Assembly (NCBI GenBank): GCA_016868315.1
Contig: VGHE01000001.1
Location: 372,001 to 436,000 of the forward strand
Length of the DNA: 64,000 nt
Direction of reading: 5' to 3'
Source of the DNA: Betaproteobacteria bacterium
GTDB lineage: Bacteria; Bdellovibrionota_B; Oligoflexia; Silvanigrellales; Silvanigrellaceae
The position numbers were made by a program, and so were the translations under genes. Positions within the stretch are counted from its first letter, which is position 1; every line of letters begins with the position of its first letter. Below the pieces are notes generated by a model. That model searched no databases and was not told where the DNA came from. It was given only the letters and a program-made list of their open reading frames with translations. Below are positions 1 through 64,000 of the stretch, piece after piece.

Positions 1-993
1 AACCGCCATCAGATGCGCAAATGAACGCTCAACGCTCGGAAAAACTCCAGAAGCTGCGTCCTGGCTGCTGCGGAGTTCCCGCGCGAGGTTGGGAGGGCAC
101 ATCTCAGCAAGCACCTGCGCAGTTTTTAGATACAAGCCGCCTAATTCGCGCACGGCGATAGACGCGAGTTTACTGGGTGTAAGTTGGTCGCGCGGAGTAC
201 AGATGGTGGCAACCAAAGCATTTAGGCTTGCCTCAGGGGGAATGAGCTGCAGCATGTCTTTAAGAAAGGGAAGAATTACTTTTCCCTTGGAGTCGTGTTC
301 GAGCATCGTTGCGAGCCTTGGCAGCGCAAACTGGTTGAATAAGCTGCGCATCAATTGATCTGAGAAACGTGCAAGCTCTTCTCGATCTTCGCTCGAAAGT
401 TGGAACAGAGCCGAATAACACTGCTCCCGGATAGCCGGGAACATAGAAGCAGCCTGTTGAGAAAGTGCGGGTATGAATTTCAGAGCCTCTGCGAGTTTCT
501 TTCCCGTGCTGCCGAATTCACCGCGAAGAAGCTCCAGATTTAAAAGCAGGTAAACGAGCCGGGGATTTTTTTCTACGAGTGCGGCGGCTGTACGAATCGC
601 AGGTTCGAGCAGACCGTGTACGAATTGATCCGAATCGAGGAACTCGACATCACCGCTGCCGAGATGTTTTGCAAAGATTTGAAAGGTTCTCTCGAATTCT
701 TCGACAAGGTCATGGCCACTCAGATTCGCAATGAGTGAAAGTCCTGAGCTGTGACGTTTCAACTGAGCGATGGATTGTTTCGAGATGTCCGGGCTCTTTA
801 TGACCTCTCTGAGAAGCGCGGCCAATGCTCTCGCAAAAAGCGAGGCGTTCTTGCTGACCTGCGCTGCTATTGGGACAACCCAGGCCAGATCTTGGCCACT
901 GGCACGTTTGACGCGGCCGAGGATTTTTTTGCGTTTCGGTTTTTTCTGCGGAGCGGCCATCTTCCCCGGCTTTCCATGATTGAGATTCACCAT
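1..993 (-). CDS. AarF/ABC1/UbiB-like atypical kinase, N-terminal part (cut by window edge)
   Basis: Open reading frame on the minus strand running off the left edge, 331 codons visible, with an in-frame TGA just upstream of the ATG at 993. A second ATG at 960 has a better spaced GGAAAG and may be the true start. The first ~280 residues are basic then mostly helical and not recognised. Near residue 285 comes LGGLYLKTAQVLAEMCPPNL followed by ARELRSSQDA, which resembles the entry motif of ABC1/UbiB kinases (LG..F.K.GQ.LS.R..LLP..L..EL..LQD), the segment carrying the KxGQ signature; here it reads KTAQ. The family are membrane-associated ATP-binding proteins linked to quinone biosynthesis. The kinase core lies outside the window, so the call rests on this one motif. 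The long N-terminal extension is unusual. Confidence 0.55.
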   Translation of the reverse strand, partial: MVNLNHGKPGKMAAPQKKPKRKKILGRVKRASGQDLAWVVPIAAQVSKNASLFARALAALLREVIKSPDISKQSIAQLKRHSSGLSLIANLSGHDLVEEFERTFQIFAKHLGSGDVEFLDSDQFVHGLLEPAIRTAAALVEKNPRLVYLLLNLELLRGEFGSTGKKLAEALKFIPALSQQAASMFPAIREQCYSALFQLSSEDREELARFSDQLMRSLFNQFALPRLATMLEHDSKGKVILPFLKDMLQLIPPEASLNALVATICTPRDQLTPSKLASIAVRELGGLYLKTAQVLAEMCPPNLARELRSSQDAASGVFPSVERSFAHLMAV

Positions 994-1206
994 CGCTGCA
1001 GTTGATTCGGATCAATTCAATATAAGGTTCAGAGCAGGGATTTTGACGCTGCAGTTGATGAATCGACAAAGTTGGCGCCAGGGTGTCGGTTAAGTTACAG
1101 GAATCATTTGGGAAATAATTCAACCCACAAGAGCTCGCTGAAACACGCACAACTTTGACCTTTAATTTTCCGCTTGATGGCCGAACAGGGAGGGTGTAGG
1201 GTGCGT

Positions 1207-1225
1207 GTACAACTTTAAGTTGTAC
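1207..1225. promoter_or_regulatory. Perfect inverted repeat upstream of the Rrf2 regulator gene (candidate operator)
   Basis: GTACAACTTTAAGTTGTAC, two perfect 9-bp arms around one T, ends 55 bp before the ATG at 1281. A related half-site ACAACTTT lies at 1149-1156. Rrf2 proteins bind palindromes as dimers and commonly autoregulate, so this is the best candidate operator for the suf locus. The assignment is inferred from position and symmetry only. Confidence 0.55.
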
Positions 1226-1280
1226 GCATGCAGCTGCCTAAGTACACCCGCTGCCGATTCACGCTGAAAGGGAGAATGTT

Positions 1281-1796
1281 ATGAATATTACAGCGAAAAC
1301 CAGATTTGCTTTGAAGGCGCTCATGGACATCGCGTACCACCACGGGGTGGGTCCGGTTCAGCGTCGTCATATTGCTTTAAGACAAGGCATTCCAACGGAC
1401 TACATGGATCAAATTCTGATGCGTCTGCGCAACAGTGGACTTATTCAAAGTCTTCGCGGCCGTGAGGGGGGATACCACCTCGCGCTCGAGGCCGATGAGA
1501 TCTCGGTCTGGGACGTCGTGATGTCGGTCGAAGATGAGCCCTATTCCGCGGGTCCTCACAACCCGGAAGAGAACCTCGCGTACGCCACCGAGTGCATCAC
1601 GGAGCCAGCCTGGGATGCGGTTTCGTCGGCTATCGTCAACCAGCTTAAGAGCTGCAGCATCGGCAAAATGCTCGCCGACGCAGAGGGCAGGATTGTAGCG
1701 AAGGGGCTCGACCCAGTGGATCTCATGGAGCAGCGTCCGAAGAGTCAGTCTCAAACCGGCGGCCGCCCGCTGTTCGGATTGGTTCAAGGCTCCTGA
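1281..1796 (+). CDS. Rrf2-family transcriptional regulator of the suf locus
   Basis: 171 aa, about the usual Rrf2/IscR length. It begins MNITAKTRFALKALMDIA, the typical Rrf2 opening, followed by a winged helix-turn-helix whose recognition region reads PTDYMDQILMRLRNSGLI and a wing RGREGGYHLA. IscR binds a 2Fe-2S cluster with three clustered cysteines and a histidine; here only two cysteines are present (in ATECIT and LKSCSIG), far apart, so classical IscR cluster binding is doubtful. GGGAG 8-9 nt before the ATG is a good ribosome binding site. It is first in the suf locus, separated from sufS by a hairpin. Likely sensor/regulator of Fe-S cluster assembly; its ligand is unknown. Confidence 0.88.
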   Translation: MNITAKTRFALKALMDIAYHHGVGPVQRRHIALRQGIPTDYMDQILMRLRNSGLIQSLRGREGGYHLALEADEISVWDVVMSVEDEPYSAGPHNPEENLAYATECITEPAWDAVSSAIVNQLKSCSIGKMLADAEGRIVAKGLDPVDLMEQRPKSQSQTGGRPLFGLVQGS

Positions 1797-1825
1797 AGCC
1801 AGCAACAATATTGTTATCTGGGATT

Positions 1826-1862
1826 CCCCCTCGTGTTCTTGAATGAGTTGCGAGGGGGTTTT
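1826..1862 (+). terminator. Hairpin with T-run between rrf2 and sufS (terminator or attenuator)
   Basis: CCCCCTCG at 1826-1833 pairs perfectly with CGAGGGGG at 1851-1858, followed directly by TTTTG. It begins 29 bp after the regulator stop and ends 84 bp before the proposed sufS start. It could terminate rrf2 transcription or attenuate readthrough into suf. It also argues against a sufS start at 1833, which would sit inside the stem. Confidence 0.7.
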
Positions 1863-1946
1863 GCATTTGCTACCCCACTATCGTGTCCGGGCACGAATTG
1901 CTCTTTAGCGATTCGACGTGTTGGAACAAGAGTTTCTGGAGCACCA

Positions 1947-3200
1947 ATGAAAAAGCTGGGCGCGAGTTTGAGGTCTGAGTTTCCGGTGTTTTCACACAAC
2001 ATCCGGCAGTGCGCTGATGGCGTTGTCAGGCCTCTTTGTTACCTTGATTCAGCGGTCTCGACTCACAAGCCTCAAGCGGTTATCGATCGCGTTGTTGCTT
2101 TCATGAGCCGTGATTACGGTTCGGTTCATCGCGGTGCATATGCACTTTCAGTGCGTGCCTCTGAACAATATGAAGCTGCTCGAGCGCGGGTTGCCCGCTT
2201 CATTGGGGCGAGCGTGTCACCAGGCCAGGTTGTTTTCACTCGTGGTACCACTGAGTCTCTCAATATTGTCGCGCATGGTTTAAGCGAAACGCGTTTATCG
2301 TCGGATAAGCGTATCGTTATTACAGCGATCGAGCATCACGCCAATCTTGTTCCCTGGCAGCAAGCAGCTCTCAAAACGGAGTGTGAAATTGCATATATTC
2401 CTCTCTGTGGGACGGCGGGCAAAGACCTCCGCCTCGATCTCTCAGCGGCAGCCAGGCTGATTTCTTCAAACACCGCTGTGGTCTCTCTGGCGCACGTGGG
2501 CAATGTCCTTGGGCAGGTCAATCCTGTTGCAGAAATTGCTGCAATGGCGAGAAAAGTGGGCGCGTTGGTTGTGCTCGATTGTGCTCAAAGCATGACATGC
2601 TTCGAAGAAAACCCATTCGATTGGGGGGTCGATGCGATTGCGTTCAGCGGACACAAACTTTACGGCTCAACGGGCGTTGGAGTTTTGGTTCTCAGCCCCA
2701 ATTTGCTGGATGAACTCCCACCCTTGCTGACAGGTGGTGGGATGATCAGCTCGGTGACTCTCGAAGAATCCACATGGAACACCGGCACGGCAAAGCTTGA
2801 GGCTGGTACACCTCCAATTGTTGAAGCTATTGGCTTGTCGACCGCGCTCGATTGGCTTGAAGAGGCTGGGCGTGCTCGCATTCATGCCCACGCTGCGACC
2901 TTGGCCGCACGTTTTGCCGATGAGCTCCGCGTTGTTTCTGGGATTGATGTGTTTTATCCGGGCACGGGCGAGGAAACGATTGTCTCTTTCCGTCACCAGA
3001 CGCTCCACGCACATGACCTCGCCACGATCTTGGACGGGAGCAACGTTGCTATGCGTGCCGGGCATCATTGCGCTTGGCCATTGGTCAAGATTCTCGGAGT
3101 TGATGCGCTTGTACGAGCCAGTTTTGCAGCCTACTCGGACGGGGATGACGTCGAGCAGGCAATCGAAGCTATAAAAGCTGCAACATTTTTGTTGAAATAA
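1947..3200 (+). CDS. sufS: Cysteine desulfurase SufS
   Basis: 417 aa PLP enzyme that removes sulfur from cysteine and hands it as persulfide to the scaffold for Fe-S assembly. Class V aminotransferase fold: YGSVHRGAY and FTRGTTESLN motifs near the N-terminus, PLP lysine in FSGHKLYGSTGVG (Lys237) and the persulfide cysteine in MRAGHHCAWP (Cys375), the SufS-type position. The ATG at 1947 is chosen because GGAG sits 5 nt upstream and MKKLGASLRSEFPVF matches the usual SufS beginning; longer in-frame versions from 1833 overlap the preceding hairpin. The usual DGAQ next to the PLP site is DCAQSMTC, giving two extra cysteines. Next to sufU, its expected sulfur acceptor. Confidence 0.95.
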   Translation: MKKLGASLRSEFPVFSHNIRQCADGVVRPLCYLDSAVSTHKPQAVIDRVVAFMSRDYGSVHRGAYALSVRASEQYEAARARVARFIGASVSPGQVVFTRGTTESLNIVAHGLSETRLSSDKRIVITAIEHHANLVPWQQAALKTECEIAYIPLCGTAGKDLRLDLSAAARLISSNTAVVSLAHVGNVLGQVNPVAEIAAMARKVGALVVLDCAQSMTCFEENPFDWGVDAIAFSGHKLYGSTGVGVLVLSPNLLDELPPLLTGGGMISSVTLEESTWNTGTAKLEAGTPPIVEAIGLSTALDWLEEAGRARIHAHAATLAARFADELRVVSGIDVFYPGTGEETIVSFRHQTLHAHDLATILDGSNVAMRAGHHCAWPLVKILGVDALVRASFAAYSDGDDVEQAIEAIKAATFLLK

Positions 3201-3316
3201 TTTCGTAAATTTTTATATCAAGGCTCGGCTTGTCCAATTTCGTCGCATCTGCGAAAGGGGCATGTTAAACCACACATGAACCTCGAGTTGCCCGGAAATA
3301 CAGGGGAAATTCAGGT

Positions 3317-3332
3317 TAATTACCGGTAATTA
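3317..3332. promoter_or_regulatory. Perfect 16-bp palindrome in front of sufU
   Basis: TAATTACCGGTAATTA is perfectly self-complementary and ends just before the AGAGGA ribosome binding site of sufU. It lies in the 148-bp gap between sufS and sufU, the largest within the locus, so a separate promoter with an operator here is plausible. It does not match the palindrome upstream of rrf2, so a second regulator or a leader-RNA role is possible. Confidence 0.45.
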
Positions 3333-3348
3333 TCAGAGGATGGTTGCT

Positions 3349-3927
3349 ATGTTGCAGGGCTCTGAAATTAATAAAGAAACCCCAAATCTCGGTGAGCTTT
3401 ACCAGGAGATTATCGTGGAGCACTCACGTCGCCCCCGTTGCAAGGGACGCGTTGAAGGGTGCCAGTTTTGTCTCGAGGGTAAGAATCCGCTCTGTGGTGA
3501 CAACATCACACTCTTCTGCCAACTTCAACCTTCGGCACAGCCGAACGCACTGCCGCGTATCAAAGTCAATTTTGAAGGCTCAGGCTGCAGCATCAGCCAG
3601 GCGAGCACCAGCATGATGTGCGAAGCCGTTAGCAACAAAACAGTCGCCGAAGCTCGTGAACAAATCAACAAGGTTGAGGGTATCTACACAGGCCGTGTCG
3701 GTTCCAAATCCGAGGACGATCTCGAAGAGGATGTTGAAGCTCTGCATGGTGTAAGCAAATTCCCTGTGCGCATCAAATGCGCTGCGCTGCCCTGGAAAAC
3801 ACTTGAGCTTCTTCTCAACGAAAATTTCGATGACCTCGGCCATCAGCGTCCTGAATCGCTCGCATGCAAGATCAACGAGCCTTGCGGCAATAAAACACGA
3901 AAGCTCAAAGTCATCAGTTCGGAATGA
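3349..3927 (+). CDS. sufU: SufU-type iron-sulfur assembly scaffold / sulfurtransferase
   Basis: 192 aa from the ATG at 3349, chosen over the in-frame ATG at 3340 because AGAGGA lies 8 nt upstream of 3349 but abuts 3340. SufU ligand motifs are all visible: NPLCGD (Cys49, Asp51), GSGCSISQAS (Cys80) and IKCAALPW (Cys144). SufU accepts sulfur from SufS, usually through a zinc site. The protein is longer than typical SufU (~150 aa), with a C-terminal tail containing ACKINEPCG, and has an additional cysteine group before the first motif (Cys31, Cys38, Cys41). Those extra cysteines could bind another metal; that is inference. It sits between sufS and sufC, 55 bp before sufC. Confidence 0.92.
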   Translation: MLQGSEINKETPNLGELYQEIIVEHSRRPRCKGRVEGCQFCLEGKNPLCGDNITLFCQLQPSAQPNALPRIKVNFEGSGCSISQASTSMMCEAVSNKTVAEAREQINKVEGIYTGRVGSKSEDDLEEDVEALHGVSKFPVRIKCAALPWKTLELLLNENFDDLGHQRPESLACKINEPCGNKTRKLKVISSE

Positions 3928-3982
3928 TTTTTTGAAACAATTGGAAAGAGGCTTTCAACCTCTTGCAAACGGAGTTTACGAA

Positions 3983-4747
3983 ATGTTGGTCGTTCAAAAT
4001 CTGCACGCACGCGTCGGCGACAAAGATATCCTCAAGGGTGTGAATCTTGAAATTCCCGAGGGCGAAATTCACGTCGTGATGGGGCCAAATGGGGTCGGAA
4101 AATCAACCATGGGTCATGTTCTTCTGGGGCATAAATCCTACGAGCAGACTGCAGGTCGTATCATTCTCGATGGAACCGACATCACTGATTTCGACACAGC
4201 ACAGCGAGCCAAGGCTGGTCTCTTCCTTGCATTTCAGTATCCGGTTTCTATTCCAGGCTTGCGCGTTTCAGAGTACCTGCGCAACCTCTACTGTCTGCGT
4301 CACAATGTTCAGGTGGGTGTAGCCGAGTTCAGAAAAATTGTTCGTGAAAAGCTCGATATGCTGAATATCGATCGCTCTGCTTTGAGCAGATACTTGAACG
4401 ACGGCTTTTCCGGTGGCGAAATGAAGCGGCTTGAGATGCTGCAGCTTGCATTAATTAAACCCAAAGTCGCTATCCTTGACGAAATCGACTCTGGTGTTGA
4501 CGTCGATGCCCAGAAGACTGTTGCAGAGGTCATCACCCGCTTGCGCGAAACCGATGGCACTTCTTTTGTGATCATCACGCACTATCAACGACTGCTAAAC
4601 TTCGTGAAACCGGACAAAGTTCATGTTGTTCTTGACGGTAGAGTGACCCGCAGTGGCGACATGTCGTTGGTTCAGGCTTTGGAACGTGAGGGCTATGACT
4701 GGGTGCGCCAGATGGGCGAAACAGCTTCCGCTTCTGCATCACTCTGA
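3983..4747 (+). CDS. sufC: Fe-S assembly ATPase SufC
   Basis: 254 aa ABC-type ATPase that powers the SufBCD scaffold in the cytoplasm. Walker A GPNGVGKST (Lys40), signature FSGGEMKRLEMLQLA and Walker B VAILDEIDSGVDVDA are the SufC forms. The start at 3983 has GGAG 8 nt upstream; the longer open frame reaching back to 3803 overlaps the end of sufU and lacks any family similarity. It lies 55 bp after sufU and 21 bp before sufB, consistent with one transcript. Confidence 0.96.
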   Translation: MLVVQNLHARVGDKDILKGVNLEIPEGEIHVVMGPNGVGKSTMGHVLLGHKSYEQTAGRIILDGTDITDFDTAQRAKAGLFLAFQYPVSIPGLRVSEYLRNLYCLRHNVQVGVAEFRKIVREKLDMLNIDRSALSRYLNDGFSGGEMKRLEMLQLALIKPKVAILDEIDSGVDVDAQKTVAEVITRLRETDGTSFVIITHYQRLLNFVKPDKVHVVLDGRVTRSGDMSLVQALEREGYDWVRQMGETASASASL

Positions 4748-4768
4748 TCGCCGTTTGAGGAGTTTCAC

Positions 4769-6214
4769 ATGACAGACACATTGAACGAAACAAATCAGAC
4801 AGCACAAAAAGGCTCTGAATTTGAAGATTACAAATACGGTTTTCACGTGTCCGAGAACTATGTGTTCAAGGCTGCGAAGTCCAAGGATGGTCTGACCCGC
4901 GAGATGGTCATCGAAATCTCAAAGTTCAAACGTGAACCTGAGTGGATGCTTGAGCGTCGTCTGAAAGCATTTGAAATCTTTCAAAGCAAACCTATGCCCA
5001 CGTGGGGCGACACCCGCGCGCTGGCAGAAATCGATTTCACCAACATCCATTATTTCGTTCGCCCAACCGAACGTGTTGGAACGAGCTGGGATGAAGTTCC
5101 CACCGAAATCAAAGACACCTTCGAGCGTCTGGGTATCCCAGAAGCAGAGCGCAAGTTTCTGGCAGGCGTTTCGGCTCAATTTGAGTCTGAAGTGGTATAC
5201 CACAGCATGCAAAAGCGTCTCGAAGACCAAGGCGTGCTGTTCTTCGATATGGATACCGGATTGCGTCAGTATCCCGAGATTGTCGAAAAATATTTCGGCA
5301 CAGTGATTCCATCCGAAGACAACAAGTTCGCTGCTCTCAATACTGCTGTGTGGTCTGGTGGTAGCTTCATTTATGTTCCCAAGGGCGTGAAGGTGGATAT
5401 CCCACTGCAAGCCTATTTCCGCATTAACACGGAAAACATGGGACAGTTTGAACGCACACTTATTATCGCCGATGAAGATTCGAGTGTGCACTATATCGAG
5501 GGCTGTACTGCTCCCGTGTACCGTTCCGATTCGCTGCATTCGGCTGTGGTTGAGCTCATTGCACTTAAGGGTGCGAAGATCCGCTACACAACGATCCAAA
5601 ACTGGTCGAAGAACATTTTCAACCTCGTCACCAAGCGTGCATATGCCTATGAAGATGCTGTGGTGGAGTGGGTTGATGGCAACATTGGTTCTAAACTCAC
5701 CATGAAGTATCCGGCTGTTTATCTGATGGGTCCTCGTGCCCGCGGAGAAATCCTATCGGTTGCTTTTGCTGGAAATGGCATGCACCAGGATGCTGGTTCC
5801 AAGATTGTTCATGCCGCACCGCACACGACGAGTGTGGTCACCTCAAAATCGATTTCAAAGAGCGGTGGAATCACCACTTACCGTGGGCTTGTTAAGATTC
5901 CCAAGGGTATGGTTGGCTGCAAGAGCAAAGTGCAGTGCGATGCGCTGCTGATGGATCGTGAGTCACGCTCTGATACCTACCCGACAATTGAAATTGAGGA
6001 ACGCGAGGGCGTGGATGTCGGTCATGAGGCGAGCGTGAGTAAGGTAGGCGAAGACCAAATTTATTATCTGACCAGCCGTGGCTTCAGTGAACGTCAAGCC
6101 ACACTTATGGTTGTGAACGGCTTCATTGAGGAGTTCGTGAAGGAGCTTCCCATGGAGTATGCAGTCGAACTCAATCGTTTGATTGAAATGGAAATGGAAG
6201 GAGGAGTGGGCTAA
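4769..6214 (+). CDS. sufB: Fe-S assembly scaffold SufB
   Basis: 481 aa, the usual SufB length. SufB assembles clusters with SufC and SufD as a SufBC2D complex. Recognisable family segments include [42 protein letters not shown], the long right-handed beta-helix core and the C-terminal [20 protein letters not shown] shared with SufD. The stop overlaps the sufD start in TAATG, so the two are probably translationally coupled. GAGGAGT lies 7 nt ahead of the ATG. Confidence 0.97.
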
Positions 6215-7539
6215 TGACACTCCCACAAGCACATCTTTTGTCGATTGGTGAAACGATTTCCGCACTGAGCCGCGTTCCCGCGCTGCCTGAGGAAAACTGG
6301 CGACGCACAGCGCCTGGCTGCTTTTTTCTTCCCGACGGGGAGGTCGTCAACAGCTTCGGTCAGTCTGTGCTGGGTTCTCACCTTACGGCGTCGCCTTTCA
6401 AAATCCAATTCAAAGTGTTTTCGCCGTCTGAAATCGGCAGCACCATTTCAAATCTGCTCGGGCGCGCCTCAACGCAGCCTGAAAGCGAGAGTGGTGACGC
6501 TATCGATCCCAGCCGTGTTGTTTTGCTGACGCTCAACAATGGCGGCGTTTCTGTTGCATCGTGCGCTGAATCCGATGCGTGGGTCGGTCGCCTTGAGATT
6601 GCTTCGCGCCCTGCGCGCCCCGATTCAATTCTGCGTGACAGTGCTGTTTGCTCTGCGCTTGCTGAACGTTTGCAGATCTGTGCACCGAGTGAGTTGGTGG
6701 TGCGAGTGCCACGCTTTGAGCATTGCCCGGTGTTGTTCATAGCAGTTGAAAACGACCCTGCCTTCGCACAGTCGTATGCCAATATTTCGGTCGATGTGGC
6801 TGATTCTGCTCAGGCCGAGATTGCCGTTGTGCATGGTACATCTTCTTTTGCTCATCATCGTTTGACACTGCGCCTCGGACGCGACGCGCGCGTGACCCAG
6901 CTTTGGGCTCATCTTGGCGCAGAAAATCATACTGAAAGCCAGGTGCTGCTCGAGCGCAAGGTGAAGCTGGCATCGCGTGCTCAGTTCTTTGATGCCTCGA
7001 TCTTCGCTCCAAGTGCACTTGTTCGAGTGGTGAGCAACATCACTCCGGAAGGTGAGGGCGCATCTGCGCAGTGTGGAACTGCGGTTGTGGCAGCGGGAAA
7101 TGCCATTGTCGACTATGAACCTTTGCAAGATCACATTTCGCCACAGGCTCAAACGCATCTGCGAGCGAAGATGATTGCAGGTCAGCGGGGCAAGGCGATT
7201 TTTCAGGGTCTAATCAACGTTGAGCGTGAAGCGCCTGGAACCAATGCGTCGCAGGTCAACAAAAACCTCGTTCTGAGCAAGCGTGCGCGCGTGGATTCAA
7301 TGCCACGTCTGCGCATTCTTCCCGATGAAGTTGCCTGCAAGCACGGCAGTGCAACCGGTGAACTCGATAGCAAGCAAATCCATTATCTGATGACACGTGG
7401 CTTCTCCGAGTTGGCTGCAAAAGAACTTGTGGTGCGTGGATTTGTACGCGAGGGTTTGTCTCAGTTGCCAGAGAGCTCCCCCTTGTTGAATTGGGCGAAT
7501 ACTGTGCTCGATCAAGCTCTGGAACGTGTTCTCAAATGA
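6214..7539 (+). CDS. sufD: Fe-S assembly protein SufD
   Basis: 441 aa paralogue of SufB. The N-terminal half is poorly conserved, as expected. The C-terminal half carries family segments such as DYEPLQDHISPQAQTHLRAK, FQGLINVERE, PDEVACKHGSATGELD and HYLMTRGFSELAAKELVVRG. SufD joins SufB in the SufBC2D scaffold and is needed for iron acquisition. Its start overlaps the sufB stop (TAATG) and its stop overlaps the next start (ATGA), which implies coordinated translation of sufB, sufD and the Rieske gene. Confidence 0.95.
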   Translation: MTLPQAHLLSIGETISALSRVPALPEENWRRTAPGCFFLPDGEVVNSFGQSVLGSHLTASPFKIQFKVFSPSEIGSTISNLLGRASTQPESESGDAIDPSRVVLLTLNNGGVSVASCAESDAWVGRLEIASRPARPDSILRDSAVCSALAERLQICAPSELVVRVPRFEHCPVLFIAVENDPAFAQSYANISVDVADSAQAEIAVVHGTSSFAHHRLTLRLGRDARVTQLWAHLGAENHTESQVLLERKVKLASRAQFFDASIFAPSALVRVVSNITPEGEGASAQCGTAVVAAGNAIVDYEPLQDHISPQAQTHLRAKMIAGQRGKAIFQGLINVEREAPGTNASQVNKNLVLSKRARVDSMPRLRILPDEVACKHGSATGELDSKQIHYLMTRGFSELAAKELVVRGFVREGLSQLPESSPLLNWANTVLDQALERVLK

Positions 7540-7880
7540 GCACCTTCTTCGCAGCGCTTCCGGCGAGTGAGGTGAGTGCCACCCAGCCTCGCCGCTGTAA
7601 GGTAGACGGCGTTGATGTTCTTCTGGTGCGAGACGCTCTGGGCAAAATCTTCGCATTTGAGAACAACTGTTCGCATGCAGACAAGCCCCTCGACCGTGGA
7701 GTGTGGAACCCTCAGACCCGGGAAATGCTCTGTCCGTTTCACAAAGCGGTTTTCGATGTGGGGCAGGGTGGGCTTGTTAAAGTTGGACCTGCAGTGGTGG
7801 GGCTTCAGGTTTTTGCCGTGGATGTGCGATTACACGACGGCGAAGAATTTGTTTTCGTGGAAATGGACGATTCAAATTGA
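7536..7880 (+). CDS. Small Rieske-type [2Fe-2S] ferredoxin at the end of the suf locus
   Basis: 114 aa single-domain Rieske protein. The two cluster-binding motifs are NCSHADKPL (Cys45, His47) and CPFHKAVFD (Cys66, His69), correctly spaced, in the style of NirD/dioxygenase ferredoxins. There is no signal peptide, so it is cytosolic. The start at 7536 forms an ATGA overlap with sufD; the open frame extending back to 7491 lies wholly inside sufD and is less likely. Rieske proteins are found at the end of some suf operons, where an electron-donor role is suspected. The stop codon is embedded in a strong palindrome. Confidence 0.92.
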   Translation: MSTFFAALPASEVSATQPRRCKVDGVDVLLVRDALGKIFAFENNCSHADKPLDRGVWNPQTREMLCPFHKAVFDVGQGGLVKVGPAVVGLQVFAVDVRLHDGEEFVFVEMDDSN

Positions 7881-7891
7881 ATCGTCCATTT
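7861..7891. terminator. 31-bp perfect palindrome over the suf locus stop codon (bidirectional terminator)
   Basis: Bases 7861-7875 are the exact reverse complement of 7877-7891 with one central A. The stop codon TGA of the Rieske gene (7878-7880) lies in the right arm. The convergent VWA gene ends 24 bp further on at 7915, so this hairpin can separate the two converging transcripts. T-runs on either side are short. Confidence 0.7.
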
Positions 7892-7914
7892 GTGTTTATT
7901 CTCTGTGCGTGCGC

Positions 7915-8946
7915 TTAAGGCTGATAGTCAACTACAACTTGAATTGTTCCGCCTCCTGCTGTTTCCAGAGCCTCAGGGCGAACCGTGAGTGTACCCGCAG
8001 TGTAGGTATAAGCTGATGCATCGATCGCTTTGCCGTTGACACTGACCTTGAGGATCTTTGCCGCGGGTTTTTTCAGTCGGAATGAGTTTTCCGCAGCAAC
8101 AAAAATCCCCTCTGTCAGCTTCTTAAAGCTTTCCGTCCAATCTGCTTGGCAGATGTCAAACACCTCTGCTTTGGGTGTGCTCGCATTAGCGAGTTCACTA
8201 TATGCCGTACCAACGGCTGCGATGTCGCATTTGCCAGCCGCAGAGCTGTTCTCAAGTCCAGCGAATGCATACACCAGAGGTTTAATTCCAATCGAGTTGG
8301 TTTTATCCTCGAGAATGCTGATGAAGTTGGTTTGATCTACACCTTCAGCGTTGTCATCGGTCACCACGACAACAATCGGGCGAACACCGGGGCGGAAGAA
8401 ATCAACAAGAGTGCCTTGAATACCGGCAAACCTCGATGCGACCGCCGGGTTGCGCGGAGCATCCGGACGCGTGAAAGCAGAGGCTGCGATACTGAGTGCA
8501 TCGTTACTTCTAACTTCCTGATCAATCTGCTTCACTTTTTCGGATGCTATACCCAGCGCGTCGATGTCTAAGGCTAAGCCTCGAGTTCTGCTTGCGATAA
8601 GCGCATGCCGTGCGTCGATTCTCGCATTTACTTTGCTGATAAAATCTTTGAGGTTGTTTTGCACATTGGTGGTTTCTGTTTTCATGGAACCCGACTGGTC
8701 AACAACCCAAACGATGTCCACCTTTCCTGCAGACTGTGCCACGTTGAAGGTGTCTTTTGCCGGGGATGCGCTTACTGATTCGCCTGCAGAGTTCCTCTTG
8801 CCTGACATACGCTTAACAGGCTCAACCACGGGTTTCTTCCACGTGGCTCCCGAGCCACCTCCGCCGGAGCCAAAACCCGTTTTGTCGTCGGAGCAACCGA
8901 CCAGCGCGTGAACAAACACTAGGGTCAAAAGACCATATCGATTCAT
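7915..8946 (-). CDS. VWA-domain lipoprotein
   Basis: 343 aa from the ATG at 8946, which has GGAGGG 5 nt upstream; a longer version from 8976 would hide the signal peptide. The N-terminus has a hydrophobic stretch ending in the lipobox ALVGC (Cys18). A von Willebrand factor A domain follows with the MIDAS motif DQSGSMKTE after VDIVWVV, so metal-dependent ligand binding is likely. The last ~80 residues form a beta-rich tail ending TIQVVVDYQP. The same layout occurs in the protein at 22989-24632, so they are paralogues. Presumably anchored in the outer or inner membrane; ligand unknown. Confidence 0.8.
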   Translation of the reverse strand: MNRYGLLTLVFVHALVGCSDDKTGFGSGGGGSGATWKKPVVEPVKRMSGKRNSAGESVSASPAKDTFNVAQSAGKVDIVWVVDQSGSMKTETTNVQNNLKDFISKVNARIDARHALIASRTRGLALDIDALGIASEKVKQIDQEVRSNDALSIAASAFTRPDAPRNPAVASRFAGIQGTLVDFFRPGVRPIVVVVTDDNAEGVDQTNFISILEDKTNSIGIKPLVYAFAGLENSSAAGKCDIAAVGTAYSELANASTPKAEVFDICQADWTESFKKLTEGIFVAAENSFRLKKPAAKILKVSVNGKAIDASAYTYTAGTLTVRPEALETAGGGTIQVVVDYQP

Positions 8947-9081
8947 GCGACCCTCCAAATCTCCATGATCCGCCATAGTTATCGGAAGAAAACAGAAAAC
9001 ATTTATGAAGGCACAGTACCTATACGTGATTGCTGGTGTTTTTGGAAGAAACGACTGTTTTCAATCGTTTGCACGGGTAGA

Positions 9082-9119
9082 TAAAAGAAAAACGCACTGC
9101 CTTGGGGCGACAGTGCGTT
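9082..9119 (-). terminator. Terminator of the glycogen phosphorylase gene
   Basis: AACGCACTG at 9091-9099 pairs perfectly with CAGTGCGTT at 9111-9119. On the minus strand the stem is followed by TTTTTCTTTT, a good U-run. It lies 50 bp downstream of the phosphorylase stop and separates it from the VWA lipoprotein gene on the same strand. Confidence 0.85.
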
Positions 9120-9169
9120 CGTTTGGGGATAAAAAGGCCTTGCGAAAAATGGACTCTTAAAGCCCCAGC

Positions 9170-10801
9170 TTAATCAATGATACGCGCAGGTGCCTTGTAG
9201 AGGTTTTCATAATACTCGGTCAACATACGATCTACCGAGAACGGCTTGCTGCACGATTCGATGCTTGCTTTCATCATTTTCATCCAACGTGAGCGATCGT
9301 TGTAGAAGGTCGGAATGACTTCATCCACCAGGACTTTGTACAGCGCGAGTGCATCGCGCTCATCTTGCGCACCGACGTTCGGAGGAACTTGCTCATCACC
9401 AATGGCCCAACCGTTCTCGCCATTTTTGCAAGCTTCTGGCCACCAGCCGTCGAGGATACTGACGTTCAGCACACCGTTCATTGCAGCCTTCATGCCCGAT
9501 GTTCCGCACGCTTCCAGCGGACGGCGCGGATTGTTCAACCACACGTCGCATCCACGGGTGAGTGCGCGTCCAATGTCCATGTCGTAGTTTTCGAGGAAGA
9601 CAACGCTGTTCGGATACTGGCGTGACATTTGAACAAGGTTGTGAACAATTGCCTTCCCTGTGTCATCGAGGGGGTGAGCCTTGCCCGAGAAAACGATTTG
9701 AACTTTTCCGGTTTTAAGAAGCTCGCCAAGTTTGTTCTCGTAGGCAAAAATCAGGTTGCTGCGCTTGTAGGGTGCGGCACGACGCGAGAACCCGATGAGA
9801 AGAGAATCAGGGTTGAGCTGCACACCGCTGCGCTGCTTGATGAAATTGATGGTGTCCTTTTTCACGTCCTGATGCGCATTCCACATAGCCTCGAGGGTCG
9901 TGAAGTTTTGGCGCATACGCTCATCAACCCATGTGGGAACGTGGATTCCGTTGGTAATGCCGATGATTGAGGAGCGGCTGCTCACATCCTTCCACATCTC
10001 GTTTGCGGTATCAGCGTGAAGCTGAGCCACAGCATTTGAGTTACGTGACAGGCGCAGGCCAGCAACGGTCATGTTGAACGGAGTGCCGCCAATGCGGTTC
10101 AGTTGTTCGATACTCATTCCGAGGTTTGCACCCGTGTACTGGAGCAATTCATGGTTGTGATGCTCGTTGCCCTCTTTGATGGGGGTGTGGGTCGTGAACA
10201 CGATCTGCTGACGTGTTTGTTGCCATGCTGAATCGAAGTTCTGGCCTAGAGTCATTTTCTGGCGGATGAGCTCAAGACCCGCGAGAGCCGCATGACCCTC
10301 GTTGAAGTGATAGACATCAACTTTATGACCGAGCGCCTGCAGGGCGCGAACACCACCAACACCCAACACAATTTCCTGAGCGATGCGCTCTTCACCGAAC
10401 CAGCCATAGAGCTGTCCGGTGATCCATTTGTCGGCATTTTCCGGGAGGTCGGTGTCGAGCAGGTAAAGTGGAGCGTTGTTGTAAGCATCGCACAGCCAGA
10501 CTTTGCATGCGACGTCGTTTTGGCGAATTTTCACCGTAACCTTGATGCCGGTGTCCTTCAGCTCGGGATACTGGAAGTTGTGATAGCAATCGTAGGCCTT
10601 GCCCTGGGCATCGATTCTTTGTTCAGTGTAACCCTGCTTCCATTTCAGACCGATGCCTACGAGGGGTAGATTGTTGTCTTTTGCACCCTTGAGCGTGTCG
10701 CCAGCCAGAATTCCAAGTCCGCCACAGTAGATTTTGAGAGCCGTTTCGAGACCATATTCCATGCAAAAATAGGCGACAGAAGGTTGCTGTGTCGTTGTCA
10801 T
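9170..10801 (-). CDS. glgP: Alpha-glucan (glycogen) phosphorylase, short type
   Basis: 543 aa, in the range of the short bacterial alpha-glucan phosphorylases rather than the ~800 aa GlgP/MalP. It releases glucose-1-phosphate from glycogen using PLP. It starts VAYFCMEYGLE and contains ILAGDTLKGAKD, YHFNEGHAALAGLELI, FTTHTPIKEGNEHH, ITNGIHVPTW, GFSRRAAPYKRSNL and the PLP-lysine segment ACGTSGMKAAMNGVLNVSIL. It follows the TauE/SafE gene by 33 bp on the same strand and may be the last gene of that transcript. Strong terminator downstream. Confidence 0.92.
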   Translation of the reverse strand: MTTTQQPSVAYFCMEYGLETALKIYCGGLGILAGDTLKGAKDNNLPLVGIGLKWKQGYTEQRIDAQGKAYDCYHNFQYPELKDTGIKVTVKIRQNDVACKVWLCDAYNNAPLYLLDTDLPENADKWITGQLYGWFGEERIAQEIVLGVGGVRALQALGHKVDVYHFNEGHAALAGLELIRQKMTLGQNFDSAWQQTRQQIVFTTHTPIKEGNEHHNHELLQYTGANLGMSIEQLNRIGGTPFNMTVAGLRLSRNSNAVAQLHADTANEMWKDVSSRSSIIGITNGIHVPTWVDERMRQNFTTLEAMWNAHQDVKKDTINFIKQRSGVQLNPDSLLIGFSRRAAPYKRSNLIFAYENKLGELLKTGKVQIVFSGKAHPLDDTGKAIVHNLVQMSRQYPNSVVFLENYDMDIGRALTRGCDVWLNNPRRPLEACGTSGMKAAMNGVLNVSILDGWWPEACKNGENGWAIGDEQVPPNVGAQDERDALALYKVLVDEVIPTFYNDRSRWMKMMKASIESCSKPFSVDRMLTEYYENLYKAPARIID

Positions 10802-10834
10802 AAGTGCTCCAAAAAAGAGTGACAGACTTTAAAT

Positions 10835-11194
10835 TTACTTGGCCAAAAGAAACTTGAGTCCGGCCGAGACCAGGACAATACCAAAAATCTTTTTGAGAGT
10901 GTCCTGGGGAAGTTGGAGTGCCAGAGTTGCACCCAGGTAGGCGCCCAGCGCCATGGCACAGGCAATGTAGGCCGAGGAACGTATGTCGAGGTTTCCTGCG
11001 CGGTAATATTTCAGCGCAGCAAAAATACCCACAGGGAGAATCAGAGCTCCGATGGAGGTTCCTTGTGCGGAAATCTGACTCATCCCTCCCAACATAACCA
11101 ACAGAGGAACAATCACCAGGCCGCCACCGATTCCAACCAAACCACTAAGAATTCCTGCTGCGAGACCAATTCCAAGAAGCGTGAGTATGGGCAT
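10835..11194 (-). CDS. Half-size TauE/SafE-family membrane permease
   Basis: 119 aa, about half the usual ~250 aa of TauE/SafE sulfite/sulfonate exporters. It contains one complete repeat: GLAAGILSGLVGIGGGLVIVPLL, the family's hallmark, and a second conserved stretch GAYLGATLALQLPQDTLKKI, with about four hydrophobic helices. Single-repeat versions exist in the family and are assumed to dimerise. Its ATG overlaps the mtnB stop in TAATG, so it is likely co-translated with the methionine-salvage genes; export or import of a sulfur compound from that pathway is a reasonable guess. Confidence 0.85.
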   Translation of the reverse strand: MPILTLLGIGLAAGILSGLVGIGGGLVIVPLLVMLGGMSQISAQGTSIGALILPVGIFAALKYYRAGNLDIRSSAYIACAMALGAYLGATLALQLPQDTLKKIFGIVLVSAGLKFLLAK

Positions 11195-11874
11195 TATTGT
11201 TTGGCTCCTGTTTTGTTGGAAGGGGTTGTGAAGCCTACGTGCTTAAGCAGGTGGAGCACCGATTCAAGGTAAGCCTCTGCGCGCTCCACTGATTCGCCGC
11301 CACAGTATATTCCATGCTGAGCGAGAACGAACAGCACAGGACCCGATACAGCTGGGCTTTTTTGAAACTGCCGCTTTTGAATTTGCTCGGCCAGGACGCC
11401 CATGTCTTGGTGGTTCTCATAGACTGGAATCAACCATGGGGTGTTGTGGTCGGGGGCTCCAAGGGCTTTTAGCAATTCATGACCATCAAAGCGGAGCTGG
11501 TCAGGTTTGATTTTTTCTAACTCGGGTGCATGGCAATGCACTACGCAGTTAATCCAAGGACAATGTTTATAAACAAGTGCATGCAGAAGCGTCTCATCGC
11601 TCGGCTTCGGCGCCACATAAGCCAGTGCCTTACCGGAAAGGTCAACCAGTAGAAAGTCACCCGCGGTAAGAGCTCGTTTATGCTTTCCTGAGCGTGAGAT
11701 TAGGAGCGAATCAGTTGAGTGTCTCAAGCTGAAATTGCTGCTCGTGGCAGGGATCGCCAAACGCGCGTCGAGGCGGCTGGCAACCTGGCACAGACGCTCC
11801 AAGCGAATTTGCTCCAGCAGCGACAAAGGAAATTGCCGACTGGCATCGAAACGGTGCTTTCTTTCACTGCGCAC
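11194..11874 (-). CDS. mtnB: Methylthioribulose-1-phosphate dehydratase (class II aldolase family)
   Basis: 226 aa class II aldolase/adducin fold enzyme. In methionine salvage MtnB dehydrates 5-methylthioribulose-1-phosphate to 2,3-diketo-5-methylthiopentyl-1-phosphate. Visible features: ATSSNFSLR near the substrate phosphate site, SRSGKHK, zinc ligands in VVHCHAPE and a third histidine in LAQHGIYCGG. The start at 11874 overlaps the end of the RuBisCO-like gene by 11 bp, and the stop overlaps the permease start. Neighbours mtnA and mtnW make the MtnB assignment much more likely than fuculose or ribulose phosphate aldolases. Confidence 0.9.
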   Translation of the reverse strand: MRSERKHRFDASRQFPLSLLEQIRLERLCQVASRLDARLAIPATSSNFSLRHSTDSLLISRSGKHKRALTAGDFLLVDLSGKALAYVAPKPSDETLLHALVYKHCPWINCVVHCHAPELEKIKPDQLRFDGHELLKALGAPDHNTPWLIPVYENHQDMGVLAEQIQKRQFQKSPAVSGPVLFVLAQHGIYCGGESVERAEAYLESVLHLLKHVGFTTPSNKTGAKQ

Positions 11875-13042
11875 GGCTACAGACCTCCAATTGTTCGAGG
11901 AAGAGCTGTGCCGATGTTGCTACAGACTGTCCGCTCGCAAAAATTGCAGTGCCTGCGTTGAGAACGAAGTCGCGGCCGAAATCGCGGCAGGCAGCGGGAA
12001 CATGCTCAGGTTTGATGCCTGCACTCGGAACGGGAATAGACGGAAGAACCTGCGCTGGCCAGCTCATCCGACATGCATCGCTGATGCGCTGTGTGGTCGC
12101 TTTAGGCAGGCCAATTTTTCCATAAGGGCTTGGGAAGAGCGTGAGGTCAGCGCCTGCGGCGCGCAGGAGAGTTCCCAAAAGAACTGCCGGATCGATGGAG
12201 TCGCTCAGCTGTCCCTGACCCAGAGCCCCGGCCAACGCCGGGTGTGCCATGAGTGGGAGAGCAGTGAGGTGACGGAGTGATTGCAAAGTGCCCAGTCCGG
12301 TTGTCCACACATTGATAAGCAACGCATCTGCTCCTGCAGATTTGAGTTTCTCGCTCCAGTTCTTTAAAGATGCTTGCGCGCTCGCATCGATGGGTGCGTG
12401 CACCACGTAAAGTGTCTTCAGATTTTCCTTGGCTTTGCGATTGGCTACAATTTCGATGCGGCGCAGTGTTGTCGTGAAATCTGCGTCATGGCGTATCTCA
12501 TCGTCTTTGACGAGCTGCACGCCAGCGTGTGCGACTTCTGCGTAGAGGTCGGCAAGTGCAGCGGCCGACATGGCCACGTTGGGCTTGAGTATGCCCATCA
12601 ACAAAGGTCTTTCGGTTGAGGCTCCAACCTGCGCGCGAAATGACTGCAAAGTGTGCTTTGGACCAGTGAGCTTTGGAGAAGCGAAACAGCCCTCCTCAAA
12701 GGCAAGGTCTGTTAAACAGACCCCCGGATAAAAGCTCATTTTTCCGAACGTCAGAGTCAGGAGCCAGCTCAGTTCGCCGTGCCAAAGCTCCCATGGAAAA
12801 GCGATTGTGCCCTCATAGCCGCCTTCAATTTCACGTGTTGAGACGATCTTTGCAACGCGGCTTTGCAGCAGTGCAGGATCCACAAAGCGCTCATCCCAAG
12901 CGCCTACGGTTTGTCCTACCGCAATCTCTTCAAAAATCTCGGGACGGTGCAGTTTTGCATCGACCCGATAGGTCGCGAGAGCATGAGGTTGATTGTCCTT
13001 TTTATCCGCAGACACCGCACGCAGCGCAGGCGTGTAAATCAT
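11864..13042 (-). CDS. mtnW: RuBisCO-like protein, 2,3-diketo-5-methylthiopentyl-1-phosphate enolase
   Basis: 392 aa form IV RuBisCO-like protein. It keeps the RuBisCO framework: an N-terminal domain with ATYRVDAKL and FPGxCLTDL-like FYPGVCLTD, then the barrel with LMGILKPNVAMS (lysine of strand 1) and VQLVKDDEIRHD, where the lysine is the carbamylation site and DDE bind Mg2+. MtnW enolises the diketo product of MtnB. Its ATG overlaps the mtnA stop (ATGA). Genome context favours the salvage enolase over RuBisCO-like isomerases of the MTA-isoprenoid shunt. No true carbon fixation is implied. Confidence 0.9.
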   Translation of the reverse strand: MIYTPALRAVSADKKDNQPHALATYRVDAKLHRPEIFEEIAVGQTVGAWDERFVDPALLQSRVAKIVSTREIEGGYEGTIAFPWELWHGELSWLLTLTFGKMSFYPGVCLTDLAFEEGCFASPKLTGPKHTLQSFRAQVGASTERPLLMGILKPNVAMSAAALADLYAEVAHAGVQLVKDDEIRHDADFTTTLRRIEIVANRKAKENLKTLYVVHAPIDASAQASLKNWSEKLKSAGADALLINVWTTGLGTLQSLRHLTALPLMAHPALAGALGQGQLSDSIDPAVLLGTLLRAAGADLTLFPSPYGKIGLPKATTQRISDACRMSWPAQVLPSIPVPSAGIKPEHVPAACRDFGRDFVLNAGTAIFASGQSVATSAQLFLEQLEVCSRAQ

Positions 13043-14157
13043 TTTCGTAAAACTCCTTCAACGAATGAGCGCACGTCAATTGTCCGCAAAGCGTTTGGAG
13101 AAATAACCCCATGCTCGGTGATGATTCCGGAAATGAGCTCTGCCGGTGTGACATCGAATGATGGGTTCCACACTCCGATGCCCTCCGCTGCAAGGCGTTG
13201 TCCGAAGACATGAGTGAGTTCTTGGGCAGGACGCTCCTCGATGTGAATGTCCCGGCCTGAGGAAAGTTTTGTGTCGATGGAAGTCAGTGGTGCTGCGACA
13301 TAGAAAGGAACGTTGTGATGCTTGGCAGCAATTGCGAGCTGGTAGGTTCCAATTTTATTTGCGGTATCACCGTTGCTTACAACGCGATCTGCACCCACCA
13401 CGACGGCATCAATTTTTTCCTTCGCCATGAGGAACGAGACCATTGAGTCGGTTACCAGTGTCGCAGGAATCTTCTCGTAGACGAGTTCAAATGCGGTGAG
13501 ACGAGCTCCTTGATTGTAGGGGCGAGTTTCAGTTGCGTAGGCATGAACGAGTTGCCCACGTTCGTGAAGAGCCCGAATCACACCGAGAGCTGTGCCGTAG
13601 CCAACGGTTGCTAGGCTGCCGGTGTTGCAATGCGTGAGAATGCGCAGAGACTTTGGCTGTGCCTGCTTGAATAAATCGGCTCCGTGCGAGCCAATGGCGC
13701 GGTTGTCAGCGAGATCTTTCTCGAGCATGCCTTCAGCATGACCAATAAGTTCTTTAGCGAGAAGTTCGACTTTCTCTTTGTTACCTGTGCTTGACGTTTG
13801 CGCTGCTGCAAGAATCTTTTTAAACTCCCCGATAGCCTGAAACAAATTCACCGCAGTTGGTCGGCTTGCCGCCAACCGGTTGAGCCGACTCTCTATGGAT
13901 TGGAGAAAGTCGCTCAGGTTGCTTGCCTTCGTTACAAGAACCGGAATTTCAACTGCCAAACTCAAAGCAGCAGTTACGGCAATTGCTGGAGCACCGCGTA
14001 CTTTCATTGTCTCGATGGCTTGTGCACCCTCGTCTGCATTGTGCACGTTAAAGAACTCGGTTGTGTGAGGCAATTTGAGCTGATCGAGGAGTGAAAGTTG
14101 TCCGCGGCGGTATCGGATAGCCTCGAGTCGGTTTGAATTTTGTGTTGTCTGGGTCAT
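13039..14157 (-). CDS. mtnA: S-methyl-5-thioribose-1-phosphate isomerase
   Basis: 372 aa, eIF2B-like fold. MtnA converts methylthioribose-1-phosphate to methylthioribulose-1-phosphate. Family signatures: MKVRGAPAIAVTAALSLA, the catalytic cysteine in THCNTGSLATVGYGTALG and the catalytic aspartate in VVGADRVVSNGDTANKIGT. The ATG at 14157 is chosen because it forms an ATGA overlap with the upstream fusion gene and leaves a normal N-terminus; a longer frame to 14229 only adds basic residues. First of three consecutive salvage enzymes. Confidence 0.95.
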   Translation of the reverse strand: MTQTTQNSNRLEAIRYRRGQLSLLDQLKLPHTTEFFNVHNADEGAQAIETMKVRGAPAIAVTAALSLAVEIPVLVTKASNLSDFLQSIESRLNRLAASRPTAVNLFQAIGEFKKILAAAQTSSTGNKEKVELLAKELIGHAEGMLEKDLADNRAIGSHGADLFKQAQPKSLRILTHCNTGSLATVGYGTALGVIRALHERGQLVHAYATETRPYNQGARLTAFELVYEKIPATLVTDSMVSFLMAKEKIDAVVVGADRVVSNGDTANKIGTYQLAIAAKHHNVPFYVAAPLTSIDTKLSSGRDIHIEERPAQELTHVFGQRLAAEGIGVWNPSFDVTPAELISGIITEHGVISPNALRTIDVRSFVEGVLRK

Positions 14158-15164
14158 GGGAGTTTGCCTTGGATGAAGAAAGTTTGAATGGCGCGCGCGA
14201 GGGCGAGGTCTTTTTGTGACACTCCCCACTTTGGCTCATGCGTGACAAGCGTAATTTCGATGTTTTGAAAATCCCGCAAAACCAGACTGGTGTGATGATC
14301 GGAGGTTTCCTGTGCATCGTGTAGCCAGGAGAGTTTTTCAACGGCATCAGAATTTGATTTGAGCGTAAAATTAGCCTTCAGGCAAAAACCTTTTCCGTCA
14401 TGCATGATTTTCCACGAGGAAAGCGCATCTCCCGCTTTTGAAACCACCTCCTCCGGATTCTCGATCACAACTCTGGGTGCCTCGATGACTCCCTGTAAGA
14501 GCGGGTGTGGGTTCAGAAAGCGGTGCAGAGATGAGCGAACTATTCCATCGGTCGGAAGTGTCGTGCTCACTGCAGGGTGCTGTGAAAGTCGCGCGATGTA
14601 GTGAGCTGTTTTGCTGCTTGTTGGTGGTTTGGGTAGCTGGGGGTACTTCTCGAAAACCCACTGAAGGCGTGCGATGAAGGGCGCCAGGGAGACATCGATT
14701 GCATTGAGAGTTGTGCCTCCGAGGTAATCTCCCTTTGAGCGAGCGAGTTTCGCTTCCAACCAATCCCAGCAGGCGGGCAGTGCTGCTTCGGCCTTACGCA
14801 GTGTGTTGATGCTCCCAAATGCGTAGAACGTCATTTGGATTGTGGTGAGGACGCGCGAGGATGCAGCTTCGATTTGAGCTTTGGTGTGCGCAATGGCCGC
14901 CGGGCTTTCACCAAAGAGGCGCGCACCGGGAGCGTTGAGGGTGTCAATGAACTCCATAACAACGTGACTTTCGTTAAAGCCATATCCAGGTTCGAGTTCC
15001 AGTGTTGGTACGCTGCCAAACGGGTTGATTTCGAGGAGAGTGCTGGGCGGCGAGCTCAGGTCAACTTCAATACACTCGATCGTTTTCGGATCAATCTGCC
15101 GAAGTTTCATAGCGATGAGAACGCGATGAACGAATGGACACGTATGTGTCATGTAGAGTTTCAC
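14154..15164 (-). CDS. Fusion of glutathione S-transferase-like and pterin-4a-carbinolamine dehydratase-like domains
   Basis: 336 aa from the GTG at 15164, which has GGAG 8 nt upstream and gives the standard GST opening VKLYMTHTCPF; longer frames to 15281 lack support. Residues 1-80 are a thioredoxin-fold GST domain with CPF at 9-11 and NPFGSVPTLE; residues ~90-215 are helical like the GST C-terminal domain. Residues ~255-336 match pterin dehydratase (PCD/PhhB): E-x3-H-H (His290, His291), then x6 and Phe, x9 and His309, then an aspartate in WGVSQKD, the family signature apart from Thr after HH. The stop overlaps mtnA. Function is unknown; the domain calls are from motifs seen here, and their linkage to methionine salvage is inferred from the overlap. 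Confidence 0.75.
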   Translation of the reverse strand: MKLYMTHTCPFVHRVLIAMKLRQIDPKTIECIEVDLSSPPSTLLEINPFGSVPTLELEPGYGFNESHVVMEFIDTLNAPGARLFGESPAAIAHTKAQIEAASSRVLTTIQMTFYAFGSINTLRKAEAALPACWDWLEAKLARSKGDYLGGTTLNAIDVSLAPFIARLQWVFEKYPQLPKPPTSSKTAHYIARLSQHPAVSTTLPTDGIVRSSLHRFLNPHPLLQGVIEAPRVVIENPEEVVSKAGDALSSWKIMHDGKGFCLKANFTLKSNSDAVEKLSWLHDAQETSDHHTSLVLRDFQNIEITLVTHEPKWGVSQKDLALARAIQTFFIQGKLP

Positions 15165-15279
15165 GGCGGGTACTCCTTGCAGCACAGCGTCAAAAATCAT
15201 GTGGGAGGCCGAAAAGGTCAGCCGCCCCAGACGCTCACAGGCCGATGACGTTACGGGACAGCGTGCTGGGGTGCAACCC

Positions 15280-15765
15280 ATGGAAGCCTTCTGGATTCAG
15301 GTTATACATCTTTATTTTCCGGTGACGGTGGCTGTCATCGCGCAGCTGGTCTTTATTTTATTGCCCGTCAACCTTAGAACCTGGCGCCGAGATGTGCTCA
15401 ACGCGTGGACTTACTGCTGCATTCAGACTTTCGTTGCAGGAATCTTGTTTGTTGTGGTGCCTAAGGTCTTCGGTATCTTCAAACTTAGCGATAGTGCAGC
15501 CTTTGTGGCTATTCTTGCCGCATTCATCGCCAGCTGGTGGAAGGTCATTCGAACCATCCCGCTCGAGGCAACCTTCACCGTGAACTCCGAATTCGAGGAG
15601 CAGCCCGCCGTAACCTTCGATTATTTCTACAGTGCCGACCGTTTGCGGCAATTGGGTGAATTCGCAGCGAATGACTCCGGTGCTGTGGCACGCCGACACG
15701 CCCTCCGGGAGATGTTGGTGCGCCGCAGGGTCGACCGAAATATCGGTGAATCCGACGATAATTGA
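15280..15765 (+). CDS. Small membrane protein of unknown function
   Basis: 161 aa from the ATG at 15280, with GGGG about 9 nt upstream. Three hydrophobic helices are visible: residues ~5-28 (FWIQVIHLYFPVTVAVIAQL start), ~43-62 and ~70-85. The remainder is soluble, with a beta-like EATFTVNSEFEEQPAVTFDYF segment and an acidic, arginine-rich end. No family recognised. It is divergent from the GST/pterin dehydratase gene (115 bp apart) and lies upstream of tuf. Confidence 0.65.
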   Translation: MEAFWIQVIHLYFPVTVAVIAQLVFILLPVNLRTWRRDVLNAWTYCCIQTFVAGILFVVVPKVFGIFKLSDSAAFVAILAAFIASWWKVIRTIPLEATFTVNSEFEEQPAVTFDYFYSADRLRQLGEFAANDSGAVARRHALREMLVRRRVDRNIGESDDN

Positions 15766-15791
15766 ACGGGTCAAAAAGCTATTCCCGCGAG

Positions 15792-15820
15792 TTGCATTTT
15801 GAAAACAGGTTTTGTATCAC
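15792..15820 (+). promoter_or_regulatory. Candidate sigma-70 promoter of tuf
   Basis: TTGCAT at 15792-15797, a 17-bp spacer and TATCAC at 15815-15820 lie 71 bp before the GTG start of tuf. The match is partial (4/6 in each box), and other AT-rich options exist closer to the gene, so this is tentative. Confidence 0.35.
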
Positions 15821-15891
15821 AACCGAACCGTGCCCGCCCTTAGGACATTCGGGGCGGTTATAAATCGTTTTAATGTCTGGAGGAAGCCGCG

Positions 15892-17088
15892 GTGGCAAAG
15901 GAAAAATTTGAGCGCTCCAAGCCTCATATGAACATCGGTACAATCGGTCACGTTGACCACGGTAAGACTACGCTGACAGCAGCGATCTCTTCTGTGTTGG
16001 CCAAGGCATTCAACAAGGTTGCTACAAAGTTCGATGAAATCGACAAAGCACCTGAAGAGAAGGCGCGCGGTATTACAATCAACGCGTCGCACATCGAATA
16101 CGAAACTGATAAGCGTCACTACGCTCACGTGGACTGCCCAGGGCACGCCGACTACGTGAAGAACATGATTACTGGTGCTGCACAGATGGACGGCGCGATC
16201 CTGGTGGTTGCGGCGACTGATGGCCCCATGCCACAGACACGTGAGCACATCCTCCTGGCGCGCCAGGTGGGCGTTCCTTTCATCGTTGTGTTCCTGAACA
16301 AGTGCGACATCGCTGACCCCGAACTCATCGACCTCGTCGAAATGGAAGTTCGTGACCTCCTCAGCAAGTACAAGTTCCCTGGCGATGACACACCCATCGT
16401 TCGCGGTTCTGCACTCGGCGCTCTCGAGAAGGGCACCGGCGGACGTGATGACGCTCCAAGCAAGTGCATCTTCGAACTTATGGACGCAGTGGATACATAC
16501 ATCGCTGAGCCAGCGCGCCCTCTCGATAAGCCTTTCTTGATGCCTATCGAAGACGTGTTCTCAATTTCAGGTCGCGGTACAGTTGTGACCGGCCGTATTG
16601 AGCAGGGTATCGTCAAGACCGGCGACGAAATCGAAATCGTTGGTATTCGCCCTACGACCAAGACAACTTGTACAGGCGTCGAAATGTTCCGCAAGATCCT
16701 CGACCAGGGTCAAGCTGGTGACAACGTCGGTGTTCTTCTTCGCGGTACAAAGCGCGAGGAAGTTGAGCGTGGACAAGTTCTTTCTAAGACAGGCGCCATC
16801 AAGCCTTTCAGCAAGTTCAAGGCTCAAGTGTATATCTTGAACAAAGACGAAGGTGGCCGTCATAAGCCATTCTTCAAGGGCTACCGTCCTCAGTTCTACT
16901 TCCGCACAACGGACGTGACTGGTGTTGTTGAACTTCCTGCAAGCGTTGAAATGGTTATGCCCGGCGACAACGTTGAGATCTCTGTTGAGCTCATCACTCC
17001 AGTCGCTATGGAGCCAGGTCTCCGCTTCGCGATCCGCGAAGGTGGCCGTACTGTGGGTGCCGGAACAGTTTCAACTGTTCAAGGCTAA
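15892..17088 (+). CDS. tuf: Translation elongation factor Tu
   Basis: 398 aa GTPase that delivers aminoacyl-tRNA to the ribosome. It starts at GTG with GGAGGA 7 nt upstream. The G motifs are [17 protein letters not shown] and GSALGALE; domains 2 and 3 are complete to the end [12 protein letters not shown]. It stands alone: no fusA, rpsG or tRNA genes upstream, and the secE-nusG pair that often follows tufB is found further on but on the opposite strand. Codon usage looks enriched in C-ending codons, as expected for a highly expressed gene. Confidence 0.98.
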
Positions 17089-17131
17089 TCGCAGCTCTGC
17101 CTTGTTGGTTCGGTTTTAATGAATCGGACTC

Positions 17132-17163
17132 AAAAAAAACCACCCGAAAGGGTGGTTTTTTTT
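17132..17163. terminator. Bidirectional terminator after tuf
   Basis: CCACCC at 17140-17145, a GAAA tetraloop and GGGTGG at 17150-17155, flanked by eight A residues before and eight T residues after. It can stop both tuf and the converging lipoprotein gene. Confidence 0.95.
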
Positions 17164-17186
17164 GGACTGAATTCCCCTCGCATGAA

Positions 17187-17972
17187 TCATTGATTGGGGG
17201 TTGGTTTCGACGGCACAGAGGAGTTCCTCTTTTTGACTTCTTCTGGACCCGCTTGAACTCCCACGATACTTTGACCCTCTTTCATGAGAGTTCTGATGCT
17301 CGGGCAGGACGTAGTGGAAGATCCCTCTGCTTTGGGAAGAACACGGCGGTCAATGAGGCGTGCCTGTTCCATGATCGTGCTCGTCGCGTTGCATTCCATT
17401 TTCATGATTTCGCTGTCACTCATTTCAGCCATTTTACGCCAGGCTTCGCCTGATCCCAAGGTGGGATCGCCGCCTAGAACGTCGTATGCAGCGGGAGCTG
17501 AGCCAAGCAAAGTGCACGCTGCGAGCGCAAGGCCACCACTGCCGACGGCCAAAACCCCACAACCAAGAAGCGCCAGCCCTGTTCCAAGCCACATGACTGC
17601 GGTGCGCTGTCTGTCGATCTCGGCGAGGCGGCTGGTCAGTGTGTTGGAGTTTATATATTTCCACACGACGGGCTTGGCCTGTGAGAACATGGCCTTCATT
17701 TCTTCCTGACTGGGCTGCCCATAGACTCGATTGCTTTTTGCTGCATACCAGCACGCCCAATCTTTTTTGCTTTGACCTTTCAGGGTTGGTTGTACATGTG
17801 CAAACAGAAACGTGCGGGTATCACCACAATTTGATTGAAGTTGGATGATTTCCGATTCTGTCATGGCTTCACTTGTTTCAACACTGCGAATACACGAAGG
17901 CATGACAAAGGGGAGAGACAGTAGCGAGAGCAGAGCAGCATATTTCAATTTGCGTGCTGGCTTGCGTTTCAT
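17187..17972 (-). CDS. Lipoprotein of unknown function with a central glycine-rich hydrophobic segment
   Basis: 261 aa. A basic start and hydrophobic stretch end in the lipobox VMPSC (Cys27), so it is exported and lipid-modified. Six further cysteines are present, and residues ~125-165 (starting AVMWLGTGLALLGCGVLAVG) are strongly hydrophobic and glycine-rich, resembling a glycine-zipper-like membrane segment. The C-terminus ends in a Ser/Pro/Lys tail. No family is recognised. It lies 130 bp downstream of the tryptophan dioxygenase gene on the same strand and converges on tuf. Confidence 0.7.
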   Translation of the reverse strand: MKRKPARKLKYAALLSLLSLPFVMPSCIRSVETSEAMTESEIIQLQSNCGDTRTFLFAHVQPTLKGQSKKDWACWYAAKSNRVYGQPSQEEMKAMFSQAKPVVWKYINSNTLTSRLAEIDRQRTAVMWLGTGLALLGCGVLAVGSGGLALAACTLLGSAPAAYDVLGGDPTLGSGEAWRKMAEMSDSEIMKMECNATSTIMEQARLIDRRVLPKAEGSSTTSCPSIRTLMKEGQSIVGVQAGPEEVKKRNSSVPSKPTPNQ

Positions 17973-18102
17973 TTCGACTCAGCTCCAAGCAAAGACCAGA
18001 TACGGCACAATCCTTGGAATATTTTTCCACAGGCCTGTGGAATCAACCAGAGGTGATGCGTCAACAGCAGCTCACTCAAGTTCAATTGAGGTTGTCAAAT
18101 AT

Positions 18103-19209
18103 TCAATTTTGTTGCTGAAAAGCGAATCCCAATCTTTGCTCGAGATTCTGCGGCAGAGCTGGGAGAGAAGAGCGCGGCAAGAGGAAAGTGGACAGGTTGA
18201 AAAGGTCTGCGAAGACCTTGGTTTTATCCAGTGTTGCGCGCAAATAGGCGTATCCCAGAGAGCCTCCGGTACCCACGCGGATGCCGATCATGCGGTGCAC
18301 CATGATGGCATGTTGGGCACGCCATTGCTGCAGCAGTTCGTCGATGTCGACAAGTAGGGTGAGCAAACGAAACGGGAGATGCAGTATAGGTTCTTCCCGA
18401 TATAGGTTGATGAACAGTGCGGCGTGTGTGGCGCGCAAGCTCAACCGACGCACGCCTTTGTCCACAAGGTCTTGGTGAAGTTGAGTGTCGAACAGGGCTT
18501 GGAAGTAGTTTTCTGTTTTTTCAACTTCACCCAGCTGACGCGCTTTCTCTTCACCCACCAGCAAAGGGTGGTTGGCAATGAATTCCCGATCTCGGGACAG
18601 ATGTTGCTTCAGTGCATTCTGATATTCTTGCCAGAAGGTGAATCCATCTTGAGTTTCAATAAACGGAGTGCGTTCAAGCCATTTTTCGATCAGAGCAAAC
18701 AGCGATGGTGCTGATTCTGCCTGACGCATTTGGGTCATTTCCTCGGGAGTCAGGCTTTTCGCAAAAGGTGACTCCGGGTTGGCGAGCAAAGGATGTTCTC
18801 GACGCACACCCAAAGTGGATTCTAGAATACGAAATTGAACGCTCTGAAAGCCAGATGCAGGGGAAACGAGATCGCGAAATTCGAGGAAATCGAGCGGAGT
18901 CATGGTTTCCAGAATGCGCAGATGGTCGATGAGAACCTTTTGAATTTCTGTAACGCGTGTCAGCCGGCCAACGGCTGTGCCCATCATTTTTTCATCGACA
19001 CGGTTGGTGGCGAACATTCCAGAAACAGAATTGAGCTCATGCAGAATTTGTTTGAACCAGAGCTCATGCGCTTGGTGCACAACAATAAAAAGAAGCTCAT
19101 CATGAGCTTCTTTTCCATGTTCAAGACTTTTGGGGAATTGGAGATTCAGCAGTTCCGGTACGCGCAGATAACTTCCATAGCTCAGGGGGCGACTGCTGAT
19201 CTTGTCCAT
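18103..19209 (-). CDS. kynA: Tryptophan 2,3-dioxygenase
   Basis: 368 aa heme enzyme that opens the indole ring of L-tryptophan to N-formylkynurenine. Family features: LSYGSYLRVPELLNLQ at the start, DELLFIVVHQAHELWFKQIL (substrate-pocket region), SGFQSVQFRILE, and HRMIGIRVGTGGSLGYAYLR with the heme histidine region. Longer than the ~280 aa bacterial norm and closer to the ~380-400 aa eukaryotic-like type. The ATG overlaps the nusG stop in TAATG, so it is translationally coupled to a transcription factor gene, an unexpected pairing. No kynU or kynB is nearby. Confidence 0.93.
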   Translation of the reverse strand: MDKISSRPLSYGSYLRVPELLNLQFPKSLEHGKEAHDELLFIVVHQAHELWFKQILHELNSVSGMFATNRVDEKMMGTAVGRLTRVTEIQKVLIDHLRILETMTPLDFLEFRDLVSPASGFQSVQFRILESTLGVRREHPLLANPESPFAKSLTPEEMTQMRQAESAPSLFALIEKWLERTPFIETQDGFTFWQEYQNALKQHLSRDREFIANHPLLVGEEKARQLGEVEKTENYFQALFDTQLHQDLVDKGVRRLSLRATHAALFINLYREEPILHLPFRLLTLLVDIDELLQQWRAQHAIMVHRMIGIRVGTGGSLGYAYLRATLDKTKVFADLFNLSTFLLPRSSLPALPQNLEQRLGFAFQQQN

Positions 19210-19820
19210 TACTCGCCTTCTTTGACTTTCTCGACTTTGTTGAATTCAATTTCAACTGGGGTTGGGCGACCGAACACAGAGATGAGAAGTCGCAACTTCA
19301 TTTTGTCGGGCTTCACTTCGTCCACGTCACCCACAAAGTTGGTGAATGGGCCGTCGATGACGCGCAGACGCTCTCCCTTTTCAAAGTGCATCTTAGGACG
19401 CGCAGCGATTTCCTTCGCCATGTAGGCGGTACGGTTGATTACGCGATCGACTTCTTCATCGGTCAGGGCCGGTGGCTCGCGGTTGGGAGCCGCACCAATG
19501 AAACTCGAGATTTTCGGAGTATCTTTTACGCAGTGGTAAGCTGACTTCTCCGAGAGATCCATTTGGATGAAGATGTAGCCCGGCATGAGCTTCTGCTCAA
19601 TACGCTTCTTCTTACCTTTTTCATCGATCTTTTCGATTGTTTGCGAAGGAATGATGATTTGGCCGAAGTAATCGCTCAGGTTGAGCTTTTTGATGCGCTC
19701 TTCCAATGCTGTTTTGGCTTTTTTCTCCATTCCCGACTGGGTCGTGATGGCGTACCAGCGCAGCTTTTCGTTGCGGATGGTTGGAGTGCTTTCAGAAGAA
19801 TTTTGAACTTCTTGTGTCAT
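19209..19820 (-). CDS. nusG: Transcription termination/antitermination factor NusG
   Basis: 203 aa from the ATG at 19820; a GTG two codons earlier (19826) is also possible, both near GAGG. The NGN domain begins LRWYAITTQSGMEKKAKTAL and contains KLMPGYIFIQMDL and FIGA; the C-terminal KOW domain contains GERLRVIDGPFTNFVGDVDE and ends VEIEFNKVEKV. NusG binds RNA polymerase and links it to Rho or the ribosome. It follows secE as usual, but rplK, rplA and rpoBC are not downstream. Confidence 0.97.
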   Translation of the reverse strand: MTQEVQNSSESTPTIRNEKLRWYAITTQSGMEKKAKTALEERIKKLNLSDYFGQIIIPSQTIEKIDEKGKKKRIEQKLMPGYIFIQMDLSEKSAYHCVKDTPKISSFIGAAPNREPPALTDEEVDRVINRTAYMAKEIAARPKMHFEKGERLRVIDGPFTNFVGDVDEVKPDKMKLRLLISVFGRPTPVEIEFNKVEKVKEGE

Positions 19821-19832
19821 TTTCACAGATCC

Positions 19833-20246
19833 TCAGGCGGCTTGGCTCATGATCAGCTGAATCACTTTGACGAAGATAAAGTCTGCCAGAAACAGGAACA
19901 CCGACGAAACAGCGACCAGGACGATCACGATGAGGGTGGCCTTTTGTGTTTCTTTGAGATCAGCCCAGGAAACCCGGGTGAGTTCGTCACCGACGTCAAC
20001 GACGTATTCTTTCAAACGTCGACTTGCAAACATCAACACTACGGCCACGACTGTCAGCAGACTGGCGACCGTATTGTTCCACAAAGCAAACTTGGGGTTA
20101 GCGACGCTGAAACCGGATGCGCTTTGAGGGACGTAGTGCTGCGCAACGAATTGTCCCAACGCGTGGAACGCGTACCAGAAAAACCCGGCAAACAGGACGT
20201 AGAAACCAAGCGCATAACGGTATGCTGTATTTGGAATTTCAGACAT
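19833..20246 (-). CDS. secE: Preprotein translocase subunit SecE
   Basis: 137 aa, similar in size to the three-helix enterobacterial SecE. Two N-terminal hydrophobic segments (~12-35 and ~60-75) precede the conserved amphipathic stretch DELTRVSWADLKETQKAT and a final membrane helix. SecE is the essential clamp around SecY. Twelve bp separate it from nusG. A small hairpin sits just upstream of its ribosome binding site. Confidence 0.93.
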   Translation of the reverse strand: MSEIPNTAYRYALGFYVLFAGFFWYAFHALGQFVAQHYVPQSASGFSVANPKFALWNNTVASLLTVVAVVLMFASRRLKEYVVDVGDELTRVSWADLKETQKATLIVIVLVAVSSVFLFLADFIFVKVIQLIMSQAA

Positions 20247-20260
20247 GCGGAGTTCCTCAG

Positions 20261-20283
20261 AGTCTGATTTGTTCAGACTTTTT
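20261..20283. promoter_or_regulatory. Small hairpin in the pgeF-secE gap
   Basis: AGTCTGA at 20261-20267 and TCAGACT at 20273-20279 form a 7-bp stem with a 5-nt loop, followed by TTTT on the plus strand. On the secE sense strand the stem lies a few bases before the GAGGAA ribosome binding site, so it could be an element of the secE leader, or a weak terminator for antisense transcripts. Confidence 0.35.
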
Positions 20284-20315
20284 AACGATCAAGAGTTGCT
20301 AGCATGGTTTGTGAC

Positions 20316-21233
20316 CTATGGGCAAGTTGGCGGACAAAGGTGCGTGATCAGCCGCCCCGCGCGAGGCTGACCCTCGGCCATGGCGCGGCGATGGCTGGGC
20401 CAATGATGGCTCCCGAAGGTGTCGTCCCGAAAAACCGTTATGGCCGCCAGCGGTGTGCCTAATGCGTGCAGCTCGATGCACATGAGAGCCTGCAGGTCAG
20501 GTTGGATTTTTCCCGATTCTGCGAACGTCCCGAGCCCAATGACTTCCCAGAATGCGCGCTCATGCTTTTCGCTCCAACCTGGGAGGGTTCTAAGCGAGTG
20601 CGCATGGTGGTCACGAAATGCAAGCAGAACGTCCTCGCCGCAGGGGTAGCGCTTTCCTGCGATGGCTGGACCAACGGTCACAAAGACGTCCGAGGCCAAC
20701 ACAGGCTTATGCTTGTGAACGGAAACCTGAGAATTCAACAGGCTCATCGCGTTGTGCTGGATTCCGCCAGTAAACCCGCGCCAACCCGCATGAAAGCAGG
20801 TTGCGAAAAGAACTTCACTGGAGCTTTCAGCCGTTATACCGACAGCCAGGCAATCTGCAGTTTGAATGGCGAGTGGGGCACGAAAATGACTCCCGACAAC
20901 AGCGAGACCATCGGCGCGCTCAAGTTGATTCGAGTCAAATGACTCAAGCCGAGCAACCAGGTTTGAGTGAAATGCAGACACTCGCCAGCTCCCTGGAAGA
21001 TGCGTTTCACGCGTCCACACAACTTCCGAGCCGCAGCGGCCGTGTTGCACACCAACAAGGCTGTGATCGGTATGAATGATTAGGTCTTTATATTCCAAGG
21101 GCTCGTTGAGGTCAGATAGGAAGTCCAAGAACGCAGTAGGCCAGGCTGCTGGCGTTGCTGCGTTGGATTTTGTCCAGGTGGATTGGCCTGCGCTCGCTGC
21201 TTGGTGCTGCGAGCCGAGCGATACGACCTTCAT
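20316..21233 (-). CDS. pgeF: YfiH/PgeF-family laccase-domain protein (peptidoglycan editing factor)
   Basis: 305 aa from the ATG at 21233, chosen because it makes an ATGA overlap with the upstream methyltransferase gene; the longer frame to 21383 reads another frame of that gene. Conserved family blocks: ERADGLAV, LAIQTADCLAVGI (Cys ligand), CFHAGWRGFTGGI (His ligand), VGPAIAGKRYPCGEDV. YfiH proteins bind metal; roles reported include removal of mis-incorporated residues from peptidoglycan precursors and purine nucleoside phosphorolysis. The C-terminal CTHC-type end seems altered. Confidence 0.88.
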   Translation of the reverse strand: MKVVSLGSQHQAASAGQSTWTKSNAATPAAWPTAFLDFLSDLNEPLEYKDLIIHTDHSLVGVQHGRCGSEVVWTRETHLPGSWRVSAFHSNLVARLESFDSNQLERADGLAVVGSHFRAPLAIQTADCLAVGITAESSSEVLFATCFHAGWRGFTGGIQHNAMSLLNSQVSVHKHKPVLASDVFVTVGPAIAGKRYPCGEDVLLAFRDHHAHSLRTLPGWSEKHERAFWEVIGLGTFAESGKIQPDLQALMCIELHALGTPLAAITVFRDDTFGSHHWPSHRRAMAEGQPRAGRLITHLCPPTCP

Positions 21234-22495
21234 TCGTCCATGTCGCTGGCAAATTCGTTGTCTGTCATGGTGGCAACAGCTGCGTCGGTTTGCAAAGCAC
21301 TGAGAAGAACGCCTGTCGCCACGGCGACATTGAGAGAATCCACGGCAGCGATCCCGCCTGGAATCTTGACGAGGTAATCGCAATGGCGAGCAACTTCTTG
21401 GCGCATGCCTTTGGCTTCGTTGCCGACAACGAGAACGTAGTGACGATCTGTCGGCAGTTCATTGTGGCGTGCCGTTGCCGTAAGCGAAGAGCCTACAACC
21501 CAAACACCCGCTTTCTTAAGCATCTCAAGCGCTCGATTGATGTTCACGGTGGGAACAAGGTGAAGACTGAACGCGCCGCCGGACGAGGTCTTTACAACCA
21601 GCGGGGTGATTTCTGCTTGTCGGTCTTCGCCAAACACCACGAATTTTGCGCCAAAAAATGCAGCGGTGCGCATGATCGCACCGAAATTTCTTGGATCTTG
21701 CACCTGATCCAAAACAATCCCAAGACACCCGTGCGGTGTTTCTGTAATCCAATCAGGAAGATTTTGAATCACATCGTGGATGCTCACCGTAGGCAGATTA
21801 GGTACTTTCAAACAAACGCGCTGGTGATTGAGTTGTTCTTCTGAATTCAGCGGCCAGGTTTCGTCTTCCTGACTCTTACAGAGTGTGATTTTAAAACCCA
21901 TCGCTTTACATGGCTCAACAATATTTTTGAGCTGCGAAGGCACGCGCCCGCTTTTGTCTGCAATCACATACAGAGCGTGCGCTTTTTGGTCGACATTTTC
22001 GTCTTGCATGAGCCGAGCGATATAGTTTTCGAGCGGGCGGCGTCCCCAAACGTGAAACTCACGTGGAGCACGTGCGGTCTTGAGATCTTGCACGACCCGG
22101 GTTGTTGTTTGTGGACGTGCTGCTGGCTGACTCCTTTCAAAGACCTTTGGACGGCCAGCGGATTGTGGACGGCCAGCGGATTGTGGACGGCCAGCGGATT
22201 GTGGACGGCCAGCGGATTGTGGACGGCCAGCGGATTGTGGACGGCCAGCAGATTGTGGACGGCCAGCAGATTGTGGACGGCCAGCAGATTGTGGACGGCC
22301 AGCAGATTGTGGACGGCCAGCGGATTGTGGACGGCCAGCGGATTGTGGACGGCCAGCGGATTGTGGACGGCCGCCGGATGGCCGCGCCTTCTGGGAGCGC
22401 GGTTGGGCAGACCCGCGTTCCGCCCCGGATTTGCGCTGCACCCGTGAGTTGGTTTCTGGGGAGCGGGAGCTTGGGGAACGCTTCGTAGGTTTCAT
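21230..22495 (-). CDS. SpoU/TrmH-family RNA 2'-O-methyltransferase (RlmB-like) with repetitive N-terminal extension
   Basis: 421 aa. The N-terminal ~145 residues are basic and low complexity, with 12 perfect RPQSAG hexapeptides at residues ~43-114. Then comes an RlmB-like substrate-binding domain starting FHVWGRRPLENYI, and the SPOUT knot with GIVLDQVQDPRNFGAIMRTA, LVVGNEAKGMR and IPGGIAAVDSLNVAVATGV, the three SpoU motifs. Closest to RlmB, which methylates 23S rRNA G2251, but exact specificity cannot be read from sequence. The repeat tail resembles RNA-binding disordered extensions. It overlaps pgeF by four bases. Confidence 0.88.
   Translation of the reverse strand: MKPTKRSPSSRSPETNSRVQRKSGAERGSAQPRSQKARPSGGRPQSAGRPQSAGRPQSAGRPQSAGRPQSAGRPQSAGRPQSAGRPQSAGRPQSAGRPQSAGRPQSAGRPQSAGRPKVFERSQPAARPQTTTRVVQDLKTARAPREFHVWGRRPLENYIARLMQDENVDQKAHALYVIADKSGRVPSQLKNIVEPCKAMGFKITLCKSQEDETWPLNSEEQLNHQRVCLKVPNLPTVSIHDVIQNLPDWITETPHGCLGIVLDQVQDPRNFGAIMRTAAFFGAKFVVFGEDRQAEITPLVVKTSSGGAFSLHLVPTVNINRALEMLKKAGVWVVGSSLTATARHNELPTDRHYVLVVGNEAKGMRQEVARHCDYLVKIPGGIAAVDSLNVAVATGVLLSALQTDAAVATMTDNEFASDMDE
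22152..22367. repeat. 12 tandem copies of an 18-bp unit inside the RlmB-like gene
   Basis: Unit CGGCCAGCGGATTGTGGA repeated 12 times head to tail, coding RPQSAG on the minus strand. Units 1-5 and 10-12 (plus-strand order) have AGCGG, units 6-9 have AGCAG; the difference is silent (TCC/TCT serine). The block pattern suggests recent expansion by slippage or unequal recombination, so copy number probably varies between strains. Confidence 0.98.
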
Positions 22496-22630
22496 TGGGT
22501 GTGGCCTTTCAAGGATTTATCGAGGGCTCAGGTGCAGCCGAACCCCGTTCTTAGACATAGCAAGAAGTCTGTTGCAAGTCCTTTCGCGCTGTGTTAGCCA
22601 CGCAGCTCTGCAAAGTGAGGAAGGGTTCCC

Positions 22631-22780
22631 ATGAAACGTACATACCAACCAAGTAAAAAAGTTCGCAAGCGCAAGCACGGCTTCCGCGCTCGCATGGCTA
22701 CTAAAAACGGTCAAAACGTGTTGAAGCGTCGTCGTGCTAAGGGTCGCAAGCGCTTGGCTGCAACGGTTTACGCTAAGTAA
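22631..22780 (+). CDS. rpmH: 50S ribosomal protein L34
   Basis: 49 aa, beginning [18 protein letters not shown] and including [15 protein letters not shown], an unmistakable L34. AGGAAGGG lies 5 nt before the ATG. L34 is normally followed by rnpA, yidC and mnmE next to dnaA; here none of these follow, only a terminator and then a lipoprotein gene. Divergent from the RlmB-like gene, 135 bp apart. Confidence 0.98.
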
Positions 22781-22810
22781 GCTCGCTCGCTGCGCTGAAA
22801 AACACAAAAG

Positions 22811-22835
22811 CCTGCCGGATTGGCGGGTTTTTTTA
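22811..22835 (+). terminator. Terminator of rpmH
   Basis: CCTGCC at 22811-22816 pairs with GGCGGG at 22822-22827 (one G-U pair), followed by a run of seven T residues. It starts 30 bp after the L34 stop. Confidence 0.85.
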
Positions 22836-22944
22836 TTTTCATGCTGATATTTTTTGATATTTTTTTAGTTTTGCAAAAATTTCTCTTAATTCTTCACAAA
22901 GAAGTGTCGAATAATTCCAGTGAGGAAGGGGATCTTAGTGGAAT

Positions 22945-22987
22945 AACCTCCTCAAACAGATTCACCCTGGTCATGAGGAGGTTTTTT
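22945..22987 (+). promoter_or_regulatory. Hairpin that contains the ribosome binding site of the second VWA lipoprotein gene
   Basis: AACCTCCTCA at 22945-22954 pairs perfectly with TGAGGAGGTT at 22974-22983, 10 bp with a 19-nt loop. The 3' arm contains GAGGAGG, the Shine-Dalgarno of the ATG at 22989, and is followed by a T-run to 22987. The structure therefore looks like a terminator and a translation-blocking hairpin in one. What would open it (temperature, ligand, small RNA, ribosome) is unknown. Confidence 0.65.
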
Positions 22988-22988
22988 C

Positions 22989-24632
22989 ATGCCCGGAACG
23001 GATATTACTCGTTGGTCACGGATGTCCCGTCGACCTGTTCTAGGTTCTTTGTGTTTTGCTCTTCCATTCTCAATCCTCATCAATGCATGCAACGGTCAAA
23101 CTCCGTTCCAGGAGCAAAGCCGCACATTGGTGAGTCAGGTTGAGGTTGGAGCCTCAGGAGCTGATGCGTCCGGAAAAGTCCGTACGCGGTCTAATCCGGA
23201 GCGTCCCGTTGCGCGCGTAGACGATTCGGCAGGAAACTCGGGTTCAGACGACATTTCTCAAGGGGGCAGAGGAGCGCCTGGTCAGGGCGACGACAGTGAT
23301 GGCGATGGTCAAGGTATCGATGAGAACCGACGTCGTGGCAGCGATCAGGGAATAGATCCAGACGCTGGTTCTGAGCCGGGTGCCGACCCACAACCTGCAC
23401 AACCTGCACAACCTGCACAACCTGCACAACCTGCACAACCTGCACAACCTGCACAACCTGCACAACCTGCGCAGCCTCGTGCTGGCGAATGGGTCAACGT
23501 TGAACTCACTCAACCACGCGCGCTCGTGGATATTCTCTGGGTGGTGGATAGCAGCGGATCTATGGCCTGGGCTCAGAGTCAGCTGAAAAATAAATTTCAG
23601 TCGTTCGCTAAAAAGCTGAAAGAGACTCGAGTCGACTTTCAGGTGGGAATTACCAGTCTCGATGTTTGCAAGGTAGATGATTCTACAGGTTATCCGGTGC
23701 CGGATGCTCTGTGTCCATCTGCTTCTTACATTCCCTCAGGAAGTAAGGTCGGCAATAAAATTGTCGGTCCATTGCGTGGAGCGCTGCAGGCGGATCCAAA
23801 CACTCGGCAAACGATTTTGCGCGATGCGTCTGACTTTGTGGAATCCTTTCAGCGCACGGCAATGCTCGGCACAAAAGGCTCTGCCTTCGAACATGGTCTC
23901 TGGGCTGCGAAACTTGCAGTAGAAAAGGCTTTGGGCGCTGGTGGCGAAAACAAAGGATTCATTCGTCCTAATGCGTCGCTGAGTGTTGTTGTTCTCTCCG
24001 ATGAGGAAGATGATAGTGTGCAGATGTGGTGTGAGGACGGCTATGGTCGCACCAGCACGACCACCGACGGCAAGAAGGATCTTAACCTTTGCCGGGAAGG
24101 AGGAGCCTCGCCTTTTCTCGATGCTTTCGGAATTGCTCCCTATGCGTTGATGAAAACATCCAAAGGGGCACCCGTAACGACCCACAAGTTCACCGCTGAT
24201 CACTTCAAAGCTTGGGCCGACAGCTCTGCGGTCAAGGGATCTGGCAACTATAGGGTCAGTGCGATTACGGGTCTGCGCGGAAACAAGGGCGCAATCGATT
24301 GCAGCATGGTCAGCAACGGCCCTGAGGAATCTGGCACCAACTACATCAAGGCAGCTCAACTGACTGGCGGAGCGATAGAGAATATCTGTTCCTCGGATTG
24401 GTCGAATGTGCTTTCCAACATCGGTCAAAATACGGTTGAGTTGGCAACTCGTATCAACTTGCCAAGGGGCAAGCTGCCTTTCCCCGGCACACTTGAGGTC
24501 AAGGTCGATGGTGTGACCCTGGCTCCCTCGCAATACGCCTTCGACGCGTCCGTGCATGCGGTGGTCTTCAAAAAACCTCCCTCTGCCGGTGCGTATGTGA
24601 CTGTGAGCTATCGCGAGACTTTAGTGGATTAA
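22989..24632 (+). CDS. VWA-domain lipoprotein with Pro-Ala-Gln repeat linker
   Basis: 547 aa. A signal peptide ends in a lipobox-like LINAC (Cys34). Residues ~50-130 are acidic and Gly/Asp-rich, then nine PAQ tripeptides form a stalk. A VWA domain follows with VDILWVVDSSGSMAW (MIDAS DxSxS), several cysteines and VVLSDEEDDS. The C-terminal ~70 residues (PGTLEVKVDGVTLAPSQYAF start) resemble the end of the VWA lipoprotein at 7915-8946, so the two are paralogues. Start supported by GAGGAGG 7 nt upstream. A terminator follows. Likely surface-exposed and metal-dependent, partner unknown. Confidence 0.82.
   Translation: MPGTDITRWSRMSRRPVLGSLCFALPFSILINACNGQTPFQEQSRTLVSQVEVGASGADASGKVRTRSNPERPVARVDDSAGNSGSDDISQGGRGAPGQGDDSDGDGQGIDENRRRGSDQGIDPDAGSEPGADPQPAQPAQPAQPAQPAQPAQPAQPAQPAQPRAGEWVNVELTQPRALVDILWVVDSSGSMAWAQSQLKNKFQSFAKKLKETRVDFQVGITSLDVCKVDDSTGYPVPDALCPSASYIPSGSKVGNKIVGPLRGALQADPNTRQTILRDASDFVESFQRTAMLGTKGSAFEHGLWAAKLAVEKALGAGGENKGFIRPNASLSVVVLSDEEDDSVQMWCEDGYGRTSTTTDGKKDLNLCREGGASPFLDAFGIAPYALMKTSKGAPVTTHKFTADHFKAWADSSAVKGSGNYRVSAITGLRGNKGAIDCSMVSNGPEESGTNYIKAAQLTGGAIENICSSDWSNVLSNIGQNTVELATRINLPRGKLPFPGTLEVKVDGVTLAPSQYAFDASVHAVVFKKPPSAGAYVTVSYRETLVD
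23394..23474 (+). repeat. Nine tandem 9-bp repeats coding Pro-Ala-Gln
   Basis: Eight exact copies of CCTGCACAA and a ninth variant CCTGCGCAG. Because the unit is a multiple of three, length change alters the stalk without breaking the frame. Confidence 0.97.
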
Positions 24633-24644
24633 GCGCGATTGCTT

Positions 24645-24672
24645 TGAGGGAGGACTGTTTGGGACTCCCTCA
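24645..24672 (+). other. Inverted repeat after the VWA lipoprotein gene
   Basis: TGAGGGAG at 24645-24652 and CTCCCTCA at 24665-24672 are perfect complements around a 12-nt loop, 12 bp past the stop codon. No T-run follows; probably RNA-stabilising, just ahead of the terminator at 24683. Confidence 0.5.
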
Positions 24673-24682
24673 CCGAACGAGG

Positions 24683-24718
24683 ATGGCTGCAATTTCAAAG
24701 ATTGCTGCCATTTTTTTT
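24683..24718 (+). terminator. Terminator of the second VWA lipoprotein gene
   Basis: ATGGCTGCAAT at 24683-24693 pairs with ATTGCTGCCAT at 24701-24711 with one mismatch, followed by eight T residues. Strong intrinsic terminator before folK. Confidence 0.9.
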
Positions 24719-24762
24719 GTCTTTGGAAGATGCTACGGGTGCGCATAGGGAGAAACGAGTCT

Positions 24763-25266
24763 GTGTTCAAATACGTATATCTCATTGCCTTTGGCGGAAA
24801 TCTCGGCGATCGGGAATTATTTGCTCGGGGTGCGCTCGAGAGGCTCAGTGTACTGGGTCGGGTGGGGCGCCAATCGCGTTGGCAACGCACTGTTCCGCTC
24901 AAGTCCGAGCAATATGATACCCTCGATCACGAGGATTATTTGAATTTTGTTTTTGAGTTTGCAACTCAGTTGGAGCCCGAAGAGCTTTATCGAGAAATTT
25001 GCACCATTGAAGACTTTTTTGGGCATGAGCGGACGCGCCGTTGGTTGCCTCGGGCGGTCGATTTAGACCTTCTTTTTTGCTCGGAAGCGCAGGGCAGTGA
25101 AACTGTATTTCAGGAAAAGCACACGTTGACCTTCAGCAGTGCAAGCGGCAATCTCCGAATTCCTCATCCAGAGGTTTGGAAACGTATTTTTTTGCTCGAA
25201 ATGATCAAAAATGAACTGAAAATCGATCTAAACAAGTACATTTCGAATCAACCGGTTTCGCTTTGA
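24763..25266 (+). CDS. folK: 2-amino-4-hydroxy-6-hydroxymethyldihydropteridine pyrophosphokinase (HPPK)
   Basis: 167 aa from the GTG at 24763, with GGGAG 10 nt upstream; the in-frame ATG at 24730 is possible but its GGAAG abuts it. HPPK transfers pyrophosphate from ATP to the pterin in folate synthesis. Conserved motifs: IAFGGNLGDRE near the N-terminus, IEDFFGHERTRRWLPRAVDL with DLDLLF (catalytic Asp pair) and LRIPHPEVWKRIF. No folP or folB beside it. It starts a plus-strand run with fmt and lepB. Confidence 0.9.
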   Translation: MFKYVYLIAFGGNLGDRELFARGALERLSVLGRVGRQSRWQRTVPLKSEQYDTLDHEDYLNFVFEFATQLEPEELYREICTIEDFFGHERTRRWLPRAVDLDLLFCSEAQGSETVFQEKHTLTFSSASGNLRIPHPEVWKRIFLLEMIKNELKIDLNKYISNQPVSL

Positions 25267-25279
25267 GGTTTGTCAAACA

Positions 25280-26251
25280 ATGGACACAGCACAGCCATCA
25301 CGTAAGCAGCGCGTTGTTTTTCTGGGAACGCCCGCCATCGTTGTTCCGGTTTTGGAAAAACTCCTTGTTCCACAGGCCTTGTTTGAGATTGTTGCCGTGG
25401 TGAGTCAGCCGCCAACCCGGGCTGTGCGTGGCAATGCTCTGGTTCCATCACCCGTGCATGATTGCGCGCTGCGCGCAGGAGTGCAGGTCTTGACCCCCGA
25501 AGATGCAAAATCACCAGAATTCATTGCTCAGCTCAAAAATCTCGAGCCGGATCTGTGTGTCACAGCAGCCTATGGTCAGGTCTTGTCCGAGGAATTCCTG
25601 GCCTTGCCGCGTGCGGGCACATTGAACATTCATCCGAGTCTACTGCCGTTGTACCGCGGAGCAGCGCCCGTGCAGCGTGCTCTTGAAGAAGGGGTCACTG
25701 AAACGGGTGTGACCGTCGCACAAACGGTGCGCGCCATGGACGCTGGCCCAATCGTCTCCCAGCTACGGTTTAAGGTCGACGAAGCGGTCAAAGCGCCAGC
25801 TCTGCTGGCTGAGTTGTTCGTCTTGGGTGCAGATGAACTTGTGCGTCTTCTGCCTGATTACTTTGCAGGGGGTATTGCTCCGCAAGAGCAACAACACGAG
25901 CAAGCAACGAAAGCGCGCAAAATCAAAATTGAGGAATCACTTTTGACCCCGTCCGCACAGGGGGCAAGAGCTCTCCACAACAAGGTCAGAGCTTTCGCTG
26001 GCTGGCCAAGTACGCGCCTGAGTGTTGCAAGCGGCGAGGAATCGTTTGAGGTGAAAGTTGTAACAACGCGTGTTTCGCCACAAATAAAGGCAGCTAGATT
26101 TGAGATTTTTCTGGAAGCCGACGGATTGGAATTGGTGTGTCAGGACGGAAGTGTGCTAAACATCCTCGAGCTGCAGGCTCCCGGAAAGCGTGTCATGACT
26201 GCCCGTGACTTTTGGAATGGCCTGCGGACGAAGTCTTTGCGTTGGGTGTGA
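25280..26251 (+). CDS. fmt: Methionyl-tRNA formyltransferase
   Basis: 323 aa. Formylates the initiator Met-tRNA using 10-formyl-tetrahydrofolate. N-terminal hydrolase domain: VFLGTPAIVVPVLEKL, TAAYGQVLSEEFLALPRAG, and the core NIHPSLLPLYRGAAPVQRAL with the catalytic Asn/His, plus MDAGPIVSQ. The C-terminal OB-like tRNA-binding domain follows and includes AFAGWPSTRL. It starts 13 bp after folK and a folate link between the two is natural; def, which often accompanies fmt, is absent. Confidence 0.96.
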   Translation: MDTAQPSRKQRVVFLGTPAIVVPVLEKLLVPQALFEIVAVVSQPPTRAVRGNALVPSPVHDCALRAGVQVLTPEDAKSPEFIAQLKNLEPDLCVTAAYGQVLSEEFLALPRAGTLNIHPSLLPLYRGAAPVQRALEEGVTETGVTVAQTVRAMDAGPIVSQLRFKVDEAVKAPALLAELFVLGADELVRLLPDYFAGGIAPQEQQHEQATKARKIKIEESLLTPSAQGARALHNKVRAFAGWPSTRLSVASGEESFEVKVVTTRVSPQIKAARFEIFLEADGLELVCQDGSVLNILELQAPGKRVMTARDFWNGLRTKSLRWV

Positions 26252-26270
26252 ACGAAAGGTGTTTCTTTGA

Positions 26271-26969
26271 ATGAAACAATTTGTCTGGATACGTGACGTC
26301 ATCGTGATCATCACCTTTATGGTGCTCCTGCGTTCTTCAATTGTGAACTGGTACGTCATCCCGACAGGTTCGATGCTGCCAACCATCAAAATCCGCGACC
26401 ACGTTCTTGTGAATAAGTTATCCTATGGACTGATGTTGCCATTCATGAGTTATCAAATCATCTCGTGGGATGCGCCTAAGCGTGGTGACATCGTTCTTTT
26501 CGACAGTCCAAAAGATCACATCACCTTTGTGAAAAGGGTTGTTGGTTTGGGTGGGGATTTGGTCACATTTGACAATGGTGTGCTGCAAATCAACAACGAT
26601 AAAGTCAAAGAGGTTCTTCAGGAAGACCGCGGTATTCTTGCTGACATGGGCGACCAAACTCCCTGTAATAACGGAGATGGCAAGAATCTTTACGTGGAGA
26701 AATTCAGCGACAAAGCGTCCGAGCATTTTGTTCTGCGTTCGGTCAATGGCGGTAACACCAATCTCGAAACCCGCACATGGTCGGTTCCCGAGGGCAAACT
26801 GCTGGTTGTCGGCGATAACCGCGATTGCTCGAACGACGGCCGGTATTGGGGATACGTAGATGTAGACAAGATATATGGAAAAGCCACACGGGTGTTTTAT
26901 TCCATCAACACCAGCGAAGGCCGTTTCCCCTCCTTCCGCACCGATCGCTTTTTTGCAAAATTGCAATAA
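26271..26969 (+). CDS. lepB: Signal peptidase I
   Basis: 232 aa inner-membrane protease that cleaves signal peptides. One N-terminal membrane anchor (residues ~8-25), then box B IPTGSMLPTI with the catalytic Ser34, box D FVKRVVGLGGD with the general-base lysine, and box E GDNRDCSNDGRYWGYV. About 100 residues shorter than E. coli LepB, typical for other phyla. Nineteen bp after fmt. Confidence 0.96.
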   Translation: MKQFVWIRDVIVIITFMVLLRSSIVNWYVIPTGSMLPTIKIRDHVLVNKLSYGLMLPFMSYQIISWDAPKRGDIVLFDSPKDHITFVKRVVGLGGDLVTFDNGVLQINNDKVKEVLQEDRGILADMGDQTPCNNGDGKNLYVEKFSDKASEHFVLRSVNGGNTNLETRTWSVPEGKLLVVGDNRDCSNDGRYWGYVDVDKIYGKATRVFYSINTSEGRFPSFRTDRFFAKLQ

Positions 26970-27131
26970 TTCGGGCTTCTACAAGAATGCAAATTAGGTT
27001 ATGGGTCAGTCGGCTCGGCTGCCAGGATTTTTTTGCCTAGCGAGAGTCAGAGCGGGCACATGCCTTTGTTTTGCTTCGCGGGCAGAGTGCGGTAGCGTGA
27101 ATCGGCAAATGAATATCGAGGAGGGTGTTGT

Positions 27132-27617
27132 ATGTTTAATCCAGCTCAAGTTGTTGATTTTGCGAAGAAGGCTATGGAACGTGCTCTGTCGCTCACAGAG
27201 GAAGAGGGCAAGGCACTTCTTGGCAAATTGCCGCTCGAAAAACTCGGTCAGCGCACCAGCGTTGAAGTTGAGAAAGTGGTTAGTGGTCTCGTCACCAAGC
27301 TCTTTTCGGGTCTTGATGAGCAGGTCGATGAAACCGTGCGTGCTGAGGTTGTGAAGATGGTTGTGGAGATGAACACAACTCCACGCAACGTGGTATCGCA
27401 TTTGCGTTATGTGAACGATTTGTTCCAGGCCACAGCTCCAAAGAACCTTAAGGATTTGAAGAAAATTCGCAGCACGATTGCTCATCGCTTGATTGAAGAC
27501 GCCAAAGTGCGTCTTGCTGCGGACGGAACAACGACAAAGAGTGAATCAACTCAAGCTGAGGCATCGGTAGGAAGCAAAAAGAAAAACTCAAAGGCTGCTG
27601 AAAAACACGCAGAGTGA
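27132..27617 (+). CDS. Conserved-looking protein of unknown function, helical
   Basis: 161 aa, start supported by GAGGAGGG 8 nt upstream. No signal peptide or membrane segment. The first 120 residues are predominantly helical with heptad-like leucine and valine spacing (MERALSLTEEEGKALLGKLP, VEKVVSGLVTKLFSGLDEQV), and the last 35 are Lys/Ser/Ala-rich and probably disordered. No family recognised. It converges on dnaE, whose stop is only 10 bp away. Confidence 0.65.
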   Translation: MFNPAQVVDFAKKAMERALSLTEEEGKALLGKLPLEKLGQRTSVEVEKVVSGLVTKLFSGLDEQVDETVRAEVVKMVVEMNTTPRNVVSHLRYVNDLFQATAPKNLKDLKKIRSTIAHRLIEDAKVRLAADGTTTKSESTQAEASVGSKKKNSKAAEKHAE

Positions 27618-27627
27618 GTTTGGCTTT

Positions 27628-30600
27628 TTAGCCCAATGAATTTTGAGCCCGGTAAATCCGACGAACCTGGATTTCACCGGGCCATTTGTTTTGCAGGGTC
27701 GAGATCAGCGCATCTGATGGGTAGACTGGGAATTTACGGAAATTGGCGCGCAGCTGCACGTTTTCTGCATTCCAACTGACATCGAGAGCGAGTGGTGTTT
27801 GTCCGCGGTGTTGCTTCAGGAGATGAGCGAGTTCATCGAGATTTTCGTTGCGTTGAAGGAAACTCTCTTCGGCAACAAGTAGAATCTGTTTTGCGAGTTC
27901 AGCTCGTTTCTCTGACACGAGCCCCAGCGTCTGACAGATTCCTTTGACACTGCCTTCCTCAATACCGCGGCGGACCTTCAACTCCATCCAAGTTGCGTCA
28001 CCCACTTTAGGTTTGTTCACCAGAGCTGCATATTGGTTTGCAAAAACTGAAATTTCGATTTCGCCACTGCCATCTTCAAGGCGATACACACCAAATTTCT
28101 TGCCTTCTTTGGTTATTTTCTCGAGTGCCATGGTGATAATACCTGCGATTTTAAGCGTGCGTCGCTTGTGGTCAGGGGTATCATCGGAGTCCAGAAATAG
28201 AATCGCATCGCTGATGGGGGCTTGTGCGATTTCGTTGAGGTCATCGGCCAAAAGATCGGCAGGATGGCCGCACATGTAAAAGCCCAATGTTAGTTTTTCG
28301 TTGTTGAGTTGGTCGAGTAATGACCAAGGCAAAACCTGCTTGAGTTGAACTCCAGCGAGCAGATTGTGGACAATGTTTTTTTCGGGAAGCGTGCGCGTGG
28401 GGATCGCCATTGGATTGAATTTGCGCGGGCGATGGAGTGACGAAAGCTTAGACGACTTGTGACCCGAGCGGCTTTGCATTTCCGAGGCAGTTGGTGCCGT
28501 TGGCGCTGAGGAAGTTTGAGTAGGCTCTTGCGTCTCTGCGAATAGGTCAAAGATACCTTCCCCGACGCTGTCCTGGCGTTCAGATTCTTTTGATATCGAG
28601 CGCAGCCACGAATCGCTGTTGCTCAGAAGCTCCGCACGATTTGTTGCAATTTCGTCGAAGGCTCCGGCTTTTATAAGGCTCTCCAAAACTTTTTTGTTAA
28701 TTTTGCGAGGGTCGAGACGTGCAATGAATTCAGGAACCGTCTCGAAAGTGCCGTTGTTTGCGCGCTCAGAAGTTATGAGTTCAATGATTCCTTGACCGAG
28801 ACCTTTGATGGCGCCCAAACCAAATTGGATAGTCATTGGTGCAGGGATTGTGAATTCGAACTCAGCCGAATTGACGCTCGGTGGCAAGAGCTGAATGTTC
28901 AGGCGCTTGCAGTCCCGCACATAAGCAACGATTTTGTCCGTGTTGTCGAGGTCGCACGACATGATCGCGGCCATGAATTCGGTCGAATAATAAGTTTTGA
29001 GATAGGCCGTTTGGAACGTGACGTAAGCATAGGCGGCCGAGTGGCTCTTGTTGAAACCGTACTCTGCAAACTTCGCGATGAGGTCGAAGAACTCAGAGAC
29101 ACGCACAGGGTTATGACCATTCTTCTGCGCACCTTCCACGAAGCGGGCTTTTTGCCGCTCCATCTCCGCTTTGTCTTTCTTACCCATGGCGCGACGCAAT
29201 AGGTCAGCCTCGCCGAGGGAATAGTTCGCCAGCACAGCTGCGATTTTCTGCACCTGTTCCTGGTAAACGATGACTCCGTAGGTGTCCGCAAGGATGGGTT
29301 CGAGCTGCGGGAACGGATACTCAACAGCAGTCTTTCCATGCTTGCGGTTGACGAAATCGGCCACCATCCCCGACCCCAGAGGACCAGGACGGAACAGGGC
29401 TTCTACAGCAACGATGTCGGAGAAGCAGTTGGGTTTGAGTTCGGAAATGAGTTTGCGCATCCCACTCGACTCGAGCTGGAAAATTCCCGTGAGGTGCGCA
29501 GTGGAGACCATGTCATAGACTTTGGGATCTTCAAGGTCGATGGTCTCGATGTTGAATTCCGGATCGTGTTTTTTCCGGATCTCTTGAACGGCTTTTTCGA
29601 TAACCGTGAGGGTTTTGAGTCCGAGAAAGTCGAACTTGATGAGTCCGATTTTTTCGGCGAATTTATGCTCGAACTGAGTGATCATCTGACCTTCAGACTC
29701 GAGCTGTGGGCAGCTCTCATCCAGAGCGCGGTCAGAGATAATCACGCCTGCCGCATGAATGCCTAATGAGTTGAGCGTTCCCTCAATCGCAAGTGCGCCG
29801 TTCCAAAGACTCTTTGCACGCTCATCATTTTCAAGACGTTCGCGCAGTTTCTCTTCGTCTTTGTATGCTTGTTCGAGGGTGATTCCAGGTTGCTCTGGGA
29901 TAAGTTTTGCAAATTCGTTGCTCTCGTTGAAACTCCAGTTCAGGATGCGGGCAAGGTTCTTGAGCGCATTCTTGGCCATCATGCGTCCGAAGGTCACGAT
30001 CTGCGACACGTTGCGCGCACCGTAGCGTTTATACACGTAGTCGAGGACCTCGCTGCGCCTGTCCATGCAGAAGTCGGTATCGATATCCGGCATGCTGATA
30101 CGTTCCGGATTCAGAAAGCGCTCGAACAAGAGATTGAAGCGAATTGGGTCGATATTGGTGATGCGCAAAGCGTAGGTGACTAGACTTCCTGCCGCGGAAC
30201 CGCGACCGGGTCCCACAGGAATACCGCGTTCCTTGGCCCAGTTGATGAAGTCCTGGACGATCAAGAAATAGCCAGCAAATTTCATTTTGTTGATGACCGC
30301 AAGTTCGTATTCGAGGCGATCTTTGTAGGAAGTCCAGGCCTCATCGGAGAAGTTCTTGCCCATCCATTGCATGATTGCTGGTTTGCGCTCTTCAAGCATT
30401 TCACGAGACAATCGCGCCAGACACTCATCGGCTGTTTCATCCGGACGCTGCCGGAAGTCAGGCATAAAAATGCTCTTGGTGTCGATGTTAACCTTGCAGC
30501 GTTGCGCAATCGCAACCGTGTTTGCAATCGCTTCAGGGTAATCTTTGAAGCGCTGGATCATTTCCTCGGTCGACGTCAAATGAAAGGAGATCGCCGGGTC

Positions 30601-31329
30601 GAATCCCTGGACATCGCTTTTTTGAAGTTTGTGCTTGATAGCAAGCAAAGAAAGATGAGTGTCGCGATCGGTTGTCTTCAGGTAGTGCACATCGCCGGTT
30701 GCAACAATTCCCACCCTCTTTTCCGCGGCGAGTGCAACAAGCTGAGGTAAGAGCAGGGTTTGTTCGGGTATGCCGTTGTTGATGAGTTCAACAAAAACAT
30801 TTTCTTCACCGAAAACGGTTTTAAGCGCATCGACGAACAAGTTCGCCTGTGAGTGATTTTCACGCAGCAGCAGCTGCTGCAGTTCGCCTTTCAGACAGCT
30901 GGTCAAGCAAATGATGCCAGCGCTGTGAGCTCGGATTTCATCCCACGACACCACAATCGATTCCGAGCCGAGGCGGTTTTTTCCTGCTGTGTTGGCCAAC
31001 GAGCAGAGCTTAACGATGTTGGCGTAGCCCTGACTGTTCTCGGCAAGCAGCACGAGATGAAAGGGCTGTTTGCTATCGTTCAGAAACAACGGGAGAACAT
31101 TTGCCTCATAGCCAATGATGCCGTTGATTTTTTCCTTCTGGCACTCGAGATAAAACTCCACAGCGCCATGCAGGCCATCGTGGTCGGTCAACGCAGCTGC
31201 CTTCGCCTGCCGAGCGGCCAGTTCCTTAACGAGTTTTTTAACTTTTATACTGCCGTCGAGAAGTGAATATTCGGAATGAATATGGAGGTGCACGAACTCC
31301 TGTGTTGGGGGAGTGGACGTGACCTCCAT
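27628..31329 (-). CDS. dnaE: DNA polymerase III subunit alpha
   Basis: 1233 aa replicative polymerase, slightly longer than E. coli DnaE (1160). The N-terminal PHP domain starts FVHLHIHSEYSLLDGSIK. The polymerase core shows GPGRGSAAGSLVTYAL, MPDIDTDFCMDRR with the catalytic aspartates, and VIVYQEQVQKIAAVLANYSL. The C-terminal OB-fold region includes AGIITMALEKITKEGKKFGV. A Gln/Ser/Thr-rich linker near residues ~945-985 separates core and OB regions, accounting for the extra length. DUF507 gene follows upstream on the same strand. Confidence 0.98.
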   Translation of the reverse strand: MEVTSTPPTQEFVHLHIHSEYSLLDGSIKVKKLVKELAARQAKAAALTDHDGLHGAVEFYLECQKEKINGIIGYEANVLPLFLNDSKQPFHLVLLAENSQGYANIVKLCSLANTAGKNRLGSESIVVSWDEIRAHSAGIICLTSCLKGELQQLLLRENHSQANLFVDALKTVFGEENVFVELINNGIPEQTLLLPQLVALAAEKRVGIVATGDVHYLKTTDRDTHLSLLAIKHKLQKSDVQGFDPAISFHLTSTEEMIQRFKDYPEAIANTVAIAQRCKVNIDTKSIFMPDFRQRPDETADECLARLSREMLEERKPAIMQWMGKNFSDEAWTSYKDRLEYELAVINKMKFAGYFLIVQDFINWAKERGIPVGPGRGSAAGSLVTYALRITNIDPIRFNLLFERFLNPERISMPDIDTDFCMDRRSEVLDYVYKRYGARNVSQIVTFGRMMAKNALKNLARILNWSFNESNEFAKLIPEQPGITLEQAYKDEEKLRERLENDERAKSLWNGALAIEGTLNSLGIHAAGVIISDRALDESCPQLESEGQMITQFEHKFAEKIGLIKFDFLGLKTLTVIEKAVQEIRKKHDPEFNIETIDLEDPKVYDMVSTAHLTGIFQLESSGMRKLISELKPNCFSDIVAVEALFRPGPLGSGMVADFVNRKHGKTAVEYPFPQLEPILADTYGVIVYQEQVQKIAAVLANYSLGEADLLRRAMGKKDKAEMERQKARFVEGAQKNGHNPVRVSEFFDLIAKFAEYGFNKSHSAAYAYVTFQTAYLKTYYSTEFMAAIMSCDLDNTDKIVAYVRDCKRLNIQLLPPSVNSAEFEFTIPAPMTIQFGLGAIKGLGQGIIELITSERANNGTFETVPEFIARLDPRKINKKVLESLIKAGAFDEIATNRAELLSNSDSWLRSISKESERQDSVGEGIFDLFAETQEPTQTSSAPTAPTASEMQSRSGHKSSKLSSLHRPRKFNPMAIPTRTLPEKNIVHNLLAGVQLKQVLPWSLLDQLNNEKLTLGFYMCGHPADLLADDLNEIAQAPISDAILFLDSDDTPDHKRRTLKIAGIITMALEKITKEGKKFGVYRLEDGSGEIEISVFANQYAALVNKPKVGDATWMELKVRRGIEEGSVKGICQTLGLVSEKRAELAKQILLVAEESFLQRNENLDELAHLLKQHRGQTPLALDVSWNAENVQLRANFRKFPVYPSDALISTLQNKWPGEIQVRRIYRAQNSLG

Positions 31330-31351
31330 GCTTCAAACCTTTCGAGAGATA

Positions 31352-31957
31352 TCAGAGAGGGCTGGCAGTTTTTGGTTCTACAGATGTACTGTGAACAGCT
31401 GCGAGCTTTTGTTTCACTTCGCTGAGATAGCGGTCGTACGCAAGGCACCAAGGAGCCGTGTAGCGCTCTTCATTGGTCTTGCGATCAGCAAGGCGTTCTA
31501 CGGCATCAATCATGCGTTCGTCGTCGTGACGGAAACGATGAATGGAGCGTGCAATGCAATTCTGAACTTTGTTGTCATCTGAGAAAAAGTCGATGCCTTC
31601 AACGTTCCAGATCGCCTTGAACACCTTCTCTGCGAGAGTATCTGCACGATCTGGGCCGTCACCCAGAGTCACGCGCTTGGCTTTGGCTAGGCGTGATTTT
31701 ACTTCATCAACGAGGTCGTCCAACGATTTTCCAGAAGCCTTGGCAATGTGGCTTTGTTGCTGCACAAGCCGCTCTGCTTCACGCGATAGGCGGTCTTCTG
31801 TTTTGGCGTCGTCTTCAAGAACATCCATGATGGATTCAAAAACGCGATCTTCCACTGTTTCGTCGGTGGAGTAGTCGAATCCCACATGGCCCGAGGCCTT
31901 TAAAACTTTGAAAACACGTTCAGACAGACGTTGAAGCTGCTCGGTGGAGAGTCTCAT
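31352..31957 (-). CDS. DUF507-family protein
   Basis: 201 aa from the ATG at 31957 (MRLSTEQLQRL, the usual DUF507 opening); a longer frame to 32023 only adds unsupported residues. The sequence shows two similar halves: FKVLKASGHVGFDYSTDETV and VFKAIWNVEGIDFFSDDNKV, each followed by an arginine-rich helix, as expected for the duplicated form of this family. Function unknown. It lies 22 bp upstream of dnaE on the same strand and may be co-transcribed. Confidence 0.75.
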   Translation of the reverse strand: MRLSTEQLQRLSERVFKVLKASGHVGFDYSTDETVEDRVFESIMDVLEDDAKTEDRLSREAERLVQQQSHIAKASGKSLDDLVDEVKSRLAKAKRVTLGDGPDRADTLAEKVFKAIWNVEGIDFFSDDNKVQNCIARSIHRFRHDDERMIDAVERLADRKTNEERYTAPWCLAYDRYLSEVKQKLAAVHSTSVEPKTASPL

Positions 31958-32019
31958 GGGTTCCTTCCGCACTGTTTTTAAACAACTGTGACAACCTATA
32001 GCGCGGAGGGGGCGAGGGT

Positions 32020-32745
32020 TCAAGGTGTTGAGGCCGCAAGTACGGTTTTGACTTTTGTGATGCCGTCGCCTGAGGCGGAGCTTATCGAAGTGCTGAAGGT
32101 TGAGGCAGCTTTGGTCAGGGGTGAACTGCCACCGGCCTCTGCGGCTTGGGCGAGGGTTTGAATCAATTTGGTCGCATCCTCGGCGGAAAGGGACGCGAGA
32201 GCTTCGGCCTGGGTGGTGAAGTATTTGACCTGCAGGAAGGCATAGGCAGAGAAAAAGAGGCTGTATTGAAGCTTTATCTCGGTCGTCCGGGCTTCGAGCG
32301 GGATTTGAGCCATGTTGTCACAGGCCTTATCCATCCACTCCAGATTCTGGGTGGTTGCGTCCGGGAGAATCGCGTTGAAGCGTTGTGCAGAGTTTCCGCT
32401 GGCCGAAGAGCTTCCGGCGCTTTTGATGAGCCCGAGTGCCGTGATGCCAGCTTGCGCTGCGTAAGCCGATGCCAGCAGGCTGCGGGCGGAGTGGTTTGTC
32501 GGGTCTTCAAGAAGCAGTGCGTTCAACCGTTCAGCTGCCGCGCTGAATTTTCCGGACTCCATGTCGAGCTCTGCCTTCTCCTGTTCATTTTTGGGTGCGT
32601 ACCCAGCCACAATATTTCTGCCGCAAGAAACAAGCGAAAGAGGGGCAGCAGCAAACAAGCTCAACGCCGTGGTCGAGTGTAAAATTCTCATCCATTTTGG
32701 GTTGAGTTGGATAAGTCGTTTGCGTTTTTTATTCATATGATTCAT
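32020..32745 (-). CDS. Lipoprotein with TPR-like helices
   Basis: 241 aa. A long basic N-terminus and hydrophobic stretch end in the lipobox SLVSC (Cys41). After it, KAELDMESGKFSAAAERLNA and LLLEDPTNHSARSLLASAYA look like TPR-type helix pairs. The C-terminus is Ser/Ala-rich. Its start overlaps the outer-membrane-like gene in ATGA, so the two products are probably made together and may act together at the cell envelope. Confidence 0.7.
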   Translation of the reverse strand: MNHMNKKRKRLIQLNPKWMRILHSTTALSLFAAAPLSLVSCGRNIVAGYAPKNEQEKAELDMESGKFSAAAERLNALLLEDPTNHSARSLLASAYAAQAGITALGLIKSAGSSSASGNSAQRFNAILPDATTQNLEWMDKACDNMAQIPLEARTTEIKLQYSLFFSAYAFLQVKYFTTQAEALASLSAEDATKLIQTLAQAAEAGGSSPLTKAASTFSTSISSASGDGITKVKTVLAASTP

Positions 32746-33911
32746 GGCATTTCAAACCCCGTGGCAACGAAATACACCCTGCGTCCTTGGGTTCCAGCTT
32801 CCGTGCCGAACTCGCGTGTGTAACTGCCGGCTTCAAGGCGCATGACTGTGAGATTGAGAACGATGCCGTAACTTGGCCAACCCTGGTAATAGCCCGCAGC
32901 GATTCCGACGCGCGAGTTAAACAAAGCCTTGCAGCCAGCACGTGAACGGCGGGTCCAGTGCTCTCCGTATGCAGCTTTGACATCGCGTAGGTCATAGGCA
33001 CAGTGGAGCGCATTTTTCCGCGTGTGTGGCACAATTCCAATGCCCAAGTTGATGGTTTGCTTCCAGGGGGGAACCTCAGCAACGCTGAATTTTGTTTGCC
33101 CCACGTCATCGACAGTGGATGCGAGGCGGAGGTCGAAATTTTGCGACCTGAATTGAGCTGTCGCTCCCAGGCTGACGGAGACCCCATATCCATATTTGGT
33201 GTTGGTTTTGAGGTCGGCAAGCATTTGTTTACTGCCTCCGCTAGAGAAGTCTGACAGGGCAATTGATTCGAAAGTTTCTGCAGCGTAGCTCGGCTTTATG
33301 CTTGCTCCCAGAGCCAGTGTATCGCCCACGGGAATCGATCCAGAGGCCACCAGACCCGCTGCTGCTTCAGCCTTTGTGCGTACCTCGGGGAGTCCCACGC
33401 TTCCGTATTGGCGACCTTCAATGTCTGCGCGCAGCGTTTGAAAAATCCCGAAGCCACCATAGGCAGAGATAAACCCGAGACTGACGTCATTTCCAATGTG
33501 AATGGGGGTTTTTAGAAGGCTTTCGATGAACGAAGAATCGACTTTAAGTGTGCCTGCCTTTTTTTTCTGAAAACTGGTGCGCGCAAGATCGATTGCGTCT
33601 GCACCAAAGTGGACTGCTGTGCGCCCGTAAATCCACCGCAGCACACCTCGACCTAGCGCCGGAAGGCTTGGGTTTGAGAAGAACACGCCTTCCTGTGTGG
33701 CTCGTGTCAGGCTGGCTCCGCCAGCGCTTAAATCGAAAGGGTTTTCATAGAGGGGAGCGCTTTTTCGAAGTGTGTCTGCGTTCAACACAGCGGGCGAGAA
33801 TAACGTCAACACGCTTGCGCAGACAACTAACTTTTGCAACACGGGAGTAGGCGACACGTTTTCGTGAGCGCGAAGAGGTGATACGGTTGTTTGGTGCTTC
33901 CCCAAAATCAT
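32742..33911 (-). CDS. Outer-membrane beta-barrel-like protein
   Basis: 389 aa from the ATG at 33911; an in-frame TTG at 33950 is an alternative. Signal peptide ends around VLNAD. The mature part starts with LYENPFDLSAGGASLTRA and GVFFSNPSLPALG, a variant of the N-terminal signature of PorV/FadL-like porins (xGGAxxAxxD..A...NPA.L), then many alternating beta strands and a terminal tyrosine/phenylalanine-rich strand. Resembles the partial protein at 63117. Overlaps a TPR-like lipoprotein gene. Confidence 0.7.
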   Translation of the reverse strand: MILGKHQTTVSPLRAHENVSPTPVLQKLVVCASVLTLFSPAVLNADTLRKSAPLYENPFDLSAGGASLTRATQEGVFFSNPSLPALGRGVLRWIYGRTAVHFGADAIDLARTSFQKKKAGTLKVDSSFIESLLKTPIHIGNDVSLGFISAYGGFGIFQTLRADIEGRQYGSVGLPEVRTKAEAAAGLVASGSIPVGDTLALGASIKPSYAAETFESIALSDFSSGGSKQMLADLKTNTKYGYGVSVSLGATAQFRSQNFDLRLASTVDDVGQTKFSVAEVPPWKQTINLGIGIVPHTRKNALHCAYDLRDVKAAYGEHWTRRSRAGCKALFNSRVGIAAGYYQGWPSYGIVLNLTVMRLEAGSYTREFGTEAGTQGRRVYFVATGFEMP

Positions 33912-33957
33912 GGCCTTTGTATCGGTCAGTTTGCTTGCTTTTGGAGACAAAAATTTG

Positions 33958-34515
33958 ATGCACAGTCAGTCATCACCGTCTGCACACAGGAGTCCGTTGG
34001 CGTCGATTTGCGCGTATCACGGCATTGCCCCGAAATTGCACGAGAGTGTTTTTATGGCCGATGGGGCGAGGGTGATTGGCGATGTTGAGATGGGCAAAAA
34101 CTGCAGCGTTTGGTTCAATACCGTTGTGCGCGGCGATGTCCACAAAATCACAATCGGTGAGGCGACCAACATCCAGGACGGCGCAATCATTCACTGCACC
34201 TTCAAAAAGCACTCAACCACTATTGGCAACCGTGTCAGTATCGCTCATCTGGCTATGATCCATGGTTGTGTCATTGAAGATGAATGTTTGATTGGTATGC
34301 AGGCCATTGTCATGGATGGGGCTGTTGTTGGAAGAGGCTCAATTGTTGGGGCTGGTGCAGTGGTCACCCAGGGCATGCAGATTCCCCCGGGAAGCCTCGT
34401 TTTGGGAGCACCTGCTAAAGTGGTGCGTGAGGTGAAGCCAGAGGAGCTCGCCGGAGTTCTAGCCACCTGTGATCGCTATATTGAATATACAAAAGGTTAC
34501 AGATTTGACCTGTGA
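33958..34515 (+). CDS. Gamma-carbonic-anhydrase-like hexapeptide-repeat protein
   Basis: 185 aa from the ATG at 33958 (GGAGA 10 nt upstream); longer frames back to 33910 lack support. Left-handed beta-helix signature: GDVEMGKNCSVWFNTVVRGD, then NIQDGAIIHCTF, IAHLAMIHGCVI, GMQAIVMDGAVVG and GAVVTQGMQIPPGSLVLG. Histidines in the IHC, AH and IHG positions match the metal-binding set of the family (YrdA/CaiE/PaaY). Members may be carbonic anhydrases or thioesterases. Divergent from the outer-membrane gene. Confidence 0.9.
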   Translation: MHSQSSPSAHRSPLASICAYHGIAPKLHESVFMADGARVIGDVEMGKNCSVWFNTVVRGDVHKITIGEATNIQDGAIIHCTFKKHSTTIGNRVSIAHLAMIHGCVIEDECLIGMQAIVMDGAVVGRGSIVGAGAVVTQGMQIPPGSLVLGAPAKVVREVKPEELAGVLATCDRYIEYTKGYRFDL

Positions 34516-34527
34516 GGACTGATTCCC

Positions 34528-35739
34528 ATGGATGCAATGCTTCCCAGCCGTCTTGGTAAACTTCGTATCATCTGCTCGTTGCCGCTTTTCTCTGATGCCA
34601 TCTGCCTCAAAAAACAGTCGGCTGCAGAGCATGGGTTCACTCAGGTGTTGCTCTCTATTGCGCTTGCGCCCCATCTCGGCCTCTCGAAGGATGCCGAATG
34701 TGAACTCATTGAGCTTGCTATTTTTGCAGAACTTCCTAAAGCGCTACTTGGTGATCCTAGCTTCTATTTGCGCCAACGCCACCCAGAAGCTTCGGCCATG
34801 TATAAAGACGTGCGTGGGCGCCTTTACAAGGAAACCGAGGAAAGCTTCCGCATGAAGACGTCCCGCTCACCTGAACTCTATGGGCTTCATCGCCTCGTAG
34901 ATGCCTTTGCAGCCATGCTTTTCATCGAGAAGGAATGCTTGCTTGGCAATTCGTATTTCCAGGCCGAGCGCTACCGCACCCACTACCACCAAATGCGTCG
35001 AAAGGTGTTGGCTGGAGAAAACCTGTCATCGGTTCATCCGGTGGTTAAGGCGGAATTGGGCGAAGGAAAAGAGGTTGTCCCCGCTCAGCGAACCGGTTCA
35101 GACATCGACTGGTGCAAAGCTATCGATTTTCTCGATGCTCTCTTCGATGACGCGACACGTGCGCGGCTTGAAGGTGGAATTGGCGAATACTCGGCCACGT
35201 TCGTAGGAATGATGGAAAAGCTCAAGGAGCACTATCGCTATAAGGGATGGAGTTATCTCTTTCCAGAGAGCGTTGGAGAGCACACTTACCAAGTGGTTTT
35301 CTTGGCTCGGATCCTTGCATCTGCGTTAGGTTTGCGACCCCAAGAGCGAATCGAGCTTTACCGTCTTGCGGCGATGCACGATCTCGCTGAGGCTTATGCG
35401 AGCGACGTTGTGTATCCGGTCAAGGTGCGTGAAAAAGACCTGGGCAAAATGCACGCCGAACTTGAAGAGAAAGTGATTGAGGATATCTGTTCGCGTCTCG
35501 GTATGACCCTCTCGAATGAGGCTTTTCTGGGAACAATTGTTGAAATATGTGACCGCTTTTCGGCGCAGCTTTATTTTGACCGCGAGCGCAGGGGTGGAAA
35601 CACTCACTTTGATGTTCCGAATACCTCGATGGATCGTACGCGTGAGAAATACAAGACCCGGCATCCCGAGGTATTCCTTGTTCTCGATGAGCTTTGGGAT
35701 GAATTCCAAGGCTGTTTTGCTCCCCCCGGGAAACGCTGA
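34528..35739 (+). CDS. Tandem HD-domain protein (YfbR-like), first copy degenerate
   Basis: 403 aa. The C-terminal half carries a YfbR-like HD phosphohydrolase domain: SVGEHTYQVVFLARILASAL, then LAAMHDLAEAYASDVVYPVK with the HD pair, and EICDRFSAQLYFD. The N-terminal half repeats the same pattern without gaps: SAAEHGFTQVLLSIALAPHL then LAIFAELPKALLGD. The first metal histidine is kept but HD has become AE, so that copy is probably inactive. YfbR hydrolyses deoxynucleoside monophosphates; the substrate here is unknown. It starts 13 bp after the carbonic-anhydrase-like gene. Confidence 0.8.
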   Translation: MDAMLPSRLGKLRIICSLPLFSDAICLKKQSAAEHGFTQVLLSIALAPHLGLSKDAECELIELAIFAELPKALLGDPSFYLRQRHPEASAMYKDVRGRLYKETEESFRMKTSRSPELYGLHRLVDAFAAMLFIEKECLLGNSYFQAERYRTHYHQMRRKVLAGENLSSVHPVVKAELGEGKEVVPAQRTGSDIDWCKAIDFLDALFDDATRARLEGGIGEYSATFVGMMEKLKEHYRYKGWSYLFPESVGEHTYQVVFLARILASALGLRPQERIELYRLAAMHDLAEAYASDVVYPVKVREKDLGKMHAELEEKVIEDICSRLGMTLSNEAFLGTIVEICDRFSAQLYFDRERRGGNTHFDVPNTSMDRTREKYKTRHPEVFLVLDELWDEFQGCFAPPGKR

Positions 35740-35851
35740 GCGGTGCTTTGAGAATCTGAAGATGCCTCTTTGGGGCTGAAAATAAGCACTGTTTGGGGCT
35801 CACTTGCAATTTGTGAACCCGGTGGCTATAAGCCAGGTTCAACCTTCCGAT

Positions 35852-35926
35852 GGTGCTGTGGCGGAGCGGCTACGCAAACGATTGCAAATCGTTTTCACAG
35901 GGGTTCGAATCCCCTCGGCACCTCCA
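35852..35926 (+). tRNA. tRNA-Cys (anticodon GCA)
   Basis: Cloverleaf: acceptor GGTGCTG/CGGCACC, D stem GCG/CGC, anticodon stem AACGA/TCGTT with loop TTGCAAA (anticodon GCA), T arm AGGGG TTCGAAT CCCCT, discriminator T and an encoded CCA at 35924-35926. Lies 112 bp after the HD-domain gene. Confidence 0.97.
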
Positions 35927-36045
35927 AAAAGTCTGCCCCCATGCTCTATCTCGCGCCCTATCTTTGTCTCTCGCTTGACCCAATAATGCAGGTTCTTTAG
36001 TTTTTCATGAGATTCTTATTTCAGGGCACTGCTCACGGAGTTTCT

Positions 36046-36633
36046 ATGAAAATCCATTTCGGTTTTGCGGCGTTTTTTCTTGTTCTGGGATGCAGCAGCA
36101 AAAGCTCGAGCTCAGATGGTGGCTCTTCTAGTGTTCTTGCAGGCACGTGGTCGACCCCTTGCACGCCTGAAGGTGATTTGGCCTCAAAGACGGTGATCGT
36201 CATCTTGGGTAGCTCCTACAAAGAAACAAAGACGGATTATTCAGCCTCCAATTGTGCGGCGGGCTCGGAGGATTCTGCTTTGCGCACCGAAGCCAGCCTG
36301 AGTATCGGCAGCGCAGCATCTGCTCCTGAGGGAGCAACCAAACTTGACCTCACGGGTCTGCGTTTTTTTATGACGCCCAAATCAGATTCAGCCGTGTCTC
36401 GCTACAATACGGAAGCCAACTATGGTTTTACCGATTGGGTTAAGAATAGAGAGCGAGAAATCACCGACGTTGTAGTTGACGACGCCTCAGGAGCTCAAAG
36501 AAAGATTTATACCATTTTCAAAATCACCGGGAACACTGTCTGTTTTGGAGCCAGCGATGGCGAGTCCGATGGCAGCGCTGATGCCAAACGAAAGAGTCTT
36601 CTTGAGACAGGTAATGGCTGTTTGACCCGCTGA
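36046..36633 (+). CDS. Small lipoprotein, possibly lipocalin-like
   Basis: 195 aa from the ATG at 36046 with CGGAG 5 nt before it. Signal peptide ends in lipobox LVLGCSS (Cys16), followed by a Ser-rich linker. The core begins LAGTWSTPCTPEGD, a Gly-x-Trp start seen in lipocalin-like or similar beta-barrel lipoproteins, with later cysteines in SNCAAGSED, TVCFGASD and GNGCLTR that could form disulfides. Convergent with the MatC-like gene. No firm family. Confidence 0.6.
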   Translation: MKIHFGFAAFFLVLGCSSKSSSSDGGSSSVLAGTWSTPCTPEGDLASKTVIVILGSSYKETKTDYSASNCAAGSEDSALRTEASLSIGSAASAPEGATKLDLTGLRFFMTPKSDSAVSRYNTEANYGFTDWVKNREREITDVVVDDASGAQRKIYTIFKITGNTVCFGASDGESDGSADAKRKSLLETGNGCLTR

Positions 36634-36653
36634 GTGTGCGGCAGCTGCGCGAT

Positions 36654-37998
36654 TCAGAAAAGAATTTCCAGCACAAAAGCCCACGCAGCGGCTACAGGGA
36701 TCATGCAAAAACTGTAAATAAGCAGAGCTCGGTAAGCACGGCTCTGCTCCTCTGCTTGCTTTATTTGCGCAAGACACAGCGCGCCTAGGGTGGAGAGCGG
36801 ACTTGCGTCGACCAGATGTGAACCCACGGCAACCGAAATGATGAGCGTTTGAGTTAGACTTGCTTCGAGTGTTTTCGCCACGGCCTCAACAATCGGCATG
36901 AAAACCGGCAGAGCCACTCCCACCGAACTTGAAAAAGCAGACAGGAGTGCTGCGGCAGAGGCAAAGGCGGCCGGCAGCAGAGGTTCCGCGATGTTCTTCT
37001 GCACCAAAGCAGAAACAGTCTCAGGAAGTCCAAGGCGGCTGAGCAGTTCTATGTAGGTGCTCATTCCACACACGAGCAGGAGCGTTGCCCAGGGAATGCT
37101 CTTAAGACTCCTTTCGAGGGAGCCAAGCCCAAGCATGAGAAGTACACCGCTTCCTAACCAGCCCATGAATCCAACGTCTCCGAAGCGTTTGAAAATCCTA
37201 AGCAGTTCAGGCGGAACGCTGTCCTTCAACGCCGGCAGATTTGAGAGGCATCCAAGCACAAACACACCTGCAAAGACTATGGTGAGTTGTGCAATTGTTT
37301 TTTGTTGCTTTGTGAGCGGCTCTGGTTTGTGCTTTGCGTGTGTATCGAAGTGAGATGGATTGGGGTGCATGCTGTGGAGCCATTTTTTCCCGCCCATAAA
37401 AAGGAAACTCACAACCGCGGTCGCTGAAATGCAAACAAAAACACTCCAGAAAATCCACCATCGGAGAGTCGCAGGATCGAGTGCTGCAGAAAGCGTTGGG
37501 CTTCGTTGAACGAAATCGTTTGTATAAATTCCTGGTAGGGTGAGCGGAGAAAAGGATGCGGCATTGGCAGCACCGACAATCAATGCGGTCATGAGAAAAG
37601 CTGAAATCTGCAGTTCGCGTGCCAGTGGAATGGCTAGTGGAGCTATCAGCGCAATGGCTGCGATATTCCCAAGCCCTGCGGCCGTCACGCTGGCCACCAA
37701 TGCGAAAAGAACGAGAGGTAACATTCTCGGGAGTGGTCGCATGAGAACGAGAATGCGCTGCAAAAGCGCATCTATGATGCCTGCTAGAGTTTAGCAGTGC
37801 AAAGAAAAACGTGACGCCCCACAGGGTCAAAAACAATGATGTTGGAAAGAGCTGAGCCACAGTTGCGCTGCTGCTCTCGGGGAGCAGAGGGGCGATAAGA
37901 AACACCAGCGCAAGCGCTGGCAGCCCGGGGTTCATGCTCGGTTTAACAATCGACAGAAGTAAGATGGCAGCAAAGAGCAGCGACAGCACCAAGAGCAT
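36654..37998 (-). pseudogene. MatC/SLC13-like anion permease, frameshifted
   Basis: Read on the minus strand, the N-terminal part (from ATG 37998; MLLVLSLLFAAILLLSIVKP, then SLFLTLWGVTFFFALLNSS) and the C-terminal part (ILVLMRPLPRMLPLVLF onwards to 36654) are in different frames. The join lies at 37779-37785 (AGCAGGC on the coding strand): removing one A restores LNSSGIIDALLQRILVL and gives one ~447 aa membrane protein. The N-terminal segment resembles the MatC dicarboxylate-carrier N-terminus. Either a real inactivating frameshift or a sequencing error. It follows purT by 3 bp. Confidence 0.75.
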
Positions 37999-38001
37999 TT
38001 T

Positions 38002-39186
38002 TTACTCGGCAATTTCGATTTGTTTTGCTGCGGCAAGAGCGGTGTTTAGAGCCTCAGAAACTGTTTGCGCCGTAGCCAAGACAACCCCCATACGGCGTCC
38101 TGTGCTGGCATGTGGCTTTCCGAAAATCCGCACGTCCACCTGCGGAAGGCTCAATGCACGTTCGAGGCCGCGGTATTTTGGAAGTGCAATTTCCTTTGAT
38201 GCCTTGAGAGCGACGCTCGCGCCTGGGCTCAGCAGTTTTATTTGCTTCAACGGTAGACCAAGAATCGCACGAGCGTGCAGTGCAAATTCACTCAACGCTT
38301 GTGTTCCGAGAGTCACCATACCGGTGTCATGCGGACGGGGACTCACTTCACTGAAAAGGACACGCCCATCTTTGAGCAAGAACAACTCGACTCCAAACAA
38401 ACCGAGTCCGCCCAGCGCTTCTGTGATGCGAGCACCAATGCGTTGAGCATCATGGATTTGTGCTGCGCTCATGGCGTGAGGTTGCCAGCTTTCAACGTAG
38501 TCGCCGTCGACTTGTCTGTGACCTATGGGTGCACAGAAGTGGGTACCATCGACAGCGCGCACTGTGAGAAGTGTAATTTCACTTTCGAAGGGAATGAACT
38601 CCTCGACAATGACACGCCCTGCACCTGCACGCCCACCGGATTGCGCATACTGCCAGGCATCTTCAATGGCAGATTCCGAGCGCACAACGCTTTGTCCTTT
38701 GCCACTGGAACTCATGATGGGCTTAACGACGCACGGAAAGCCGAGCTGTCTGCATGCGTCGGCAAATTGCGCAGGTGTGTCTGCAAAAATGTAACGCGCC
38801 GTGGGGAGGCCGAGATCTTCCGCGGCGAGCCTGCGGATTCCTTCTCTGTCCATGGTGAGACGTGTGGCGCGCGCTGTGGGAACGACCGCCCAGCCTTCGT
38901 CTTCGAGCCGTTGAAGTTCAGGAGTGCAGATGGCCTCCACTTCCGGAATGATGAGATGCGGTTTGGTTTCGAGAACCGCTCGACGCAACTCGCCCGCATT
39001 GAGCATGTCGAAGACGCGCGCATGGTGTGCAACCTGCATGGCTGGCGCATGCGAGTAGCGATCACATGCCGTGACTTCAACACCCAGCCGGCTGAGCTCG
39101 ATGACGAGTTCTTTGCCCAACTCTCCACTGCCAAGGAGCAGGGCTCGCTTGGCAGTTTCGGTGTAGGGAGTTCCGATTTCAACCAT
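38002..39186 (-). CDS. purT: Formate-dependent phosphoribosylglycinamide formyltransferase
   Basis: 394 aa ATP-grasp enzyme that makes FGAR from GAR, formate and ATP in purine synthesis. Conserved: [93 protein letters not shown] and [21 protein letters not shown]. Start at ATG 39186 with AGGGAG just upstream. Same strand as the permease gene and likely co-transcribed with it. Confidence 0.96.
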
Positions 39187-39214
39187 CACTCTCTCCCTTT
39201 GGCATCAGCTTTTG

Positions 39215-40009
39215 TTAGTTTTTAGCCGAGAACAGCTGCAACCGTGACTTACCGTTGCACTGACGAGAGTTGGGGAACTCAACAACAAGCGAGCCACCCT
39301 GCGCAATCAGTTTGACGTTTTCGATGGTCTCAGCCGCGGCTGGTTTTACGTTGCACGGAGTCAAACCACCTGCGTCGTCGTAGTTCGCAGCAGGACGGCC
39401 AATACGCACGCCACTTGTCGATTTAGCAATGGGTGATTTGCGCATAAGTGTGCACATCATTGAATCGTTGTTGCCGGGGTCAACCTCAACTTTGAACCAG
39501 GTGAACTCTTCGATGGAAGTTTCAGTGATCACCATCTGGTGGTTGAAGTTTCCATTGATGAGCATTTGGAACATTTGCTGCATCTCAGGCGATTGAGTTC
39601 CGTCTTCGCAGAAGTCAGAGCTCAATTCCCAACGGCCATTGACGTTGCCAACGATGGCTGGTGTGCGGGTGTTGCTGCCGTTGTTCATCCCTGGTTGGTT
39701 GGGGTTTGTTGGAAAGTTTGGAGTGTTGGGTGCGCCAGGAACATTCGGAGCGGTTGGAGCGTTGCCAAGGTTGCCACCCTGTGCTGGCTCACAGCCGGCA
39801 GCGTTCGCCGTATCAGCGTCCATGCCCGGAGTTGTGGGCATGGGGTTGGTTGTCGGTGCAGGAGCTGTCCCTGGCACCCGGATTCCCTGCAGATTGCCGT
39901 TGTTTGCAGGTGTGCATTGGGGATTTTCGGATTTACCGGAACTCGATGAGCCACACGAAGCCACAACAAAAAGCCCAGCCAAAGCAACAGGTACGAGAAT
40001 ACGAGCCAT
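39215..40009 (-). CDS. Lipoprotein with Pro/Asn/Gly-rich linker
   Basis: 264 aa. Lipobox VVASC (Cys19), then a low-complexity Pro/Asn/Thr/Gly linker to residue ~118. The folded part begins NVNGRWELSSDFCEDG, another Gly-x-Trp start similar to the lipoprotein at 36046, and contains four cysteines. The final segment GKSRLQLFSAKN is beta-like. Function unknown; likely a surface-exposed, linker-attached domain. Confidence 0.62.
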   Translation of the reverse strand: MARILVPVALAGLFVVASCGSSSSGKSENPQCTPANNGNLQGIRVPGTAPAPTTNPMPTTPGMDADTANAAGCEPAQGGNLGNAPTAPNVPGAPNTPNFPTNPNQPGMNNGSNTRTPAIVGNVNGRWELSSDFCEDGTQSPEMQQMFQMLINGNFNHQMVITETSIEEFTWFKVEVDPGNNDSMMCTLMRKSPIAKSTSGVRIGRPAANYDDAGGLTPCNVKPAAAETIENVKLIAQGGSLVVEFPNSRQCNGKSRLQLFSAKN

Positions 40010-40108
40010 GATTCACTCCCAACATTGAATTGTGGCTCGGGATTAGCAGATTTTCAGGTTCCTCGCCAGGCTTTTGTTCACTGTCAGCCGGGCATAGAAA
40101 CACACAAA

Positions 40109-41218
40109 TCAGTAAGGAAGGTCAATCGATCGGCTTCCTTGGGCAATTTGCTTTTTGGATGCATCAAAGCCCTTGATGACGAAAATTCGTTGTCCGCCGG
40201 TTGTTATGGCTTGTTTGCTTTGAAGTGTGTTGCCCGCACCCGAGAACAGGGGCTGCTGCAGCCGGTCAATAAAGACCTCGATCTTCGAGGCTCCCTTAAC
40301 CTTGACATCAAAATTGTAAGTCTTATCCGCAACCCGGTTTGCTTTGAATGAAATCTCACCGAACTCGTTGCGTGGAACATTGCCGAATTTGCTGAGCGCT
40401 GCAGGGTATTTGTCGAGATGAACAAACTTGAACCCCTCACGTTTCATTTGGGCAATGATGCCAGGATATTTTCCATCACCGAGCAACATTGTGCGCGTTT
40501 TCTCATGAATGTCGTGGGCGAGAATTATAAGTCCATGTGAGCGACCTTTACGTCGGATTTGCCCCATGTAGTAGTCACCGCACTTTTCGGCAGACTCTTT
40601 CAGACATACGGGCTCAACATCACCGCTGACATCCCAGAAAAAGGGGCCGATGTATTTGCTCAGATCCTTATTTATTTCATTCAGGCTCTTGACCTCTTCA
40701 GGCACATCGCGTCGGAAGAAGTTCCCACCCGGAGCGCGGAAAAAGAACGGTTTGTTGGCCTGAGTTACATAGCCGCGTATCAGTGCGTCGGTTTTTGTGA
40801 TTTCCATGTTTGCATATTCAGTTCCGTCGCAGGCAATGCACGCTATTTCGCTGTTTTTGCGTTTGTGATCCCATGAATGGTTGGCGATGATAGTCGCAGG
40901 CTTACCCGCCATTGCACCTGTAGTGAATTTGAGCTCGGCGATTTCCCTCGTGACCTGCGGGTGGCTTTGGATATTCACTCCAATCATGAAATAGGAAACT
41001 GGAATCTCAAGGTCACGCAGTTTCTTTGCCAGCGGCAGGGATTCCGGTGCTGGTCCATCGTCGAGGGTCAGAGCCACTTCCATCGGCTGAAGGCCAATCT
41101 GTGACCCAGAGGTTAGTGAGTCCTCAAAGGCGAGAGCTTGCTCGTCCGAGTTAGGCGTCGGCTGTTTACAGGCCAACAGGAGCGGAACAAGACAAACTGA
41201 TGGAAGAATGAGTTTCAT
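40109..41218 (-). CDS. Polysaccharide deacetylase (NodB-like) lipoprotein
   Basis: 369 aa. Lipobox LLLAC (Cys16). The NodB homology domain has all five motifs: LTLDDGP, the zinc site NHSWDHK, RAPGGNFF, WDVSGDVEP and LILAHDIH. Residues ~280-369 are beta-rich, with ASKIEVFIDRLQQPLF. Family members remove acetyl groups from peptidoglycan, chitin or other N-acetylated sugars. Envelope-anchored; the substrate is not deducible from the sequence. A strong inverted repeat lies just upstream of the start codon. Confidence 0.88.
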   Translation of the reverse strand: MKLILPSVCLVPLLLACKQPTPNSDEQALAFEDSLTSGSQIGLQPMEVALTLDDGPAPESLPLAKKLRDLEIPVSYFMIGVNIQSHPQVTREIAELKFTTGAMAGKPATIIANHSWDHKRKNSEIACIACDGTEYANMEITKTDALIRGYVTQANKPFFFRAPGGNFFRRDVPEEVKSLNEINKDLSKYIGPFFWDVSGDVEPVCLKESAEKCGDYYMGQIRRKGRSHGLIILAHDIHEKTRTMLLGDGKYPGIIAQMKREGFKFVHLDKYPAALSKFGNVPRNEFGEISFKANRVADKTYNFDVKVKGASKIEVFIDRLQQPLFSGAGNTLQSKQAITTGGQRIFVIKGFDASKKQIAQGSRSIDLPY

Positions 41219-41222
41219 AAGG

Positions 41223-41258
41223 AAAACCCCCGATGGATTTCCAGTTCCATGGGGGTTT
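41223..41258 (-). terminator. Hairpin between the cytochrome-like gene and the polysaccharide deacetylase gene
   Basis: ACCCCC-g-ATGGA (41226-41237) pairs with TCCAT-GGGGGT (41246-41256), one bulged base, 8-nt loop, with TTTT after the stem on the minus strand. It lies 60-95 bp past the cytochrome-like stop and only 5 bp before the deacetylase ATG at 41218, so it may also affect expression of that gene. Confidence 0.7.
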
Positions 41259-41317
41259 CGGAGTTCTGCATCAGCAGTGGACTGCAGAGTTTGCCGCGCG
41301 GCAAATGGTATCTGACC

Positions 41318-42616
41318 TTATTTGAGTTTCTCTTGCTCCAGCCATTCTAAATCACGCAGCACATCGAAGTGAACGCGAGGGCTCACGCTGACGGTGCGAT
41401 CTTCAAGGTAGCTCAAGTTGTGGAAATCAAAGCGCAGCGAATTGAATTTGTGGCACGAACCGCATGTGGTGTTCGGCACAAGACCCAGAGCGCGATCGTT
41501 GATGATTTCGCTTTTGCTGGAAAGTTCCTGCGGTGACAGCAGTACACGTTTTTTGAGTTCGTCTGCGTCCGCTGCGGGCAAAGTTTCAAGCGCAGTGTGA
41601 AGGTCTGGGTCATCCCGCATTTGTGATGCCTTTGGGTTTTTACCCATATTAATAAGCTCTCGCCCATCAATAGCCGACTGCACGGTGATGTCTACCTGAA
41701 CCATCTTTCCATTCTCGCGGAGGTACTTCAGGAAAACCCATTCATCCGATTGGGGTGGTTCGCGGCCTTCCGGCAAAGAAAAGCTGGTCATTTCTTTGAG
41801 CGCAGCACGCGATGTGGTTTCGGAAATGAAAATTTTGAGACGAGCAACGAATTCTTTTGCCTCTTGCGGCTCATTGAATTCCGGACGTTCGGTGATTTTT
41901 TCATACTGTCTTGAATCGATGTTTTTAGACCTCAGCGATAAGGTCTTTTCCATCAAAGCGCGGGCAACAAGATTACGCGCAGTGATAAACTCTGAGAGCT
42001 CTTCTGCTGCGAGAAGCTTGCTTGCCTGTGTTGGATTGCGCTCGAGCGCAGAGCGCACCTTATTTAGAAGTTGTTGCGCACGGATGCCGCTTTCGCCCTG
42101 GAGAGCAACTTTGGCGTGGACGTCGTAGAGGGCATGAATGGCGCGGTCATCGGCAAACCAGCTGAGAATGGCTGCATACCTGCGAAAATCTTTAATGATG
42201 GGTTGCCAAACCAGGCGAACTTCTGGCCAGCAGAGCACGTTTGCTTCCGTGCCTGGGATGACGCCAAGCGGTGCACAGGGAACAACTCGTGCGCTCACGA
42301 GTGTCCAGTCCTCGTAGGAGTTTTCGGTCGAGACAGCATCACCCACAGAGCTATTCTTGTAGGCCTCTTCAACCTGCCGGAGCAGGTCTGCGGGCAAGAA
42401 TGCTTCTCGCGACGGAACCGCAAGGTCTGACGCCGCAATGCGGAGGTTTTTCTGGGCTGGTAGAATGATGGCCAGGTCGGCGTTTTGGAGATTCTGCAAA
42501 GCCGCCGAGGCCACCGGTGCTAACGCAACACCTAAGCAGCTGACAACGGGGAAAATACTTTGCAAGCGAGTCGCAAGTGACGTGAGCGAGGGGAGCAGCA
42601 ACGAGCGAACCTTCAT
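41318..42616 (-). CDS. Exported protein with a single c-type heme motif
   Basis: 432 aa. Signal peptide ends near VASAAL. Most of the protein is helical with no recognised family. Near the C-terminus, NTTCGSCHKFN contains one CXXCH motif (Cys385-His389), the covalent heme c site. Location is therefore periplasmic. Role unknown; it may be an electron carrier or sensor. The hairpin downstream separates it from the polysaccharide deacetylase. Confidence 0.65.
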   Translation of the reverse strand: MKVRSLLLPSLTSLATRLQSIFPVVSCLGVALAPVASAALQNLQNADLAIILPAQKNLRIAASDLAVPSREAFLPADLLRQVEEAYKNSSVGDAVSTENSYEDWTLVSARVVPCAPLGVIPGTEANVLCWPEVRLVWQPIIKDFRRYAAILSWFADDRAIHALYDVHAKVALQGESGIRAQQLLNKVRSALERNPTQASKLLAAEELSEFITARNLVARALMEKTLSLRSKNIDSRQYEKITERPEFNEPQEAKEFVARLKIFISETTSRAALKEMTSFSLPEGREPPQSDEWVFLKYLRENGKMVQVDITVQSAIDGRELINMGKNPKASQMRDDPDLHTALETLPAADADELKKRVLLSPQELSSKSEIINDRALGLVPNTTCGSCHKFNSLRFDFHNLSYLEDRTVSVSPRVHFDVLRDLEWLEQEKLK

Positions 42617-42683
42617 GAGAACCTCACTTTCCAGTCGGAGAGTTAACGACTGATGAGGTGCTTTTCAAGGGAAATCTAGAGGG

Positions 42684-44114
42684 CTATTTTTTTTCAGATA
42701 GTTTGCGAAGATGTCTGGAGAAAAGGAACATTATGAGTCGGTGTGCCTGAGCTTGGCTAAATAGGTAAATAAGCCAAGGAAGTGCGGGCGAAAAGTCGAG
42801 AACTGCTGCAAGAACAAGGCGCTGCTTCGGAAAAACACGGAATTCAAGCCGCGACAGTGGCTTTGAATTTGCAGCGCGTAGAAGACCGCCAATGACAAGG
42901 AAGAGTGCGCGTCTTGCGTCGCTGCGAGATTCGATGAACTCCAGCTCCAGCAACGGAGAGCTCAAGCCTAAAAGCTTGAAGCGCAAGCGGGTGGCATCTG
43001 AAGAGAACTCGAGCCGAATGAGCGGTCTCATGATGCGGGGAAGCCACTGTGCATATTCTTTGGCAACATCGAGAGCGTCCCAGCCTGTAGGAAGGGGTAA
43101 GCGCTGAACCGAAACGACGTTATCGGTTTGTGCTGACACAACGAAAGGCACTGTTGTTTGGCCTGTGATCTCGAGGTGCATTTTGGGCATCTCGGCTTGA
43201 TGCAAAGCTTGAATCAGGGGAAGGGGGGCGCGCTCAAGCGGAAAAACAGTTGCAGTTCGGCCGGGCAGCATGTCGACGAGAAGGCTCTGAATGAGCGGAG
43301 CAACGAGCTCCTTGCTCTGGCTTGTTATAACGCTGACCCAAAGACGCGAAAGTCCCACACTGAACACCGGAATTTTGATGAAGTATCTGCGTAAATTCAT
43401 TTCATCGGCAGAGCGACGCATGAGCTCTAGGTAACTGACGTGCTCAGGCCCTTCAAGATCATAAGCGCCTGTGGGAATTTTCTCGGAACTGATGCAATCG
43501 ACCAGTGCATTGACCGTGTCGCGCAGCGCAATAGGTGAGCTTTTTTTGGCTGTCCAGGGCGGACACACCATCACTGGCAAGCGTTTGATGAGACGCATGA
43601 GGATGAGCGAGGATGAGCCCCCTGGACCAAGGATCAATCCTGCACGTAAAGCAACGCAGTCTGGTGTTCTGCTGCATAAAACATGTTCCACTTCGAGCCT
43701 GCTGCGCAGATGGCGGGAAATATATCCTTGCTCTGGCTGAATGCCTCCGAGATAAACGATGCGCTTTATCTCTGCGGTTGCGGCGGCGCGTGAAAAATTG
43801 TCGGCAATGATGAGATCGAGGTCGTCGTATTCGCCCTGGGTCAAGCGCGCACTGGGCATCATGCTGTGGACAAGAAAGAATGCGATGTCGGTTCCTGCCA
43901 ATGCTGCTTCCGTTTCTCTCAGCGAGAACAGGTTGCAGCAAACCCAATAAACTCCAGGATTGCGATGCTGTGGGGGTGAATGCGCTGCCAGCGCAGAACG
44001 TGTCAGGGCAATAATTTGGTGCGTGTGAGCCAACCTGCGGGCAAGATCGGTTCCCACGAAGCCAGATGCACCGGCAATCGCGATGCGCAGCGCTGCGGGA
44101 GAACTCTCAACCAT
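42684..44114 (-). CDS. SDR-type NAD(P)-binding protein (atypical, NmrA/YwnB-like)
   Basis: 476 aa. N-terminal Rossmann fold with IAIAGASGFVGTDLARRL (GxxGxxG), ALAGTDIAFFLVHSM and RIVYLGGIQPEQG, the style of atypical SDRs that bind NAD(P)H without the YxxxK motif. The C-terminal 180 residues are not recognised; in related proteins this part is a DUF2867-like domain, but a match is not obvious. Ends 9 bp after the start of the pseudo-trypsin gene's end, on the same strand. Confidence 0.78.
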   Translation of the reverse strand: MVESSPAALRIAIAGASGFVGTDLARRLAHTHQIIALTRSALAAHSPPQHRNPGVYWVCCNLFSLRETEAALAGTDIAFFLVHSMMPSARLTQGEYDDLDLIIADNFSRAAATAEIKRIVYLGGIQPEQGYISRHLRSRLEVEHVLCSRTPDCVALRAGLILGPGGSSSLILMRLIKRLPVMVCPPWTAKKSSPIALRDTVNALVDCISSEKIPTGAYDLEGPEHVSYLELMRRSADEMNLRRYFIKIPVFSVGLSRLWVSVITSQSKELVAPLIQSLLVDMLPGRTATVFPLERAPLPLIQALHQAEMPKMHLEITGQTTVPFVVSAQTDNVVSVQRLPLPTGWDALDVAKEYAQWLPRIMRPLIRLEFSSDATRLRFKLLGLSSPLLELEFIESRSDARRALFLVIGGLLRAANSKPLSRLEFRVFPKQRLVLAAVLDFSPALPWLIYLFSQAQAHRLIMFLFSRHLRKLSEKK

Positions 44115-44122
44115 AGGTCACA

Positions 44123-45865
44123 TCAGCGAGGAACGAAGTCAGGAAGATGTATGTAGATACTCTCACCAGCCTTGAATTTTTCACATCCACCGCCATCAAC
44201 ATCCTCCAGCAATTCAGCACGCGAGCTGCCTGTTCCTGTCGACACAGGGTGCGAGACAAAGCAAAGCTCGGTCTCGTTGGGCAGGTCGCACTTCAGCTTA
44301 TCATCCGCAATCAGATTTGAGTCTTTGTCGACCAACTTGATGACAGTTCCCCAGACACGGGTTTTAGCACTCACCGCCCACTTTCGTCCTGTGCACACAC
44401 GTACAACGTTGTTTTCGGGTTCATCGGGTTCAGGAAGTGGCGGAATGGGCGCCAAATCGATCGGCGCATCTTCACTCGGAGGGGGCGGAATTACGACTCG
44501 TGGGGCAACTGCCGGTGCAGGCCGAGCGGGCAATGCTTGCGCTTTGAGTGAGACTTTCGGCGGCGCAACCCGTGCGGGTCGAACACGTGAGGGGAGAGAG
44601 GGCGCGGCTGTGAATGTGTAGGCGGGTGCCGCTGCTGGTGTCGGTGCTGCGGCTGGTGCTTTGGTCGCTGCTGGTGTCGGTGCTGCGGCTGGTGCTTTGG
44701 TCGCTGCTGGTGTCGGTGCTGCGGCTGGCGATTTTGTCGCTGCTGGTGTTGGCGCTGCGGCCTGTGTTGGCGCGGCGACTGGCATTTTTGTCGCAGCTGG
44801 TGTTGTTGCAGCCACAGGAGTTATCGCTGGCAACGGCAGAGTTTTGATTTGAGCTTGAAGGCGGTCGACCTGCGGAACGATTCTCTTCGGTGCGTCTGGT
44901 TGTGTTTCACGATCAGCAAATGAAATCACTCCCTCACCCACAACACTTTCCATCCAGTGGACGAGAGGAGAGATGAGGGTTGCACGAGCGGGTGTGGTTT
45001 CGCAGTTCGCAGAACCGGCGCTTGTATGAGCCGCGAGAAGTAACTCTCGGCCGTTGTCGAAAAAAACGGGTGAACCTGCATCGAGATCGCATGAGCCCGA
45101 GCCGAGTTCTCCCTCGAGAGCGAAAAGCCCTGGAGGTGAGAGCGCCTCGCGCTTGCCCATGGGTAGTATCGGGCTAATCATCTCCTGCTCGGAATTTTTT
45201 TCGGTTCCCTGCTGCGAGGGAAATTCTATTCCGCGCAGCTGCATTGGAATCTGGGCGAGACGCGCGGCCTGAGGAGTCACCGCTGCGCGAAGCTCGTCGG
45301 AGATATTCTCTTTGCCTGCAGCCGGTTTTGCCGTGTCGGGCACGTCCACGAACTTGGTTGTCAGCAGAGTGCTGCCGAGCGGCACCTGATTGAAATCCAC
45401 CACCTGTGCAGACTTAACTGATGCTGGTAACGAACAGGTGAACATCACAAGAGCGCTGTCAACTGCGGCATGTGGCATCGATAGCCGAGCATCAAGGGCT
45501 GTAAATTCTGGATGAATATGAATTGAGTTGACCGGAAAATTCTTTTGCACATTCCCTTTTGTGTCGATGAATTCAACATTGTGCTCGGTGAGGCGAGGAA
45601 AGTTTTTGAAGCAATGCGCAGCAGAAAGAACAACACATTCGCGCTGCGATTGATCCCCGCCATGCAGAAGAATTCCCGAGCAGGTCGAACGAAAGTTTCC
45701 GGATGCGAGAGCGTAGGTCGAACGGATCCGCACGACACTCAGGCTGTTGATTCGGGCATCGACAGTGTTGCTGATGCCACTTTGCAAAACGTCAGCCTGC
45801 ACGGGCGGTTTTTTGCAGCCCGTGCTCGCCAACGTTGCTAAAATGACTCCTGCCAACAGTTTCAT
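44123..45865 (-). CDS. Trypsin-like-fold lipoprotein with substituted catalytic serine and Ala/Pro-repeat stalk
   Basis: 580 aa. Lipobox ASTGC (Cys17). The S1 fold is visible: VVLSAAHC (His84), AVDSALVMF (Asp) and, where C-x-GDSGGP is expected, CDLDAGSPVFF. Aligned without gaps, Ser195 is Ala263, so hydrolysis is unlikely. A Pro/Ala/Lys/Thr-rich region with repeated AAAPTPAATKAP units joins a C-terminal domain with CTGRKWAV and several cysteines. A scaffold, inhibitor-binding or recognition role is possible but not shown. Whether the Ser of GSP substitutes is uncertain. Confidence 0.78.
   Translation of the reverse strand: MKLLAGVILATLASTGCKKPPVQADVLQSGISNTVDARINSLSVVRIRSTYALASGNFRSTCSGILLHGGDQSQRECVVLSAAHCFKNFPRLTEHNVEFIDTKGNVQKNFPVNSIHIHPEFTALDARLSMPHAAVDSALVMFTCSLPASVKSAQVVDFNQVPLGSTLLTTKFVDVPDTAKPAAGKENISDELRAAVTPQAARLAQIPMQLRGIEFPSQQGTEKNSEQEMISPILPMGKREALSPPGLFALEGELGSGSCDLDAGSPVFFDNGRELLLAAHTSAGSANCETTPARATLISPLVHWMESVVGEGVISFADRETQPDAPKRIVPQVDRLQAQIKTLPLPAITPVAATTPAATKMPVAAPTQAAAPTPAATKSPAAAPTPAATKAPAAAPTPAATKAPAAAPTPAAAPAYTFTAAPSLPSRVRPARVAPPKVSLKAQALPARPAPAVAPRVVIPPPPSEDAPIDLAPIPPLPEPDEPENNVVRVCTGRKWAVSAKTRVWGTVIKLVDKDSNLIADDKLKCDLPNETELCFVSHPVSTGTGSSRAELLEDVDGGGCEKFKAGESIYIHLPDFVPR
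44631..44738. repeat. Three tandem 36-bp repeats coding the Ala/Pro/Lys stalk
   Basis: The 36-bp unit at 44631-44666 is exactly repeated at 44667-44702 and with a few changes at 44703-44738, then degenerates to about 44800. Each unit codes 12 residues of the AAAPTPAATKAP type on the minus strand. Length is a multiple of three. Confidence 0.92.
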
Positions 45866-45981
45866 GCCCCATCCTTGTTGAATGCCCCTGCTGGGCTGAT
45901 CGGTGTTTCGGAAAAACTTAGAGTTGTATTAATATGAAGATTTGACAGGCGTTTTAATGAACCAGAATTATTGGGTATTTT

Positions 45982-46782
45982 GTGTGTAGTATTTTGACCG
46001 TTCGCACTGAACCGGGCGAACTCACAAAGCTTTTTGCTGGCTTGCAGGATCCCGAGGGTATAGATGCCTCCGGTATGAATGCACGTGTTCACGGTTTCCT
46101 GAAAAATGAACGTGCACCTGTAATTTTTTCTAACCCAAGTGGCGAGAGCGAGCTGCGCGCGAAGTTCTTTTCCCTGTGTCCAGACTGGGCGAAGGCTTGG
46201 CCGTTTCCATTCGAAACCTACAACGCGCGCTTATCGCGTCCCAAAAAACTGCGCGACGCGCTCATGGGAAAGAGTGAATTTGTTTGCAATCAACAGGGAA
46301 GACCTGTCATTGAAGAGATCATTCAAGTTCCGAGTTTTCGCTCTGCATTTTGTCGGGGGCAGGTTTGTTTGGTTCCTGTGTCAGGTGCAATCGAGTCGTG
46401 TTACTTTGGTCTGAGCGCCGGAAAAATTGTGAGTTTTTCTCAGAAAGATGGCGCACTTCTTTTTGCTGCGGGGCTCTGGAACGATTGGTTTAATCCACAG
46501 ACAGGTGAGTTTGTACCAACGTTCACTCTGCTCACTGACGCACCCGATCCTCAAGTTTTTTCTCACGGACATGATCGAGGCATCATTGCGCTGGGAGAAG
46601 GTGACTGGGAAGAGTGGTTAAAGCAAAAAATGGCTCCTGCCGCGCGGCTCAGTTTCCTGCGCACAAGGCGCAAACAGCCCGAGTGGGCGGTGCAGGTCGA
46701 GCGCGAACTGAAAGCTGGCTGGCAGAAGCGAGCGCCATCTGAGGCTGAGATTGCGCAGATAGACGTTTGGAAAAAAGAGTGA
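45982..46782 (+). CDS. SRAP/YedK-like DNA-protein crosslink protein (divergent)
   Basis: 266 aa. Starts at GTG, giving Met-Cys2, the residue that covalently bonds abasic sites in SRAP/HMCES/YedK. Other catalytic positions seem kept: Asn in YNARLSRP, Glu in PVSGAIES (for GFYEW) and His in SHGHDRGI. The usual NARxET and FYEW are altered, so it is a divergent member. Function by family: shields abasic sites in single-stranded DNA. The ribosome binding site is weak. Divergent from the pseudo-trypsin gene, and near photolyase genes. Confidence 0.8.
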   Translation: MCSILTVRTEPGELTKLFAGLQDPEGIDASGMNARVHGFLKNERAPVIFSNPSGESELRAKFFSLCPDWAKAWPFPFETYNARLSRPKKLRDALMGKSEFVCNQQGRPVIEEIIQVPSFRSAFCRGQVCLVPVSGAIESCYFGLSAGKIVSFSQKDGALLFAAGLWNDWFNPQTGEFVPTFTLLTDAPDPQVFSHGHDRGIIALGEGDWEEWLKQKMAPAARLSFLRTRRKQPEWAVQVERELKAGWQKRAPSEAEIAQIDVWKKE

Positions 46783-46825
46783 CCAATGCGATATTAAAGC
46801 TAGCTGAATCCATGCTCAATTAGAA

Positions 46826-46848
46826 GCGCTGAAGTCAAGCCTCAGCGC
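46826..46848 (-). terminator. Hairpin at the pirin gene end
   Basis: GCGCTGA at 46826-46832 pairs with TCAGCGC at 46842-46848, overlapping the pirin stop codon. On the minus strand it is followed by TTCTAATT, only a weak U-run. Convergent with the SRAP gene 43 bp away. Confidence 0.45.
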
Positions 46849-47699
46849 CCTGTCATCGCAGCCTTTGAGCGCACAAGCCGGCCGGCCTGGTAATCCATAA
46901 AGGCCTGCTCAATTTCAGCGCGGGTGTTCATCACGAACGGTCCGTATTGCACAATTGGCTCACCGATGGGTTTGCCACCAACCACAATAAAACGTGTTAC
47001 CTCGGAGCCAGCATTGATTTGCAGGGAATCACCCGCCGCGAGAACAGCCAGGCTGTGGCGAGGCAAAGTTTGGCTCTCTACAGTTGCCGAGCCCTCGAAG
47101 ACATAAACAAAACAATTGTGTTGAGGAGGAGTCTGGTAGATGAACTGTTTTTGCGCCGCAAGTGAGATGTCTAAATAGAACGCCTCAGTGTTGGGGTCGC
47201 TGATGACACCGCGTTGACCTTGAAAATCTCCGCACAAGACGCGAGCTTTTCCCCCATCGAAGCTTACTTCTGCGACGGCTTCGGGAGTAAACTCCTGATA
47301 CTCAGGCGCTGACATTTTTTCCTTTGCTGGGAGGTTAATCCAGAGCTGGAAGCCGCGCATGAGTCCCTGAGATTGTTGTGGCATCTCGGAGTGAATGACA
47401 CCGCTTGCTGCTTTCATCCACTGCGCGCCGCCTGCGCGTAAATCCCCTGTGTTGCCCATGCTGTCTTTGTGAAGCATGTGGCCGTCAAGCATGTAGGTGA
47501 AAGTAATGAAGCCGCGGTGAGGGTGATCTGGAAAGCCAGCAATATACTCGTTTGGGTTGTCACTTCCAAAGTGATCGAGCATCAAAAACGGGTCGAGGTT
47601 GCGCAAAGCCTGAGTGCCAATCGTGCGATGAACTGTTACTCCAGCACCTTCAGAAATGGCCTGTGCGGGTATAGTACGGGCGATTTTCCTGATGTTCAT
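46842..47699 (-). CDS. Pirin-family cupin protein
   Basis: 285 aa bicupin. Pirin signature: FPDHPHRGFITFTYMLDG with the metal histidines, KDSMGNTGDLRAGGAQWMKA and ASGVIHSEMP. The C-terminal cupin contains CFVYVFEG. Family members bind iron and some have quercetin dioxygenase activity; others act in stress responses. It is divergent from the CRY-DASH gene with 72 bp between. A GC-rich hairpin overlaps its stop codon. Confidence 0.92.
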   Translation of the reverse strand: MNIRKIARTIPAQAISEGAGVTVHRTIGTQALRNLDPFLMLDHFGSDNPNEYIAGFPDHPHRGFITFTYMLDGHMLHKDSMGNTGDLRAGGAQWMKAASGVIHSEMPQQSQGLMRGFQLWINLPAKEKMSAPEYQEFTPEAVAEVSFDGGKARVLCGDFQGQRGVISDPNTEAFYLDISLAAQKQFIYQTPPQHNCFVYVFEGSATVESQTLPRHSLAVLAAGDSLQINAGSEVTRFIVVGGKPIGEPIVQYGPFVMNTRAEIEQAFMDYQAGRLVRSKAAMTGR

Positions 47700-47771
47700 G
47701 GCAATCCTCCCCTTTCATGGTTTAGCATGGGCAGAAGAAATTGTCCCCTATCACCGTTTGGAGAGCAGACA

Positions 47772-49157
47772 ATGGCCAAGGCAATCTATTGGATGCGCAA
47801 TGACTTGCGGCTGGGCTCCAACCCTCTTCTGCAACGTGCGCTCACTGAAAACCAAGCACTTGTTTGCGTTTATATTCATGATCCACGCCAGTTTGCACGC
47901 ACCGCCATTTCCGTCCCCAGATTGGGGTGGCACCGCCGCAGGTTTCTCGCCCAGACCCTGCAGCAATTGCAAGACGATCTGCACAAGGTTCAGATCGAAC
48001 TTTTGCAACTTTGGGGAGAGCCTGAGCTGATTTTACCGCAGTTGGTTGAAGAGTTGGGTGCAGATACGCTTTATTTTTCCCGCGAATGTGCGCCTGAAGA
48101 GCGTAGCGTGGAATCGTTTACTTGTGCCCGGCTTGAACCCTCTCGAACTCGCGTGATCCGCGCGTGGACAGGTTTCCTCATAAATCCCGACAAGCTTCCT
48201 TTTGCTATAGAAGAAACACCGGATGTGTTCTCTGATTTTCGCAGACGGGTGGAAAAAGTGGGTCTTGAAAACCTGGTGCTCCGTGCCCCGGAAATCGATT
48301 TTTCTGTCAGCAAAAACTCCCGGCAACTGACGACAGCAGGCACGTTGGCCTATCGCACTGTGCAGAAGCACCTTCAAAAAATTTCTTCGCAAGCGGCCTG
48401 GTTTGAAATCCTCCCCGAGGAAAGTGCATTGCTTCAAGCTGTGGAGCAAGTACAGGGGCCGCGCGAAAAGATGAATCTGCTGTGCGGCGGAGAGAGGCAA
48501 GGTCAGACTCGGGTTGATGATTATATTTTCAATAAGCGCTCAATTGCGACCTACTTCGAGACTCGCAATGGATTATTGGGTCTGAATGATTCAACACTCT
48601 TCTCCGCTTGGTTGGCCAACGGCTCACTTGCTCCTGGGTGGATTTACGAGAGGGTCAAATCTTACGAGAAGCAATTTGGCTCCAGCAAGAGCAGCGAATG
48701 GGTTGTGGTTGAGCTTTTATGGCGTGATTTTTTTAAACTTATGCTGCTCAAATACGATGTTAAGTTCTTTCTGCGGCAGGGAATACATGGAGAGATACGA
48801 ACACGGAAAATAGATAGGCGTGATGTGAATGAAAGCTTAAATCAGATATTGACTGCGTCCACCGCACAGCCATTCGTTAACGCAAATATGCGGGAACTTG
48901 TGCAGACGGGATTCATGAGCAACCGCGGTCGACAGAATGTTGCGAGTTTCATGATCAATGACTTGGAGATTCCCTGGACTCTGGGTGCCTGGTGCTTTGA
49001 ATCGCTGCTGATTGACTACGACCCAGCGAGCAACTGGGGCAATTGGGCTTATCTGGCAGGTGTTGGCAATGACCCGCGCGGTTCTCGAGTTTTCAACATT
49101 GAAAAACAACAGAGCATGTACGACCCCGATGGGCTCTATGTTCAAGCTTGGAGTTGA
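47772..49157 (+). CDS. CRY-DASH family cryptochrome/photolyase
   Basis: 461 aa from the ATG at 47772; a longer frame to 47469 overlaps the pirin gene and is not supported. N-terminal photolyase domain (AIYWMRNDLRLGSNPLLQRA). The FAD domain has the CRY-DASH end SNWGNWAYLAGVGNDPRGSR with FN and YDPDGLYVQAW. DASH proteins repair cyclobutane dimers, mainly in single-stranded DNA, or act in light sensing. Together with the SRAP gene nearby it may represent a DNA-damage response cluster; that is inference. Confidence 0.92.
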   Translation: MAKAIYWMRNDLRLGSNPLLQRALTENQALVCVYIHDPRQFARTAISVPRLGWHRRRFLAQTLQQLQDDLHKVQIELLQLWGEPELILPQLVEELGADTLYFSRECAPEERSVESFTCARLEPSRTRVIRAWTGFLINPDKLPFAIEETPDVFSDFRRRVEKVGLENLVLRAPEIDFSVSKNSRQLTTAGTLAYRTVQKHLQKISSQAAWFEILPEESALLQAVEQVQGPREKMNLLCGGERQGQTRVDDYIFNKRSIATYFETRNGLLGLNDSTLFSAWLANGSLAPGWIYERVKSYEKQFGSSKSSEWVVVELLWRDFFKLMLLKYDVKFFLRQGIHGEIRTRKIDRRDVNESLNQILTASTAQPFVNANMRELVQTGFMSNRGRQNVASFMINDLEIPWTLGAWCFESLLIDYDPASNWGNWAYLAGVGNDPRGSRVFNIEKQQSMYDPDGLYVQAWS

Positions 49158-49174
49158 GCCGCCTCGGTTGAGTG

Positions 49175-49861
49175 TCAACTTCTAGAAGCGATTTTAACTG
49201 CGACAGTCAGCCCCTCACCTGTAGGGAGAATTGTGGCGCGCCAAATGGCATTTTTTGCGACTTTAGCATTGAACTGCAGGACTCCCTCGGCATCTCTGCG
49301 CTGTGACTCGGTATCAAAAGTGTTTTGAAGAATTAAACCCCAAGCAAAAGTGTTATCTGCAATGAGTGTTCCACCGACCCGCAGATGTTGTTCTGCCCAA
49401 GACAAATAGGCAGGGTAGTTGTGTTTGTCGGCATCGAGAAAAATCAGGTCAAACGGGCCTTGGTTTTCGATGTGTTTGAGGTTTTCGAGTGCCACTCCTT
49501 GGTGGATGGTGATTTTGGAAGAATATCCTGCCCGCTGAAAAGTCTCTGCGCACACTCGTGCGTTTTTCTCGTACAGCTCAAAAGCGTGCAGATGTCCGTC
49601 CGGAGGCAAAGCTCGTGCGATGCAGACACCTGAGTATCCAGCCAGGGAACCTATTTCGACTGCTTTTTTGGCGCCGGTAGCGCGCACCAGAACTTCGAGA
49701 TGAAGTCCATCCATGCGTCCGACGTGTATGTTGGGCAGTTTTTCCTGTACGGCACGCTCGCGGATTTCAGCGAGTATGAGGTCTTCTGGTTGAAAGCAAT
49801 CGTGTGCGTATTGTGCGAGTTCCGGAATGGTGCAGGCAAATGATTTTATCGGTGCCGACAT
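49175..49861 (-). CDS. Class I SAM-dependent O-methyltransferase (COMT-like)
   Basis: 228 aa from the ATG at 49861, which has AGGAG 7 nt upstream (longer frame to 49927 rejected). Glycine loop VEIGSLAGYSGVCIARALP binds S-adenosylmethionine; LIFLDADKHNYPAYLSWAEQ and GGTLIADNTFAWG are the family metal-binding and active-site segments of the caffeoyl-CoA/catechol OMT group. Substrate unknown. Convergent with CRY-DASH, 17 bp apart. Confidence 0.92.
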   Translation of the reverse strand: MSAPIKSFACTIPELAQYAHDCFQPEDLILAEIRERAVQEKLPNIHVGRMDGLHLEVLVRATGAKKAVEIGSLAGYSGVCIARALPPDGHLHAFELYEKNARVCAETFQRAGYSSKITIHQGVALENLKHIENQGPFDLIFLDADKHNYPAYLSWAEQHLRVGGTLIADNTFAWGLILQNTFDTESQRRDAEGVLQFNAKVAKNAIWRATILPTGEGLTVAVKIASRS

Positions 49862-50023
49862 TATTAACTCCTGATCATGACAAATCGCAAAGACTCTCGA
49901 GAACAGAATTGACTGCAGAGTTGTCAATCATCCAGTATCCCGTTCAATGCAACAAGATCCCTGAAAAAATGTTTTTCTTACGCTGAGATTGTGCTGATTA
50001 CAACGACCTAAAGGGAGTATACG

Positions 50024-51076
50024 ATGCGAAATAAACCTGTCTCAATGTTCATGGGTCTGAGTCTTTTGGCGGTCTTTGTTTCGTCGAACTTGGCTTACGG
50101 TGAGTGTAAAGACCTCATTCTGCGTATGCAGGACAGCAGCGGTAAAACAGCCGGTCGCGAGATAACCATGTTTCTCAATTGTCACGAAGGTTCCTAACAG
50201 ATTCCGTCTGCCAGCACGATTAATGTGTTTGAGTGGAAAGAGGGACGTCTTTGTCATGGTCACAGAGTCTGCGGTAACGCGAAATACTGGAATGGTCATT
50301 TCGGTGTAGGCGGTCTTTGGGCTTGGGGCAATACGGTCAGTGATTTTGCCTCAAATACAAACGTGGTTAACCGCTTCAAGAAATTGGCTGATGGCCACCC
50401 TGGTGGACGAGGTGGCGACGCAGTTGCAGTAGCCAGCAACAACAGTAATAACGTGTGCGTCAATACCAGCTCGCAAGATGCGCGGCCATTCAACATCAGC
50501 TCAGATATTGGCAGTGTCAACGGACCTGTATCTGCAGATGGGAGTGCCGTGAACGGAATCAGCCAGAACGCACTGTGTGTTGATAAGCTGTCCGTCAATG
50601 CCATCTGGAACAATCGCAATATTCGCATCAATGACAGAACCTATGATGGTCTTGGCGCTGCGGTGAGCGATAATTATGGTCCACAGGTTCATGACCAAAT
50701 GCAAGACGAACTGGGGCGCGATGGTCGCTGGATGTGTGTGCAGGGAGCTAATATTGGTCCGAGTGGGAATGGTGGCGTGGCTATGGGAAGTCAGACCTTT
50801 GCTTCGATGACAGACATCCTGCGTGGCGGTTCAATTCAGGTCAACAAGCCCTGTGAATCCGATATCACCACTCAGGTCAACGCACCTGTTACAGCTATTG
50901 GTGGCTCTGGTGGGCAAGGTTACTCGCCGGTTTTTGGTTTGAAGAGTGGCAGCAGCAGTACTTCCGGCAGCATCGATACGGACTACAACGACAAAGCAAT
51001 TCAGGTCGATTTCGCCCTCGATTTTGGCCAAATTGAACGCTACTGTACGCCGATTCGTCAGGAGAGCTGCTTCTGA
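50024..51076 (+). pseudogene. Secreted cysteine-containing protein gene with an in-frame TAA at codon 58
   Basis: AAAGGGAG precedes ATG 50024, and the first 26 codons are a signal peptide (SLLAVFVSSNLAYG). Reading continues in one frame to TGA 51076, except for TAA at 50195-50197 after NCHEGS. The part beyond TAA (QIPSASTINVFEWKEG onwards, ~292 codons) stays open and contains eight or more cysteines and Asn/Gly-rich regions. One C-to-T change (CAA to TAA) would explain it. Options: pseudogene, stop-codon readthrough, restart at GTG 50225 without signal peptide, or a sequencing error. Family not recognised. Confidence 0.7.
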
Positions 51077-51561
51077 CGCACGACGATGTAGTCTGCGAGA
51101 AGCCTGAGTTTCTCATTTTCGTAGAGAGGCTCAGGCTTAGCTTTTTCAAAAGCAACGTGAAAGTGCACGATGTTTTCAGTGTGCAGTCGGTTTTTAATGT
51201 ATTCGTATTCGTCCACAAAACGAATATCATCGAGGACAACAGTCTGGTGACCTTCGTTGTCGCGCGCGTAAATTAAAATGTCCACCAATTGTTTGGCCCA
51301 GATCAGTGGATCTTTTTGTTTTTCACCGCGCCCCATTTCATCGAGGTGCTGCAGAATCGTCTTTTTGGTGCTGCCGACGAGAGTTTTGCTCTTGTATTCC
51401 GGTTCTTTGTTGAACCAGTCATATTGTGGATATTTTCGCTGCAAATGGGAACGAATGAGATTCACAATCGAGAAAATTTGCGACTGATTGTCGGTCATTT
51501 TGCGTGCGAGGAAAGTCCGCCCCGCTCCCTGGCCGTCTCCTGAAATCATGATGAGTTTCAT
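51058..51561 (-). CDS. P-loop NTPase, nucleotide-kinase-like
   Basis: 167 aa. Starts MKLIMISGDGQGAGRTFLAR: a P-loop with Arg where Lys is normal (GxxxxGRT). The rest fits a small deoxynucleotide monophosphate kinase-like fold with VVLDDIRFVDEYEYIKN as a possible Walker B/lid region. Cytosolic. The Arg substitution makes catalysis uncertain. Its 3' end overlaps that of the interrupted secreted gene by 19 bp, an unusual convergent overlap. Confidence 0.6.
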   Translation of the reverse strand: MKLIMISGDGQGAGRTFLARKMTDNQSQIFSIVNLIRSHLQRKYPQYDWFNKEPEYKSKTLVGSTKKTILQHLDEMGRGEKQKDPLIWAKQLVDILIYARDNEGHQTVVLDDIRFVDEYEYIKNRLHTENIVHFHVAFEKAKPEPLYENEKLRLLADYIVVRQKQLS

Positions 51562-51588
51562 ATGACCCTCGCAATTCTGAATAACACT

Positions 51589-52536
51589 TTAAATCAGCAT
51601 GCGACCGACTTCGAGTCCACTTTCAACGGCTCCGGCAACCCCAGTGCCAAGGCAGGCGTCGCCTGCGAAGAACAGCCTCTGCACTGGATCGGCCAGCGCA
51701 GTGCAATGTAGTGGGTTGGCAACCGTGCTGTAGCGCCAGCGGTGCACTGCTGCGTGAAGTGGTTGGACTGACGTCAGTCCGAGAACTCTGACCAGCTCAG
51801 CGAGCAGTTTTTCTTGAATCACAGCTGCCTCGGCCTCGAGGTGTGCCCGGCTCCATTCTGGATGGGCATGTCCCACCCAGCATTGAACATGTTCGGGCAG
51901 GGTGCGGCCGGGCTTGGAGTTTTGGCTCACGAGGCTTGAGAAAATGTTCGACGTTTCTCGAATTTCCGCAGGAGCTCCCGCGAACGACGCCATAACCGCC
52001 CAGCAGGGATGATAACTCACAGCGTCCAGCTTCTGCTTCCACGAGCACTCGACGTTTCTTAGAAGCGCACGGGTTTGTGGCGCTGGTGCAGTCAGTACGA
52101 CGGCCGAGAAAGGACCGTGCAAGACCGGCGGATTGCCGTCGCTTTTGGATTTTTCTTTGAGATACCACTGGCCAGTTGAACCTTCGAGAGTATCAATTTC
52201 GACCTGTGCAGAGAGCGGGCATCCACCAAGCAAGTCTTTGACAAGCTGCGGCATGGAAGGCGAGGCGACCCAGGCATCAGGGTTGAGCTGCCTGACTGTC
52301 TCATGTTTGAGTTCGGCAGCAAGCTGCGCAGAAAGTTCCGGTGACCAAGTGAAGGCAGGTGCTCCGTGATCGTAGTGGAGGTCTCCCTGTGGCAAAACAC
52401 CACTCACCCGGCGCGTAGATAAGCGTCCACCCGGACCACGCGACTTTTCGAAAACGCAAAAATCGGCCCCGCGTGAACGCAGGACCGAAACGCAGGCAGC
52501 GCCTGCTACACCAGCACCTATGAGGGCAGTTTTCAT
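51589..52536 (-). CDS. FAD-dependent oxidoreductase, renalase-like
   Basis: 315 aa from the ATG at 52536, with GGAGAAG upstream. Rossmann FAD motif ALIGAGVAGAACVSVLRSRG, then VFEKSRGPGGRLSTRR, and the C-terminal FAD closing motif LFFAGDACLGTGVAGAVESG. Small size fits renalase-type proteins, which oxidise misformed dihydro forms of NAD(P)H. Substrate not proven. 27 bp from the kinase-like gene on the same strand. Confidence 0.87.
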   Translation of the reverse strand: MKTALIGAGVAGAACVSVLRSRGADFCVFEKSRGPGGRLSTRRVSGVLPQGDLHYDHGAPAFTWSPELSAQLAAELKHETVRQLNPDAWVASPSMPQLVKDLLGGCPLSAQVEIDTLEGSTGQWYLKEKSKSDGNPPVLHGPFSAVVLTAPAPQTRALLRNVECSWKQKLDAVSYHPCWAVMASFAGAPAEIRETSNIFSSLVSQNSKPGRTLPEHVQCWVGHAHPEWSRAHLEAEAAVIQEKLLAELVRVLGLTSVQPLHAAVHRWRYSTVANPLHCTALADPVQRLFFAGDACLGTGVAGAVESGLEVGRMLI

Positions 52537-52602
52537 GGATGCTTCTCCATAGACCAAAGGGGGTCAGGTTCCATGGAGAAATTCTTGTCACGAAAGCCCG
52601 AA

Positions 52603-53523
52603 TTAGCCAAGCAGTCTGAGTGCCAGCTGTGGCGTCTGATTGGCCTGGCTGAGCACTGCAACACCTGATTGTTTCAAAATGTTGGTCTGTGTCAGTTTGG
52701 CGCTTTCGTCGGCGAAGTCTGTGTCGCGGATGCGGCTGTTAGCTGCATTTGCGTTCTCAGATTGCACTGAGAGATTCGACATCGCTGAGTTGAGGCGGTT
52801 CTGCAACGCACCCAAGGTCGAGCGGTAGCCAGAAATCTTGGTGATGGCATTGTCAATGAGGCCAATAGAGGACTGCGCTGACTCTTTGTTCGCAACCTGC
52901 GCTCCGTCTTCTGGAGCCTCGCCGAGGTTGAGACCATTCTCACCGACCGTGGAGTTGATATCTTGAAGGTCAATGCGCAGTACGTTCACTGGCGCAGCCT
53001 GATCTTTGGAATCCACGCTGGCAAAGTAGTTCTTACCAATTTGGATTTCGAGCGGATAGCCATTACTGCGCGCTGCGAGATTCTCATCTACACCGCCGAG
53101 TTCACCACCAATCAAGAGAGTCCCGTTGTACTCGGTGGATTTCGCAATACGTGTGATTTCATTCTTGAGCTGCGAGAATTCCTTGTTGAGAAACCCGCGC
53201 TCGGTGTCGCCGATGGTGTCGGACGAACTCTGTACCGCGAGTTCGCGCAGTCGGCCGAGGATGTTTCCAACTTCGTTCAAACCACCTTCTGCGGTCTGAA
53301 TGAGCGAGACACCGTCGCTGGCGTTCCGGCGTGCCATATTAAGCCCGCGAATATCCGCTTTCAATTTCTCCGAAATGGCAAGCCCTGCGGAGTCATCTGC
53401 AGCCTTGTTGATCCGGAAACCTGAAGCGAGTTTTTCCATGCTCGCATTGTTGGCCTCCGTTGTGGCGTTCAGATTTCTCTGAGCGGTCAGTGCTTGAACG
53501 TTGCTGGCGATGCGCAAACCCAT
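52603..53523 (-). CDS. Flagellin
   Basis: 306 aa, a short flagellin. N-terminal D0/D1: RIASNVQALTAQRNLNATTE, SGFRINKAADDSAGLAISEK, IRGLNMARRNASDGVSLIQT. C-terminal D1/D0: RDTDFADESAKLTQTNILKQ and SGVAVLSQANQTPQLALRLL. The variable middle is small, with almost no D2/D3, typical for short polar flagellins. Other flagellar genes are not in the window, so this may be one of several flagellin copies. Start has AAGGAGG 7-8 nt upstream. Confidence 0.97.
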   Translation of the reverse strand: MGLRIASNVQALTAQRNLNATTEANNASMEKLASGFRINKAADDSAGLAISEKLKADIRGLNMARRNASDGVSLIQTAEGGLNEVGNILGRLRELAVQSSSDTIGDTERGFLNKEFSQLKNEITRIAKSTEYNGTLLIGGELGGVDENLAARSNGYPLEIQIGKNYFASVDSKDQAAPVNVLRIDLQDINSTVGENGLNLGEAPEDGAQVANKESAQSSIGLIDNAITKISGYRSTLGALQNRLNSAMSNLSVQSENANAANSRIRDTDFADESAKLTQTNILKQSGVAVLSQANQTPQLALRLLG

Positions 53524-53620
53524 GAGTGATTCCTCCTTGAACCTTTAAAAACTGATTGCCCTCTCAAGCTCAGCCGCCGGATGTTTCCTCTTGCTCCGGG
53601 CTGCAGAACTTTCACCACAC

Positions 53621-53647
53621 TGTTCGGGGTTCGGTCGGCAGTCTTTA
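53621..53647 (-). promoter_or_regulatory. Sigma-28 (FliA)-like promoter of flagellin
   Basis: On the minus strand TAAAGACT, an 11-bp spacer and CCCGAACA match the FliA consensus TAAAGTTT-N11-GCCGATAA at 6/8 and 5/8. The -10 element is ~98 bp upstream of the flagellin start. Expected for class III flagellar genes. Confidence 0.6.
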
Positions 53648-53806
53648 GCGGGTTGGATGCGGCAGAAACGTAACAAATCGAAAATTCTGAGTAAAAAAAA
53701 TTTTCGAGGGGTGAAAATTCTTCCTCAAAAGATGCATGAATTGCATATTACTTTGATAATAATTTTTTTTTAAAAATCAAAATCAGCAAAAAAATATTTG
53801 CAGTTT
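53648..53806. other. AT-rich intergenic stretch upstream of flagellin
   Basis: About 160 bp between the flagellin promoter and the end of the FabK/NMO-like gene, much richer in A/T than the window, with runs of A and T. No open frame or conserved RNA was recognised. It could hold the terminator of the upstream gene cluster or an upstream activating region for flagellin. Confidence 0.5.
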
Positions 53807-54772
53807 TCAGCTCTTGCAAAGGCGGTTGCGGGCGCGTTGGTAGTCGGCAACTAATTCATCGATGAGTGCCTGGCAGGTAGGGACAGCGCGCACATTTGAG
53901 ACGATTTGTCCGATTTCGAGTTCACCTTCTGCGAGGTCGCCCTCGAGCATACCCACCTTTGCACGGCCTTTTCCGAGAATCTGACTCAGATGCTCAGCGC
54001 TGGCACATTGGTCTTCTGCAAGGCGGATGTTTTCACTGAATGGGTTGTGTAAAAGGCGCACGGGAACGAGCTTTTTAAGACGCAGGAAGGTTGAAGTGTT
54101 GCCCGCATCGAGCATGGCACTTTTGAAGTTTGGATGAGCCGAGCTCTCTTCGGTTGCTGCGAACATGGTTCCGATTTGCACGGCATCGGCTCCTAGGGCA
54201 AGCGCAGCAGCGATAGCTGCTCCTGAGCCAATTCCTCCAGCTATAATTAAGGGAATATTTAATTTTCCTCGAATTTGTTGAAGAAGAACAAGCGTGGTGA
54301 GCTCATCGCGTCCATTGTGCCCGCCGGCTTCAAACCCTTCGAGAACAACCGCATCCACGCCTGCATCTTGGCATTTGAGAGCGAGCTCAGGAGTCGATGC
54401 CACATGGACAACCGTAGCCCCACAGCTCTTCAGCCAAGGTGTGTGAGATTTTGGCGAGCCGGCACTCGTGAAGAAGATTCGAACACCTTCATCAAGAGCT
54501 GTTTGGAGCTGTAGTTGGGTGTCTTTATACAGGAGTGGGACATTCACTCCAAAGGGCTTCTTTGTGAGTGATTTGGCCTTACGGATATGGTGCTGCAGGA
54601 GGTCTGGCTTCATTGATCCTGCACCGATAAGACCTAAGCCCCCTGCATTCGACACCGCAGCAGCGAGTTTGCCACCGCTGACCCAAATCATGCCACCTTG
54701 AACAATGGGATGTTGTGTTTCCGGAAAAAGCTCGAAGAAACGATTTTCAGGCCAGGTGTTTGTGGTTTTCAT
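53807..54772 (-). CDS. Nitronate monooxygenase / FabK-like flavoprotein
   Basis: 321 aa FMN TIM-barrel. HPIVQGGMIWVSGGKLAAAV, AGGLGLIGAGSM, KPFGVNVPLL, DAVVLEGFEAGGHNG and IIAGGIGSGAAIAAALALGA with DAVQIGTMFAATEES are the family blocks. It could be an enoyl-ACP reductase II (FabK) or a nitronate monooxygenase; sequence alone does not decide. Its ATG overlaps the LptM-like stop (ATGA). The tail of a five-gene overlapping cluster. Confidence 0.88.
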   Translation of the reverse strand: MKTTNTWPENRFFELFPETQHPIVQGGMIWVSGGKLAAAVSNAGGLGLIGAGSMKPDLLQHHIRKAKSLTKKPFGVNVPLLYKDTQLQLQTALDEGVRIFFTSAGSPKSHTPWLKSCGATVVHVASTPELALKCQDAGVDAVVLEGFEAGGHNGRDELTTLVLLQQIRGKLNIPLIIAGGIGSGAAIAAALALGADAVQIGTMFAATEESSAHPNFKSAMLDAGNTSTFLRLKKLVPVRLLHNPFSENIRLAEDQCASAEHLSQILGKGRAKVGMLEGDLAEGELEIGQIVSNVRAVPTCQALIDELVADYQRARNRLCKS

Positions 54773-54990
54773 GGTGAGGCTTTCTCCGGTGGGGGAGCTT
54801 TCTCTTTTTCACGCGCCTTTTCTTTTTCCTTCTCTTTTCTCTCGAGCGCACGCTTTTGCGCTTCCTGCTGGAGAGAGCCAGGGGGTGAGGGCAGCGCGGG
54901 GGTAGGCGCGGCTTTGACACCGCAACCGATCACAGTTGAGCAAACGAGCAACATTATCGCGCTTGAAACTTTGACCGGGTGTGACTTCAT
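54769..54990 (-). CDS. LptM-like small lipoprotein
   Basis: 73 aa. Lipobox STVIGC (Cys23) with GCGVKAAP following, similar to the GCGxKGPL start of LptM/YifL, which helps the LptD lipopolysaccharide translocon mature. The rest is a Pro- and Lys/Glu-rich tail of repeated KEKEK/REKEK, probably disordered. Both ends overlap neighbours by ATGA. The assignment rests on a short motif and is cautious. Confidence 0.6.
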   Translation of the reverse strand: MKSHPVKVSSAIMLLVCSTVIGCGVKAAPTPALPSPPGSLQQEAQKRALERKEKEKEKAREKEKAPPPEKASP

Positions 54991-55871
54991 GGTGTGTCGA
55001 CGTCCTTTTTGGATAGTTCTCTTGCCTGAATGAAATCTGCCACGCGGGATCTGTGAACTTCACTCAACCAAAACTGACTGAACAATTTTTTGTCGAATTC
55101 TTCAAGTTCTGCATCCGGCAGAAGGGGGCGCTCGAGCATCAGTGCCTCGCGCAGTGGCACAGGGCACTGCCCCAGGCGTGCCAGAAAATCCTCAAGCCAG
55201 CGCTCAAATGCCCGCTCGGGCTGGGGGGCGTGATCAAAGCGGGCATCGAGCAGTCCGAGTTGCTCGAGTCTGTCGATGTTCCACCTCTCTTGAGCGATGA
55301 GTGCCATGGCGCGTCGTCGCTCTGAGCTATAGACACCGTGTCGGCGCAGATCGGTCATCATGCCCCAGCCAGCTGGTACACCCCAGCGTGTTTGCGCGAG
55401 GTCGAGTTGTGCTGCCGAGGATGTCGCCACACGCAAGTCGCAGGCCAACGCAACTTCACTTCCGCCACCTGCCGCAAGGCCATCCAAAAGCGCAATAGAG
55501 ACAAGAGAACTGGTGCGCAAAAAATGGGTGAATGCTCTCATGTGCTGTATGAAGATTTCACCCTGTTGGGTATCGAATGTGGATATGGCTTTGAGGTCGC
55601 CTCCCGAAAGAAACACCCCTGGCACATGCGATTTCAAAACCAGTACCGAATATTGTTGAGACTGGAGCAAGGCCGATGCGGGGTGCGCTGAATTGTGAGT
55701 GCTGAAAGCATCGCTCAGTGCCGCAAGCTCCAAGGCAGTATCCGCACTCATTGCGTTTCTCGTTTTGAATTCGTGAAAGTGCAGTATGATTTTTCTTAAA
55801 GATGGTTTGAATTCCAGCTGAAGGCGTTCACCTAGCAGAGGCAAGATTTTATCAACTGATGCTGCATTCAT
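54987..55871 (-). CDS. Enoyl-CoA hydratase/isomerase (crotonase) family protein
   Basis: 294 aa. Crotonase oxyanion-hole segments VFLSGGDLKAI and LAAGGGSEVALACDLRVA, then QTRWGVPAGWGMMTDLRR, the typical P-x-x-G helix. The second catalytic glutamate is not clear, so a hydratase, isomerase or thioesterase role cannot be told apart. Overlaps aroB and the LptM-like gene by ATGA. Fatty acid neighbours (FabK-like) suggest lipid metabolism. Confidence 0.85.
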   Translation of the reverse strand: MNAASVDKILPLLGERLQLEFKPSLRKIILHFHEFKTRNAMSADTALELAALSDAFSTHNSAHPASALLQSQQYSVLVLKSHVPGVFLSGGDLKAISTFDTQQGEIFIQHMRAFTHFLRTSSLVSIALLDGLAAGGGSEVALACDLRVATSSAAQLDLAQTRWGVPAGWGMMTDLRRHGVYSSERRRAMALIAQERWNIDRLEQLGLLDARFDHAPQPERAFERWLEDFLARLGQCPVPLREALMLERPLLPDAELEEFDKKLFSQFWLSEVHRSRVADFIQARELSKKDVDTP

Positions 55872-57226
55872 GAGAAAAGTCCTGCGTTCTTGAGCTCCCT
55901 AAGGAGTTCGTCGACGTGAATCAAGGCAGTGTTTTCAGCGACGAGAGAACCGAGTTGGCTTTCGTCGATGGCCTCTAGATTCGCGAGGCAACCATACTGA
56001 GGTGTGATGCAACGCACCAGCCCAAAATCTGTGGCATCGGTGTTCTTTTTGTCTTGCAGAAGGAGTTTGCGCGCCGTAACGCTGATGGTGTCGAGCTCCT
56101 TCAGAGGGTACACAATGCCCTCATTTTGCAGGAGTTGCACAAGGGCATTGTGATAGCCCTCGGGGGCGCTGCTTGCCCAGCCAATCTCTAGAAAGCACAG
56201 CTGTCCCAGAGCCACAGCACAACCATGGCTGAGAGGAGTGTTGAGCTTGTTGGATTGGGCAGAGGCGAACAAAGATTCGAGAAGATGTGCCACTGTGTGT
56301 CCGTAGTTGAGAAGTGCACGGATGTTTTTCTCGAGCGGATCAATCTGAGTGATCCTCTTTTTAAAATTAAGATTGTTCAGCAACAATTCGCGAAAGTTAG
56401 CCCATTTTACCGCAGAGGAACTTGCCTGAAGTTGCAGTTCATTCAGAGCTGGTAGCCAGCGTGTGAATGAGCCTTCAAGGAATGCGTGTTTCAGAATTTC
56501 TGCGGAACCCTCGCGCACCTGGCTTGGTTGCAGGGTGCTGAGGAATTCAGTGACAACATCAACAGATTGCAGTGTGACGAAGAGGCCTATCTGGTTCTTT
56601 CCAGCCCGAGCGTGATTCGCACCAGTCTTGCCACCCAGGCCAGCATCAACGGCCGCAAGCAGGGTTGTTGGAACGAGTCGGATTTTGCAGCCTAGTAAGC
56701 CACCGACGAGGCCACCCAGATCGCAGCAGATACCGCCGCCCATAATGACAATGTGCTGGGTCGAGGCAGGGATGGCTGAGAAAATTTCACGCGCAGTGTG
56801 CAGGGTTTTGGTTTCTTCGGTGCAATCCATTTGAACCAAAGGTACACGAGCACGCCGGAGTTGGTCTTCGACTTGCGGATGGCAGCGGAGAAAGTTTTTG
56901 TCGCATAAGACAGCTGTACCAGGGGCTGAGAAAACGAGGTTTGCCCAGAGTTCCTCAAATTTATTGTAAACCGTGGTCTCGGTCGTGTGCTGCGCAGGTT
57001 TATGTTGCAAACCTGGCTGCGTGACACTGCGAATCTCACCGCTTTTTATGCAGTGCAATTCTCGCGCACCGCGCTTGAACAATGCGGCTGCAAGGAGTCC
57101 TGTGTCCCAGGAGTGGATTGTGGAATCAAAGCTCAGCGCACTGGTTCTGTTCAACTGTAAACTGAACCAGTTCTCCAGCAGGCTCTCCAACGCATTCCAG
57201 TTTGGAACAGGGCCATGCACATTCAT
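55868..57226 (-). CDS. aroB: 3-dehydroquinate synthase with N-terminal extension
   Basis: 452 aa, ~90 longer than usual. Second enzyme of the shikimate pathway, NAD- and metal-dependent. Visible: IVIMGGGICCDLGGLVGGLL (NAD), RLVPTTLLAAVDAGLGGKTG, AGKNQIGLF, VREGSAEILKHA, the metal histidines in NYGHTVAHLLES and LSHGCAVALG. The first ~85 residues, including STIHSWDTGLLAAALFKRGA, are not part of the standard fold and not recognised. Start and stop overlap neighbours by ATGA. Confidence 0.92.
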   Translation of the reverse strand: MNVHGPVPNWNALESLLENWFSLQLNRTSALSFDSTIHSWDTGLLAAALFKRGARELHCIKSGEIRSVTQPGLQHKPAQHTTETTVYNKFEELWANLVFSAPGTAVLCDKNFLRCHPQVEDQLRRARVPLVQMDCTEETKTLHTAREIFSAIPASTQHIVIMGGGICCDLGGLVGGLLGCKIRLVPTTLLAAVDAGLGGKTGANHARAGKNQIGLFVTLQSVDVVTEFLSTLQPSQVREGSAEILKHAFLEGSFTRWLPALNELQLQASSSAVKWANFRELLLNNLNFKKRITQIDPLEKNIRALLNYGHTVAHLLESLFASAQSNKLNTPLSHGCAVALGQLCFLEIGWASSAPEGYHNALVQLLQNEGIVYPLKELDTISVTARKLLLQDKKNTDATDFGLVRCITPQYGCLANLEAIDESQLGSLVAENTALIHVDELLRELKNAGLFS

Positions 57227-58101
57227 GTTCTGCGTCTCGCCAGGATTGCATTATACAGGTCTTTCGGATGCAATTCGTACTGTGTGGCAAGGGTTCGGCT
57301 GAGCTCCTTCAGATGAAGGGATGGGTTTTGCTCGAGCGCCTGGAGCGCCTCCTCAGCTGCTTCAGCAATGTCTTTCTTCGGAACCAGAGCAAGAGAGTTG
57401 GCGTCTGAAAGAACTTCAAAAGTAATGATGCACTCACCTTTGATGAGGTGTCCATCCTCAAGAGTTTTGAGCAAATCATTCAGCGGCAGACGCAAGTGCT
57501 CTTCAAATTTCTTAGATATTTCGCGCGAAAGACAGACGCGCGTTGCAGCGGAAAAAAAAACAGCGGCATTTTGTAGAGTACTGATAATTCGATTGGGGCT
57601 TTCAAAACAAACCGCGATGCAAGGTGCTACAGCGCTCCAGCGCCTAAACTCCTCGCGCTGATCTTTGGGTGTGCGTGGCAAGAACCCAGAGAAGAGCACG
57701 CGCGGTTGCAAAAATCCTGCCGCTGCCACCGCTGCCACTAGGCTCGAGGGGCCAGGGACGTTTTCGATGCGAATACCCGCTTCGTGGCAGGCATCTACGA
57801 ACAGTGCACCTGGGTCGCTGATAGCGGGCGTACCTGCATCGCTCACGAGCGCAGCAGTGCGGGTCTCAGATACCAGCAGCCGCTCAACAAGGTGTTGCGA
57901 CTTCTCAGATTCATTGTGCTCATGAAGGCTCACGAGTGGCACATGTGGCATGGCCAAGGCGTGAAGAAGTTCTTTTGTTCTGCGAGTGTCTTCACATGCA
58001 ACAAAGCTAACGCGAGCAAGTGTGTCGCGTGCACGAGGTGACATATCGGAGAGCGTACCGATAGGAGTGGCCACAATGTAGAGCACGGGTTGAGAGTTCA
58101 C
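57223..58101 (-). CDS. rsmI: 16S rRNA (cytidine1402-2'-O)-methyltransferase
   Basis: 292 aa from the GTG at 58101 (AGGA 7 nt upstream); the longer TTG frame to 58164 is less likely. Tetrapyrrole methylase fold: LYIVATPIGTLSDMSPRARD, VACEDTRRTKELL, ALVSDAGTPAISDPG, VPGPSSLVAAVAAAG, LFSGFLPRTPKDQRE. Modifies C1402 in the decoding centre with RsmH. Heads the chain rsmI-aroB-crotonase-lptM-FabK joined by four ATGA overlaps. Confidence 0.94.
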   Translation of the reverse strand: MNSQPVLYIVATPIGTLSDMSPRARDTLARVSFVACEDTRRTKELLHALAMPHVPLVSLHEHNESEKSQHLVERLLVSETRTAALVSDAGTPAISDPGALFVDACHEAGIRIENVPGPSSLVAAVAAAGFLQPRVLFSGFLPRTPKDQREEFRRWSAVAPCIAVCFESPNRIISTLQNAAVFFSAATRVCLSREISKKFEEHLRLPLNDLLKTLEDGHLIKGECIITFEVLSDANSLALVPKKDIAEAAEEALQALEQNPSLHLKELSRTLATQYELHPKDLYNAILARRRT

Positions 58102-58173
58102 GGGTGTGTCCTGAGGAAATTCAGAAGCACAGCGTGTGCTCCCTAAGAAATATAGGAATATCAAGCCTAAAAT

Positions 58174-59469
58174 TCAAGCTTGTGGGCTTACTTGCTGCGA
58201 GAAAACGCCGAGGCCGAGCAGCCCGCAGAGGGTTGCTCCTGCACCCCCGAGAGCTAAAAGAAGAGTTCCGGAAACGTCGGGGAGAACAAGTGCAACGAAT
58301 ATAACCGAGACAGCGCTGGCGCCTTCAACTGCGACTGCGTGAAAGCTAAGAAGCACGCTCCATTCGCTCCTGTCGGTCTGTGTTTGAATTCCGGCCAATC
58401 GGCTGACCTTTACAAAAGGAACCATCGCGTAGTGGAAGAGGAAAAGGGCTGAAAGACCGGCAAGGAAGACGGAGTCAGGAATTTTTCCGCGCAGGAATGC
58501 AAACAAGCAAATGGGAAAAAAGGTCAACCCATCCCACAAAACAGAGCTCGCGAAGCGCCGAAAATGAGGCGCTTCGCCGCTCCTCCAAAGCCAATTTGCA
58601 GCAAAAGTGCCGACAGATATGCCACCAAGAAAGAGCAAAAGGTTCACTGCCAGTGCGGCAGGAGGCAAGCCAAGGTCGCGTCGGAGAAACGTAACGTGGC
58701 CAATCTCAAAGGGACCCATGAGGAAGATGTTGTAGAAAAAAGAAAACAGCAGCAGCCGAGCAACGCCGCGATGTTTTCGTGCAACCTTCAAACCAGCCGC
58801 GAACTGCGACAAAAATGTTGCTTTTTGCTCTGAACTTTTTACCCCTGCTTCAGCCTCTTTGATGCTCTGTGAGCGCCGTATAGCAAACAAAGCGGTAGCG
58901 CTGATTCCAAAGCTGATGGCATCGATGAGTGCAGCCCACATCAACCAGTCTGTTTGAATTTTGTGTTGTGCGGGAAGGGCGAGAAGAAAAATCAGAGGCA
59001 CAAGACCCGCAGCGCTCAGGCTGGCCACGTTTGCCCAAAGATGTGCGCGCGGGATGTCGTTTGGGTTGGGATAAAGTATGGGTACAAGGCAATTGCGGCA
59101 GTTCTGAAAGATAAGCGCACCGAACTCGAGCAACAATTGAGCGAGGAGAAGAGTGAACACGAGCGCATTGCTACCGAGGATATGACCTGAAAAATAAACA
59201 AAGACTGCGAAAACCAAGGTCACTGCCATGCGTCCGAGGTCTGCCCAAAGTGCCCAGGCACGCCAACGGTGACCAATCTTGGCACTGATCCAGGGACCAA
59301 AGAAAAAAACAGGAATGGCCTGCAATAGAAAAACGGCAGCCAGGCCTGCGGCAGGAGTCCAGGGGCTGTTGTCGAAAAGGAAGTTGCGTAGGCCGAGGCT
59401 CCACAGATTGTCTCCGAGTTCACTGAGCGCCTGCGAGACCAAAAATAGGACATAATCTAGGGATTTCAT
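58174..59469 (-). CDS. MFS-type transporter
   Basis: 431 aa from the ATG at 59469 (GAGG 8 nt upstream). Ten to twelve hydrophobic helices, first MKSLDYVLFLVSQALSELGD, with the loop FFGPWISAKIGHRWRAWALW in place of the MFS motif A. Resembles drug/siderophore-type MFS or LplT-like proteins; substrate unknown. Placed 72 bp upstream of rsmI on the same strand, perhaps sharing its transcript. Confidence 0.8.
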   Translation of the reverse strand: MKSLDYVLFLVSQALSELGDNLWSLGLRNFLFDNSPWTPAAGLAAVFLLQAIPVFFFGPWISAKIGHRWRAWALWADLGRMAVTLVFAVFVYFSGHILGSNALVFTLLLAQLLLEFGALIFQNCRNCLVPILYPNPNDIPRAHLWANVASLSAAGLVPLIFLLALPAQHKIQTDWLMWAALIDAISFGISATALFAIRRSQSIKEAEAGVKSSEQKATFLSQFAAGLKVARKHRGVARLLLFSFFYNIFLMGPFEIGHVTFLRRDLGLPPAALAVNLLLFLGGISVGTFAANWLWRSGEAPHFRRFASSVLWDGLTFFPICLFAFLRGKIPDSVFLAGLSALFLFHYAMVPFVKVSRLAGIQTQTDRSEWSVLLSFHAVAVEGASAVSVIFVALVLPDVSGTLLLALGGAGATLCGLLGLGVFSQQVSPQA

Positions 59470-59603
59470 GGGGTGAGCCTCGTGCACGAGAGGAGCGCCA
59501 GGATTCGAAATCGGCTTGCGTCAGACGGTACTCAGGGCTACATCGGACGTTGGCTGTGCTCCCCGTAAATCAGGAGGAGCGTGGCCAACGTGAAGGAGTG
59601 CTC

Positions 59604-60227
59604 ATGCGCAGCAGCCCGCAGACTGACAAATTGAATCAAAAATCACAAGAGCCCGATAAAAGCGCGGCGCGTCGAAATCACGGAACAATTCCTCCGGCGA
59701 AGACACCAGAGGGTTGGTTGTGGTTGGGGCAGGTGGGGCGTCCACACGGGGTTCGGGGTGCCTTTTTTCTTAAGACAGAAGACAACCGTGTCAGTTGGCC
59801 CGGCTACAAGAAACTGCTTCTCCAAAGCGCCCCTGAAAAGGTTGTTCACGTGGAAAGTGCTTACGTGAGTGGTGGAAAGTTAGCGCTGCAGCTCGAATCG
59901 GTGAATTCACGCGAGATCTGTGAGGCTCTTTACAACACACATCTTTTCGTATCGCGGAAAGAAATTAAACTCGAGCAGGATGAATTTCTGGTAGCCGAAC
60001 TGGTGGGGTGTCAGGTGTACGTCGAGGCGCGGGAAGGTGTGTTCGGGCAAGTTGTTGCAGTTCACAATTTCGGAGCCCAGGAAACACTCGAAATTCAGCC
60101 GTTGAGTCCTGCAACTGAAACAATTCTGTTTCCTTTCGTGGATGCCTTTATCATTGAAGTCGATGAAGCTCGCCGCACGATCACGCTCAAAAACGAACCC
60201 TCTTTTCTCGACAATGAGCAACCATGA
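59604..60227 (+). CDS. rimM: Ribosome maturation factor RimM
   Basis: 207 aa from the ATG at 59604, with AAGGAG 6 nt upstream; a GTG/ATG-rich longer frame to 59550 is weaker. Residues ~37-55 contain WLWLGQVGRPHGVRGAFFL, the RimM signature, and residues ~120-195 the PRC-like barrel with ELVGCQVYV and FPFVDAFIIEVD. Assists 30S maturation. First ~35 residues are a polar extension. Stop overlaps trmD in ATGA. rpsP is not upstream. Confidence 0.94.
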   Translation: MRSSPQTDKLNQKSQEPDKSAARRNHGTIPPAKTPEGWLWLGQVGRPHGVRGAFFLKTEDNRVSWPGYKKLLLQSAPEKVVHVESAYVSGGKLALQLESVNSREICEALYNTHLFVSRKEIKLEQDEFLVAELVGCQVYVEAREGVFGQVVAVHNFGAQETLEIQPLSPATETILFPFVDAFIIEVDEARRTITLKNEPSFLDNEQP

Positions 60228-60982
60228 GTTTGCGTTTGACAGCGTTCACGCTCTTTCCCCGTTTTTTCGACCCTCTTCTGGAAGAGGGCGTTTTCTCGCG
60301 CGGCTTGAAACACGGTCAGTTAAGCTTCGATACTGTTAATCCGCGTGATTTTTCTCTCGACTCTCGGCGCACCGTGGATGGTCATCCAGTAGGCGGTGGC
60401 GATGGAATGGTGCTTTTGCCAGATGTTTGCACCCGCGCACTCGATTCTGTCGCAACCTCATCAACAGTCGTTATTCACGTCTCTCCGGGTGGCAAAGTTT
60501 TCAACAATGAGTGGGCACGTCATTTCGCACAAAGCGAATCACACCTTGTCTTTCTTTGTGGCCGTTATGCTGGATTTGACCAGCGTTTTGTTTCTGCTCG
60601 AGCGCATCACGAACTTTCCGTCGGTGACTTTGTCCTTTCTGGAGGGGAGGCTGCGGCTGTTTGTATGATGGATTCCATTGCACGCTTCGTTCCTGGAGTG
60701 CTTGGCAACGAACAGAGTGCTCAGTCAGACAGTTTCGAAGATGGTCTGCTCGAAGCTCCTCAGTACGCGCACCCGGTCGAATTTGCCGGGCAACAGATTC
60801 CACCTGTGCTCCTTTCCGGACACCATGCAGAGATTGCCAAGTACAGGCGAGCCGAACAAATTCGCAGAACTGCGTTGCAACGACCCGATCTTCTTCTGAG
60901 GATTTGGAATTCGCTCTCGCGCAGTGAGCAAAAGCTTGCAGAAGCGCTTTGGCGCTCCGGTTCGCGTCCGTCAGGTCGATAA
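60224..60982 (+). CDS. trmD: tRNA (guanine37-N1)-methyltransferase
   Basis: 252 aa SPOUT enzyme that makes m1G37. Starts LRLTAFTLFPRFFDPLLEEG; knot segments include RTVDGHPVGGGDGMVLLPDV, LVFLCGRYAGFDQRFV, SVGDFVLSGGEAAAVCMMDS and PGVLGNEQSAQSDSFEDGLL with HPVEFAGQQIPPVLLSGHH. Coupled to rimM by ATGA. The usual rpsP and rplS neighbours are missing. Confidence 0.97.
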   Translation: MSLRLTAFTLFPRFFDPLLEEGVFSRGLKHGQLSFDTVNPRDFSLDSRRTVDGHPVGGGDGMVLLPDVCTRALDSVATSSTVVIHVSPGGKVFNNEWARHFAQSESHLVFLCGRYAGFDQRFVSARAHHELSVGDFVLSGGEAAAVCMMDSIARFVPGVLGNEQSAQSDSFEDGLLEAPQYAHPVEFAGQQIPPVLLSGHHAEIAKYRRAEQIRRTALQRPDLLLRIWNSLSRSEQKLAEALWRSGSRPSGR

Positions 60983-61026
60983 AAAATTCCCATCAGCCCG
61001 CGATTAAGCCATGTTAGCTTCGTGGC

Positions 61027-62181
61027 ATGAGCGAAATCAAAGACCATTCAACTGCAGCTGCATTTGCTGAGGCATTGTCATCCAAAGACGTGCTTGCTTT
61101 GTTGTTGCCGCGGATTCGTATTGCTCTCCCGCAAATCAAAGACAAAAGAAAACTGAAGCAGACCGAAGAGCTACTTGCGGCACTCGAGGAACTCGAAAAG
61201 GTTCTCAATTTTCAGGATGACCGCGCACCTGGAACGCTCGAGCAAAACGACAGTCCCTTTCATGCCGGGTTACCGCGTTGCACCTTTCAGGTTGAGAATC
61301 AGTTTGGGCACTACGTTAATCCGGAAAGCCCATGGCGTGAGAAATGGAAGGCTTTACGTCTCGAGGTTTGGGAGGTTTTTGAAAAGACCATTCCTTGGGC
61401 GGTGCGTGAACTGCTTATGTCATGGCGCTGGACAGCAGAGCTGACCGCATTCAAAAAAATGCAGTCAGAACTGGAAAGGTCGAGAGCCCTCGTTAAGGCA
61501 GTGGAACTTGAACTTCTTCACGAGGAGCGAACAGGGCAAAAGAGGGGACGCAGTATTTCGCTCGGCGATAGATTCCGGATACTTCTGTGGTCTCGGGCGG
61601 CGCGTCGTGATGAAGATGTACTTCTTTCATTAGAGCAAGAACGTGATGAATCACAGCAGTGTATTTCTGAAAAACTCTCTGAATGTGAACGGCTCGCTGC
61701 CATGACTTCGGTTGGCCTGCGCACTCTCTTTGTTGATTGTGGTGAATTCTACCCAAGGGTTTTTGAAGACTGCACTCGAGCAATGGATAAAAGTGTGAAG
61801 CTGCAAAGCGAGGGTGACTCAAGAAATCTTGAATCGCGCCTCGGTGTGTTGAGAGCTGAACTCGACGAAAAGAATAAGACCAGTGGCAGCGAGCTTCGCA
61901 AGGCATCGGACAAAAAGGAAAAAATTCTGCAAATGGTTGAAGGCAAAACAGACCTGAAGCTTGCCGATGCAGAGCGGCTTATCTCTCATGAATTTATGTG
62001 TCTCAACGCATTTGAGATTGAGAAACAGGATGAAGCACGCAACCGTTGGCAAAGAGCAGTAACGCAAATGAAACGTGTGCTCGAAACCGCAGAGGAGAGT
62101 TTCGAAGATGTCGAGATCCACGCTCGAGATGCTGATGGTGATGGTTCAGGACGAGCCGCAGCGCCTCAGATCCGAATCTGA
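61027..62181 (+). CDS. Predicted coiled-coil protein of unknown function (first of pair)
   Basis: 384 aa, no signal peptide or membrane segment. Rich in Glu, Lys, Arg and Leu with long helical, coiled-coil-like stretches (KLKQTEELLAALEELEKVL, ELERSRALVKAVELELLHEE, RNLESRLGVLRAELDEK). A Trp-rich island (WREKWKALRLEVWEVF, IPWAVRELLMSWRW) lies at residues ~103-140. No recognised domain. It overlaps the next gene by 74 bp, so they are co-expressed and may form one complex. Confidence 0.65.
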   Translation: MSEIKDHSTAAAFAEALSSKDVLALLLPRIRIALPQIKDKRKLKQTEELLAALEELEKVLNFQDDRAPGTLEQNDSPFHAGLPRCTFQVENQFGHYVNPESPWREKWKALRLEVWEVFEKTIPWAVRELLMSWRWTAELTAFKKMQSELERSRALVKAVELELLHEERTGQKRGRSISLGDRFRILLWSRAARRDEDVLLSLEQERDESQQCISEKLSECERLAAMTSVGLRTLFVDCGEFYPRVFEDCTRAMDKSVKLQSEGDSRNLESRLGVLRAELDEKNKTSGSELRKASDKKEKILQMVEGKTDLKLADAERLISHEFMCLNAFEIEKQDEARNRWQRAVTQMKRVLETAEESFEDVEIHARDADGDGSGRAAAPQIRI

Positions 62182-63022
62182 AAAAGTCAGACAGCGCATC
62201 CTAGCGCAGACAGCAGCTCTCAAGACTCGAGTTGAGGCTGCGGAGCGGCTTAGCCTGTTGTGGCGAGAATACTGCGAGGATCGTCGTAAGACAGAAGAAT
62301 ATCTTGCGCTCGCCCGATCCGAGTACAAAGAGGTTTTGAAGAGAACTGAGACTGCGGCTCTTTCCGGACAGCCACGTCTCTATTGGTTCGCCAAGTCGAT
62401 GTTTGCAAAGTTGCGCCGTCATTCACTTGAATATCAGGTTAGTGAGGCAAAGTTGAAGCTGGCGGCATTGCAGGCAGCGCGCGACAAACTCATTTCTGTT
62501 GTTAAGCGCATGAATCTCGATGATGGCACTGCACTCACACACCTGCACGATTTCGACATCGCAGAGAAGCTGTCTGCGGAACATGCTCATTACATGGCGG
62601 AGGCGTTTCTGCGCAGCGAAAAACTCCAGGTTGAGACGGTCTCCGTGCAGAAGAAGCTACTTGAACTCGATATTATCCTCAATAACGCAACCGCACTTGT
62701 GGCTGAGGCAGCAGCTGCCACGAGTTCAGTTCGAGAGGGGAGAAGCCCCGTTGTCATTGATTCGGAAAAAATGCTGACTTCGCGTCTTCCTCACGTCGGT
62801 TTTGTCAATCGCCCTAAACTTATGGCTCTCATTGACCAATGTGAATATGCTGCCGAGCATGCAGAGAAAGACCTTCAGAAAGTGAGAGACGGCCTTAAAT
62901 GCGCCACCGAAGCTGCCATCGGAGGGCGTCCAACGCGCACGTCGCGCGATTGGATGGACTACTGCCGGACTATTGTTTGTCGGTATAAAGAGCAATCTGT
63001 GGAGCCGTCGACACCGCCTTGA
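62108..63022 (+). CDS. Predicted coiled-coil protein of unknown function (second of pair)
   Basis: 304 aa from the ATG at 62108, with AGGAG 10 nt upstream; ATG 62129 is an alternative. Highly helical and charged (RSESEKVRQRILAQTAALKT, EAAERLSLLWREYCEDRRKT, YQVSEAKLKLAALQAARDKL), like its neighbour. A WFAKSMFAKLRRH segment near residue ~92 could be an amphipathic or membrane-touching helix. No recognised domain; possibly forms a hetero-oligomer with the upstream product. Confidence 0.65.
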   Translation: MSRSTLEMLMVMVQDEPQRLRSESEKVRQRILAQTAALKTRVEAAERLSLLWREYCEDRRKTEEYLALARSEYKEVLKRTETAALSGQPRLYWFAKSMFAKLRRHSLEYQVSEAKLKLAALQAARDKLISVVKRMNLDDGTALTHLHDFDIAEKLSAEHAHYMAEAFLRSEKLQVETVSVQKKLLELDIILNNATALVAEAAAATSSVREGRSPVVIDSEKMLTSRLPHVGFVNRPKLMALIDQCEYAAEHAEKDLQKVRDGLKCATEAAIGGRPTRTSRDWMDYCRTIVCRYKEQSVEPSTPP

Positions 63023-63031
63023 CGAACTGAC

Positions 63032-63061
63032 TTGAGAAAATCACTTGCCCGTTTTTACCAT
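63032..63061 (+). promoter_or_regulatory. Candidate promoter of the right-edge outer-membrane gene
   Basis: TTGAGA at 63032-63037, an 18-bp spacer and TACCAT at 63056-63061 (5/6 and 4/6 to sigma-70 consensus), 55 bp before the ATG at 63117. Confidence 0.4.
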
Positions 63062-63116
63062 ATCTATGTTTGCAGTTGTTTGAGCTTTGCCTGTTGATTT
63101 GAGGGAGTCTCTGATC

Positions 63117-64000
63117 ATGAGAATGAAGGTCTTGAGCGCGTTGAGCGCGTGTCTGTTGTCTGGTGGCTCTCTTGCAGCCCTGGCGGAAGCTCCCTCTTTG
63201 CGCGTTCCTTATCAGTTTACCTCTGCACGTCCTGCCTCACTTGGCGGTGCGTTCACAGCAGTTGCCGACGATCAAAATGCGTTGTTCTACAATCCCGCAG
63301 GTTTGGCTTATTTGGACTCCACGTTCGCAGCGCTTCTAGATTCTGAAGCCAGGGTCAGTGTGGGCTCGGGTGGCCTGTCGAGCGTCCTCGATGATTTCTC
63401 CAAAGGGGGGAAAATTTTGGGGGAGTTGATCGAAAGCAAGAACGATATATCTAAGGCTCTCGATAAGGTTGTCGAGCTCGGTGATTTGGCCTCGGGTCGC
63501 ACCGTTTTTTCAGGAGCAAAACTTCAAGGCTATCTCGTCAAGAAGAATTGGGGTTTTGCCCTGACTCCTTCCTTTGATGCGGGCGTTGGCATTCACTCTA
63601 AAGTCCTTCCCGAGACGCTCGACCTTGGATTTGTCGTGGATACAGATCTTCGTTTCGGTTATGCACATTCACTGCTCGATAGAAAGCTGAGTTTGGGGAT
63701 TGCACCCTACTACCGGTTGCGCGCGCAGGGGGGGCAAGCGAATTTGTCTCTGGCAGATGCCCTGTCTTCTTCATTAATCGATGATCAGATTTCAGTTGGA
63801 CAAGGTTGGGGTGCCGACCTTGGGCTGATGATTCGGCCTGTAGAGACCATGCAGCCAACATTTGGGCTTGCAATCATCAATGTCGGTGACACCAAGTTCT
63901 ACGATGCGCCTCAGTCACTCAAAAGAGAATCATCGAATAAGAAGCCTGATCCGCTCAAACAGGTTGTGAATGCCGGATTCTCAATTACGCCTGTCGAGGG
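63117..64000 (+). CDS. Outer-membrane beta-barrel protein, PorV/FadL-like (cut by window edge)
   Basis: 294 codons visible. GAGGGAG 9 nt before the ATG. Signal peptide ends near LAALAEAP. The mature start SARPASLGGAFTAVADDQNA then LFYNPAGLAYLDS is the classic entry of PorV/FadL-like barrels (MGGAF.A.ADD..A.YYNPAGLA). Alternating strands follow (YLVKKNWGFALTPSFDAGVG, LDLGFVVDTDLRFGYAH). Distantly similar in layout to the protein at 32742-33911. The C-terminus lies outside the window. Confidence 0.78.
   Translation, partial: MRMKVLSALSACLLSGGSLAALAEAPSLRVPYQFTSARPASLGGAFTAVADDQNALFYNPAGLAYLDSTFAALLDSEARVSVGSGGLSSVLDDFSKGGKILGELIESKNDISKALDKVVELGDLASGRTVFSGAKLQGYLVKKNWGFALTPSFDAGVGIHSKVLPETLDLGFVVDTDLRFGYAHSLLDRKLSLGIAPYYRLRAQGGQANLSLADALSSSLIDDQISVGQGWGADLGLMIRPVETMQPTFGLAIINVGDTKFYDAPQSLKRESSNKKPDPLKQVVNAGFSITPVE

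Follow-up and report, generated by a model that had tools for sequence, protein, structure and literature searches.

A glutathione S-transferase fused to a pterin dehydratase-like domain heads a methionine-salvage gene cluster in Silvanigrellaceae

Why should a glutathione S-transferase (GST) and a pterin-4a-carbinolamine dehydratase (PCD)-like domain be joined in one protein at the head of a methionine-salvage gene cluster, and which pathway does each half serve? The fusion gene lies in the window (the whole stretch of DNA analyzed, 64,000 nucleotides of the Silvanigrellaceae contig VGHE01000001.1). An earlier note, made from the sequence alone, had recognized both halves there and proposed a tie to an oxidized cofactor or thiol intermediate of the salvage pathway. 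The relevant features are as follows.

14154-15164, minus strand: GST-PCD fusion gene, 336 aa with a GTG start; orthologues found
15173-15178, minus strand: Shine-Dalgarno sequence AAGGAG, 8 nt ahead of the GTG at 15164; read from the sequence
14523-15164, minus strand: Cys-type GST half, a thioredoxin-fold N-domain (CPF, cis-Pro, E-S) and an all-helical C-domain; Pfam, AlphaFold2 and Foldseek
15138-15140, minus strand: codon of the invariant catalytic-type Cys (CPF); from the alignment, kept also in G004 and G013
14181-14441, minus strand: PCD domain, E-x3-HH-x7-F-x9-H-x9-D; Pfam, AlphaFold2, Foldseek and invariant columns
13039-14157, minus strand: mtnA, 5-methylthioribose-1-phosphate isomerase (TIGR00512, 5.3e-143)
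11864-13042, minus strand: mtnW-type RuBisCO-like protein (enolase type), with the FGK lysine and KDDE metal motif conserved
11194-11874, minus strand: mtnB-like class II aldolase-family dehydratase; profile matches
10835-11194, minus strand: half-length TauE/SafE-type membrane protein, overlapping mtnB; same position in G001 and G002
15280-15765, plus strand: small membrane protein, divergent; a neighbor at all 11 fusion loci and in G005

The coordinates, strand and start given to the fusion gene in the earlier note were right, the GTG start being backed by a strong ribosome-binding site. Residue numbers used here (C10, H291, etc.) are those of protein copy P0001, which begins one codon before this start. 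The fusion stop and the mtnA start overlap in ATGA, as had been read from the sequence, and similar overlaps run through mtnA-mtnW-mtnB-tauE, with the fusion gene first in the cluster. The adjoining, co-directional mtnA is a clear equivalog (TIGR00512, 476 bits) and is present at 11 of 11 fusion loci. At the far end of the cluster, the TauE/SafE-like protein comprises 119 aa, about half of its family profile, and is translationally coupled to mtnB; its copies in G001 and G002 are 91–98% identical to it, far above the adjacent mtn genes. The small membrane protein has a weak match to SLATT_1 (E 0.01) and lies between EF-Tu and the fusion gene family-wide. Elsewhere in the window, a tryptophan 2,3-dioxygenase gene overlaps the end of nusG (18103-19826, minus strand), and the two are also adjacent in G001, G002 and G003. 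A TrmH/SpoU-type RNA methyltransferase (21230-22495, minus strand) has a tail at its N terminus in which GRPQSA recurs about a dozen times, and the reverse strand of this region is a long repeat open reading frame as well.

The N-terminal half is a GST. Pfam placed GST_N_2 at residues 9–76 (3e-13) and GST_C_2 at residues 124–169 (3.1e-6), both above cut-off, and residues ~1–215 of the AlphaFold2 model matched omega, tau, DHAR and TDR1-type GSTs in Foldseek, which bears out the extent first proposed for this half. Its CPF motif occupies residues 10–12. Among 10 aligned sequences, C10, P11, V53-P54 (cis-Pro) and S67 are invariant and E66 is conserved in at least 90%, the pattern of a Cys-type GST. 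Class assignment depended on the method: the best phmmer matches were TDR1 and omega GSTs, and Foldseek returned a mix of tau, omega, DHAR and SspA. Among NCBIfam GST families, maleylacetoacetate isomerase (maiA) gave the fusion protein its highest score (1.5e-8; 34.5 bits against a cut-off of 171). With the fusion protein as query, a search of G000 at E 0.001 yielded no second GST.

The PCD catalytic motif reads E-x3-HH-[PCS]...[YWF]...[HW]...D. In the C-terminal half, residues 243–329 matched Pterin_4a (PF01329; 4.8e-10, 39.9 bits against a cut-off of 26), and the motif residues are E287-x3-H291H292-x7-F300-x9-H310-x9-D320, exactly the spacing that had been described, with Thr after HH. The Glu, both His, the third His and the Asp are invariant in the 10 aligned sequences; HH is followed by T, A, S or C, partly outside [PCS], but the catalytic positions are all kept. 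AlphaFold2 modeled the whole protein with a mean pLDDT of 93 and a pTM of 0.85, and the isolated C-domain with a pLDDT of 93. When the C-domain model was searched with Foldseek, all 22 PDB matches at E ≤ 0.001 were PCD/DCoH; ranks 23–26 were DCoH or acRAF, the latter at 24 and 26. The predicted structure thus confirms a PCD fold for this half. Both halves were matched in Pfam, and the outcome that the earlier note had named as fatal, no PCD match at the C terminus, did not occur. The domain is very divergent: it forms a long branch in the tree (support 0.999), and its best score against the NCBIfam 4a-hydroxytetrahydrobiopterin dehydratase equivalogs was 36 bits (cut-off 80), so it is not filed as an equivalog.

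Eleven of the 14 Silvanigrellaceae genomes examined carry the fusion unbroken, in three genera and including two single-contig genomes, which rules out chance or an artefact of one assembly; restriction to a single assembly had been the other outcome counted against the original idea. All 11 have mtnA-mtnW-mtnB downstream, with mtnP inserted before mtnA in genus g5, and the divergent small membrane gene and EF-Tu on the other flank. The proposed coupling to methionine-salvage genes is therefore conserved. The fusion was absent from the other families of the class examined and was not found in the plasmid collection, where the GST half alone was matched. A scan of genome contigs with two PCD peptide patterns, which very different fusions could escape, gave five fusion loci, four with Silvanigrellales names and one in a Proteobacteria MAG (RFOM01000043.1). 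Public names at matching loci are Silvanigrella, Silvanigrellales, Fluviispira multicolorata and Spirobacillus cienkowskii, in addition to the one MAG titled Proteobacteria. Close pairs gave dN/dS values of 0.12–0.19 on both halves, indicating purifying selection; the G009/G010 pair had too few changes to be informative. The mtnA gene of G009 (Spirobacillus; C92:4228-5244) has one in-frame TAG, which is absent from the near-identical G010. We found no paper that joins GST and PCD in one protein and none on Silvanigrella with methionine salvage. GST-PCD is thus a real, conserved architecture built from known families, and apparently an undescribed one.

The neighboring genes resemble those of a dioxygenase-type salvage pathway. 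Among solved structures, MtnW enolases from Bacillus and Geobacillus come closest to the RuBisCO-like protein, which retains KDDE as well as the FGK lysine (residue 98 of 2OEK) and scores 239.6 against the cut-off of 409 for the MtnW DK-MTP-1-P enolase equivalog of NCBIfam. A second salvage cluster in G000 and G001 contains mtnP, gloB, a cupin (H-x-H-x3-E-x-R) and a HAD phosphatase. In G003, mtnP and gloB precede the cupin, and the gloB-cupin-HAD cluster also occurs in G005 and in the g5 genomes read; gloB of G007 scores 265 bits with TIGR03413. The cupin has the expected motif and reaches ~19.5–22 bits with the acireductone dioxygenase profile PF03079 (gathering score 27). We infer that it is a divergent acireductone dioxygenase and that the HAD protein is an MtnX-like phosphatase, both scoring below cut-off. 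Glutathione synthetase (gshB) is encoded in 13 of the 14 family genomes.

The distribution of the PCD half follows a different partner, phenylalanine hydroxylase (PAH). None of the fusion genomes has a PCD besides the fused one, and in 9 of the 11 an unlinked PAH is encoded. All 10 PAH-bearing genomes of the family have exactly one PCD, fused in nine. Where PAH is missing, PCD has been lost (G005), has decayed (G004) or has accelerated (G010), and the fused PCDs of the PAH-less G009 and G010 keep every catalytic residue. On the same topology, the PCD branch at the G010 tip is 0.97 substitutions per site long; the corresponding values are 0.28 for G006 and 0.15–0.39 on the G007/G012 path. The comparison covers one lineage and 79 columns. 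The mtnA branches show no such excess (0.29 for G010, 0.22 for G006, 0.36–0.40 on the G007/G012 path); the GST C-domain is somewhat fast too in the G009/G010 lineage. These values suggest that constraint on PCD relaxed after PAH was lost in this one lineage. Of the 44 genomes of the class that fall outside the family, 36 match Biopterin_H (the PAH domain) and 6 have a PCD, five of those six with PAH; a PAH need not, therefore, have a PCD. Most other families of the class lack a PCD gene and encode a protein of ~600 aa whose Biopterin_H match is split (e.g., G024:C112:11637-12446). In other pyomelanin producers phhB sits with phhA, whereas in Legionella phhB lies elsewhere, beside an aminotransferase gene (PMC3458870), so the separation of a PCD from PAH is in itself nothing out of the ordinary, unlike its fusion to a GST. 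HPPD-like and HgmA-like genes, with scores below cut-off, occur in most of the family, and no FAH or maiA was recognized near them. The HgmA-like protein is a double cupin (PF20510/PF04209, near cut-off; L110:7093-8280, L112:7118-8293), and in almost every genome of the family its gene has those of glutathione synthetase and a murG-like protein as neighbors.

Three of the 14 genomes lack the fusion. In G005, mtnA-W-B occupy the same EF-Tu site, where a GST is missing, and the genome has neither PCD nor PAH, which indicates that salvage does not require the fusion. G004 gave no matches for mtnA, PAH or PCD, and retains the GST with a tail that lacks the PCD motif. The GST of G013 has a different fusion partner, the acireductone dioxygenase-like cupin of the salvage cluster, which is the only copy of this cupin in the genome, and there is no fused PCD. 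One G013 contig ends with GST::cupin, HAD and the first part of mtnP; a second opens with the closing part of mtnP ahead of mtnA-W-B, so that both contigs end inside mtnP. The PCD of this genome is canonical, standalone (93 bits) and adjoins PAH. That PAH is of a foreign type, 35–42% identical to the family PAHs, which share 53–93% among themselves; with the best solved bacterial PAH it scores 276 bits, whereas the Fluviispira PAH scores 146. Most simply, G013 would have gained a phhA-phhB pair, after which the fused PCD was replaced.

The GST thus follows methionine salvage and the PCD follows PAH, and the best-supported account, which we favor tentatively, is a composite protein whose GST half is tied to salvage and whose PCD half recycles the PAH cofactor. 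The two halves probably have separate jobs. The Cys-type GST (omega/dehydroascorbate reductase/TDR1-like) would bind glutathione, its CPF cysteine performing thiol transfer or reduction; it would act in methionine salvage, and our guess at its likeliest substrate is an oxidized or methylthio-bearing intermediate near the acireductone step. The divergent PCD half, probably active, would dehydrate the 4a-hydroxytetrahydropterin released by the unlinked PAH and so permit cofactor reuse. The salvage operon would govern expression of the fusion protein. What ties the GST half to salvage is its operon position with mtnA-W-B in 11 of 11 cases and the GST on the sole salvage cupin of G013, and gshB in 13 of 14 genomes is in keeping with this; to that extent the proposed tie to a pathway intermediate stands. 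It is less well supported for the PCD half, which tracks PAH better than methionine salvage, as seen from its status as sole PCD, its fate where PAH is missing, and the phhA with canonical PCD in G013, where no PCD is fused. Two unrelated jobs in one conserved fusion are, however, unparsimonious. The divergence of the PCD and its sub-equivalog score, its intact catalytic residues in the PAH-less G009 and G010, the occurrence of PAH without PCD elsewhere in the class, salvage genes running without the GST in G005 and the GST persisting without mtnA in G004 also count against the two-job account.

A shared chemistry of the two halves is possible. Acireductone is a reductone like ascorbate, which makes the reduction of oxidized acireductone by a DHAR-like GST chemically reasonable. 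The GST half might then be a dedicated glutathione-dependent salvage reductase, with the PCD fusion coupling thiol and pterin redox recycling in one polypeptide. We regard this reading as a whole as unlikely; oxidized acireductone or methylthio-glutathione disulfide, returned to the pathway, are example substrates suggested by the GST::cupin fusion. Alternatively, both halves might recycle pterin, PCD yielding quinonoid dihydropterin and the Cys-GST with glutathione reducing it to tetrahydropterin in place of an NADH-dependent reductase, with the operon incidental. The PCD reaction and the reduction of quinonoid dihydropterin are consecutive steps of pterin recycling, the sole PCD mostly accompanies PAH, and the GST resembles redox-type GSTs, its solved relatives including an omega GST annotated as pyrimidodiazepine synthase (10ha), an enzyme that uses a tetrahydropterin substrate. 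We nevertheless consider this unlikely, given that the GST persists without PCD on a salvage cupin in G013 and without PAH or an intact PCD in G004, and that membership of the mtnA operon is invariant in fusion genomes.

The converse, that the whole protein is a salvage accessory in which the GST and a re-used PCD motif act on the same intermediate (dehydrating, for example, a hydrated diketone or a glutathione hemithioketal), draws on the joint occurrence of fusion and mtn operon in all 11 genomes, two of them without PAH, on the very long PCD branch and on gloB, a glutathione thioester hydrolase gene, in the second cluster. But these mtn genes also occur in G005 and G013, which have no fused PCD, PCD evolution accelerates on PAH loss though mtn is kept, and the canonical catalytic residues remain, making such a role decidedly unlikely. 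A bifunctional enzyme of phenylalanine/tyrosine catabolism, with PCD serving PAH and the GST acting as maleylacetoacetate isomerase, is improbable. The top NCBIfam rank of maiA, the HPPD-like and HgmA-like genes and the lack of another GST match in G000 would fit it, but the maiA score is far under cut-off, the HPPD and HgmA matches are themselves sub-threshold with no FAH or maiA recognized nearby, and the operon with mtn is left unexplained. Zeta GSTs, moreover, have a Ser-Ser-Cys active-site motif, and here it is CPF. We also consider it very unlikely that the PCD fold helps to assemble the RuBisCO-like MtnW, as acRAF does for carboxysomal RuBisCO. The fusion gene is two genes from mtnW and acRAF (4LOW) is among the fold matches, yet true PCDs match better, the catalytic His, needless in an assembly factor, is kept, and G005 and G013 have mtnW without a fused PCD domain.

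The natural exchange of PCD for cupin on the same GST points directly towards a step of methionine salvage that would depend on glutathione. G013 aside, the only pterin dehydratase of the PAH-bearing Silvanigrellaceae sits in an unexpected protein, and annotation by operon alone would place it in the wrong pathway.

Each component has known relatives. The GST shares the CPF cysteine, cis-Pro, E-S glutathione site and two-domain fold with omega GSTs, plant DHAR and Leishmania TDR1, but is ~22–28% identical to them, carries a C-terminal PCD extension and is encoded in a bacterial operon with mtnA. The PCD has the fold, the E-x3-HH...F...H...D residues and the pterin-dehydratase profile of PhhB/PCD (DCoH; 2EBB, 3JST, 1DCH); it differs in lying behind a GST, in having Thr, Ser, Ala or Cys in place of Pro after HH, in not being beside phhA and in its sub-equivalog score. 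acRAF likewise has a PCD fold near a RuBisCO-family gene, whereas the window PCD retains its catalytic histidines and matches acRAF less well than true PCDs. The MTA-isoprenoid shunt of Rhodospirillum/Rhodopseudomonas, in which a cupin methylsulfurylase works with glutathione and a methylthio-glutathione reductase has been postulated with no gene assigned (PMC5893883), was considered because of the cupin and glutathione. It resembles the present system in combining these with a RuBisCO-like protein in MTA metabolism, but is disfavored: the RuBisCO-like protein is nearest MtnW enolases, and together with MtnB and the HAD phosphatase it points to the dioxygenase pathway. Gene fusions in methionine salvage are also known from Tetrahymena (MtnAK and MtnBD), and those reviewed join pathway enzymes only (PMC6302742); here, by contrast, the partner of the GST is a PCD or, in G013, a cupin.
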